Source: a virus. Taken from it: a stretch of DNA of 39,925 nucleotides. Below the pieces are notes generated by a model. That model had not been told where the DNA came from and made no database searches. It was given only the letters and a program-made list of their open reading frames with translations. The stretch spans positions 1 through 39,925 of the IMG/VR virus record IMGVR_UViG_3300030060_004758. One strand, 5' to 3'. A program made the position numbers and the translations under genes. Below are positions 1-39,925 of this stretch, in pieces (position 1 is the stretch's first letter; each line of letters begins with the position of its first letter).

Positions 1-54
1 AGTGCAGATGTAGCGCAAGCAGTTGAGAACTTTCAAAATTATAGAGGTGATTGA
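1..54 (+). CDS. C-terminal end of an upstream gene (partial)
   Basis: Frame 1 is open from the window edge for 17 codons (SADVAQAVENFQNYRGD) and stops with TGA at 52-54, directly before the ATG at 55. The last codons contain GAGGTGAT, which serves as the ribosome binding site of the next gene, the same arrangement seen at many later junctions. Too little is visible to identify the protein. Confidence 0.5.
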   Translation, partial: SADVAQAVENFQNYRGD

Positions 55-91
55 ATGATTGACACAGACAAATACGAAGGACATACACCTG
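55..91 (+). repeat. 37-bp direct repeat, copy 1
   Basis: The first 37 bases of the gene at 55 match the first 37 bases of the gene at 827 with a single difference (G versus A at the codon after TAC). Shorter versions of the same start occur at 573 and 1134. This points to duplication of gene starts within the array. Confidence 0.85.
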
Positions 92-405
92 TAAGAAAGA
101 AATGGCCTCGTTGGTGCGAGGATTGGCTCTTTAGTCTGTATTCAGGAAAGACTGAAGATGGCTCTCATACTCCAACATGGAACCAAGATAACGCACTTGC
201 TTGTGATGCACCACTTCTTCTTGAAGAAGTCAAGCGATTGCGTGAAAGACTCATGCTGGCCGAGTCAGCACTTGGTGAAGTAAGAGCATGTCACGAAGAT
301 GGGCAAGGAAACCTCGGTGAAATACTTGAACACTATCGTGACAAGGAAGGTGTTGAAATGCCGAATGCTTTCGATGAGGTGATGCCTAATGGCGATGCTC
401 CTTGA
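55..405 (+). CDS. Small protein with HTPxPW-like start and LLLEEVKRLRE module
   Basis: This 116-residue protein starts IDTDKYEGHTPVRKKW and later carries DAPLLLEEVKRLRERL (about residues 51-66). The pair of motifs resembles the HTPGPW...LIAAAPxLLEAL pattern common in small bacteriophage proteins of unknown role. It is the first of four neighbours sharing these modules. The second half is acidic and unlike the others. The start is ATG directly behind GAGGTGAT. The next gene begins inside its last codons. Function is unknown; a soluble early accessory protein is the most that can be said. Confidence 0.7.
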   Translation: MIDTDKYEGHTPVRKKWPRWCEDWLFSLYSGKTEDGSHTPTWNQDNALACDAPLLLEEVKRLRERLMLAESALGEVRACHEDGQGNLGEILEHYRDKEGVEMPNAFDEVMPNGDAP

Positions 406-580
406 TGATACCATCGGCTTCCCTGACGAAGAACATCTAAGAGTCCAATGGGTTGCGATGTATTCAGCACTGCTGAGATTCATGTCGCTCCAAGACTTGG
501 AGAAAATGTTGGATGATGTTTCGGAAGGGACGATTGACAAGTTCAACCCATTAAATGAACAGGTGAAGAAAAATGAATGA
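389..580 (+). CDS. Small unknown protein (63 aa)
   Basis: The ATG lies 17 bases inside the end of the preceding gene and the stop overlaps the start of the next gene (573), consistent with translational coupling. The product is acidic and probably helical (LLRFMSLQDLEKMLDDVSEG), with no cysteines, membrane segment or known motif. It does not share the DTDKY start of its neighbours. I do not recognise it. Confidence 0.5.
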   Translation: MAMLLDDTIGFPDEEHLRVQWVAMYSALLRFMSLQDLEKMLDDVSEGTIDKFNPLNEQVKKNE

Positions 581-830
581 CACAGACAAAAACATAGAGC
601 AGATAGAAGAAGAAGATGAGGATGACTTCATAACAATAACAGGTGTCGTTACTAAGTCATACTTTGAAGAACTAATGGATGGGAGAGAATGTTTCCACGA
701 TGTTGAATGGGATATTCAAGAGTATGATATATATGCAGAACCTCTCCATGAGAAAGTCAAGCGATTGCTTTTACTTTTCCGTGAAGAAGGATTAGACCTA
801 TCGGAAACATTGAAGGAGTTGAATGAATGA
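573..830 (+). CDS. Small acidic protein of the DTDK array (85 aa)
   Basis: It begins MNDTDKN, a short version of the IDTDKYEGHTP start of its neighbours, followed by a strongly acidic stretch (EQIEEEDEDDF). The third quarter carries PLHEKVKRLLLLFREEGLD, a form of the VKRLRE helix found in the genes at 55 and 1134. ATG at 573 overlaps the previous stop and the ATGA at 827-830 couples it to the next gene. It looks like a diverged member of the local family that lost the HTPxPW part. Function unknown. Confidence 0.6.
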   Translation: MNDTDKNIEQIEEEDEDDFITITGVVTKSYFEELMDGRECFHDVEWDIQEYDIYAEPLHEKVKRLLLLFREEGLDLSETLKELNE

Positions 831-863
831 TTGACACAGACAAATACAAAGGACATACACCTG
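827..863 (+). repeat. 37-bp direct repeat, copy 2
   Basis: Matches 55-91 at 36 of 37 positions and covers the start of the gene at 827. Synonymous sites are conserved too, so the duplication or gene conversion is recent. Confidence 0.85.
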
Positions 864-1144
864 CGCCGTGGGCTATTGATGTTCACAAAGTAGGAGATAA
901 AGTAAGCGCAATAGTAATCGAATCCAATTGGACTTCGCATGGTAATTGTGTATTAGCAGAAGTCGAAGTTGAAAACGAATACGCTAACGCAGACGCACAA
1001 CTGATAGCAGACGCACCACTTCTTCTTCAAACATTGAAGGACTTGAAAGAAATGCTTTGGTGTTATTTCATAGACCCTGAATGTCCCGAAACGGGTGTAC
1101 CGTATGAAAAACAAATCAAGGAGATGTTGAAGATTGAGTATTGA
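827..1144 (+). CDS. HTPxPW / LIADAPLLL small protein (105 aa), most complete member
   Basis: This member keeps the whole pattern: IDTDKYKGHTPAPW at the start, then NADAQLIADAPLLLQTLKDL at about residues 53-73. The match to the HTPGPW...ANARLIAAAPELLEAL arrangement of many bacteriophage early-region proteins is clear by eye. That family has no established function to my knowledge. The start codon is the second half of an ATGA overlap with the gene at 573. The end overlaps the TTG start of the gene at 1134. Confidence 0.75.
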   Translation: MIDTDKYKGHTPAPWAIDVHKVGDKVSAIVIESNWTSHGNCVLAEVEVENEYANADAQLIADAPLLLQTLKDLKEMLWCYFIDPECPETGVPYEKQIKEMLKIEY

Positions 1145-1388
1145 CACAAACAAATACGAAGAATATCAAAACGCAAGGGTTGAAGGATTCATACCTGCCG
1201 AGTGGGAGTTTGAGGATTACCTGCTCGCAGAAGTCAAGCGGTTGCGTCAAGAAATCAACCAATTACCAATCGACTTACACGAGTCACTGGACATGATACT
1301 TGAAGCACATTACCCTGAAGTAAGAGAGAGTGTGATGTCCATGTTTGGAGATGCATGGGGAAACAATTTGACGGGGTATGCAGAATGA
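1134..1388 (+). CDS. Small protein of the DTDK array with TTG start (84 aa)
   Basis: The reading frame opens with TTG inside the end of the preceding gene and gives MSIDTNKYEEYQ, aligning with the DTDKYEGH start of its neighbours. It has EDYLLAEVKRLRQEI at about residues 28-42, the module shared with the genes at 55 and 573. An upstream AAGGAGATG at about 1118 supplies a binding site. Its ATGA (1385-1388) overlaps the next gene. Function unknown. Confidence 0.6.
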   Translation: MSIDTNKYEEYQNARVEGFIPAEWEFEDYLLAEVKRLRQEINQLPIDLHESLDMILEAHYPEVRESVMSMFGDAWGNNLTGYAE

Positions 1389-1633
1389 ATGACGGATTAA
1401 GAATGCATTTCAAGCATGGTTGGGTACAAGCGCACCTGACTGAGAAGATCGGATATGAAGATGATGAGTTATACAAACTCCATTTACATGCTCCCAAGTC
1501 GGACATGAACAAATTGTGGGCTGAGTTGAGAGAGAGTTTGGATAATGAGGGAGCAGGTTATTCCATATTGATTGGAAAATTCAGGATAAGGGGACCACCA
1601 CCCTACTGTTTGGCTTGGAAGAATAAGCAGTAA
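1385..1633 (+). CDS. Small unknown protein (82 aa)
   Basis: I place the start at the ATGA overlap (MNDGLRMHFKHG) rather than at the in-frame ATG at 1355, which would overlap the previous gene by 34 bases. The sequence contains HAPKSDMNKLWAELRESLDNEG and ends in a basic aromatic tail (PPPYCLAWKNKQ). No known motif. It closes the first small-gene array; a 78-base gap with a promoter follows. Confidence 0.55.
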   Translation: MNDGLRMHFKHGWVQAHLTEKIGYEDDELYKLHLHAPKSDMNKLWAELRESLDNEGAGYSILIGKFRIRGPPPYCLAWKNKQ

Positions 1634-1658
1634 AATGCCATACCTTTCAAAATTAAAA

Positions 1659-1705
1659 CGAAACAGTTTATAATGTGGAGCAAATAGATTAGAAATAACG
1701 GAGGA
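1659..1705 (+). promoter_or_regulatory. Archaeal promoter (BRE + TATA) and ribosome binding site
   Basis: The gap before the DUF932-like gene has a purine-rich BRE-like CGAAAC at 1659-1664 and a TATA box TTTATAAT at 1667-1674. Archaeal transcription would then start near 1695-1700. A strong Shine-Dalgarno sequence, CGGAGGAGA (1699-1707), precedes the ATG at 1712, so the leader would be short. This is the clearest promoter in the window. Confidence 0.55.
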
Positions 1706-1711
1706 GATACA

Positions 1712-3181
1712 ATGGACAAAATTGTAGTAATAGGAAAAATAAAAGCAAGCAATGAAAAAACGATAGACATAGAGTATGAGGCAGCGTCAGGAACTAGAGA
1801 AGTGCGATTGCCTAGAACTCTCATAGGTAGAGTAGAAAGTGTTGGTAACGGCACTACTGCTTTACTCATTAACGCTGATAACAGCGAAGATGGACAAATG
1901 ATTGGTGCATTCATGGGCGGTGGCCCGCATGCACCGTTGCACGATAGTGCAGAAAAACAAAGGATTGTGGAAGCAATGGAATACGGAGAAGATATAACAA
2001 ATAATGAACAAACGAATGATGAGACACCAAGTTGGGGCACATCAGGACCAAGCATAACAGTTGGCGATCAGGTAGTCGCTAAGGTTGATGATTCGGGACC
2101 TTTCGATGCAGCGTTCCTTTCAGGTGGTAGAACTAAGCACAAGGCAGTTAACTGGGACTTCGACCCAGTAAAGAAGCCTGCGCTAGTTATCATGGACGAA
2201 GAAGGTAGAGATGGCATGGTGCTTGACACTGTTGCTCGTGTCAACCTAGCAGATGGTGAGCCTGCGGCTTTTCACATCTTCAACCCTGATTACAAGAGCG
2301 AGAAAAGGCCAGCGGGTGCATACCTTGGAACATTTACCAAGCAGTATTACCCTATGCCTTACAGAGAGGGCTTTGGTCCAATGCTAGAACTGGCTGCTCA
2401 AAATGGCTGGGATTGCAAACCGATCGCTTACAAAGAGGGCAAGAGAGCAGACCTATACTGTGATGTTACAAGCAGCATCGATTGGGACAATGTGACTGAT
2501 GGTAATCGAAATGGTTTGACAAAAACTGGCGACTACCGCATAGGTTTCGTAGTCAAAAACAGTCTTGATGGTAGTAGTAGTTTCAAGGTGCAAGCAGTTG
2601 CTATGCGCATGGCTTGTAGCAACGGCATGGTTGTCGGAAAAGAGGCTACGCTGATTAGTCTGAAGCACACCACGAACACTCTGAAAGGTTACGATTTCAG
2701 TAAACTAGCAGCCAAGATTGATGCGGTCATCGAAGTTGCCAAGCGAGAAATCGTAGCAGTCGAAGGACTTCGTGACATTAGTATTACTCGTAATACCTTT
2801 GACAAGTTGATGACGATTTGTGAGAGCAAGGGCTTGATTACCAAGCCGACTGTTACTCGCAATGAGAAAGGCGATGTCACTGGTTTGACTCGTGGTTACA
2901 TGTGGCGTGTACTTGGTGCTGGTTGGACTAAGCCTGCCGAAGATTGGGTTGCAGTAGAGCCTGAAGATGCGGGCACTTTGTATCACGTATACAACGTGTT
3001 GACTGGCGCAGTTACTCACAAGCCTGAGTGGACTGATGGCAAGCAGGTATTGAAGGGTAAGGTGCTTCAAATGGATGCTGTCTCTGAGAGACTGTCCAAA
3101 ATACACACACTGGTCACCGATGTTGCCAAAGGCAGGATTGACTTAGAGGATGTCACACCGTTCTCTGAACTAATTGTGTGA
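1712..3181 (+). CDS. DUF932-like phage/plasmid protein (489 aa)
   Basis: Residues about 200-370 resemble DUF932 proteins of phages and plasmids: a block with NSLDGSSSFKVQAVAMRM, then ACSNGMVVGKEATLISLKHT, matching the usual pattern of shared-DNG segment, (M/R)RxxCxNGM/NT and a conserved histidine. The first ~60 residues form a separate, beta-rich segment (MDKIVVIGKI...). The biochemical role of DUF932 is not established; it is often near replication or recombination genes. Codon choice is richer in G/C-ending codons (AAG, GGC) than the flanking small genes, which suggests strong expression. It has its own promoter, and a structured RNA begins 21 bases after its stop. Confidence 0.6.
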   Translation: MDKIVVIGKIKASNEKTIDIEYEAASGTREVRLPRTLIGRVESVGNGTTALLINADNSEDGQMIGAFMGGGPHAPLHDSAEKQRIVEAMEYGEDITNNEQTNDETPSWGTSGPSITVGDQVVAKVDDSGPFDAAFLSGGRTKHKAVNWDFDPVKKPALVIMDEEGRDGMVLDTVARVNLADGEPAAFHIFNPDYKSEKRPAGAYLGTFTKQYYPMPYREGFGPMLELAAQNGWDCKPIAYKEGKRADLYCDVTSSIDWDNVTDGNRNGLTKTGDYRIGFVVKNSLDGSSSFKVQAVAMRMACSNGMVVGKEATLISLKHTTNTLKGYDFSKLAAKIDAVIEVAKREIVAVEGLRDISITRNTFDKLMTICESKGLITKPTVTRNEKGDVTGLTRGYMWRVLGAGWTKPAEDWVAVEPEDAGTLYHVYNVLTGAVTHKPEWTDGKQVLKGKVLQMDAVSERLSKIHTLVTDVAKGRIDLEDVTPFSELIV

Positions 3182-3202
3182 TTGTGCAATAGCACTTACA
3201 TT

Positions 3203-3288
3203 GGGGTTTTTCCAGTAATAACAGGGAAAGTTTTCACGCCGGAAATAGTGGAGGGTTTGCCATGAACCTGTTTCCCCAGTGGTAGGAG
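3203..3288 (+). ncRNA. Candidate structured RNA element, copy A
   Basis: Three helices can be drawn: P1 GGGG 3203-3206 with CCCC 3274-3277; P2 ACAGG 3221-3225 with CCTGT 3267-3271; P3 GTGG 3248-3251 with CCAT 3260-3263 closing an 8-base loop. Unpaired blocks TCCAGTAATA (3211-3220), CGGAAATA (3240-3247) and GAA (3264-3266) are identical in the copy at 16614-16698, while P2 and P3 change by compensatory substitutions. A weaker pseudoknot, TCAC 3234-3237 with GTGG 3279-3282, lies next to the ribosome binding site TAGGAG (3283-3288) of the following gene. Class and ligand are unknown. Confidence 0.7.
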
Positions 3289-3296
3289 TTGATGAT

Positions 3297-3494
3297 ATGA
3301 TAGAAGAAATTATAGAACTTTTAGAAAGTAATGAGTTAGATGATTGGTCAGAAGAAATTAGTTACTTGAATTCACTCAAGCGTAAGTTACATCGTATAGA
3401 AGAAGTAGCACGAAAGTGGTTCAACTACGGTGACTATTCATATGCTGAGATATTAGAGATACTTGGCGTTGAGTTTGGTAAAGAGGAGGAATAA
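3297..3494 (+). CDS. Small unknown protein, paralogue of the next gene (65 aa)
   Basis: The ATG at 3297 is chosen because TAGGAG at 3283-3288 is well spaced; the in-frame GTG at 3279 would lie inside the RNA element. The product is acidic and helical. Its VARKWFNYGDYSYAEILEIL (about 39-58) aligns with ICLEWYRFGCEDGYYNEEG...EILRLLGV of the next gene, so the two are likely diverged duplicates. It is the first gene after RNA copy A and could be under its control. It ends in EEE, which encodes the next binding site. Function unknown. Confidence 0.6.
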   Translation: MIEEIIELLESNELDDWSEEISYLNSLKRKLHRIEEVARKWFNYGDYSYAEILEILGVEFGKEEE

Positions 3495-3496
3495 AC

Positions 3497-3685
3497 ATGA
3501 GTGATTTAGGTAAAGAAACATTAGAGAAAATCAAAGAGATATGCCTTGAGTGGTACAGATTCGGTTGCGAGGATGGCTACTACAATGAAGAAGGGATAAA
3601 TGCAATGGATGCCTTTTGGGAGATATTAAGATTACTTGGGGTTAGTTCAATAGAGATGGATGATTTCGATCGGAGGGAGTTATAA
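3497..3685 (+). CDS. Small unknown protein, paralogue of the previous gene (62 aa)
   Basis: The ATG follows GAGGAGGAATAAAC. The body IKEICLEWYRFG...FWEILRLLGV matches the preceding gene in spacing of the W-F/Y aromatic pair and the E-I-L-x-x-L-G-V end. An eight- to ten-residue insertion separates the two halves. No known domain. Confidence 0.6.
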   Translation: MSDLGKETLEKIKEICLEWYRFGCEDGYYNEEGINAMDAFWEILRLLGVSSIEMDDFDRREL

Positions 3686-3687
3686 AC

Positions 3688-3894
3688 ATGAAAACAATGA
3701 GATTAGAAGAAGGAATGAATGTAATTAACCCAAGTCGTTTTGGGAAACTACATGTGTTTGTGAGGAATGGAAATGTGTACAAAATCACCATTTTCAATTC
3801 ATCAATTAGCAAAAGAAAAACACATGTACAGCAATACAAAGGCGAGAAGTTGCATCATGTGCAGTTAGACATCAAAGCAGACGAGGAGGAATGA
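3688..3894 (+). CDS. Small unknown protein (68 aa)
   Basis: The start ATG follows CGGAGGGAGTTATAAAC. The product (MKTMRLEEGMNVINPSRFGK...) looks beta-rich, with alternating hydrophobic residues (LHVFVRNGNVYKITIFNSSI) and a basic middle, ending KADEEE. It could be a small nucleic-acid-binding beta fold but nothing specific supports this. The terminal acidic codons contain the GAGGAGGA site used by the next gene. Confidence 0.5.
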   Translation: MKTMRLEEGMNVINPSRFGKLHVFVRNGNVYKITIFNSSISKRKTHVQQYKGEKLHHVQLDIKADEEE

Positions 3895-3896
3895 AT

Positions 3897-4106
3897 ATGA
3901 AAGAAGAAGATATGATAACGATACAGATAGGAGCAGGTTGCCCAAGTGGTAACAGTAACCATGATATAATTGGGTTTTGGAATAAGACTATGATGGTCGA
4001 AATACACCATCTATTGGCTAGAGATTTCATTGGTAACCTAATGGAGTACGCTAGGCAAGAAGCAGAAGCGCCACACTGGCAGTACTACAGCGAGGAGGAA
4101 TTATGA
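3897..4106 (+). CDS. Small unknown protein (69 aa)
   Basis: Two ATGs are available (3891, 3897). The second has proper spacing from GAGGAGGA (3883-3890), so it is used here. Visible features are GAGCPSGNSNHDIIGFWNK and an acidic, aromatic tail HWQYYSEEEL. No match recognised. Confidence 0.5.
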   Translation: MKEEDMITIQIGAGCPSGNSNHDIIGFWNKTMMVEIHHLLARDFIGNLMEYARQEAEAPHWQYYSEEEL

Positions 4107-4240
4107 TGGATGGAATAGCATTATGCGACAGGGCTGACTTTTACTTACAATTGACAGCAGGCAGGCACAAGCACCCCACTGAGTTATGGTGGACTAAGGA
4201 CTGTATTGGGTGTGACTTCTGTCATATAATGGAGGAATAA
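4103..4240 (+). CDS. Mini-protein with CxxCxxC cluster (45 aa)
   Basis: ATGA at 4103-4106 overlaps the previous stop; a second ATG at 4106 is equally possible. The product ends KDCIGCDFCHIMEE, a C-x2-C-x2-C-H cluster that could bind a metal, though one ligand set alone would need a partner or dimer. The final codons contain the GGAGGA site of the next gene. One of eight or more tiny cysteine-pair proteins in the window. Confidence 0.5.
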   Translation: MMDGIALCDRADFYLQLTAGRHKHPTELWWTKDCIGCDFCHIMEE

Positions 4241-4242
4241 AT

Positions 4243-4515
4243 ATGGACACAAATGATTTTGAACAGAGAATGCAATCGATAAACAATCTTGTAGAGGTGG
4301 AGATAAACAAGGTAGTGGCAGAAGTCAGGATGCTGACTGAGTTCAGAGACAGGGTATTTGCCGCTTTCCATGAGATGCCCCGAAATAAAAGGAGTCTAAC
4401 CTACTTACTCAATGAGTTAGGCTATCTAAATCATTACCCGGAGGGACTTGGACTCTATGAGTTGAAACCTTTGTGGATGGAGAGGGCACGACAATACATC
4501 GATGAGGAGGAATGA
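4243..4515 (+). CDS. Small helical protein (90 aa)
   Basis: The N-terminal half, with VEVEINKVVAEVRMLTEF, is predicted by heptad spacing to be helical and loosely resembles the VKRLRE helix of the first array. The C-terminal half is LNELGYLNHYPEGLGLYEL followed by an EEE end. The start follows GGAGGAATAAAT. Function unknown. Confidence 0.55.
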   Translation: MDTNDFEQRMQSINNLVEVEINKVVAEVRMLTEFRDRVFAAFHEMPRNKRSLTYLLNELGYLNHYPEGLGLYELKPLWMERARQYIDEEE

Positions 4516-4517
4516 AT

Positions 4518-4649
4518 ATGAACACGGAAAGATTAACACATGCAAGTGTATGCTTAGATGTAGCACTAGAAGAAGCGTATAAAGGAAATATCGAAAAAGC
4601 ACGAGAATACATTCGTAAGTGCAAAGAAAGTTTGGAGTGGGTAGAATGA
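4518..4649 (+). CDS. Mini-protein (43 aa), helical
   Basis: The ATG at 4518 follows GAGGAGGAATGAAT. The product (MNTERLTHASVCLDVALEEA...) reads as two helices joined by KGNIEK, similar in form to a TPR-like hairpin (ALEEAYKGNIEKAREYI). It ends ESLEWVE and overlaps the next gene by ATGA. Too short for assignment. Confidence 0.45.
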   Translation: MNTERLTHASVCLDVALEEAYKGNIEKAREYIRKCKESLEWVE

Positions 4650-4840
4650 CACACACATACACAGAGAGGCTTGGTTACAAACACGATCTTGACTTACTAA
4701 AAGAATATATGGAACTTGATGACATTATCACTATACTGCTTGACAATTGTAAAGATGCCGAACAAGTAATCACATTCTACATGATTGACTATGTGTTAGA
4801 TGACGCTAATGTCGATGCAGAAGTGAAGGTTATTGAATGA
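4646..4840 (+). CDS. Small acidic protein (64 aa)
   Basis: The start at the ATGA overlap (4646, MTHTYTERLGYKHD) is preferred over the GTG at 4619. The product is acidic and helical, with an aspartate-rich end (LDDANVDAEVKVIE). No known motif. A 53-base gap follows. Confidence 0.5.
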   Translation: MTHTYTERLGYKHDLDLLKEYMELDDIITILLDNCKDAEQVITFYMIDYVLDDANVDAEVKVIE

Positions 4841-4846
4841 TAGCAA

Positions 4847-4856
4847 GTATAATATT
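4847..4856 (+). promoter_or_regulatory. Possible TATA box
   Basis: GTATAATATT lies 38 bases upstream of the ATG at 4894 in a rare non-coding gap, with GAAGGGA (4880-4886) as binding site. No good BRE precedes it, so this is weak; it would begin the SNF2 transcript. Confidence 0.3.
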
Positions 4857-4893
4857 AGTGAGTGAAACAGTATAACAAAGTGAAGGGATAAAT

Positions 4894-5163
4894 ATGAACT
4901 TAGAAGAATTAACAAAAGAATTTGAAGCCTTTTATGGTGACGAAGAAAATGAACACCAGTTGTTGACAAGAATGAAACCTCTAATTTACGAGGTAAAACA
5001 CTTGCGAGGTGTAATAGATTATATCAGAACGATAGGTAGAATGCGAGCGGCATCTGATGCATCGGGTGTATTTTTATCTATCATGGAAAAGGTGTTAACA
5101 ACTGACGAATATATAGAATGGAGGAGTAAAAGTGGTATGTTCAACATGCGCATCTTGGACTGA
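4894..5163 (+). CDS. Small unknown protein (89 aa)
   Basis: Contains RMKPLIYEVKHLRGVIDYIR at about residues 27-46, distantly like the PLLLEEVKRLRE helix of the first array, followed by GRMRAASDASGVFLSIMEKV. It lies directly upstream of the SNF2 helicase. No cysteines or membrane segment apart from one Cys-free hydrophobic helix. Function unknown. Confidence 0.55.
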   Translation: MNLEELTKEFEAFYGDEENEHQLLTRMKPLIYEVKHLRGVIDYIRTIGRMRAASDASGVFLSIMEKVLTTDEYIEWRSKSGMFNMRILD

Positions 5164-5165
5164 GA

Positions 5166-7160
5166 GTGATTGGAATGCTGACCCTGTTTGATTACAAACA
5201 TAATAAATTTGGTGAAAGAATCGGTATGAAATACTCATACAACCCTGAACTCAACAATGCATTGAAATCTAAAATTGGTGGGTTTCCCGCTGTGATGTGG
5301 GACAAGCCTCAAAGGGCATGGAGTATACAGAATAACCGCACAGTCATATTAATTGCAGCGGAGACATTCATTGATTTTGGTATCGATGCAAAGGAACTGT
5401 ATGAACGTGCGAACATATTACCTGTTCACCAACGCAACCCAAACGATTGTTGGGTAGAGGAATCGGGAACTCGTTTGAAGATAAACATCCCTTTCATAAA
5501 AGACGCAGAATTGCGTGACAGTGTCCACAACACTATCCGCATGATTGATGGACGCAAATGGGATCCTCTTTCGATGTGCTGGACTGTTCCGTTAGCACAA
5601 GGTAAAGTGTTACACGGTTTGATGAAAGAACTGTATGAACCACTAGCCGAAGCGATACTGGATTGTGATGCAGCCGTCCACGATGTTTGGGACAGCATCC
5701 GTCGTGTCGAAATGAGTAGTGCCACTACTCTATCTGATGAGGACATGGACAAACTAGACAAAAGGTTAGAAGTCAGAATCCCACCGGGCCTAGAACTATA
5801 TCCCTTTCAAAAAGTTGGAGTAGCATTTGCTGAAGCCAGTAATGGGCGTTGTTTGATTGGTGACGAGATGGGAGTAGGTAAGACAATACAAGCGTTAGGT
5901 TATGCTGCTTTGCACAGAGAAAGGCCAGCACTAGTAGTTTGTCCTGCTAACGTAAAATACAACTGGCAGAAAGAGATTCAAAAATGGTTACCTGAAGAAA
6001 AGGTCCAAGTTATAGACACTGGTAAGGCAAAGTTAGACGATGTAGATTTTTATGTCATCACTTACGATTTATTGAAAACACGTTTAGATGACTTACTTAC
6101 ATTGAATCCGAGGCTGATGATAATAGACGAGGTGCATTATCTCAAAAATTCCAAAGCCCAGCGCACAGTAGCGACCATGACAGTAGCGAGGTTTGCCCCT
6201 AAAGTAATAGCACTAAGTGGCACAGCGATAGCAAGTAGACCGAAAGAGTTCTTTAATGTGTTACACTTGTTAAGACCCGATGAATTCAGTTCAGAATGGA
6301 CCTTCAAACAGACTTACTGCGATCCGTTCCACAATGGATGGGGTTGGAACTTTGACGGTGCCTCCAACACTAAGCAATTGAACGAGCGTACTCGTGATGT
6401 AGTCATTCGTAGACTCAAAAGTGAAGTGCTGCCCGACTTGCCTCCTAGAACAAGACAGTTCTTACCGATTCAACTTACACCCGAACAGCGCACAATTTAT
6501 GACATTGCTCAGGATGAGTGGGAGCAGCGCATCAATGAATACTACCTTAATGGGGAACCCATTCCTCCGGGCACTATGTTAGTGATGTTGAGTGAGTTGA
6601 GAAAAAAATGTGGAGAAATCAAGATACCTTACGCTTGTGAATGGGTTAGAGAATACAATTCTAGCACAGGTAAGCCATTGATTGTGTTTGCACATCACTC
6701 GGACATTATTCAAGGAATATCTTTAGGGCTTGATAATTTAAAAGTTGCAACTATCATGGGCAAAACACCTTCCAAAGATAGAATGGATATTGTTGATGCC
6801 TTTCAGAAGGGTCACATAGATGTGTTAATTTGCAGCACACTGGCTGCTAAAGAAGGTTTGACCTTGACAAAGGCTGACACTATTCTATTCATAGAAAGAG
6901 AGTGGGTGCCCTCTGATGAAGAACAAGCGGAGGCTAGAATACATAGAATTGGTCAAGACAGTAGTAATGTTCACTCTGTATATTTGTCTTGTATAAACAC
7001 TGTTGATGAACACTTTGACAGAGTTGTTGAACAAAAGCGGCAGGTAGTTAAAGCAGTTCTTGACGGAGGGGACGTAGAAGAACGTAAAAGTTTAGTAAAG
7101 GAATTAGTGAAAAAAATGAAAGCGGATAGAGACTGGAAATGGAGAGAGGTGGTTGAATGA
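5166..7160 (+). CDS. SNF2-family (SMARCAL1/HARP-like) DNA helicase-translocase
   Basis: All core motifs of the SNF2 family are visible: Walker A GDEMGVGKT (232-240), DEVH box (321-324), motif III LSGTAIASRP, and the C-terminal RecA lobe with AKEGLTLTKAD and ARIHRIGQ (590-597). The N-terminal ~200 residues, with WDKPQRAWSI, resemble the HARP-type region that precedes the helicase in SMARCAL1-like proteins. Such enzymes move on DNA and can re-anneal strands or remodel forks. The frame opens at GTG 5166, but ATG 5175 (MLTLFDYKHNK) is an equal candidate. ATGA couples it to a mini zinc ribbon. Confidence 0.92.
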   Translation: MIGMLTLFDYKHNKFGERIGMKYSYNPELNNALKSKIGGFPAVMWDKPQRAWSIQNNRTVILIAAETFIDFGIDAKELYERANILPVHQRNPNDCWVEESGTRLKINIPFIKDAELRDSVHNTIRMIDGRKWDPLSMCWTVPLAQGKVLHGLMKELYEPLAEAILDCDAAVHDVWDSIRRVEMSSATTLSDEDMDKLDKRLEVRIPPGLELYPFQKVGVAFAEASNGRCLIGDEMGVGKTIQALGYAALHRERPALVVCPANVKYNWQKEIQKWLPEEKVQVIDTGKAKLDDVDFYVITYDLLKTRLDDLLTLNPRLMIIDEVHYLKNSKAQRTVATMTVARFAPKVIALSGTAIASRPKEFFNVLHLLRPDEFSSEWTFKQTYCDPFHNGWGWNFDGASNTKQLNERTRDVVIRRLKSEVLPDLPPRTRQFLPIQLTPEQRTIYDIAQDEWEQRINEYYLNGEPIPPGTMLVMLSELRKKCGEIKIPYACEWVREYNSSTGKPLIVFAHHSDIIQGISLGLDNLKVATIMGKTPSKDRMDIVDAFQKGHIDVLICSTLAAKEGLTLTKADTILFIEREWVPSDEEQAEARIHRIGQDSSNVHSVYLSCINTVDEHFDRVVEQKRQVVKAVLDGGDVEERKSLVKELVKKMKADRDWKWREVVE

Positions 7161-7288
7161 AATGTTTAGCATGCAAAAAAGGAACTTTGAAATTAGCGAA
7201 TTATGACAATGGCAAGAGAACTTATGCAAAGGCACACCCAAGGGGGTTGTTAGTTTGCAACAGTTGTGGCTATAAGGAGGTTATATGA
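7157..7288 (+). CDS. Mini zinc-ribbon protein (43 aa)
   Basis: The product has two cysteine pairs, CLAC (residues 3-6) and CNSC (34-37), separated by a beta-type linker, which is the classic zinc-ribbon arrangement. It overlaps the SNF2 stop by ATGA and the next start by ATGA, so it is translationally coupled to the helicase. A role as an accessory DNA- or protein-binding subunit is inferred from this position only. Confidence 0.65.
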   Translation: MKCLACKKGTLKLANYDNGKRTYAKAHPRGLLVCNSCGYKEVI

Positions 7289-7545
7289 TGAATGACGAAA
7301 TAGTAAAAGAGATAGCGATAAGTTTAGACGAGATAGAAGATCTGCTTCTTCCCATAAATTCGGCGCTTGAAAAGGCGAAAGAGGAAATAGCAGATTTAAA
7401 AGAAAAGCACGAACGATTAATGGATGAGTTTGCCGTGATAACTGATGAGGTATTTTCTCAAGGGGATTTGAGAGCAGCGGTTCGTGAGATACAAGATGAG
7501 ATGAGAAAGGTAAACAGGAAACTGATACTAATACATGAGGTGTAA
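7285..7545 (+). CDS. Coiled-coil protein (86 aa)
   Basis: From residue 10 to 80 the sequence is one long charged heptad pattern (EIEDLLLPINSALEKAKEEI and IADLKEKHERLMDEF), typical of a coiled coil. Start at 7285 or 7288 (tandem ATGs) after AAGGAGGTTAT. Nothing indicates a specific partner. Confidence 0.6.
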   Translation: MMNDEIVKEIAISLDEIEDLLLPINSALEKAKEEIADLKEKHERLMDEFAVITDEVFSQGDLRAAVREIQDEMRKVNRKLILIHEV

Positions 7546-7547
7546 AT

Positions 7548-7979
7548 ATGACAAAAACATTTGAAGAATTGAAACAGAAAGCATTAGACGGAGAAATGGA
7601 CAATGACGCTGAAGGTTCAGTGGCGTTGATGTGTGAGGTTGGAAAATTGAGTAAGCGTGAAAGATGGGAAATAACTCGGATAACCTACGATCGCCTCAGT
7701 CCTAAAGAGAAATTAAAAGAGTTGGGCCGGGAGTATAGGATGAGAAGTCAATACTTCAATGACCTTATGGATTGGGAACCTAATGGAAAAGTCAACTTTG
7801 CAATAAAGGAGGCCACTGAAAGATTAGAAGATAAGCATTGGGAAGTCAACGAAACGCTATATCTTTTTGCTAGGAGAATCCGTGACTTTGTTTTAGAAAG
7901 CAATTACATTTACACAATAAAGAACCAGTACGATTGGTACTTGGATAAAGAAGAAACAGAACTGAAGGGAGAACTATGA
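7548..7979 (+). CDS. Unknown soluble protein (143 aa)
   Basis: A mainly helical, charged protein containing GKLSKRERWEITRITYDRLS and later KHWEVNETLYLFARRIRDFV. ATG 7548 follows a GAGGTGTAAAT junction, and ATGA joins it to the next gene. Not recognised. Confidence 0.6.
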   Translation: MTKTFEELKQKALDGEMDNDAEGSVALMCEVGKLSKRERWEITRITYDRLSPKEKLKELGREYRMRSQYFNDLMDWEPNGKVNFAIKEATERLEDKHWEVNETLYLFARRIRDFVLESNYIYTIKNQYDWYLDKEETELKGEL

Positions 7980-8305
7980 CAGAGAAAACAGTAGAGATAG
8001 TAGCAAAAGACATTGACGACAATGGTGTTTGGCATTGGGAGGGCAGCGAAACGCCTATACCGTTGCTTGGTAATCATGTGCCTATACCCGATAGAGTCAG
8101 ATTACCTTTGGACCCTGAGATGCAAGAAGTCCTAGCCTTAGTCAAGGCTAGCGATTGGTTGGAGATGTGCCCTATCTGTGAGCAGGCACCGGCACCGGGC
8201 ATCTTACTAGTGACAGAGTATACTAAAATATACCCAGCACATTGCTGTAACAAGATGATGTGGATGACAGATGAGAGGGATAACAGTGACATCTTCCCAA
8301 GATGA
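7976..8305 (+). CDS. Unknown protein with CPIC...HCC cysteine cluster (109 aa)
   Basis: The C-terminal half has CPIC (about residues 65-68) and HCC (about 90-92), spaced 20 residues apart, suggesting a zinc-binding fold. The first half carries GVWHWEGSETPIPLLGNHVP. ATGA overlap with the gene before. The end overlaps the start of the next gene. No family recognised. Confidence 0.6.
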   Translation: MTEKTVEIVAKDIDDNGVWHWEGSETPIPLLGNHVPIPDRVRLPLDPEMQEVLALVKASDWLEMCPICEQAPAPGILLVTEYTKIYPAHCCNKMMWMTDERDNSDIFPR

Positions 8306-9014
8306 ACAAACACCTGAACAACAAGTCGATGCCCTGCTCAGAAGCCTAGCCGTCGGTGCCTTGTGGGAACCGGCTGGCAATGGCTTAACTTACATGAAAA
8401 CAGGGGATAGGGAAGTAGAATTGATGGTTCAGCAAGACAGTGCAGAATCAGCACAGGCTCGTGTTAGACTTGGCATAACTATGGCTAAGGCCGGTTGGCA
8501 GGTAAAAGAGGACAGTGTGCAAGTTGCACCAGTGCAGAATTTGTCTCCGCAGCAGCAATACATGAGGGAGCAAATGATGCGACAAGAAGTGGCACAAACT
8601 ACTTGGAAATGCCAAACACCTGACTGTGGTTGTCTTTTGTCAGCCTTCCCACTGGAGGAAGCCAAGTGGATGTTTGTAGGGCAAGAGAAAATAGAAGATG
8701 GCAACGGTATTGAACAGGATGCTGAAATTTGGGCAGTTAACATAACATGTCCTGTATGTGACACACTCATTTCTATGGAGCCATTAGAATTTGCTCTATT
8801 AGCGGGGGATGATTTAATGATGTCCTATAAGACACCTAAAGCACAATTAGAAGCACTGGACAGACATACTATAATCAAAATGATGGATAGTGGTGAAGGT
8901 AGATCTAGTATAATCATTACTGGTTCCTTTTGCCCGTTCAGCGGAGAACTATTGCCACCTCATGTAAGAGGAGCAGTGGTCAGTTTCAAAGGACTAAGCA
9001 ATGAGGAGGAATGA
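8286..9014 (+). CDS. Unknown protein with zinc-ribbon-like cysteines (242 aa)
   Basis: I prefer the GTG at 8286 because GAGAGGGA lies just upstream; the ATG at 8271 has no binding site and deepens the overlap with the previous gene. After a Gln-rich segment (SPQQQYMREQMMRQE) the middle has CQTPDCGC and CPVC, about 45 residues apart, a possible zinc ribbon. The end SNEEE contains the next binding site. It could be a DNA-binding regulator; there is no direct evidence. Confidence 0.6.
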   Translation: MTSSQDEQTPEQQVDALLRSLAVGALWEPAGNGLTYMKTGDREVELMVQQDSAESAQARVRLGITMAKAGWQVKEDSVQVAPVQNLSPQQQYMREQMMRQEVAQTTWKCQTPDCGCLLSAFPLEEAKWMFVGQEKIEDGNGIEQDAEIWAVNITCPVCDTLISMEPLEFALLAGDDLMMSYKTPKAQLEALDRHTIIKMMDSGEGRSSIIITGSFCPFSGELLPPHVRGAVVSFKGLSNEEE

Positions 9015-9016
9015 AC

Positions 9017-9463
9017 ATGGGCTATAACATGAATAGAGAAGTATTAGAAGAACAAGCAAAAAAGATACAGGAACAGGCCAAAAAAATACAGGCTGGATTG
9101 CAGACTATGAAAAGTCTTCAGCATTGTCTTGTTAACGGTTGTAGTTTTGATTTACACGTAACTCAACAAGACTTTCATGAGATATTAGAGATGAGAGCAG
9201 TGTGTTCTGTGTGTAGTGCGCAGACAGAACTGTTTGAACATCTCCCACTATCAATGCCTGATGATGAGGATAGAGTCGGTGACTTGGCTGAATTAAGGTT
9301 AGATGAAATAGATGTAGAGACACCTGAAGAAGGAGTCGATGAAAATGGCGTGTTAGTAACTGATGAATGGCCGAGAAACGATCCTGATGAGGGGGAACCA
9401 AATCAACTTCACAACCTTCCAAAAGGTGTGTTTGAGAAAGTAAAGGAAAGAATTGGAGAGTGA
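9017..9463 (+). CDS. Unknown protein with N-terminal heptad repeat and cysteine pairs (148 aa)
   Basis: ATG 9017 is spaced correctly from GAGGAGGA; ATG 9011 touches it. The N-terminus contains a direct repeat EQAKKIQ-EQAKKIQ, probably a short coiled coil. HCLVNGC and CSVC follow and could bind zinc. The C-terminal third is very acidic (ETPEEGVDENG, NDPDEGEPNQ). This domain order suggests a dimeric zinc-binding protein with an acidic tail, perhaps a regulator or DNA mimic; both are guesses. Confidence 0.55.
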   Translation: MGYNMNREVLEEQAKKIQEQAKKIQAGLQTMKSLQHCLVNGCSFDLHVTQQDFHEILEMRAVCSVCSAQTELFEHLPLSMPDDEDRVGDLAELRLDEIDVETPEEGVDENGVLVTDEWPRNDPDEGEPNQLHNLPKGVFEKVKERIGE

Positions 9464-9467
9464 AAAT

Positions 9468-9737
9468 GTGAGCAAGAGCGTAAAGGTAAAATTTGGAAAT
9501 TTAGCAGAGGAAGTTTTGAAAGAGGCAAACGAGGCATTAGCAGTAACTGTCATTATTGACAGAGTCGCTGCTAAGGCATTGACTAAGATACAAAAAAATG
9601 GAAGGGTGTCAAGTAATAGAAACCTAAAGCAAGTGACAAACAGAGTGGCTTCAGCGTATCTTAGACAAGATAAGCGTTTTGTCAAAACTGAACAAGATGC
9701 GTGGCGTGTCAACTTATGGACACTAGCGGAGGAATGA
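9468..9737 (+). CDS. Probable winged-helix protein (89 aa)
   Basis: GTG at 9468 is favoured over TTG 9453 by GGAGAG at 9455-9460. The basic middle (ALTKIQKNGRVSSNRNLKQV) followed by TNRVASAYLRQDKRFVKT and WRVNLWTLAEE fits a winged helix, with a recognition helix ahead of a beta wing ending in the LWxLAE strand. The gene at 22240 has the same ending pattern. It would act as a small DNA-binding regulator. Confidence 0.5.
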   Translation: MSKSVKVKFGNLAEEVLKEANEALAVTVIIDRVAAKALTKIQKNGRVSSNRNLKQVTNRVASAYLRQDKRFVKTEQDAWRVNLWTLAEE

Positions 9738-9739
9738 AT

Positions 9740-10492
9740 ATGAGTAAAAAAATAAATGAAGCACATAAAAAATTGATAGAAGCATACAAGGTATTACACC
9801 AAACACACATATTGTTACATGACAGAAGGTGTAAATCATTACCAAGAAGGTATGGTGTGGAGCAATTGACTGAAAGAGAAATACCAACCAAAGGTAGTCT
9901 GACCCAATCTGATTGGAACCACCTTATATGGGCATGGAACAGATACTCTCAGTATCAATGTGATGTCGAATGGAAAGCGGAACAAATGCTAAGAGATGTT
10001 GTTGACGATCTAGACGACTATCTTTATGACAACGGGCACCCACTACATGACGAAACAGATGGATGGGAGGATGAACCAAGAGAGTTTGTCAATGAAAGGT
10101 TCAACCAATACCTGAAGGAGTTTTGGCCGTCAAAGGCTAAACATGAGGAGGAGTCTGTTGCTAAAGTCGAGAAGCCTAAACCCAAAGCCCCATCAGAGGA
10201 TTTCACATACGATACAAAACCTGTTTGGAAAAGAACCATTGATAGTCTAGTATTCGCTGACTTCTTAGATGGTAACGGGATTATGCAAACGACAACATGG
10301 GCGTTACAGGATGGTGGCAAAACATGGACTAAGTATGGCACAGAAGGGGCATTTAGATATGTGTTCAAAGGAGATAGAGTCCTGTTAGAATCTAGTTATC
10401 ATGGTAGCCTTAGATACTTCAAATTGTCAGATGCACAGAGTAAGAAACTCAGAGAGTACTATGGTGAAAATGGTGAAAGGTGGGAAGAATGA
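9740..10492 (+). CDS. Unknown two-part protein (250 aa)
   Basis: ATG 9740 is best spaced from CGGAGGA (9727-9733). Residues 1-130 are helical with many aromatic and acidic residues (LIWAWNRYSQYQCDVEWKAE, DVVDDLDDYLYD). A Lys/Pro linker (KVEKPKPKAP) then leads to a beta-rich C-terminal domain (WALQDGGKTWTKYG, RYVFKGDRVLLES). The C-terminal part could be an SH3- or OB-like module. No family recognised. Ends in WEE with an ATGA overlap. Confidence 0.55.
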   Translation: MSKKINEAHKKLIEAYKVLHQTHILLHDRRCKSLPRRYGVEQLTEREIPTKGSLTQSDWNHLIWAWNRYSQYQCDVEWKAEQMLRDVVDDLDDYLYDNGHPLHDETDGWEDEPREFVNERFNQYLKEFWPSKAKHEEESVAKVEKPKPKAPSEDFTYDTKPVWKRTIDSLVFADFLDGNGIMQTTTWALQDGGKTWTKYGTEGAFRYVFKGDRVLLESSYHGSLRYFKLSDAQSKKLREYYGENGERWEE

Positions 10493-10773
10493 GTGAGGTA
10501 GACATTGGTAAAGCATATCCGCAGTACATCGTATGGCGCAAACCTGCTACGAGCAAGCGTCACAAAGGTAAGAAAGAAACAGTGCTTACCAAAGTCTACC
10601 CACCGAGCGGTCCACAAGTGGACATTAGACTACGCAACAATGTAACAGGTGGCTTTACAAGGGAGGGCATTCGTCTGTCCTTGGAGGATGCAGTGTCTTT
10701 GAGCAAGGCACTGTCTAAACTTGTAGAACATTTACAAGAGGAGAGGGAGAGTGTAGAAGGTGTTACTGGCTGA
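10489..10773 (+). CDS. Small basic protein, possible PC4-like fold (94 aa)
   Basis: The start is the ATGA at 10489. A basic N-terminal part (KPATSKRHKGKKETVLTK) precedes VDIRLRNNVTGGFTREGIRL followed by SLEDAVSLSKALSKLVEHL. The order VDIR - loop - (K/R)xGIxL - helix resembles PC4/YdbC-type single-stranded DNA-binding proteins, which dimerise through that helix. The match is by eye and weak; the WxxL of true PC4 is absent. Confidence 0.5.
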   Translation: MSEVDIGKAYPQYIVWRKPATSKRHKGKKETVLTKVYPPSGPQVDIRLRNNVTGGFTREGIRLSLEDAVSLSKALSKLVEHLQEERESVEGVTG

Positions 10774-12226
10774 AGCAGCAATGTTGTCACGCAGACTCAA
10801 AGAATCTTATACAAGGTGGAGGCGTGAAACCGAATCAAGATCGGAAGCCTTCAAAATATCAATCAAAGCATTGAAAGACAGACTCAGTGAACGAGTCGAA
10901 GTAATTGAAGATGTTATTGACATACTTTATCCGAAGTATTCTAAATACGAACAGCAGTTCGTTTCAGTGCTTTGGGTCAGAGATAACGTGTGTTCAGAGT
11001 TAGGCATATCTCCCATACACTGGAACATGGTCATGACGGGTAAACCAATCGTGCCATACTTGGCAACCGAGTCTTCTGAGATAGGAGGAGAGGGCTGGAC
11101 AATTAAGCAAGCGTTGATGGCTATGCACCGTATCAAAGACGAGGGTGTGCTGTCAATGGCTCAAAACATGAATGAAGATGAAGCGCTGTTGTTTTGGTCT
11201 AGGGCAATGGGTGAACAGGAACCTATGCCTATCGACAGATTCTTGCAGATGCTTTCGTATCTACCTGAGTCAAATGGCATAACCAATCTACAAAGCATTC
11301 GCCACCAACTGATAACCATGAGTCCTCAAGAAGTGGCAATCAAGATCTTACACAAAGAATTGGTTACACTTAACAATGAACTGTTCCTTCAGCCGGGGCA
11401 ACCATTCGTAGCACCTATCTTCCAAGCGTGGACATCGATGGTAGCACCATCAGGAGTGTATGCAGATGTGATGAGAGGTTCAAGGAGATACTTACACATC
11501 ACTGAATTTCCAAAGGGTTCTTTCAGAGGAGTGATTTACTCTAGGGACAGACAAGTGGTGGGCAAGATACACACATTCGACTTACCGTTCCAAGCCGAGG
11601 CCATCCTTGAAGTGGAAATGTCCGGTGATAAAATCACCAAGATAACCGATGCTTATTCAATTGGAGAAGATTGGGAGGTTTACAGAGTAAACAGGTCAGA
11701 GCGTCTTTCTAGGGTAAACAGTTTAGAACCAACTGTCCCTGTTGACGGTGGTAAACTAGTAGAGAGTGGGTCAGACATTGGCTCTTTACTGAATCAACTA
11801 GACGGTAGAGAAAGACTGCGCCTAGTTAAGTCCGGCCCAGTGGAGATGCGTGATAGCAACGGATGGGTTGTAATTCAACAGGCGTTCCACATACACTTCT
11901 TAGTAAGTGCAATTCGTAAGGATGAGGAGTTCGATACAATCCTGCGCCTGTCTGTATTAGATGGTTATGAGACATTTGAGGTAGGCGAGAGCAAGGTTCC
12001 GACTGATGTAGCCCAACACATAAGAACGAGGCTGGGTCAACAGGGGGTGCTTGCGGGGAAATCTTGGATGCCAATAGATGAATATGGTTTGGTTGTAGTA
12101 GCCGAAGTAACCGGCTTCGATCTTGATAAGATGAAAGCCACACACTTGAACATACTATATGCAGATGATACACTGGGTTACAGTGATACATCACAACTGA
12201 CAGATTTGATAGAATTAGCGGAGTGA
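10760..12226 (+). CDS. Large unknown protein of the replication region (488 aa)
   Basis: It opens at GTG 10760 inside the previous gene; ATG 10781 (MLSRRLKES) is an alternative. The N-terminal third is helical (RRETESRSEAFKISIKALKD). The centre carries GVYADVMRGSRRYLHI, then AILEVEMSGDKITKITDAYS, loosely resembling the order of motifs I and III of ATP-dependent ligases, but the catalytic lysine (KxDGxR) is replaced by M. The last third is beta-rich. It could be an inactive nucleotidyltransferase-like or OB-fold protein; I do not assign it. Confidence 0.65.
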   Translation: MLLAEAAMLSRRLKESYTRWRRETESRSEAFKISIKALKDRLSERVEVIEDVIDILYPKYSKYEQQFVSVLWVRDNVCSELGISPIHWNMVMTGKPIVPYLATESSEIGGEGWTIKQALMAMHRIKDEGVLSMAQNMNEDEALLFWSRAMGEQEPMPIDRFLQMLSYLPESNGITNLQSIRHQLITMSPQEVAIKILHKELVTLNNELFLQPGQPFVAPIFQAWTSMVAPSGVYADVMRGSRRYLHITEFPKGSFRGVIYSRDRQVVGKIHTFDLPFQAEAILEVEMSGDKITKITDAYSIGEDWEVYRVNRSERLSRVNSLEPTVPVDGGKLVESGSDIGSLLNQLDGRERLRLVKSGPVEMRDSNGWVVIQQAFHIHFLVSAIRKDEEFDTILRLSVLDGYETFEVGESKVPTDVAQHIRTRLGQQGVLAGKSWMPIDEYGLVVVAEVTGFDLDKMKATHLNILYADDTLGYSDTSQLTDLIELAE

Positions 12227-12231
12227 GAGAA

Positions 12232-12666
12232 ATGAACTGGAGAGAAAGAGAAAGAGAAATCAAGCGTAAGGAACATCTTAGACAACAAAAAGAGAGAAAC
12301 AAAGAGAGAACGGAAAAGATAGCCAAATACTTTTACCAGCGAGGCATTAAAGAGTTACCCGAAGTGAGAGAAGGTTATGATTACATTTCATTTTGTAAGA
12401 AACATGGGATAGTAGCACACGGTTTCAGTGTTCCTCACTCTGAGATTTCCTGTGAATGTAAAGAGTTGTCAGCACCTTCTAAGAATGTGAAGAAAAGTGC
12501 TGTTTGTCACTTTGCAATAAAGTCTAGCAAAGTAGGGTCAATTGTAGCATGTTCCTATCCTTCTGATTTAGGAGTATTTACAAGTGACATATCAAAGGTA
12601 GGTTGCGGTAATTGTAGGAAGCGATTAGAGATGGCATTGAGATTAAGTAAGGAGATGAAAGAATGA
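12232..12666 (+). CDS. Basic protein with C-terminal cysteines (144 aa)
   Basis: ATG 12232 gives a strongly charged helix (REREREIKRKEHLRQQKERN) at the start, likely nucleic-acid or coiled-coil contact. Later CECKEL, CHF and CGNCRKR give several cysteines that could form a zinc site. The end RLSKEMKE overlaps the next gene by ATGA. Not recognised. Confidence 0.55.
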   Translation: MNWREREREIKRKEHLRQQKERNKERTEKIAKYFYQRGIKELPEVREGYDYISFCKKHGIVAHGFSVPHSEISCECKELSAPSKNVKKSAVCHFAIKSSKVGSIVACSYPSDLGVFTSDISKVGCGNCRKRLEMALRLSKEMKE

Positions 12667-12806
12667 ATATGACAGAAATAAAGGACAAAGCAATAATCGG
12701 ATTAATGGGCATTGCTATACAACACATAGACAATGGTGATACAGACAAAGCGAGAGATACAATGATGGGAATAATAAACACCCTAGAAGGACAGGTGACG
12801 GCATGA
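12663..12806 (+). CDS. Mini-protein (47 aa)
   Basis: ATGA overlaps at both ends. The product (MNMTEIKDKAIIGLMGIAIQ...) reads as two short helices around DNGDTDKARDTM. The last codons (GQVTA) are written by the same bases that form the start cassette of the next gene. Confidence 0.45.
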   Translation: MNMTEIKDKAIIGLMGIAIQHIDNGDTDKARDTMMGIINTLEGQVTA

Positions 12807-12807
12807 A
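12793..12807 (+). repeat. Start cassette repeat, copy 1 (15 bp)
   Basis: AGGTGACGGCATGAA occurs identically at 12793-12807, 13122-13136 and 13237-13251, each time carrying the binding site and ATG of a small gene. Copies 2 and 3 are identical over 22 bases (13115-13136 and 13230-13251). Confidence 0.9.
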
Positions 12808-13135
12808 TGGAACAGATGTAGTTTGGAGTAAAGAGATGAAGGACATGGCAGTTTATTGTATGACAAGTAGTAACGCAATTGATAGCATAGGTCATTACTT
12901 AGTTGAATATATTGCACGAGAAGATGATGCACTTCAAGGGATTGAATGCAATGGTGAGTGTCAGCATGAAATAGACATTTACAATGCAGCATTAACTAAA
13001 GTAATTCAAAAATCGAAGCACTTCAAAGACATAAGGAAGTTTTTACAAGATGCTTCCGAATACTATGGCGGTGATTACTTTCATCTTTTGGTTAAATATC
13101 TAAAGGAAAATTATGGCGTGGAGGTGACGGCATGA
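12803..13135 (+). CDS. Unknown helical protein (110 aa)
   Basis: Start ATG at the ATGA of start-cassette copy 1. Contains MTSSNAIDSIGHYLVEYIA, a CNGEC pair at about residues 49-53 and KYLKENYGVEVTA at the end. Mostly helical. No family recognised. Confidence 0.55.
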   Translation: MNGTDVVWSKEMKDMAVYCMTSSNAIDSIGHYLVEYIAREDDALQGIECNGECQHEIDIYNAALTKVIQKSKHFKDIRKFLQDASEYYGGDYFHLLVKYLKENYGVEVTA

Positions 13136-13136
13136 A
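13115..13136 (+). repeat. Start cassette repeat, copy 2 (22 bp)
   Basis: Identical over 22 bases to 13230-13251. Here the frame reads V-E-V-T-A-stop for the upstream gene and opens the next gene through ATGA. Confidence 0.9.
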
Positions 13137-13242
13137 TGAAAAGAAGTGCCCAATGTGTAAAAAATATGAACCGATTATTTACAACGAAGTATGCGCCGTA
13201 TGCACTGCTATACTTGAAGATGAAGACGAGGCGTGGAGGTGA
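13132..13242 (+). CDS. Mini zinc-ribbon protein (36 aa)
   Basis: The product MNEKKCPMCKKYEP...CAVCTAIL has two CxxC pairs 15 residues apart, a minimal zinc ribbon, and an acidic end (EDEDEAWR). It lies between two copies of the 22-bp start cassette; the second copy is read here as A-W-R-stop, a different frame from copy 2. It precedes a second ribbon gene and the clamp loader. Confidence 0.55.
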   Translation: MNEKKCPMCKKYEPIIYNEVCAVCTAILEDEDEAWR

Positions 13243-13251
13243 CGGCATGAA
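13230..13251 (+). repeat. Start cassette repeat, copy 3 (22 bp)
   Basis: Third copy of the start cassette. Because it is read in another frame upstream, the stop falls within AGGTGA and a 4-base gap, not an ATGA overlap, separates the genes. Confidence 0.9.
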
Positions 13252-13372
13252 GCGAGGAGAGCGTAAAGATGGAAGTGTAGTCAAACACTGCGGTATTCGC
13301 ATAGCGAGTAAATGGAACTATTGCCCAATATGTGGTAAGAAGAAGGAAACGAAGGTGGTTTCATGGTCGTAA
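13247..13372 (+). CDS. Mini protein with CPIC zinc pair (41 aa)
   Basis: ATG 13247 lies in start-cassette copy 3. The protein has HCGI (residues 14-17), CPICGKK (26-32) and many lysines; C15, C26 and C29 plus H14 could hold zinc. It overlaps the start of the clamp loader by 10 bases, so the two are translationally coupled. Confidence 0.55.
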   Translation: MKRGERKDGSVVKHCGIRIASKWNYCPICGKKKETKVVSWS

Positions 13373-14310
13373 TATGGAGAGAAAAATATAGACCAAACAA
13401 AATAGACGACCTAGCAGGTTGTAAGGAATTCAAAGAAGCAGCCAAGTCTTGGCTAGCCAAAGGTAGCCTACCAGCAAACATGCTGTATGTAGGGCCACCC
13501 GGTGTAGGCAAGACCAGCGCAGCCTATGCACTAGCCAAAGAGTTGTTTGGTGATTATTTCGATCCGTCTAACTTTATTGTAACGAATGCGAGTGATGAGC
13601 GTGGTATCGATTTCGTCAGAGAACTAAAGCACATGGTAAAGCAAAAAGGGATAGGAGTTAGAAGGCGGATATTCGTGCTGGATGAAGCAGACTCTTTGAC
13701 ACCTGCGGCACAGAAGGCATTGAGACAAGTGATGGAAGATAGTCACAGAACTGCGATATTCATATTGACGGCCAACGACATCTCTCCAATTCACAAAGCA
13801 ATTAGAGACAGATGCCTCACATTCAGATTCAAACCCCTCACTGATGAAGAAGCGAGAGACAAACTAACTCAGATTCACTTAGCAGAAAACCTGCCGGAAC
13901 CATGGATAGAACAGTATACTATGTTGAACCGTTTAACCAACGGAAGTCTAAGACAGAGCATAGACATTTTAGAGGCAACACCTAAAACAGATGGCGGGCT
14001 TTTGCAGAAACTTAAACGCAATACTGAGAGCCTAAACAAGGCAGCACTCAGTTACATCGGTGAGAACTATAAGCGATTAGCATTACACTTGAAAAACAAC
14101 CTCAAAGAGGGAAACAGTCGTATCGCAACACTAATAGGGTTGAGACAAAGAGGCAGGTCCCTGCTGGAGGATGGTCAAGAAGATTGGTTTGCATTTATGT
14201 TGACATATGGAGAATTCATATTGTTAGCAAATATGTGGCCGGATGATGACGATTCCTTTGTAGACTACTTTGTAGCAAAATTAAGGAAAAACAAGGAGGA
14301 AAAAATATGA
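13363..14310 (+). CDS. rfcS: Clamp loader ATPase, RFC small-subunit type
   Basis: The start WREKYRP is the diagnostic RFC N-terminus. Walker A GPPGVGKT is at 44-51, Walker B LDEADSLT with D107-E108-A-D110, sensor 1 LTAND, and the arginine-finger motif is DRC (IRDRCLTF) where SRC is usual. At 315 residues it matches archaeal RFC-S (about 320). RFC opens and loads the PCNA ring at primer ends. No RFC-L is in the window, so the viral loader may be made of this subunit alone or use a host partner. Followed by ATGA into the next replication gene. Confidence 0.93.
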   Translation: MVVIWREKYRPNKIDDLAGCKEFKEAAKSWLAKGSLPANMLYVGPPGVGKTSAAYALAKELFGDYFDPSNFIVTNASDERGIDFVRELKHMVKQKGIGVRRRIFVLDEADSLTPAAQKALRQVMEDSHRTAIFILTANDISPIHKAIRDRCLTFRFKPLTDEEARDKLTQIHLAENLPEPWIEQYTMLNRLTNGSLRQSIDILEATPKTDGGLLQKLKRNTESLNKAALSYIGENYKRLALHLKNNLKEGNSRIATLIGLRQRGRSLLEDGQEDWFAFMLTYGEFILLANMWPDDDDSFVDYFVAKLRKNKEEKI

Positions 14311-15590
14311 ATGAAGAAAGAAAATTACCGGAGGGCGTATTAGAACGTCTACAAGGTTATGCAGAAAGAGCAGGAATAAAGGTAGGAGAAGCAGCAAATA
14401 AATACTTTGCTTGGATTGAGCAAGAATTTGCTGTCTCTAACTGGAAAGATGAAGATGATGATTTGTTGATTGAATGGGCAGAGATGTTCACACTTGAGAC
14501 ACGTAATCTAGGCATTGGTGGCGGCAGCAGTCGTGAAACTGTGACCTTTGTTGGACAGTTTGTTGGAATAGATGACAAGGTCAACGACTACCGAGAAAAT
14601 GCAAGAGAAAGGGCGATTTCGGCTTATCGAAACAATTCAGGTCAAGCCATAGATAACGGCTTGATTGGGATTGTAAAGGCGAAAGACGGAGTATGGCACG
14701 TTAATGGTGAGCCAACTAAAGAGCGCATCGACGGTGACAAACTACCTTGGTTTGGACTACAAGTTGACGGAGATCTAGTGTGCTTAATGAACGACAAAGG
14801 GGGACCTATGGCCCCTACAAGCAAAGTGCGCAACTTGTATCTATTAGGTAATGATAAATCTAAGTTCAATAAATCTATAATTGAATGGCGTATATCATTA
14901 ACGGGTAACAATATGTTTGAGGAATATGAGTTAGGTAGACCAGTCACATGCCAAGTGATATTACCTAACAAAGAAGATTCAAACACAGTTTACACTAATC
15001 GAGACTTCTGTAAGACTATGGTTTACACAGACACTTTCGTGGATGAGGAAGACAGAGTATTACTAAGACCTGAAAAGTATTTAGTGAATACAGGTATGCA
15101 TGATTTATTCGTAGAACTAGATGAACTAAGTGAAGTATACGATGAGCGTAAGTTGCAGAGTAGCACAGGTAACTATTACGGACCTACAATTATTACTAAG
15201 GGATATGTTAGTAGACTCAATTTAGAGGCCATGGATAACATCTACGACCAAACGGGTAGAGCGTTTAGGTTAAGCGTAACTAGCCCCAACCTACAACGTA
15301 AGTTTGGCAAGGACTCAGCAATGTCTGAAGTAACCGTATTCGTGCCCGGTAGAGTTTATGATGACACTCATCCATTTGAGTTCAAAGATACTTATGGTGA
15401 ATGGCAACCTTATGCAGAAAAGACCCCAGTGATAATATTTGGTAGGATTCGCATGAGCGTTTACAATGACCAAACTACCCCTAACCTAACAGCATTCGGC
15501 ATCTATGTGCCATCTCGCACAGCGAGGCCGGGTGCAAAGGGCGGGGACACTAGTTTAGACCAATTTAAGAGCAACGGAGAGGAATACTGA
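14307..15590 (+). CDS. Probable single-stranded DNA-binding protein (RPA-like)
   Basis: 427 residues: an acidic helical start (residues 1-70), then long beta-rich stretches compatible with several OB folds (ETVTFVGQFVGIDDKV, EVTVFVPGRVYDD, KTPVIIFGRIRMSVYN), ending in a flexible GAKGGDTSLDQF tail. Position between the clamp loader and the RecA-like ATPase is where replication or recombination ssDNA-binding proteins commonly sit. No zinc finger as in many archaeal RPAs. The assignment rests on fold impression and context. ATGA overlap with the clamp loader, single-base overlap (TGATGG) with the ATPase. Confidence 0.5.
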   Translation: MNEERKLPEGVLERLQGYAERAGIKVGEAANKYFAWIEQEFAVSNWKDEDDDLLIEWAEMFTLETRNLGIGGGSSRETVTFVGQFVGIDDKVNDYRENARERAISAYRNNSGQAIDNGLIGIVKAKDGVWHVNGEPTKERIDGDKLPWFGLQVDGDLVCLMNDKGGPMAPTSKVRNLYLLGNDKSKFNKSIIEWRISLTGNNMFEEYELGRPVTCQVILPNKEDSNTVYTNRDFCKTMVYTDTFVDEEDRVLLRPEKYLVNTGMHDLFVELDELSEVYDERKLQSSTGNYYGPTIITKGYVSRLNLEAMDNIYDQTGRAFRLSVTSPNLQRKFGKDSAMSEVTVFVPGRVYDDTHPFEFKDTYGEWQPYAEKTPVIIFGRIRMSVYNDQTTPNLTAFGIYVPSRTARPGAKGGDTSLDQFKSNGEEY

Positions 15591-16603
15591 TGGCAGGATT
15601 TGGAGCAATGAAAAAGAAAGAAGAAGAAGATAGAGCAGAAGCGATCTTCCAAGCAGAAGCGGCAGAAGTAGACAAGCAAATTGTAGAGGAACAATTTCCT
15701 GTGGTTGCTTCTAACAGCAACTTCCCTAACTTGGAGGCAGAGTTTGCACAGCAGACTAACCCTAACAGGATGAGACCTAGTAAGGTAATGTGTGGTGTGG
15801 TTGGACACGAGGGCACCGGCAAGTCCGGTATCGTGATTGACGGTCACATGCATAGATACCCTGAAGGAATGCTTTGGGCGATAGATTTCGATAACGGGGC
15901 GATGGCTTGCAAAGAAGCACACTACCCCGGAGAAGATGAGCGTATCAGAGTATGGTCACCTTGGGTTTTCCAAACTGCTGACCGCACTGCTTACGACTAC
16001 CCAGCGACACATAGCCGTATGATGGAATTACTACGATTCGCCGTAGAGTATGCAGAGAAGCAGACTAAGCCTGACTTTGATGGTAGGAAACTCAATACTC
16101 TCTTGGTTACATCCGTAGACCAATGGGATTCAGTTTGTATGAACAACATGAAGATATTCGATCTAGAGGACAACAATGTGAAAGATGCAGTTGGTGCTGC
16201 TAAGGTTGAAGTCAACCAAGGTATCGGCTGGAATTGGAGCATTAGGTCCACTAGATTCAAACAAATGACAGCACTGTGTCAGAAACTAAACGCTCTCGGT
16301 GTAGACATATACTGGGAAACTCACCTCAAAGAGGACAAGGATGGCAAGGTCGGATTCGACGGCTGGAAGTTCGCATGGGAAAAGAGCGCAAACAATGACC
16401 TGTTCCAAATCATTTGGTGTCACGCTAACAAAGTGCGTGGAGAAGATGGCAAGGAAACAGGCGAGATCAGACACACAGCAGAGTTCTTCAAAGAAAAGAC
16501 CAACTCTGACCTAAAGGGTCAGGAGAGGCTTTACTTCGTCACTAAGAAGGGCGAGCCTGCGCAATGGCACGGGCTTGCTGAACTGCGTGAAGGAGTTCTT
16601 TGA
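15590..16603 (+). CDS. RecA-fold ATPase (Sak4 / AAA_24-like)
   Basis: After a charged helical leader (FGAMKKKEEEDRAEAIFQAE), Walker A GHEGTGKS lies at 72-79, followed by the Walker B-type strand NTLLVTSVDQWDSV and a later ETHLKEDKDG segment. This short RecA core with no N-terminal HhH domain fits phage Sak4-type ATPases, which work with an ssDNA-binding protein in strand annealing or recombination, consistent with the neighbour upstream. RadA is an alternative, but its HhH domain is absent. Codon use is richer in AAG/GGC than most neighbours. RNA copy B starts 10 bases after the stop. Confidence 0.75.
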   Translation: MAGFGAMKKKEEEDRAEAIFQAEAAEVDKQIVEEQFPVVASNSNFPNLEAEFAQQTNPNRMRPSKVMCGVVGHEGTGKSGIVIDGHMHRYPEGMLWAIDFDNGAMACKEAHYPGEDERIRVWSPWVFQTADRTAYDYPATHSRMMELLRFAVEYAEKQTKPDFDGRKLNTLLVTSVDQWDSVCMNNMKIFDLEDNNVKDAVGAAKVEVNQGIGWNWSIRSTRFKQMTALCQKLNALGVDIYWETHLKEDKDGKVGFDGWKFAWEKSANNDLFQIIWCHANKVRGEDGKETGEIRHTAEFFKEKTNSDLKGQERLYFVTKKGEPAQWHGLAELREGVL

Positions 16604-16613
16604 TAACACCTCC

Positions 16614-16698
16614 GGGGTTTGTCCAGTAATAAGCGGAAATCTACCTAAACGGAAATAGTGACTTTCCCTCACGAACCGCTTCCCCCACCACTTAGGTG
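16614..16698 (+). ncRNA. Candidate structured RNA element, copy B, upstream of the clamp gene
   Basis: P1 GGGG 16614-16617 with CCCC 16682-16685; P2 AGCGG 16632-16636 with CCGCT 16676-16680; P3 GTGA 16658-16661 with TCAC 16669-16672, 7-base loop. Conserved unpaired blocks TCCAGTAATA (16622-16631), CGGAAATA (16650-16657) and GAA (16673-16675) are the same as copy A. TACCTAA (16642-16648) pairs with TTAGGTG (16692-16698), six Watson-Crick pairs plus a wobble, forming a pseudoknot that contains the ribosome binding site (AGGTGAT) of the ATG at 16704. This is the architecture expected of a translational switch. Ligand unknown. Confidence 0.75.
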
Positions 16699-16703
16699 AT
16701 ATT

Positions 16704-17462
16704 ATGACAAGATTCAAAGTAAACAATAAGGATTTGACCCAATTTATAACTGGCTTTGGTAAAGAATTACCGGACATAGTATTCAGAGTAAAAGATGATT
16801 ATATTGAATCAGCAGTTGGTAAAGATACTCATTACATTAGACGTAGGTTGAATGTCAAAGAAGCGAAGCCGGGCGAAATTGCTGTAAGTGATGTTACTAG
16901 GCTACTATCGTTCCTAAAGGCTACAAAGGCAGGAGAGGTCACAATAAACCAAATGAATAAAACAACTGTTTTGCATGTAGCATGTGGTAAATCTACTTTA
17001 CAATTACCAACATCCTCCTATCTAGTAACACAAAAGCAACTACCTTTGATAGAGAGATTAGTCAAAGAAGGTGAGAAAAATATGTGGCAAAAATGGGCCA
17101 ACTTTAGCCTAGATTGCCACGGAATAGTAAACGGGGAGGACTTCGCACCAGCGGCACAGTTTGACAAAGTTATAGGTGGTAAGTTTTCTTGTAAGACTGC
17201 TTTCGATCCCGCAAGTGGATTCGTAATACATGCTGGTGGAAAAGCAAAGGGCAAGATGTTTGTTCGTATTCCAGTAACTAATTCTGAGTCTAAAAATACC
17301 ACTGTCAAATCTGCATTTGCTTATTGGTTACCAGCACTTTTGTCCAATCTACCGCCGGGGCCACTTAATCTTCATACTGGAGATGAAACGGTGCTTGTGT
17401 TAGAACAGGGTGACACTGGTTTCCTGTTAGTTGTGATGGACCAAGAATACGAGGAGGACTAA
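16704..17462 (+). CDS. Sliding clamp, PCNA-like
   Basis: 252 residues, the usual PCNA length. The pattern of the two-domain clamp is visible: FKVNNKDLTQFITGFGKELP at the start, the LSFLKATKAGEVTINQMN segment, a long inter-domain stretch, and the final VLVLEQGDTGFLLVVMDQE where PCNA has its last strand. It is very divergent, so the call leans on context: clamp loader upstream, PolB immediately downstream. The ring tethers polymerase and nucleases to DNA. Translation may be controlled by RNA copy B, whose pseudoknot covers the binding site. Confidence 0.65.
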   Translation: MTRFKVNNKDLTQFITGFGKELPDIVFRVKDDYIESAVGKDTHYIRRRLNVKEAKPGEIAVSDVTRLLSFLKATKAGEVTINQMNKTTVLHVACGKSTLQLPTSSYLVTQKQLPLIERLVKEGEKNMWQKWANFSLDCHGIVNGEDFAPAAQFDKVIGGKFSCKTAFDPASGFVIHAGGKAKGKMFVRIPVTNSESKNTTVKSAFAYWLPALLSNLPPGPLNLHTGDETVLVLEQGDTGFLLVVMDQEYEED

Positions 17463-17464
17463 TA

Positions 17465-17686
17465 ATGTCACATTACATTAGAGATTCTTTGGGCAATGTA
17501 TGGCCCGTAGAAATGAATCTTCTTGTAAGTCTTGAAAAAAGTGGGCATTTTCATACTGGACATGGTACGTGCGATTGTGGTAAAGACATACCTCATCACA
17601 AAGGTAAGCCACTTTGTCCACATTGCAAGAGTTATCAAGGTGAAGGTGGGTGTAATGATTGCGAGTGTTTGGAGGGGGAGAAGTGA
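17465..17686 (+). CDS. Small zinc-binding protein next to PolB (73 aa)
   Basis: The second half holds CDC, CPHC and CNDCEC with histidines nearby (HFHTGHGTCDCGKDIPHHKG), enough for one or two zinc sites. The first part MSHYIRDSLGNVWPVEMN is uncharacterised. It starts two bases after the clamp stop and its GTGA stop overlaps the PolB start, so its output should be matched to clamp and polymerase. A polymerase accessory role is an inference from position. Confidence 0.6.
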   Translation: MSHYIRDSLGNVWPVEMNLLVSLEKSGHFHTGHGTCDCGKDIPHHKGKPLCPHCKSYQGEGGCNDCECLEGEK

Positions 17687-20037
17687 TTATCAATTCTTAC
17701 CATCCTAATCCTGAAGAATATGCTTACATCTACAAACGCTGGCGTGACTCTGAGGGCAACCTCATAGAGGAACACATCGATGACTTCAGACCTTATTTTT
17801 GGATTAAAGCCGAAACTAGTGATTTAGTTATCAACAACGCACTAAATAGATACCCCGGAAGCAGCGTGGACCGAAGTGACACTGCCATAGCACTAAAGAC
17901 AGAAGAAGAATTGGTGAAAGTATACGCTTACCGACAATCTGATTTAAGAAGTATGCAAAGAGAATTCGATAAAACTTGGGAGGCAGATTTAAGCCTCACT
18001 GATAGATATTTGATAGATGAAATTCAGGTCATGCCTGAATGGAAGCCTCGTGTTTGGCACTTCGATCTAGAGTGGGATCCATATGATGACTTTACTACTG
18101 TAATGTCCGTCGTAGACAATTACAACAATCGTAATGTTACATTCTGTTGGAGTGAAGAAACAGCCGAGATAGAAGAAAAGGGCTTCGTTAGAAAAGAAGT
18201 ACGCAATGTGAAGTATGAAGATGCCGAGTTTAGTTACGAGCGTTTATTCTATACTGATGAGAAATCTATGCACAGTGCCTTTTTGGATTACCTAGAGGAA
18301 TGTAATCCTGACATATTGGTGGCCCACGCTATCATGTGGGCAGATTTGCCACATCTAGTTAGAAGGCTAGATGAGTTTAGGCGACTAAGTCCTTTGGGGC
18401 GTGTATTACGCCCACCTAAAAATGAACGGGGTTACAAATACACTGCTCAACCAATCCTAGGTAGGCTTTGTTTTGATACAGCAGCACCTTATGACAGCGG
18501 TACAGGCTTTGAGCGGGTATGGAAGGACAGCGGCAAGCCACAACTAGCCAGCCGAAAGTTGGATTATATTACAGGTCCTGAAGTGTTGGATTACGGTGGT
18601 AAGTTTGACATGGATGTGTTTACAGGATGGAGAGAAAGGTTCGATGATTACTGCGACTATTGTATGCAAGATACCTTACTACTCAAAAGAGTAGATGAAG
18701 AAAATCATGTTTTAAATTTCTTCATGTCATTGCAACGTATATGTGGCGTGACATTTGAATCCTGTCACAATGTAACTAGATTTGCTCGTGGATTACTTAG
18801 TAGACGCACACATTGGAAAGCACCTACAAATGCTAACGTAGAAAAGCAAGAGTATGAGGGTGCATACATTCCTCCTCCAAAACCGGGTAGGTATGAGGGT
18901 GTAGCCTGTGTAGACTACAAAGGGCTATACCCCTCATTGATTTTAAGTCATAATCTTTCATGGGAAACTCAAGTAGATAGAAATAAAGCCGGTGAAAACG
19001 GTATACACAAGTTACCTGATGGCACCTGTTGGAACCAATCTAAGAAGGGCTTACTTCCTCAGATTGTAGAGGAAATGTTTGAACTGCGTGACGAATATAA
19101 GCGCAAAATGAGAGAAGCAGAAACCCCGACTGAAAGAGCGGGTTGGAATACAATGCAACTTGCTACCAAGCGTGTCATGGCGAGCCAGTACGGTATGGTC
19201 GCTAGTTCCTACTGGGGCTGGTGTGACTTCGACATAGCCAACGCTATCACAGCCTGCGGTAGAGAAGCAATCAAATTCCTAATGGAAGAATCGGAGGCTC
19301 AGGGTTACGAAGCCCTATACGGTCATACTGATTCGGCTTTTGTAAAGATACCATTTGATGAGGCACCAGTATTAGCAAAGCACTTAACAGAAAAAGTGCA
19401 AACTGATCTCAATGCCAGTCATTTAATTGTAGAATTTGAGGCATATATGCCATATTGGATAGTAGCAGGTAAGAACCTCTACTATGGTATATGCTCTTGG
19501 CCTCCTGAAGATGAGGGTAAGCCTAAATCGGCTCGATTTGGTAAAATATCTACACTTGCACCTATATCTCGTAATTTAGAAAGAGATGCTTTGACTATGA
19601 TTTGTCGGGGTGCATCAGAATCAGAAGTAATAGATTTCATAAGACCTATCTCTTTAAAAATCAAGAGAGGTAAAGCAGAACTCAAAGAAGTAACTGGTGT
19701 AACTAGAATTTCTAAACGGTTGGAAAAATATGAGAAACCGACATTAGGAGCAAAGGCGGCAATATACTACAATAAGCACATGGCAGAACGATTCAATCAG
19801 CCCAAGTTTGATGAAGGTGACAGTGTTCCGTGGATATATGTTGCCGCTTCTCCCGATTGGGCTAAACCAACAGACATTGTATCTTACAAAGATATATCTG
19901 AGTTGGAAGGGTTTGAACCTGATTGGGAAAAAATGGTTGACAAATTGGTTAAGGCCAAAGTAAAGCCTATATTCCAGTCTTTGAATTGGGATTTAGAAAT
20001 GGCTTCAGGAGCCGCAAAACCAAAGAGGTATTGGTGA
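17683..20037 (+). CDS. polB: Family B DNA polymerase with 3'-5' exonuclease
   Basis: Exonuclease motifs: Exo I FDLEWD (D128, E130), Exo II in HAIMWADLPHLV, Exo III YCMQD (Y326, D330). Polymerase motifs: A DYKGLYPS (D411-S418), B KRVMASQYG (496-504), C YGHTDS (546-551). Two positions depart from consensus: motif B has Ala for Asn in NSxYG, and motif C has His for the first Asp of DTDS; the metal-binding D411 and D550 remain. 784 residues, normal for archaeal PolB. GTG at 17683 is chosen for the strong GGAGGGGGA just upstream; TTG 17659 is less likely. It should be the replicative polymerase. Confidence 0.95.
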   Translation: MIINSYHPNPEEYAYIYKRWRDSEGNLIEEHIDDFRPYFWIKAETSDLVINNALNRYPGSSVDRSDTAIALKTEEELVKVYAYRQSDLRSMQREFDKTWEADLSLTDRYLIDEIQVMPEWKPRVWHFDLEWDPYDDFTTVMSVVDNYNNRNVTFCWSEETAEIEEKGFVRKEVRNVKYEDAEFSYERLFYTDEKSMHSAFLDYLEECNPDILVAHAIMWADLPHLVRRLDEFRRLSPLGRVLRPPKNERGYKYTAQPILGRLCFDTAAPYDSGTGFERVWKDSGKPQLASRKLDYITGPEVLDYGGKFDMDVFTGWRERFDDYCDYCMQDTLLLKRVDEENHVLNFFMSLQRICGVTFESCHNVTRFARGLLSRRTHWKAPTNANVEKQEYEGAYIPPPKPGRYEGVACVDYKGLYPSLILSHNLSWETQVDRNKAGENGIHKLPDGTCWNQSKKGLLPQIVEEMFELRDEYKRKMREAETPTERAGWNTMQLATKRVMASQYGMVASSYWGWCDFDIANAITACGREAIKFLMEESEAQGYEALYGHTDSAFVKIPFDEAPVLAKHLTEKVQTDLNASHLIVEFEAYMPYWIVAGKNLYYGICSWPPEDEGKPKSARFGKISTLAPISRNLERDALTMICRGASESEVIDFIRPISLKIKRGKAELKEVTGVTRISKRLEKYEKPTLGAKAAIYYNKHMAERFNQPKFDEGDSVPWIYVAASPDWAKPTDIVSYKDISELEGFEPDWEKMVDKLVKAKVKPIFQSLNWDLEMASGAAKPKRYW

Positions 20038-20041
20038 TGAT

Positions 20042-20194
20042 ATGGATAAACCGAAATCTGAAAGAGAATGCACTTGTGGGTGCATAGTCAAGGCTAACAA
20101 TTGGCACATTATGGCAAGTGGTCGCCAAGCGTGGGGCTTTTGTAGTAACTGTGGCACTTCTCATGCTTTCAATGAATGGAGGAATAGAAGATGA
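20042..20194 (+). CDS. Mini zinc-ribbon protein after PolB (50 aa)
   Basis: ATG 20042 lies four bases after the PolB stop. Cysteines C10, C12, C14 and the pair CSNC (34-37) surround a short aromatic loop (NNWHIMASGRQAWGF), a compact zinc ribbon. ATGA overlap with the nuclease gene. Together with the protein at 17465 it brackets PolB between two cysteine-rich proteins. Confidence 0.6.
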   Translation: MDKPKSERECTCGCIVKANNWHIMASGRQAWGFCSNCGTSHAFNEWRNRR

Positions 20195-21147
20195 GTAGAG
20201 ATTTTGCAGCGTATAAAAAATCTACATACAAGTGGGAACCGGGACATGACTTACACTTGCGAATTACAAAATCAAGTTTAACTAGCGACATGGATTACTG
20301 TCCACAACAGTATCATTTCAAGCGTAGGGAGGGTAGAAAAACTCCTGAAACAGACGCTATGCGAAAAGGAACTAATATCCATAACGCTATGGAAGAATTT
20401 TATGTTTACGTTCGCCCTAATATAAAGAAAGTGTTGAAATTACTCAACGAAAGTAAGCGTGAAGCAGCGTTTAATTTATTCATAAAAAGCCTACCTGAGC
20501 CTGAAGAACCTTATTTGTTAGGAGAACAAGAGGTGCTTTTGAAAAGATTAGAATGGGAACTAGATAGGCTAGAAGCAACACAAGGTATCAATTTCTTACC
20601 AGTGATTAACGAGGATGAAATACATGTATTTACTGAGCGTGAGTATACCCATAATGGCAAAACTCACGTAGTTCCGATTCACTTTGCGGGGATGATAGAT
20701 CGTGGCTTTGAAAATGAAGATGGCTCAGTCAGCCTAATGGAATTGAAAACGGGTAAATGGAAACAGAAGTGGGATTGGAGAAAGGAAAAATGGGTAGATG
20801 ATATTTACAAGGTCCGAGCGATGCGCAAAGAAATGGCTTTTTACGTTGATTTGCTCAAAATGGCAGACCATCCATTGCAGAATGTAACTCACTGGGGCTG
20901 GTTTTATCCTGATGGGTCGTGCGGTGAGGACATGGAAGGTATCAGATTCGTAGACAGTTGGAAGCATGAGAAGGTAGCAGAATCATATTCAAATAAACTG
21001 AAGAAAGACGTAGATGCATTATTAGAGGCTTACTTTACAGACAACTTTCCGCCAAAGCCGCACCAAAAGAAGTGCGCTTGGTGCAGTTTTACAGAAGATT
21101 GCCCCGCTTGGTTACCGGGTGGCGAGCATCATTGGCCGAGGTGGTAA
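20191..21147 (+). CDS. Cas4/RecB-like PD-(D/E)XK nuclease with predicted Fe-S cluster
   Basis: 318 residues. C37 (MDYCPQQYHFKRR) and C295-C298-C304 (CAWCSFTEDC) reproduce the one-plus-three cysteine pattern that holds a [4Fe-4S] cluster in Cas4 and AddB nucleases. The active site is visible as GMIDRGFENE...SLMELKTGKW, with D and E-x-K in the proper order, and an upstream GTNIHNAMEEF helix supplying the conserved His. Members cut single-stranded DNA ends. With no Cas1/Cas2 or array in the window, a replication or recombination role is more likely than CRISPR adaptation. Confidence 0.85.
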   Translation: MSRDFAAYKKSTYKWEPGHDLHLRITKSSLTSDMDYCPQQYHFKRREGRKTPETDAMRKGTNIHNAMEEFYVYVRPNIKKVLKLLNESKREAAFNLFIKSLPEPEEPYLLGEQEVLLKRLEWELDRLEATQGINFLPVINEDEIHVFTEREYTHNGKTHVVPIHFAGMIDRGFENEDGSVSLMELKTGKWKQKWDWRKEKWVDDIYKVRAMRKEMAFYVDLLKMADHPLQNVTHWGWFYPDGSCGEDMEGIRFVDSWKHEKVAESYSNKLKKDVDALLEAYFTDNFPPKPHQKKCAWCSFTEDCPAWLPGGEHHWPRW

Positions 21148-21148
21148 G

Positions 21149-22243
21149 GTGCATGTGCAATTCGATTTTCCTAGAGAAGTATTAGAATTAAGCACAGAAA
21201 AGGGTAAAGGATTTAGAAAATTAGTTAGAAATACCTCAGAGTTTGAAAAATACTGGGCAGGTAAGAACGGGGTTTCAAATGCCTACACCACAGTATACGG
21301 TTATCGTGCAACTGAAGCACCGAATCATAAAAGAGTAAATCTACAAACGCCTATAATCAGACACTTCGTTCTCGATTTTGACCCTAAAGATTTCACCAAT
21401 CCTAAAAGACCTGACGTGTCACTTGACGTGCCTCTCAAACAAGCCTCCAAATTGCATAAGGAACTAAAAAGGACAGACATAGAACATGGTGTTTGGTTTA
21501 GTGGTGGCGGGTTTCACATTTGGATAGCATTAGACCAAACATATACGCCCGCAAGTGGTTCTCATCTATCTGCTATCCGAGAGGCAGGTATGAAAAGAGT
21601 GAACGATTGGATAAAGGACTTGAATCTATTCTGTTCAGATCCGGCGGTTCCATTCGATACTAGCGGTTTAATTCGTATTCCTAATTCCTATAACGCTAAA
21701 CGTGGTTATTGGAGTGTTCCATTGAAAACTGATGATTTAGAGAATGGTATAAATCACATATTAGAAAAGGCTCTGCAACCGGCTAGCGGAGTTGTCTCTT
21801 ATGGTTCAAAGGGGCTGAAATTGACAATAAAGAAGCCGGGAGAGAAAAAAGGTGTATTCCAAAAAAATACAGTTCCTTTGGATTTACCAACACTAAAAAT
21901 GGATGGGGTAATAATATTGCCATGTTTAAATCAAGCAGCCTGTCATGTAGGTGGTAACCCTAGCCATGATGCTAGAGTCCAATTAGTAAAATATTTAGCA
22001 AAAAGATTGAGGCACTTTTTACCTTTACATAGATTCAAACCTGAAATACTTGAGTCTCATACTGAAAAAATAGTCTCATTCATAAAAACACTTCAATGGG
22101 CAGATTTTGATGAAGGTGTTACACGCTATCAGGTTCGCACCATAGTAGGAAAGGACTATCCTCAAACATGTAGCATGCTTTGGTCAAAGGGTCTGTGTAT
22201 GGGAAAATGTCGCTATTGGGACAAAACAGGGGCGATAGAATGA
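21149..22243 (+). CDS. Archaeo-eukaryotic primase: PriS-like catalytic part joined to a PriL-like Fe-S part
   Basis: Residues 1-200 carry the three primase motifs: VLDFDP (D76, D78), SGGGFHIW (S118-H123) and DTSGLIRIPNS (D170, R175). After a linker, residues about 255-360 resemble the PriL C-terminal domain: LPCLNQAACHVGGNPSHDARV, then TRYQVRTIVGKDYPQTCSM and GLCMGKC, with cysteines 259, 341, 350 and 354 as cluster ligands. Archaeal hosts keep PriS and PriL as two proteins. GTG 21149 is preferred over GTG 21119 because GAGGTGG lies just upstream and it avoids overlap. It would make primers for PolB. Confidence 0.85.
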   Translation: MHVQFDFPREVLELSTEKGKGFRKLVRNTSEFEKYWAGKNGVSNAYTTVYGYRATEAPNHKRVNLQTPIIRHFVLDFDPKDFTNPKRPDVSLDVPLKQASKLHKELKRTDIEHGVWFSGGGFHIWIALDQTYTPASGSHLSAIREAGMKRVNDWIKDLNLFCSDPAVPFDTSGLIRIPNSYNAKRGYWSVPLKTDDLENGINHILEKALQPASGVVSYGSKGLKLTIKKPGEKKGVFQKNTVPLDLPTLKMDGVIILPCLNQAACHVGGNPSHDARVQLVKYLAKRLRHFLPLHRFKPEILESHTEKIVSFIKTLQWADFDEGVTRYQVRTIVGKDYPQTCSMLWSKGLCMGKCRYWDKTGAIE

Positions 22244-22527
22244 AAGAAAACAGACCATACTACAAAAGAGATAGACACATAAATAGACTGATTAGAGTCT
22301 TTAATGAACATGGTAATGATTTAAGCACAAATCAAATCATGGACCATCTTAGTAATCAAAGAAGCGTTACAGGATTACTTTACACAAATCAACCTCATAA
22401 AGGAAAAGTAGCCCAATATTTATCTAAATACCCTTACTTTGAAAGGGTAGGCACATCAATTGAAAAAAGTATTGCTAATAATAAAATGAGGGTAGCAGTA
22501 TGGAAATTAGCGGAGGACATCGAATGA
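22240..22527 (+). CDS. Probable winged-helix protein (95 aa)
   Basis: Start at the ATGA overlap with the primase. The order of helix LIRVFNEHGNDLSTNQIMDHL, a basic recognition-like segment (SNQRSVTGLLYTNQPHKGKV), AQYLSKYPYFERVG and final strand VAVWKLAEDIE suits a winged helix; the end parallels the gene at 9468 (WRVNLWTLAEE). It may bind DNA at the origin or regulate the replication operon. Function not shown by sequence. Confidence 0.55.
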   Translation: MKENRPYYKRDRHINRLIRVFNEHGNDLSTNQIMDHLSNQRSVTGLLYTNQPHKGKVAQYLSKYPYFERVGTSIEKSIANNKMRVAVWKLAEDIE

Positions 22528-22634
22528 ACAAAATGTTACGAATCGTGCAAGCAATAGGCACTATCATTGTTTTAATTCCTGTATTGATAATACTATATCC
22601 TCTGCACTGGTTTAATGAGAAGGTGTTGAAATGA
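22524..22634 (+). CDS. Single-span membrane mini-protein (36 aa)
   Basis: ATGA overlaps at both ends place it firmly in the operon. Residues 8-26 form one hydrophobic helix (VQAIGTIIVLIPVLIILYPL) with a basic start (MNKMLR) and a charged tail (NEKVLK). It could anchor replication at the membrane or affect the host envelope; neither can be told apart here. Confidence 0.5.
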   Translation: MNKMLRIVQAIGTIIVLIPVLIILYPLHWFNEKVLK

Positions 22635-23347
22635 TAAAAATACCTTTAGTCATAGATTCTAATGAAAGAGGACCGTTAAAAGATGCAGTGGTTAGAGCAG
22701 CAGAAAGACAAGGAATACCAGTTAGACAAGAGTTTCTTCAGGGAATGGGTGATTATAAAGCAGGAGATGGACATATAGAGTGTAAAAGCATACCTGATTT
22801 GTTTCAATCTACATATTCAGGGCATTTGATGCGTCAAATGGAAAACTTAGATGCAAATTGCCAAAGAGTGTTTTTAGTAATTCATGGAGATCTTGCAAAG
22901 TATGTTAGAATATCAAATAATCAAGGTAGGAAAACTACTTACTCTAAATCGTTGAATACATTGACGGGCATCATTGCTCGCATAATGGCTGACTTTGATT
23001 GTCATGTGTGGCGAGCAAACAATTACAGTGAAGCAGCCATGTTCATAACGAAGTTGCACTCTAAACTACATACTTCTGCCTCTACTCATGGCGCTAAAGC
23101 GATTACTAGAGTTAGCACTAACGATATTAGGGCAGACATGTTACTTTCAATACCGGGATTTGGTCAAGACTTAGTAGAAAAACTGTTGCAAAAATGCGGC
23201 TCTATTGAAGAAATGTTACATGTCGAATCTATTAAACAGGTGAAGGGGATGGGTTCTGTTCTGAGACAGCGACTGATAGAGGTATTGAGCAGCGAAGAAC
23301 CTGTAAAAGTTGAAAGAAAATACAATAAAAGGAGAGAAAAGATATGA
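22631..23347 (+). CDS. ERCC4/XPF-type nuclease with helix-hairpin-helix domain
   Basis: The nuclease signature reads D9...GDY (40-42)...ECK (50-52)...D56, equivalent to GD...ERKxxxD of XPF, MUS81 and Hef; the arginine of ERK is cysteine here. The C-terminal 60 residues carry two HhH hairpins (LLSIPGFGQDLVEKLLQKCG and IKQVKGMGSVLRQRLIEVL). This pair of domains makes a structure-specific nuclease cutting forks, flaps or recombination intermediates, often as a dimer bound to PCNA. 238 residues, without the Hef helicase. Coupled by ATGA on both sides. Confidence 0.9.
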   Translation: MIKIPLVIDSNERGPLKDAVVRAAERQGIPVRQEFLQGMGDYKAGDGHIECKSIPDLFQSTYSGHLMRQMENLDANCQRVFLVIHGDLAKYVRISNNQGRKTTYSKSLNTLTGIIARIMADFDCHVWRANNYSEAAMFITKLHSKLHTSASTHGAKAITRVSTNDIRADMLLSIPGFGQDLVEKLLQKCGSIEEMLHVESIKQVKGMGSVLRQRLIEVLSSEEPVKVERKYNKRREKI

Positions 23348-24753
23348 TTGAGCATAGCGTAGAACATTATGAGTGTATGAGGAAATATCCTATTTTGAGA
23401 GGATATTTAGAACATTTTAGAGAAGTGTCGAAAGATAACGAAATACCGGGCCTTCTATCTTTCTTTTTTATTCTCGGACAAGCAGCCCTTCCATTTGTAA
23501 GAACGCCGATAGGTGCATCTAACATAGATCCTAGAGTAAGTGTATTTTGGATTCAAGATACTAGAACAGGTAAGTCAGTTGCTTTTGAAATTATTCAAAA
23601 GGTCATGAATGATGTTGGTATAGACTGTGTGGATTATACGACAGGTACAGATGCAGCGATGGTCGGCTCTTGGAGTAGAGATGAAGATGGAACATTACAC
23701 CAAACGCCCGGTGTATTAGCAGGTGCAAAGGGTATGAACTTTGATGAAGGCTCTATCATCCTTAAACCAACACAACACTCAGAGCAAACTGTTCTATTCT
23801 TACAGTCGGCTCTAAATGCTGCTGGAACAGGTAGAAACTTTTTGACAAAGCATTTGAAAGACGGAACAATCACTATCGAATCATTAGTATCTCTGTGGAT
23901 TACTACATTCCCTCCACAAGGTATCAAAGAACATGTACTTGACAAAGGTATTTTTCAAAGAGTGTTGGTTTATTGGAGGCACTGGACCCTTGAAATGAAG
24001 CGTAATATTGCACACGAACTAGCAGACGCTGTATATAACAAGGTTGAGTTTGAGGTATCTTACGAAGAAGTTGTTAAGTTCTTCACAGATTTGCAGACTC
24101 GCTTAAAACAGAGGATTTTGGACATAAACGGGATTAGTGGAGAAGAATGGATAAATTCTACTCGTGAATTGCAAGAAGGCTGGGCTATGAACGCTATGTA
24201 TGACATGTTTAAAATCGATGCATCGTATAGATCGGCTTTGCATCAAGCAATTGATGATTACTATGATTTAGTAGAGAATATGGACCCTAAGAAACAAGGT
24301 GTATGTGCTTCTTTCATCATGGGATTACAGAATTACACTAACATATTAGCACATCACATGGCTATGGTAGAAGGTGTATGGATAGTTACAGGTGATCATG
24401 TTGACATGGCTAAAGAAATATTGTATGACTTATATCACAATCTAATTGATTGGCTTGAATCTGAAGTCAAAGTGGGCATGGCAGGTGCTGTTAAGAGAAA
24501 ACTAGAGGCCAGTTGGAAGTCCTCTTACTGGCGTTGTGAGCAATACGACTTTAATGACAATCGTGGACCGGGGTGGGCAAAGAAAGTAGAAGTCATGAAG
24601 ATGTTTGGTAAAAATGAGAATCTGAGCAGCATGCCCGGAATAAATAACAAATATAACGAAGCGGGGAAAAGTATGTTTGAGGAAACCCGTGAAGGGAAAA
24701 GTAAGTATGTAAGGCTTCTCAAAGAATTTAGAAAACAGGAGGTAACAAGTTGA
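23344..24753 (+). CDS. P-loop ATPase, DUF3987-like; candidate replicative helicase
   Basis: Walker A is QDTRTGKS (71-78), Walker B NFDEGS (132-137), followed by SLWITTFPPQGI (sensor-like) and GIFQRVLVYWR, where an arginine finger is expected. This order resembles DUF3987 and other AAA+/RecA-related ATPases of phages that stand in for a replicative helicase. No MCM, DnaB or Cdc6 homologue is seen in the window, and the gene closes the replication block, so a helicase role is likely but inferred. 469 residues; the C-terminal half is helical. ATGA overlap upstream. Confidence 0.65.
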   Translation: MIEHSVEHYECMRKYPILRGYLEHFREVSKDNEIPGLLSFFFILGQAALPFVRTPIGASNIDPRVSVFWIQDTRTGKSVAFEIIQKVMNDVGIDCVDYTTGTDAAMVGSWSRDEDGTLHQTPGVLAGAKGMNFDEGSIILKPTQHSEQTVLFLQSALNAAGTGRNFLTKHLKDGTITIESLVSLWITTFPPQGIKEHVLDKGIFQRVLVYWRHWTLEMKRNIAHELADAVYNKVEFEVSYEEVVKFFTDLQTRLKQRILDINGISGEEWINSTRELQEGWAMNAMYDMFKIDASYRSALHQAIDDYYDLVENMDPKKQGVCASFIMGLQNYTNILAHHMAMVEGVWIVTGDHVDMAKEILYDLYHNLIDWLESEVKVGMAGAVKRKLEASWKSSYWRCEQYDFNDNRGPGWAKKVEVMKMFGKNENLSSMPGINNKYNEAGKSMFEETREGKSKYVRLLKEFRKQEVTS

Positions 24754-24908
24754 AGAAGATTTGTTCTCTGTGTAATGCCGAATACGAATACAAAGCAGAA
24801 GGCATAAGCGGTTACTTTGGGTTACTAAAAGTAGATTTTTGTGGTTGGTGTCTCGCTTGCATGGGCGCTATGCAAGAAAGCCTCAGCGATTTTGAGGAGG
24901 AAGAATAA
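24750..24908 (+). CDS. Mini zinc-binding protein with TTG start (52 aa)
   Basis: TTG at 24750 overlaps the stop of the ATPase gene and is preceded by GGAGGT (24738-24743) at ideal spacing. Cysteine pairs CSLC (5-8) and CGWCLAC (31-37) flank a short beta-type linker, so a zinc ribbon is likely. It ends DFEEEE, coding the next binding site. Again it directly follows a nucleic-acid motor, as at 7157. Confidence 0.6.
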   Translation: MKKICSLCNAEYEYKAEGISGYFGLLKVDFCGWCLACMGAMQESLSDFEEEE

Positions 24909-25462
24909 TGAAAGGGCAGCACTTTGTAGTTTTTGCTTTTGGTCATGAATTTTGTCACATGATGAATTCTCCTGAAGTTTTAGTTATTGTGAGTGACAAT
25001 TACACCTCAATCTACACTAGTCATCATTCATATCCAAATTCAAAGCCAGTGAATTACACAAAAATCAAAAATGAACTGGCAGAAATAATTGATAATGGTG
25101 GTATATTAGTTATGAAAAATACCGAACTTTACGGTTTGACAATAGATTGGATGGGTATAACTAAAAATAATCCTTCCGAAATGGTAGACCATATAGAAAA
25201 CCACGTAATTGAGTTAGATCTTGAATTAAAACGATTGACTGAACAGAAATTAAATTACAGTGATATAGATTTAAACTATTCTTTGCACACAGAAATGTAT
25301 GCACCTATATGGCAGAAAGGAAGCAAAGACAAAATAATACAAGAATGCATATCAGATGCAAACATTATACTCACACTGATTAAGCGTTGTAGCGACGCAG
25401 GTAATATAAAGGTGAGGTTAAGAAATGAGAAAACACCAATGGAGTTTGATGTAGAATGGTAA
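24908..25462 (+). CDS. Unknown protein (184 aa)
   Basis: ATG 24908 follows GAGGAGGAAGAATA. The first half ([20 protein letters not shown]) has an HEFCH segment; despite the likeness to HExxH it lacks the right spacing for a zinc protease. The middle is helical ([20 protein letters not shown]), and the C-terminal part ends in short strands. It is more AT-rich than the chaperonin that follows. No family recognised. Confidence 0.6.
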
Positions 25463-26952
25463 ATAACGGAGAGCAACAACAAACAGCACAGAGTCTAAAC
25501 ATTCGTGCTGCAAAAGCAATAGCAGATACGGTAAGAACGACACTTGGCCCAGCAGGAATGGACAAGATGATGGTAGATGGAGGTGGTAATGTCATTGTAA
25601 CAAATGATGGGGCTACAATTCTACAAGAACTTGATGTTTCGCATCCCGGTGCTAAAATGATTATTGAAGCGGCCAATACGCAAGAAAGCATGTGCTATGA
25701 TGGCACTACTAGCACAGTTGTATTAGCAGGTCAGTTACTAAGTAATACAGAATCTCTGTTTGAAAAGGGTTTACACCCCAATGTCATTTGTAAAGGTTAC
25801 AGACAAGCAGCACAATGGGCAGTAGAGCATATACAATCATTGTCACAAGCAGCCAAACCTCATCTGAAACATGTGGCTCAAACATCAATCACTGGTAAAT
25901 CATTAGAATCTGCCATGGAACATGTTAGTGGACTATGTGTAAAGGCAGCAGAGTTAGCCGGTGGCGATTTTGAACGCATACGTGTCCTGTGTCAGCCCGG
26001 TGGAGGCTTAGAAGACTCAACATGCTTCTCAGGTGTGGTTTTGCACAAGGAGTTTATGTTACCTGCTATGCCATTATTGCAAGATAAAGCATTGTTAGTT
26101 AATACTGGATTAAGCAACAAAAAGAATGAAGATAACGTGCAAGTATCACTTGGATCTGCTGCTGAATACCAACAGTATCAGCAAACTACGACTAGAGACA
26201 TTTGGGTGAAGAAAGCAGAGGCTATCATTAGCCGACTCCCTGAAGGAGGCGCATTATTTGTTAGAGACCATGTGAATGAAGTAGTTGCTGCTACACTAGC
26301 AAAGGCGGGCATCAGTGTCGTGCAACGTCTTCCTGAGAGCGACTTGACCGCACTTGGTTTACTTCTAAATACAACTGCTGCTCATACCATAGAGGATTTA
26401 GGAGATGCAGTTGACGCAAATGTAGAATGCACTACTATCGGTGATATGAAATATGTAGTAGTAAAAGGAGAGGGGGAAGTTACTACCCTCATCCTTAGAG
26501 GGGCTACCAAACAGACTCTCGATGAAACAGAGCGTGGTTTTGAAGATGCCCTTGGAGTAGTATGTCTAGCATACAATACTCTTGAGGTCGTGCCGGGTGG
26601 AGGTGCAGCATACCTTAACTCCGCTATCAATCTACGAAGCAGAGCGGCAGAAATAGGTGGTCGTGCGCAAATGGCAATTGATGCTTTTGCCGATGCACTT
26701 GAAACAATACCTGCTACTATCGCTGAAAACGCAGGTCACGATCCTCTTGATACAGTATTAGCACTTAGAAATGAACACTTATCAGGTAACACAGATTTTG
26801 GTCCTAACATTGAAAATGGAGGCACTTGTTCTATGAAATCGGCTGATGTATGGGAGCCACTGAATCTAGTCAAGCAGGCTATTCAGTCTGCAAGCGAGGT
26901 CACTATCAGCATTCTGCGCATCGATGACATCATCGGTAAGCGTGGCGAGTGA
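25456..26952 (+). CDS. Group II chaperonin (thermosome subunit)
   Basis: ATP-site motifs are clear: [14 protein letters not shown] (from residue 25), NDGATIL (50-56), DGTTS (82-86), PGGG (380-383) and the catalytic-type Asp near 409 in [13 protein letters not shown], then [12 protein letters not shown]. The usual GDGTT glycine before the Asp is Tyr here. At 498 residues it is about 40-50 shorter than archaeal subunits, mostly at the two ends. It would form a double-ring folding chamber, alone or mixed with host subunits. It overlaps the gene at 24908 by seven bases and stands last in the plus-strand block, next to the structural genes. Confidence 0.95.
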
Positions 26953-27021
26953 TTATTGCCTAGAGGCAGTAACTAATTCTCTAGCAAAGCGCCCGTAGGG
27001 AAACCTGCGGGTCTTGCTAGA
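26953..27021. terminator. Two tandem perfect hairpins at the convergent gene junction
   Basis: Hairpin 1: TTATTGCC (26953-26960) pairs with GGCAGTAA (26965-26972) around TAGA, eight pairs including a wobble, beginning on the base after the chaperonin stop. Hairpin 2: TCTAGCAA-type arm 26980-26987 pairs with 27014-27021, a small internal loop, then CCCGTAGG (26992-26999) with CCTGCGGG (27004-27011) around a GAAA tetraloop on the plus strand. They overlap the end of the minus-strand ribbon gene. A bidirectional terminator or RNA 3'-end element is likely; no long T-run follows. Confidence 0.55.
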
Positions 27022-27192
27022 CTTAGATTTAGGTAGAGACTTTTCCCCTAGTTTAGACATATGCCCACAAATGGGACACTCTTGAATTGCTATACCCTTG
27101 CCGGAAAAGTAAACGCCTCTAATTACAAGAGGAATGCTTTTCTCTTTACAACTTACGCATTTTATTTGCAATTCAGCAAGTAATTGGCCCAT
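26953..27192 (-). CDS. Small zinc-ribbon protein (79 aa)
   Basis: I start it at the ATG at 27192 (MGQLLAELQIKC), just past the end of the upstream minus gene, rather than at 27261, which would overlap that gene by 65 bases. CVSC and CPIC lie about 26 residues apart across VIRGVYFSGKGIAIQE, a ribbon layout. The tail is basic (KSKSSKTRRFPYGRFARE), fitting nucleic-acid binding. Last gene of the minus-strand block; its stop touches the chaperonin stop. Confidence 0.6.
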   Translation of the reverse strand: MGQLLAELQIKCVSCKEKSIPLVIRGVYFSGKGIAIQECPICGHMSKLGEKSLPKSKSSKTRRFPYGRFARELVTASRQ

Positions 27193-27196
27193 GTTA

Positions 27197-28384
27197 TCAA
27201 GCCTGTAAAAATAGTAAATGCCAAGCACTGCCATCATATGCAAATCTAGCGTATTTGCCATTTGCTATGTTTATGTTAGCCGCACTAGCATTGTCAGTTT
27301 TAGCGTTGAATACTGTATTAAATGAATTAGCAGTAGATATGTTTCTGATTTCAATTACATGTCCCGGTGGGAATGTTCCACTAGGTGTAAGTGTAGCGTG
27401 AGCGCTGCCACCATTAGGGTTCACCAACCATATATTTGCTTGGTCAAAGGTGAATGAAGTATTAACAGTCACTATACTTAACTCATTAGGGCCAAGCCTG
27501 TGTGTGTGCATTGCCTTGGTGCCACCTAGTGTCTTAGATGCAGCATAATAGAGCATCGAGTGAGAATCAGGCGTATGACTCTGCCATATGGCCCCGAATT
27601 CGCTATTGGTCAAGTCTCCACTCTCATTGCCACTGTAAAGAGCAGCGAGATCGGTGTGAGAGTCAATAGCATTACTAGCAGTAGCAAAACCAGTTCCAAC
27701 TGTATTCCCACCTTTAGTCAGATGTTGCAAATAAATAGGACTAGTTCTGATGAACACTCTCCTATCATGTAAAACAGGAGTTGCGCTTAGTGAAGCAGTT
27801 ACGTTTGCCGCTCCACCCGTCATACCGTATCGCAGAACTGCCAACACTATTGATTGATGATTACTACGTGTATTTCCTATGGACGGATCAGATAAAAATC
27901 CTGAAGGGATAAGAGGTGTTCCTAAAGAAGGGACAACTGGCGTTCCCATTTCATACCTGATTCTAGCAGTTGTTCCTCCGTCTGAACATACATATACCAC
28001 TACAAACACCTCACTAGTGGCAGTTGGAACTGCGGGTAGAGAGCCATTGAAGTTAGCAGTGCCTGTCGCTCCTATCGTGATTTGCTGTGTAGCACCGGGA
28101 CCACCTGCGAATTTGTATAATGCGCCGTCTAATACACAGTAACCACCGTGTATAGTAACAACTCCTGAAGATGCAGTTTCTATAAAGCCCGGAGTAGTCG
28201 CTGCTATACTGTTCCTCAGAGATGTTCCTACGGCTGTATCAGATATACGAATTATACCGTTTCCATGTATACCTTCGTATGGGTTAGTCAAACTTGGAGA
28301 TGATAAACCATCTCCATCTTTTAGTCCCTCTGCGCTACTGCTCATACCAGCAGCAGCCATATGTCCTGCTTTCGGATTCGTCAT
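27197..28384 (-). CDS. Probable tail fibre / virion surface protein (395 aa)
   Basis: Rich in Gly, Ser, Thr, Ala and Asn with few charged residues, typical of fibre and receptor-binding proteins. SSGVVTIHGGYCVLDGALYK resembles the repeat-rich shafts of marine phage structural proteins; a HTHRLGPNEL segment and a beta-rich end (IEIRNISTANSFN) could form the tip. It starts after GAGGTGAG through an ATGA overlap with the gene upstream. Adsorption to the host is the probable role. Confidence 0.5.
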   Translation of the reverse strand: MTNPKAGHMAAAGMSSSAEGLKDGDGLSSPSLTNPYEGIHGNGIIRISDTAVGTSLRNSIAATTPGFIETASSGVVTIHGGYCVLDGALYKFAGGPGATQQITIGATGTANFNGSLPAVPTATSEVFVVVYVCSDGGTTARIRYEMGTPVVPSLGTPLIPSGFLSDPSIGNTRSNHQSIVLAVLRYGMTGGAANVTASLSATPVLHDRRVFIRTSPIYLQHLTKGGNTVGTGFATASNAIDSHTDLAALYSGNESGDLTNSEFGAIWQSHTPDSHSMLYYAASKTLGGTKAMHTHRLGPNELSIVTVNTSFTFDQANIWLVNPNGGSAHATLTPSGTFPPGHVIEIRNISTANSFNTVFNAKTDNASAANINIANGKYARFAYDGSAWHLLFLQA

Positions 28385-28737
28385 GGTCTCACCTCAATAA
28401 TTGCTGAGAAAACAATTTCATTATTGTTACTCTTAGTAATAGAATCGTATGTATATCTTGCTATTGCTGTTGTATCAGTGGAATCTGAAGGATTTTTGTA
28501 TTGTAATACTACCTCTTTCAAAGGACTAGTGAATGTTGTCGATAATGGAACTTTAGCCTCCACAGATAAACTGTGGTCATCGATGACTCTGACAATAGGA
28601 GTTACGACAATAGCAGGTTGTGCGGCCCCTGTATCGTCTTGACTGGCAAGTGTCCCTCCAAACCCAAATACAACTTCATTTATTCTTGATTTAAGCGTAT
28701 CAATTACATATCTTGTTCCTTGATTTAATAATGGCAT
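28381..28737 (-). CDS. Small virion-associated protein (118 aa)
   Basis: Beta-rich sequence (INEVVFGFGGTLASQ, LKEVVLQYKNPSDSTD, NNEIVFSAIIEVRP) with a strong AAGGAGGGG site before the ATG at 28737. Size and position between the 556-residue protein and the fibre suggest a tail or baseplate connector; sequence alone does not name it. Confidence 0.5.
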   Translation of the reverse strand: MPLLNQGTRYVIDTLKSRINEVVFGFGGTLASQDDTGAAQPAIVVTPIVRVIDDHSLSVEAKVPLSTTFTSPLKEVVLQYKNPSDSTDTTAIARYTYDSITKSNNNEIVFSAIIEVRP

Positions 28738-28738
28738 A

Positions 28739-30409
28739 TCAGCCCCTCCTTCTGTTTGAAAATGTTCCTTTGTTCATTTTTATCTTTAGGTGACTATTAG
28801 CAGATTCAGGCAACGTGTCCGTAGATATTTGAAACAATTCCTCATCGTCCTCTACTAAATCAGGTGATGCAGTAGCAATTACTACTGATGTAGTCCCAGC
28901 GCTACTAACTTTACCTAACAGATTACCATTAGCCCGATAAACAAAAGCATCTGCTTTACCATCACTTATTACGCTTGATGTAAAGACAGAATTAGCGTTA
29001 GTTCCATCTGTGGTGAAATTGGTCGTGCCAACAGCGTGTCCACCACCATTGTTGATGAGTATACCCGTGGATTTCAGATGCCTTCTGCCATGGATAATAT
29101 TAGTTGCAGGTATGCCAATGGACATACCGCCCGTTGGATCTTTAACGGTTCTAGTTTCTACTCTGTAAGAAATTTTGATATTATACCCAAATGCAGTTGC
29201 AAACTCCTCTTGACTGAACTGCCTATTTCTTTCTTCATTGTCACGAATACTAGAACTAATATCGACTTCTTGGAATCTTTGCAAAATATCTTCTATTGAG
29301 CCTTCTACTGAGTTTATATCAATATCAGATTTGCGTTCCGTAAGGTTGTGTTTAACGGACAATACTATTTTACGTTTAGAATCAGTAATCGTTTCATAAG
29401 AAATCACATCTCCCGGTTGCACTCGACTCGACATTAAAGTCCCTACCAACTTTTCATTCCCTTTAGCCTTTTTTGCCATAGAAAGTAGTCTACGCCCTAT
29501 CGCTTTGGAACTAGCCTTTGTGATTGCCGTAGGTGCAAAGATACCTCCCGGTATCTCATTTACAGTATCTCCTTGCGGCCCAAAGTCGTCAACTTGAACT
29601 ACGTTTTGGTCATTGTTAGCACGGCTTTTACCTCGGACAACCACACGATTCAAAGTGCTTTCACCCTCTGTTTCTATGGAGCCTTCCGAAACCATAGTTT
29701 GAGTTATTATGTGTTCTCTACCGTGCTTTTGTTGATGTGAATATTCTATATTACCGAATTGGTCAGTATTAGCGTTGTAACCATCATGTCTTGCTAAAAA
29801 CCGTATGGCGCTTACTCCGTCAACGCCATAGAAATCCTGTGCAACAAACGTCCCACTAGGATTGTTTATTTTTATCCCATTCAAAGAATTAGTGCTGGCC
29901 TTTGCTATTCTACTTACTAAATCAGTAGTTCGTAAACCTACATTTGCCTTTTGTCCAATCCTTACAGTCTTATCAGTAAAACCAATTTGTTTTAATTCTT
30001 GGCCTTTTAGATTTCCAAGCCTAAATCTAGTGCCCTTTTCACTACTTTCTATCGATGCTGGCACCAACGCTTGTTCGGGATTCTCAGCACCTATAATTAA
30101 AGGTGGTAATCCAGTAGATGTTGTAACCTTGTCATCATTAAGAAATATGTTGCCTGTATATCTGTGCCCATCGCTAACATTATGGGTTAAGCGAATCGTA
30201 TCTTCTTCTTCAATGAGTGAATATTTTCGATCGTGAGTTGGCATGAAATCGCTAGATGTGGGTGCCTTTACTAAAAATCCACTTTGTTGCTTTGTATACT
30301 CTGCGTGTCTAACTCCATTATCCACAAACTTAGGCTTACTAATTTTTTTCATTACTGAAGTTTGAGTAGCATCGAAACGGCCAGTTGCAAGGTTTTTACC
30401 TAACGCCAT
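28739..30409 (-). CDS. Structural protein, possibly tail hub or baseplate (556 aa)
   Basis: The central part (DLVSRIAKASTNSLNGIKIN; AIRFLARHDGYN; TLNRVVVRGKSRAN; RVQPGDVISYETI) resembles in outline the domain order of phage tail-hub proteins of the gp27/gpD type, where a binding domain is followed by an OB-like domain with a (Q)PGD turn. The C-terminal third is beta-rich (ILINNGGGHAVGTTNF, DAFVYRANGNLLGKV). ATG 30409 follows GGGGAG. It begins two bases after the stop of the giant gene, so they are one transcript. The hub reading is tentative. Confidence 0.5.
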   Translation of the reverse strand: MALGKNLATGRFDATQTSVMKKISKPKFVDNGVRHAEYTKQQSGFLVKAPTSSDFMPTHDRKYSLIEEEDTIRLTHNVSDGHRYTGNIFLNDDKVTTSTGLPPLIIGAENPEQALVPASIESSEKGTRFRLGNLKGQELKQIGFTDKTVRIGQKANVGLRTTDLVSRIAKASTNSLNGIKINNPSGTFVAQDFYGVDGVSAIRFLARHDGYNANTDQFGNIEYSHQQKHGREHIITQTMVSEGSIETEGESTLNRVVVRGKSRANNDQNVVQVDDFGPQGDTVNEIPGGIFAPTAITKASSKAIGRRLLSMAKKAKGNEKLVGTLMSSRVQPGDVISYETITDSKRKIVLSVKHNLTERKSDIDINSVEGSIEDILQRFQEVDISSSIRDNEERNRQFSQEEFATAFGYNIKISYRVETRTVKDPTGGMSIGIPATNIIHGRRHLKSTGILINNGGGHAVGTTNFTTDGTNANSVFTSSVISDGKADAFVYRANGNLLGKVSSAGTTSVVIATASPDLVEDDEELFQISTDTLPESANSHLKIKMNKGTFSNRRRG

Positions 30410-30411
30410 AA

Positions 30412-33400
30412 TTACTCCCCGCTATGGTCTCCTGTATTATAAGATGCATCACCATCACTACCTTTTGGATGTAAAGTTTGGCTATGTCTTGGTTGCACAT
30501 TATAATCTCCTTCTTCATCATCAGGAGATTTGCGACTAGCATCTGCTCTAAAATGCTCAAGTGTGTTCTCTGACATGACTACTCTTGCTACTGGAGAGCG
30601 TATATCAGTCTTGTCGTAACCAGTCACATCAACGCCCTCTATCTTAGGGCCTTGACTTATAGGCACAGTTACACTAGACACTGGATTCATAGAATAGACA
30701 GGTGCATATGGGGGGTTACTGGGTGTGCCAGTCAAAGCCCCCGGTGCGTCACTCGTAAATAGCCCATACTTACCTCCAGCAGTCGCTCTATAAAAGTTAG
30801 AACCGACTTGGTCAGCACCACTTTTCATCACGGGGGCAGGTCTGAAAAACTGCACATGTTTGCTGTCTAACACTTGTGCTGGCCTATATAAGAAATCTAT
30901 TTTAGAATCTGCAAAGTTTGTATTTTGTATCGTAGAATCATGATTAAAGTTTTGATAAGGGTTAGACGATTGACTTAAACTTACAGTGTTTATTGTATAT
31001 TTTTCAGAAAGGTAACTTTCTACTTGCTTCTGTTCAAAGTCAGTTAACGCACGATTGTAAAATATAACCTCTGCCATTTGCCCGGTCAATTCAAACGAAC
31101 CAACATCCCCTAAGATAGGAGTTGCAGAAGTGTTAGTTTTCTTGGTAAACACTGCATTAGATGTTGCTTCAGAATTACCATTAACAAACAGCGTTTGAGT
31201 AGTAGATCCGCCTCCAGCACCATCACTACCCTCCATTTTTAGAGTAACGATAGAAGGAGTATTAGGGACTACCGTATCACTAGAAGCAGAAATAGTAGTT
31301 TGACCTGAACCTGTGCCAGTTCTCCATTGCCAATAGTTGTTACTACCTGTCATTCTCGCATACAATAACCAACCAGTATTTGAAGTATAATTATCTATTA
31401 TTCCATGATAATTACCATCGTCGGCATCGACAGTAGCCACTACAAATACAGTCATATTGTTAGGATTAAGTGTAGAACTAAATGCAGTGTTTAGTGCATC
31501 ATCGCCATCGAAATGAACTAACGGTTGGTTGTTATAATCGCTGTCACTTGCTACGAAATCAGGTTGTTGGCTTACGGTTGACTGGGTAAAGTCATGTCCA
31601 TGACCACTTAAATCGCTCCACAGGCTGACAGCATCTCCATCATTTAAATTAAGACTACCTGCTTTTAACCAAAGGACCATTCCGTTTTTAGGGAGTTCAA
31701 GACCCCAACCCTTTACATCCAATATACCTGAATACTTACTCCATTCCATAATATAAGTTCCACCTAAAGGCCAATAGGCATGAGCATTAGAGAATCTTGT
31801 TATACCTGCGACAGGATTAGCACTAAAATCTAGTGCAGTCAAATCAAAGTTGCCTAAAGTTCTACTCCCTCCTGTCATAGCACCTCTAAGGTTTGTTCTT
31901 TGACCAACCTCCCTATCAGTATGTAGGCTGGCTGCTTCCGTGGACATGATAACATACTCTCTGCTAACTCCATCATTCAATTCTGATATGGTGTCAACGT
32001 CTAACCCCATCCTTATGTCATCTCTAGCAACAGGCTCTGCAAATCTAGTGTCTGCTGTGACCGTTTCTACACCTTCACCTACTGAAGCACTTGATTTTAG
32101 TAAACCGTCATCCTCTGCTAAATCTAACCTTGCACTAATACCTCTTTCTATTTCACCCGACTGTAAGACTTCGTTACTTGGTCTTACTAAGCCTTGACCA
32201 AAAGCAGGCTCTGCTGTGCTATGTGATAACACTATCCCAGTAGCATCATGAACTTCACTGACATTCATCAACATGCTTTCATTAAACACTGTCGGCCAAC
32301 GGACTCCTCTACCGTCACCTCTATCACCAACACGCATGGCACTTGCTGGATTGAACCAATCAGCCACGCCCATATTGCTAGCGTCATTATTAGCAGTGTT
32401 TGCGTTACCGCTATATCGGTCATTACCATCGCCCGCAAACAAATCATGCGCTGCTGGTCTATGTGTTACATTAGTGTCGGCATAAGCATCTTCAGGATCC
32501 CAAGAAGGTCTAATTCCAAAACCTCTAACTGGGAATCTTCTAACATCCTCTCCACGAGTATTACCCCACCAATCAATCAAGTAAAATTTGTGAGCAAGCG
32601 CTAAATCAGAAGTATTCATTCCTGCTATATCACCCGGATATTCTCTCCTAACCGTAGAAGGGTTTCTTATTGTTCTAACTGCACATCCAAACGGCTGAGT
32701 CATTCTCCTTCCATCACTATATCTTACTTGTCTGCCTATTTGGTCCTGATTGAGAAGCGCACTTACTTGTGTCAACCTTTCCAATATACCTATGTAAGTG
32801 GCGTTGAAAGTTATATCGGACTGAGAACCAGTGTCAGTTCCGACATAATCCCACCCATTGCTTTTGCTATCTTGTTGAACAAATGGGCCATGATAATAAC
32901 CAAGCAGAGCGTTTGCATTAGCCACTTCTAACCATCCACGAACATAATTTGCATATCGAGGTCTGTTATACGCTTGTCTAATGCCGAATCTGTAACCAAA
33001 GCAATAGTTGCGAGCGTAAGCCGATGCAGAAGTCATTTCAGCGTAAGTGCGAGTTCTAATTCCAGTGTTGTCATCAAAACCACCACAGTCCATGCCATGA
33101 GTTTCACCACCCCAACCTATCAGGGCAGTTGCATAAGATTCTAGTCTACTTACCGCTCCGCCCCCATGAGAGCCACCGGGCCAAAATCCTGCAAAGTTGA
33201 ACTTAGTAGAATTGTATGTTCCTCCCTGATGATTTAGTGTTCCACTACCATCCACTAATGCATCAATTTGTGCCGCTGTGTATATGGTGCCGTCATGACT
33301 TAGCGCAGTACTCGCATCATTATCATGATCGTGCGGAGGTGCAACCCACTTCATAGCGAATCCAAACGGCCCTTTGCTAGCAACATAATTGAAATCATGA

Positions 33401-36400
33401 TAATGTATAGTTTCAAAGTATTCAGGTAAATGATTGTAAGGCTTCTTATCAACAGGTGTATCTGCTACACCAGTTTTATCATAAAAGTTACGAGTTCCAC
33501 CAGTAGCAGTGTCACTATACCAAGTAAACGGTCTTCCTAAATTAGGATGCCATAAGCACAAATAAGCATCAGGTAAATGCAAACTGTTTGTATCACCAGT
33601 GCCATCCCCTAAAGATTTACTAAAGGTGCTTTCTAAAGGTCTTGGGGGGAATAATCTAGTTGCTATACTAGACTTCACATCAGTGAATATCGTGTCTGAT
33701 GCGTATGTATTGTAAGGTCTAGTTAATTTTAGTATAGTATTATCCCCTGAGTCAGAGTCACCATTGAGATTTGCCCAAAATTCAGCGTCACCAGTAACAC
33801 TAGAAAATGTAGTTGATGCGCCTAATGTAGCATATGCGAGTGTTCCGGTTCTGTTTCCGTAGGTTGCAGTATAAGTTATACCATCTTTTGTATATTCTAA
33901 TTGTTCACCATAATAAGGTTGAACTGGAAACAAATCATTGTTATCTACGGTTATGGTGCTTCCTCCTTGGTTATCGGAGAGAACTACGCAAGTTGGGTTG
34001 AGGCTTCTATTGCGCCTATGCACTTCATATATGTCCATAAATGATGTAGGATAACCTGCTATTGTCAATTGTGCGCCAACACAACCGTAAGACATTCTAC
34101 AAAACTCATAATAATTATCAGGTTTATGCCATTCAAGATGTTTAAATTTGTCAGCACCACTAGCAGTTGCGCCCTCATTGTGGAGAATTCCCCACCAAGG
34201 TATAGTCACAGTGTAGCCCGGAGTGGCACTACTAAACATACCGGGCATGTAAGGTAAACTTCTACGTGTGAGAGATGGAGATGTAGTTTCTTGGACCCCT
34301 AATGGGTTGTATAACCCTAACACAGGCATGTTAGTAAAGTGGCTACCGGAATCAGGCTCTATGTCTAATATAACTTCGTTAATTATAACTTCGCATCCTC
34401 TTACGTCTGCCATCATTGCCTCTGCTAAAATCAGAGTGTGCGAGCCATTAGTAGAGATGTCCTGTTCAATTGCAATCACAGTGTTGATTTGTTGCCCTGT
34501 CAATTCTATTGATTTATTGCCGCTCTCTGAAGGTGCTTTATTTTCAGTAGCGTGATTTAAGTGGAATCCTTTAAGTTGTTGAGCAAATAGATTAGGCTGT
34601 ATAATGATTTGATATGCTCCTACTTCCATAGGATCTGGGAAGTGGTTATTTAGTGTGTAAGTTCCTCCTGCTTCTAATACTAATTCATGTCCACCTGCTG
34701 CATTCTTTGTTCCTGCGTCACCTACTGAAGCAGCAACACCATATCCTTCATACTTGATTTTCGTTTCAGTTAGTAGAGTGAATCCTCCTCCGTGTATATC
34801 TGATGGAGAAAACGCTGCTGTTGGACCGGAGAAGTAAATGTAAGGGTCACGCCCCGGCTCATGAGTAGTAGATGTAGCAGTTGTGCTAGTCCTAGTTCCT
34901 TCATTAGTGCCAACTAAACTGTCAATAAATGGAGGGTTGTTGGAAGTCCTACAACTCTCATTTAGTTGATACAACCTTTGGTAAGCAGGGTGAGCGTAAT
35001 GTCCGGGCAGCAACGCCATAGTTGGGTTAACATAGTGATGGCCCATTCTAGGTATTGGCATAGGTGTCATCTTTGGTTTAGTGATATTGTCATGAGCAGT
35101 TGACGGTCTAACCATTGCACCTGTATTCAAAGGTAAACTAGTAAACAAAGTATGCCAGTCTGTTATCTTCATGTCAGGACTCGCACCGCTGTATTCACTG
35201 TGGTCACGAAGTCTACGTGAAGCAAAAATACGAGTGCTGCCAGCAGGTAAATAATAACTAGGTACGACTTTTAAACCAGTTTTACCTGTAACAAATTCTA
35301 CAAAGTTAGGACTGTAAACAACTCCAGTAAATTTGTTAGTGCCTATGCCAGTATAAGATGCAATCACTCCTTTATTGGTAGTAGGGTCATATACTCTTAG
35401 GAAATATCTGCCTCCACTTAATTCTGTTGCATCTGTCCAAGTTGCAGTTTCAGGTGTAGAAGTTACGCTAATTTCTGTTCCACTAAACCCACTATAAGAC
35501 AACTCATCTACGTCATCTCTATGAGTCATACTGACTCCCATTTTGGTTACATGGAAGTATAGGCTTCTGTCATGAGGTTCATACGATGTTGACAAAGGCT
35601 TGTTTTGTGTATGATCTTGCCAACCTTCCAACGTAGATGCTGGGAAGTCTAATCTATGTTCATGCTTATCAATTGAAACATCGGTTCCATCTTGACTGAT
35701 ATGTTCCCAACCATTATTTTCCCAAGTCGGCCATAATCTAGGACCTGCATATTTATTATCAAACATGTCCGTGATATGTTGAACTGGTTGAGCAGGGTGT
35801 TGTAACCCTCCTGACCCAATGGTTTCATTTTGATATGCTTGTATTCTATCAAATCCGGGCCTAACAATTATGTTGCCGGGTATTTCATCAGGGTTGGGTA
35901 ATCTTATCTTCATGTTAGGTGACACACCCGTGCCCGCTAAGGCTGGCGCTAATCCTTCAATTTCTCTATCACTAACGTGCCTAAAGTCCATAATCACAGT
36001 GCCAAGTGGAGAACCACCCTCTAAGCGATGCTCTTGCCCTGTATCATCTACAACTAACATACTTTGGAATTGCATTTCTTCATTTGGAATCAATAACGCA
36101 TTTTTGATTTCTAAAGGATGTTGCTCTGCTAATTGTGGATGAGACAATTCTTGGGCTTGAATTATTGGGAACATTGCAGAATTAGTAGATTCAAAACTAA
36201 ATCTAACATTACCCAGCATTTTTTCTCCAACTAATTTGTAACTGCCGCCGTCTTTTCGTTTTACCCAAGGCACCGCTCCAAGACCTCTAGCGTTAGCGGC
36301 TGGCATGGTTAGGCTCCCTCCATCCATTCGCTTCCAAACAATCTGCTCTGCTGAAAAATTACGAGCAGCAGATCGCTTGTGATAATAGCCGAATAATCCG

Positions 36401-39400
36401 GGGTGTGGCATAGCAGTAGTAGCAGCACTTGGATTTAAATAATCCAATAAACCACTGTTACCTATACATTCAACCCCGTGTGAAGAAAACTGCTCATGGA
36501 AGTTAGAGCCTTTTACAATGCTTTCATCCCAAAACAAATCTCCAGTTTCAAAACTACATGGATTTGCTTGAACCATATCACCTGCCTGTATAGCACGATG
36601 CCAATCTCCGTCAGTAGGCGCATCACCTGTTGCTGGATAAGTGTCAAAAGGTCTGACAAACCCTGAGTGCATTTGTGCTTCAACACGAGGACCAGCATTA
36701 GCGTATGCAACATATCTTGACTTGTTGTGAACCTTAGATGTGTCCCATTGAATAGTTCCTGCGTGTAATATATTACCATTTTCTTTAGCCATCAACCAAT
36801 CGCCTGAACACAGTATTCCATCTCTATCAGCCTTGGCAATTAAAGGCAACTCACTTTCATGAGTTATTGCTATCAAATGCCTCGATGATAAACCATTAAC
36901 ACAGAAATCTGAGAAGGTAGCAGTAGAAGTATCACCTGTTCCCACAGGAGCAGACGATGCTAAACAAGTTTCAGCAGCACCGTAAGGATTGAACCCAAGG
37001 AACGGGTGCCAAGCGCCAAGTCCAGCAGGGTAAACTCCCGAACCTATTTGAGCGCCAGTGTAAGAGTTTAGATACGAATATGCTTCACCTGCCCAGCCTA
37101 CTGCACCAACTGGCTTAGTTCTATCAATTGCATCAATTAGACCATTGTAGTGAACTTGGCACATATGGTCACGGGAAGTAACAGAACTGTCGTTATTAAA
37201 TCGATGCGTTCCAGCCTTTGTCCAAATATAAGCCTTGAAAGTATTATCAACATCAACATCTCTATTATTTTGAGGGTTAGTTACATTTGTATTAGCCTTC
37301 AAAGTAAAAGTAAGAGTTGCTTCAGGGGCACCTCCTTGTACAGTTATTGTGTCTCCTGATGAATAACCTGAGCCTGCTTCTACGATAGTTACTGCCCCAG
37401 TGTCTAAAGGACCGGGCGCACCTGAAGAATTTGTTACTGATACCGATAGTCCAGTCCCAGTTCCTCCGCTTGTAGGGAAAGTGTTAGTGCCGGGCGGATA
37501 GCCATCACCACGAGAATTGATAGAAGCAGATGCTATCGAAGATGTTACTGGACTTTTGGCGAGTGTAAAGGTAGTGTTAGGAGCGCTAACGGAGTGACTA
37601 ATATAAGGAGCAAAGCCCGAAAGATTACCATCACTCACTCGTAACCATCCATAGGGGGGTAAAGTCGTAGCAGTGCTAGTAACTCTTAGTGACGCAGGTG
37701 TTGAGCCTGACTCAGGAGTGTATTGATTAACAGTAACTTCTACCCATCCGTAACGATCTTGCTTGTGTGAATTTTGCATGGAAGGCAAGAATGTCCCGCC
37801 GATTGCTTTCAAAGGGTCTTTACCGGGGAATGTATTTATTGCCGCACTAATTACCGCACCTAATTCTTCTGCATTTTGAACACGAGTAGCATCAATCAAG
37901 ACTACATTTGAATCGGCTGCTTGGTCATCATCAGAACCAAAAGCAGACAAGTATGCTTCTGCTAAAAGTCCACACGGTCTAAATGCAGTCACATTATGTT
38001 TGTTAGCACTACCCGTGGCTAACCTGCCATTTTCTACCGGATGCTTTGGATTAATATTTACGTGATTGTCAAGGAAATGGCCTCCGGGGTGGTAACCACC
38101 ATCCATATGCCAAATTGCAAACGCCTTTTTAGTTGCACTGTGAGTTGCACTTTCTAAAGAATTTCCAGCCAAATCTGTGAATAAATGATTGAATGGATGA
38201 GCAGTAGGAGGTAGCAATAAACTTCCAGTAGTAAAGTCGGCACCTTCATAGTAAAACGCTTTGTTAAAAGTGTGTGCGAAAGTATCACCGCTGCTAGCAT
38301 GCACTGACACACTTGGGAATCCTTTAGTAGGCTCCCAATTCATTTCATAATTAAAACCACTAAGTTTATTCTTTTGGAAAAAAGATGTTCTAGGAAGATG
38401 GGCTGAAGCAGATAAAGTTCTATTGAAACCACTAACAAAGTCCTCACCGTTTGTCAGTTGATTTGGTAAGAATGAATGGTTAGAAACATTTCCACCTATG
38501 TTAATTGGAACAGCACTGTAACCGTTACCAGTAGTTACTATGTTTGCTCCTTGCGGCTCAAAGGCAGCAGAATTGTGAGGGAATGCATGTCCGGGGCCAA
38601 ACACCATATACACAGTTTGGTCACCTTCATCACTGTTGTGACTATACCTTGCGTGTGGATGAGCGAATCTAAGAATAATTGGACTAGGTATATTGACTGG
38701 TACGGTGTTAGTTCCATCAGTGTAAGTTATACCTGTTGCCTTACTATTAGTTCCCTTTGCCATATCGAACGGTAATATTGCATCTTGATTAAAGAAAGGA
38801 GGATTATTTTTTCCTTTATGGTCATCTAAGTAAGGCGTTCCGGGGAACATAGCCAACATAGCATTTGTATCAAGTAGAGCATAAGATCCAGCAATTTCAC
38901 CTACATTTTGTAACCCAGCAGAGCCTGTTGGACCACCTGCGTAAGGATGTGTGTAAAAGTCTCCATAATCATTTTGAGTGCCATCATTAATATCCATTAC
39001 CACTCCACTAAAGCCGCCACCGAAATAAAGAGGCACCCAGTGGTCAGGACTATCTCTACCCCCTCTGAAGTAAAGGAAGGGGCTAGACATTTTGCTACCT
39101 GCTCTACGAATTCCATCTGTTTTTAAACCGTTTTTAACATCACCATTTCTCATCAATATGTCGGTAGCAGTAATAGTAGAAGCAAAGTTAGCACTTGCAC
39201 CTGTTGCAGCAGAATATGCTAATTTTATTTCTGCGTCAGAGCCATCTCTCTGACTTGTAACTTCAGCGTATTCTTCTGAACCTAGCCAAAGTGTAAATCT
39301 TTCACCCCAACTTTCAGCGTTATCTGAGCCGGGAACACAAATAGAATACAAAAAAGTGTTACTTGCTAAGGTTAAACGAGAAGCAGTTTTAGCACTAAGT

Positions 39401-39925
39401 TTAATCATTGGGCTATCTATTTTTGGAATTATATGGTCACCGGCGACACCAGTAAAGTTCTCACCACGAAGGTTTCTTTGCCAAGTAGTCGTATCAATAG
39501 AATTGTTCTGACTGTCTACTAAAATAGGAGTAGCAGTGTTAGCATTAGTTCCTTTGTAGCGAGTGGTTACTTGCAATACAGTCTCAGGAATATAACCCAC
39601 GTCTAATCTTGTGCCATCATCTCTCTCATTATCAGTAAGTCCACCAGTGTGCTTTGAAGTTACAGTTGCATCACTACTTGCGCCTTCCATTAAGCCCCAG
39701 TCTTTACTTCTTGAAACATTGAATAATTTACTAAGTGGAGTTCTGTTTTTGTTATTGACCTTAACTCTAATAGCAGTAGGGCTTACACCCCATTCACCTA
39801 GCGTTCTACCGTCAGGTGCAAGCATGCGAGTACAGTCAAAACTAGTCGCTGAAACACTTCTATCATTTGCATCAGGCATAGTCATTGCAAATTCAAACGC
39901 TGCTGCAATTACTTCATCTGTCAAT
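30412..39925 (-). CDS. Giant virion/adhesin-type protein, at least 3,170 aa (5' end outside window)
   Basis: The frame is open without a stop to the right edge; the apparent TTG at 39924 is only the first codon in the window. The sequence is rich in Gly, Ser, Thr, Asn, Tyr and His, poor in Cys and without a membrane segment. Near residues 800-880 are GSGYSSGDTITV-type turns known from structural proteins of marine phages. A laminin-G/concanavalin-like lectin domain spans about 2745-2980 (MVLWLKAGSLNLNDGD; WSDLSGHGHDF; GQMAEVIFYNRAL). It is probably a fibre or surface adhesin binding host glycans. Confidence 0.8.
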   Translation of the reverse strand, partial: LTDEVIAAAFEFAMTMPDANDRSVSATSFDCTRMLAPDGRTLGEWGVSPTAIRVKVNNKNRTPLSKLFNVSRSKDWGLMEGASSDATVTSKHTGGLTDNERDDGTRLDVGYIPETVLQVTTRYKGTNANTATPILVDSQNNSIDTTTWQRNLRGENFTGVAGDHIIPKIDSPMIKLSAKTASRLTLASNTFLYSICVPGSDNAESWGERFTLWLGSEEYAEVTSQRDGSDAEIKLAYSAATGASANFASTITATDILMRNGDVKNGLKTDGIRRAGSKMSSPFLYFRGGRDSPDHWVPLYFGGGFSGVVMDINDGTQNDYGDFYTHPYAGGPTGSAGLQNVGEIAGSYALLDTNAMLAMFPGTPYLDDHKGKNNPPFFNQDAILPFDMAKGTNSKATGITYTDGTNTVPVNIPSPIILRFAHPHARYSHNSDEGDQTVYMVFGPGHAFPHNSAAFEPQGANIVTTGNGYSAVPINIGGNVSNHSFLPNQLTNGEDFVSGFNRTLSASAHLPRTSFFQKNKLSGFNYEMNWEPTKGFPSVSVHASSGDTFAHTFNKAFYYEGADFTTGSLLLPPTAHPFNHLFTDLAGNSLESATHSATKKAFAIWHMDGGYHPGGHFLDNHVNINPKHPVENGRLATGSANKHNVTAFRPCGLLAEAYLSAFGSDDDQAADSNVVLIDATRVQNAEELGAVISAAINTFPGKDPLKAIGGTFLPSMQNSHKQDRYGWVEVTVNQYTPESGSTPASLRVTSTATTLPPYGWLRVSDGNLSGFAPYISHSVSAPNTTFTLAKSPVTSSIASASINSRGDGYPPGTNTFPTSGGTGTGLSVSVTNSSGAPGPLDTGAVTIVEAGSGYSSGDTITVQGGAPEATLTFTLKANTNVTNPQNNRDVDVDNTFKAYIWTKAGTHRFNNDSSVTSRDHMCQVHYNGLIDAIDRTKPVGAVGWAGEAYSYLNSYTGAQIGSGVYPAGLGAWHPFLGFNPYGAAETCLASSAPVGTGDTSTATFSDFCVNGLSSRHLIAITHESELPLIAKADRDGILCSGDWLMAKENGNILHAGTIQWDTSKVHNKSRYVAYANAGPRVEAQMHSGFVRPFDTYPATGDAPTDGDWHRAIQAGDMVQANPCSFETGDLFWDESIVKGSNFHEQFSSHGVECIGNSGLLDYLNPSAATTAMPHPGLFGYYHKRSAARNFSAEQIVWKRMDGGSLTMPAANARGLGAVPWVKRKDGGSYKLVGEKMLGNVRFSFESTNSAMFPIIQAQELSHPQLAEQHPLEIKNALLIPNEEMQFQSMLVVDDTGQEHRLEGGSPLGTVIMDFRHVSDREIEGLAPALAGTGVSPNMKIRLPNPDEIPGNIIVRPGFDRIQAYQNETIGSGGLQHPAQPVQHITDMFDNKYAGPRLWPTWENNGWEHISQDGTDVSIDKHEHRLDFPASTLEGWQDHTQNKPLSTSYEPHDRSLYFHVTKMGVSMTHRDDVDELSYSGFSGTEISVTSTPETATWTDATELSGGRYFLRVYDPTTNKGVIASYTGIGTNKFTGVVYSPNFVEFVTGKTGLKVVPSYYLPAGSTRIFASRRLRDHSEYSGASPDMKITDWHTLFTSLPLNTGAMVRPSTAHDNITKPKMTPMPIPRMGHHYVNPTMALLPGHYAHPAYQRLYQLNESCRTSNNPPFIDSLVGTNEGTRTSTTATSTTHEPGRDPYIYFSGPTAAFSPSDIHGGGFTLLTETKIKYEGYGVAASVGDAGTKNAAGGHELVLEAGGTYTLNNHFPDPMEVGAYQIIIQPNLFAQQLKGFHLNHATENKAPSESGNKSIELTGQQINTVIAIEQDISTNGSHTLILAEAMMADVRGCEVIINEVILDIEPDSGSHFTNMPVLGLYNPLGVQETTSPSLTRRSLPYMPGMFSSATPGYTVTIPWWGILHNEGATASGADKFKHLEWHKPDNYYEFCRMSYGCVGAQLTIAGYPTSFMDIYEVHRRNRSLNPTCVVLSDNQGGSTITVDNNDLFPVQPYYGEQLEYTKDGITYTATYGNRTGTLAYATLGASTTFSSVTGDAEFWANLNGDSDSGDNTILKLTRPYNTYASDTIFTDVKSSIATRLFPPRPLESTFSKSLGDGTGDTNSLHLPDAYLCLWHPNLGRPFTWYSDTATGGTRNFYDKTGVADTPVDKKPYNHLPEYFETIHYHDFNYVASKGPFGFAMKWVAPPHDHDNDASTALSHDGTIYTAAQIDALVDGSGTLNHQGGTYNSTKFNFAGFWPGGSHGGGAVSRLESYATALIGWGGETHGMDCGGFDDNTGIRTRTYAEMTSASAYARNYCFGYRFGIRQAYNRPRYANYVRGWLEVANANALLGYYHGPFVQQDSKSNGWDYVGTDTGSQSDITFNATYIGILERLTQVSALLNQDQIGRQVRYSDGRRMTQPFGCAVRTIRNPSTVRREYPGDIAGMNTSDLALAHKFYLIDWWGNTRGEDVRRFPVRGFGIRPSWDPEDAYADTNVTHRPAAHDLFAGDGNDRYSGNANTANNDASNMGVADWFNPASAMRVGDRGDGRGVRWPTVFNESMLMNVSEVHDATGIVLSHSTAEPAFGQGLVRPSNEVLQSGEIERGISARLDLAEDDGLLKSSASVGEGVETVTADTRFAEPVARDDIRMGLDVDTISELNDGVSREYVIMSTEAASLHTDREVGQRTNLRGAMTGGSRTLGNFDLTALDFSANPVAGITRFSNAHAYWPLGGTYIMEWSKYSGILDVKGWGLELPKNGMVLWLKAGSLNLNDGDAVSLWSDLSGHGHDFTQSTVSQQPDFVASDSDYNNQPLVHFDGDDALNTAFSSTLNPNNMTVFVVATVDADDGNYHGIIDNYTSNTGWLLYARMTGSNNYWQWRTGTGSGQTTISASSDTVVPNTPSIVTLKMEGSDGAGGGSTTQTLFVNGNSEATSNAVFTKKTNTSATPILGDVGSFELTGQMAEVIFYNRALTDFEQKQVESYLSEKYTINTVSLSQSSNPYQNFNHDSTIQNTNFADSKIDFLYRPAQVLDSKHVQFFRPAPVMKSGADQVGSNFYRATAGGKYGLFTSDAPGALTGTPSNPPYAPVYSMNPVSSVTVPISQGPKIEGVDVTGYDKTDIRSPVARVVMSENTLEHFRADASRKSPDDEEGDYNVQPRHSQTLHPKGSDGDASYNTGDHSGE
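30985..31695 (-). other. LamG/concanavalin-A-like lectin domain within the giant protein
   Basis: The order LWLKAG, WSDLSGHGHDF, PLVHFDGDDALN, MTVFVVATVD, TLFVNGN, GQMAEVIFYNRALTDFE and QVESYLSEKYTI is the standard pattern of LamG-type lectin domains attached to secreted and viral surface proteins. These bind sugars or surface proteins. Confidence 0.75.

Follow-up and report, generated by a model that had tools for sequence, protein, structure and literature searches.

The window, which is the whole stretch of 39,925 nucleotides of the virus record IMGVR_UViG_3300030060_004758 that was analysed, carries two copies of a structured RNA, here named type A, that form one family with relatives in other virus records. 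Comparison of these sequences shows that the fold is an H-type pseudoknot within a closing stem, that it is formed on the sense strand, that it lies just before Shine-Dalgarno sites and that it is used ahead of different genes.

An earlier note, made from the sequence alone, had placed the two copies at 3203-3288 and 16614-16698. This held for both copies, with slightly different extents, as the paired core ends at 3277 (not 3288) and at about 16686 (not 16698); copy 2 has an extra cytosine, and its P1 partner aligns best at 16683-16686. The pattern TCCAGTAATA-N(10-30)-CGGAAATA occurred exactly twice in the window and not at all in 100 dinucleotide shuffles. The three helices that had been described were confirmed: P1 is GGGG/CCCC in both copies, P2 is ACAGG/CCUGU in copy 1 and AGCGG/CCGCU in copy 2, and P3 is GUGG/CCAU and GUGA/UCAC, respectively. 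A crossing helix, an A.G/G.A pair extending it and an outer helix P0 had been missed. The features of both copies and their surroundings are as follows.

3199..3202, + strand: copy 1, P0 5' strand CAUU, pairing with AGUG at 3278-3281 (own-versus-cross flank test)
3203..3206, + strand: copy 1, P1 5' strand GGGG, covarying in homologues
3207..3220, + strand: copy 1, conserved J1/2 UUUUUCCAGUAAUA (column conservation)
U3211-C3213 (UCC) with G3241-A3243 (GGA), + strand: copy 1, crossing helix (pair counts)
3221..3225, + strand: copy 1, P2 5' strand ACAGG, pairing with CCUGU at 3267-3271
3226..3240, + strand: copy 1, 5' part of J2/3, with an A-rich start and then variable (alignment A7)
3241..3247, + strand: copy 1, conserved GGAAAUA, with GGA (3241-3243) as 3' strand of the crossing helix
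3248..3263, + strand: copy 1, P3 hairpin GUGG...CCAU (double changes)
3264..3266, + strand: copy 1, conserved GAA, opposite AUA
3267..3277, + strand: copy 1, P2 3' strand, conserved UU and P1 3' strand CCCC (3274-3277) (sequence, covariation)
3285..3299, + strand: Shine-Dalgarno GGAG (3285-3288) and AUG (3297-3299) of the small open reading frame (ORF) behind copy 1
15590..16603, + strand: P-loop ATPase gene before copy 2 (Walker-type GHEGTGKSG read directly)
16614..16617, + strand: copy 2, P1 5' strand GGGG (sequence, covariation)
16618..16631, + strand: copy 2, conserved J1/2 UUUGUCCAGUAAUA (sequence, covariation, column conservation)
U16622-C16624 with G16651-A16653, + strand: copy 2, crossing helix (pair counts)
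16632..16636, + strand: copy 2, P2 5' strand AGCGG, pairing with CCGCU at 16676-16680
16651..16657, + strand: copy 2, conserved GGAAAUA, with the non-canonical pair G16621.A16654
16658..16672, + strand: copy 2, P3 hairpin GUGA...UCAC (covariation)
16673..16686, + strand: copy 2, GAA, P2 3' strand, UC and P1 3' strand CCCC (16683-16686)
16694..16706, + strand: Shine-Dalgarno AGGUGAU (16694-16700) and AUG (16704-16706) of the clamp gene
16704..17462, + strand: PCNA-type sliding clamp gene behind copy 2 (structure model, Foldseek)

The AlphaFold2 model of the clamp reached a pLDDT of 90.9, and its best Foldseek matches were archaeal PCNA (E 2e-11). The ATPase before copy 2 had no Pfam or PHROG match. 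An inverted repeat, GTGC-AATA-GCAC, adjoins copy 1 at 3182-3198 of the window and is kept in the relatives G001 and G005, not in G009.

Fold and covariation of the type A RNA

In an alignment of 44 distinct rows (A7), 99.6% of the base-pair cells of P1, P2, P3 and the crossing helix were paired, and changes on both sides occurred in 13 of the 16 pairs. Cells with double changes numbered 141; shuffled controls averaged 38, and versions with slid partners did not exceed 20. Since A7 had been fitted to P1-P3, these counts lean towards those helices, and the crossing helix lies outside the model. The outermost P1 pair covaries (GC in 34 rows, AU in 5, UA in 4), and double changes were found at all five pairs of P2 and all four pairs of P3. 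At one P3 pair, 25 of the 44 rows have a G.U wobble; the wobbles appear on the sense strand and thus fit an RNA read from that strand. The claim that the two copies reflect a selected RNA fold therefore held, as homologues with covariation were found; the two copies by themselves were weak evidence, and the 44 distinct rows are strong evidence.

The crossing helix is UCC/GGA, with the variants CCC/GGG and UCA/UGA. Its pairing is kept through changes from UA to CG in three loci (L124, L209, and L210) and from CG to AU in L142, so that its support rests on few events, with one failed cell. The position next outward pairs as A.G (27 rows), G.A (5 rows) or U-A (4 rows). Together with P2 the crossing helix makes an H-type pseudoknot, the strands following each other in the order P1 5', crossing 5', P2 5', crossing 3', P3 hairpin, P2 3', and P1 3'.

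About 25 unpaired bases are nearly invariant, namely UUU, A, UAAUA, AAA after P2, AUA, and GAA; the conserved strands of the fold are UCCAGUAAUA and GGARAUA. Within GAA, the G and the first A are invariant in 38 of 38 rows and the last A is kept in 36 of 38. The GAA opposite AUA likely forms a non-canonical internal loop, the type of which is inferred. The variable stretch of J2/3 holds extra hairpins in some homologues.

The flanks of an element pair better with each other, as the outer helix P0, than exchanged or shuffled flanks do (permutation p < 0.00005; 0 of 300 shuffles), and kinship among the elements inflates this significance. P0 is present in most members and missing in most members of the helicase group.

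Readings of the element as an H/ACA RNA, a C/D box RNA or a K-turn were dropped by eye, as loop lengths and boxes did not fit. An HDV-like reading was likewise rejected: the helix order is generic for such pseudoknots, and GAA stands in the catalytic place without a cytosine.

Membership, genomic position, and viruses

The type A family comprises both window copies and their relatives, with at least 56 covariance-model matches above 40 bits in 46 IMG/VR records, a count that is the author's tally across several scans and includes the window. A virus record usually has one to three matches, and tandem pairs were found at three loci (L192, L196, and L232). The relatives were gathered by a strict pattern scan, by the neighbouring ATPase gene and by the covariance model R1 with further scans. 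The strict pattern scan of IMG/VR yielded three true relatives, and relatives of the ATPase gene yielded 49 loci with a directly readable gap between ATPase and clamp. The noise ceiling was set at about 28 bits, a score reached by chance within a set of 61 loci chosen by the first-strand motif alone; for this reason matches below about 30 bits were not trusted, and L212-L214 were left uncounted. L144, L146, L154, L156, and the second match in G052 are supported by synteny at the clamp site.

Several searches gave mostly chance matches or none. A first loose pattern scan returned 119 loci, all of which were unrelated sequence except L002, L007, and L032. In GTDB genomes, all 11 matches to a stricter pattern look like chance, with a best model score of 21 bits, and their printed surroundings lack the context of the element. 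None of 390 Thermoplasmatota genomes matched under stricter filters, in a search without a positive control, and no credible DNA match was found in INPHARED phages.

None of the 4227 families of Rfam 15 matched the window at the gathering score. With E relaxed up to 5, one sub-threshold chance match appeared near copy 1, on the opposite strand, and none near copy 2. The claim that the element stands outside known classes held in that no credible Rfam 15 family match was obtained. In the open-access literature searched, with subscription papers and preprints outside the scope, neither a description of the type A RNA nor any structured regulatory leader RNA in archaeal viruses was found. Type A is likely to be an RNA family not described before, belonging to the known category of structured leader RNAs; it matches no Rfam 15 family.

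Strong type A elements lie on the same strand as the next gene and directly ahead of it, except for L229 and the elements that come first in a tandem. In 28 of 30 cases the first suitable AUG follows 14-33 nt past the element, and the arrangement is looser in L246, where the AUG of the helicase is 61 nt away. The genes downstream encode the PCNA-like clamp, the ATPase or a small ORF before the clamp, a UvrD helicase, a small cysteine-containing ORF, an ORF starting MRPVRFLGG, and the small ORFs behind copy 1. In L209-L211 (G001, G005, and G009), the copy-1 site keeps the element, the Shine-Dalgarno and the AUG, the ORF behind them differs, and in G005 a gene of 70 aa is inserted ahead of the element. 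The element and the start are kept where the flanking genes differ, which links the RNA to the start behind it rather than to the gene ahead of it.

The exception to the leader position, L229:1515-1602 (- strand), is a lower-scoring element of 49 bits that follows a gene; more than 300 nt separate it from the next ORF of at least 60 codons, and it has an altered P3 and a long outer stem. Behind the copy-1-type site, L211 (2484-3700) and L212 contain runs of small ORFs, several of them starting MIDTDK or similar, which resemble a paralogous cassette of short proteins.

The window encodes an ERCC4 nuclease, a weak match to archaeal primase and an RFC-like clamp loader. The best-covered INPHARED relatives of its PolB are haloarchaeal viruses, and a related virus carries a TFIIB zinc ribbon. 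A thermosome-type (group II) chaperonin lies at 25456-26952 of the window, its best PDB matches being group II chaperonins and archaeal thermosomes. Together, the chaperonin, nuclease, primase, RFC, PolB, and TFIIB features point to an archaea-type tailed virus, and the hosts are likely archaea. A magrovirus-like identity is conceivable, as an inference that is not proved. An open frame of 3170 aa on the - strand (30412-39924) runs to the end of the window.

Exchange of RNA types at the clamp site

A differently built structured RNA, type B, occupies the gap before the clamp in L125-L128, L132, L138, L143, L145, L147, and L148. It consists of a UUCUUGGUAAGGUAAU strand, a GGGUAC/GUACCC stem, and a hairpin GACUCACCACGAGAUGAGUC, and its stems covary. 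Examples from the ATPase-clamp gap of close relatives are:

L125:11020-11105, type B
L127:2887-2980, type B
L147:10546-10640, type B
L148:6438-6538, type B

Covariation in type B was seen in P2 and P3, and the hairpin loop CACCACGAGAUGA is conserved.

Viruses with ATPases more than 85% alike carry either type A or type B at the clamp site. On the ATPase tree, the six labels need 13 changes, and for A and B alike the starred branches make a minimum of three changes unavoidable, which shows that the two types were exchanged repeatedly at this site. Both types also occur within one virus: in G005, the copy-1 site is occupied by type A and the clamp site by type B. Further types were found at the clamp site in L136 and in L139/L164; in some viruses the RNA is absent there and the gap nearly closed. 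A common function of the RNA types at the clamp site is a possibility that remains inferred.

At about 11008-11110 of L139, representing the L139/L164 type, a long perfect stem GGGGGAUAGGC/GCCUAUCCCCC surrounds an unusual interior. L136 has UUUUGGUAGAGUAAUA with GAGUGC/GCACUC at about 11050-11200. A divergent RNA before the clamp in L247 (about 1530-1640) has a different 3' half and a possible crossing helix of 7-9 bp, UUGCCAA/UUGGCAA. A crossing helix shared by types B, C, and divergent members was considered and not adopted, as its support is weak (permutation p 0.05; good cases L247, L149, and L154) and the proposed crossing pairs of type B are invariant.

Proposed function and rival explanations

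The reading preferred here, judged more likely than not in the absence of ligand, protein or expression data, is that type A is a cis-acting leader RNA that controls the expression of the next gene. The earlier note had suggested a cis-regulatory class, which is supported by position only (sense strand, before start codons, unrelated genes, and tandems); regulation is not shown. In the proposed mechanism, the RNA would form a closed capsule from the outer stem P0/P1, the conserved internal strand of 14 nt, and the pseudoknot of P2 and the crossing helix of 3-4 bp, with the small P3 hairpin predicted to stack on P2 via the AUA/GAA loop. By inference, the leader would influence expression of the gene behind it, with translation initiation as the most probable step. 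A factor, which could be a protein of the virus or of its host or else a small molecule, may bind the conserved unpaired core, and the bound rigid pseudoknot beside the ribosome-binding site would hinder ribosome loading. Repression by obstruction is preferred, following the example of the T4 gene 32 leader; the off/on direction is not shown.

General masking of the Shine-Dalgarno was not supported, as its pairing to the 5' flank with the stem closed was 0.38, compared to 0.49 with shuffled flanks. The site being less paired than with shuffled flanks, no general masking or expression platform is apparent, and factor binding with obstruction is preferred. In single cases masking is possible, such as copy 2, where CACCU (16607-16611) upstream can pair with AGGUG of the clamp Shine-Dalgarno. 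Type A shares with riboswitches a conserved aptamer-like core, covarying helices and a 5' leader position, with metabolite binding not shown; a switching expression platform in the form of general Shine-Dalgarno masking is not supported. Against a leader switch stand the position of L229, the missing P0 in the helicase group and the absence of a visible expression platform. The repeated swap for other RNA types is easier to understand if a precise binding pocket is immaterial, which counts against the preferred reading.

A close known arrangement is the gene 32 leader of T4, T2, and RB69, the translational operator for gp32, which is likewise a viral H-type pseudoknot upstream of the ribosome-binding site of a replication gene (PMC3014915); type A has this kind of pseudoknot in the same leader position. 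According to a 2010 review, the T4-type gene 32 pseudoknot was perhaps still the sole viral pseudoknot known for translational autoregulation (PMC3014915). What sets type A apart is the outer stem, the P3 hairpin and the presence of long invariant loops; it is used for many genes, at a distance of 14-33 nt from the AUG. The T4 pseudoknot, by comparison, is about 67 nt upstream, and an unstructured region rich in A+U comes after it. The two are not claimed to be related in sequence.

The SAM-II and preQ1-II riboswitches have an H-type pseudoknot in common with type A. PreQ1-II holds a hairpin in its last loop, and tandem copies are known for some riboswitches. In contrast to both, type A has no Rfam match and no general masking platform, and occurs in archaea-type viruses. 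The glutamine riboswitch (glnA/Downstream-peptide) has ACGGAAGUAGG...CCGAA, which loosely resembles CGGARAUAGUGG...CCAYGAA around P3 of type A; however, no Rfam match was obtained, and helix order and crossing helix differ. A likeness also exists to manA and wcaG, candidate cis-regulatory structured RNAs mostly from marine metagenomes and viruses (PMC2864571). These again gave no Rfam match, and their phages infect cyanobacteria, whereas the viruses of type A look archaeal.

Among the alternatives, the one that survives best is a specific version of the leader reading, in which type A would serve as a protein operator, bound by the clamp, SSB-like or polymerase product, through which replication genes are controlled autogenously as in the T4 gene 32/43 system. 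This is possible, with no binding data. Many viruses have the element in an operon of RFC, SSB-like, ATPase, clamp, and PolB genes, before the clamp or the ATPase, and the T4 proteins gp32 and gp43 provide precedents (PMC3014915). The gene behind the element is frequently the clamp, but also the ATPase, and other copies precede genes outside the operon (small ORFs, the UvrD helicase, and the small cysteine-containing ORF). Moreover, types A and B precede near-identical clamps, so that one protein would have to bind both.

A purely structural element of the mRNA is an unlikely reading; type A would then insulate the cistrons behind it, as a processing boundary, an exonuclease block or a protector of the 5' end, without sensing any factor. 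The closed outer stem in most members, the differently built replacements at one site, the free Shine-Dalgarno and the position of L229 behind a gene would suit such an element. However, about 25 near-invariant unpaired bases exceed what a generic block needs, and the core is kept among viruses that often share only 42-52% clamp protein identity with the window.

A self-cleaving ribozyme that cuts the polycistronic viral mRNA between genes, the other types at the site being other ribozymes, is very unlikely. The intercistronic place, the pseudoknot with invariant loops, the tandems and the replacement by other structured types would fit. Nevertheless, no Rfam 15 ribozyme family matched, so that membership in a known self-cleaving class is not supported, the element is positioned right by start codons rather than randomly between genes, and no invariant cleavage dinucleotide can be distinguished from general conservation.

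A repeat acting at the level of DNA (an origin, or a site of integration or recombination) would suit the several places per genome and the recombination at a locus, but is all but excluded by the many G.U pairs on one strand only, the single orientation relative to genes, the narrow distance to start codons, and the compensatory changes in a nested-plus-crossing fold.

The family is defined well enough for immediate in vitro testing, through a covariance model, an alignment of 44 distinct sequences, the crossing helix and a conserved core of about 25 bases. A bolder reading, to which slightly less than even credence is given, would make type A a widespread new class of riboswitch-like or factor-binding leaders in marine archaeal viruses, within a set of interchangeable modules before the clamp. 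The differently built RNAs swapped at one site in close relatives constitute a natural experiment on the purpose of the leader.
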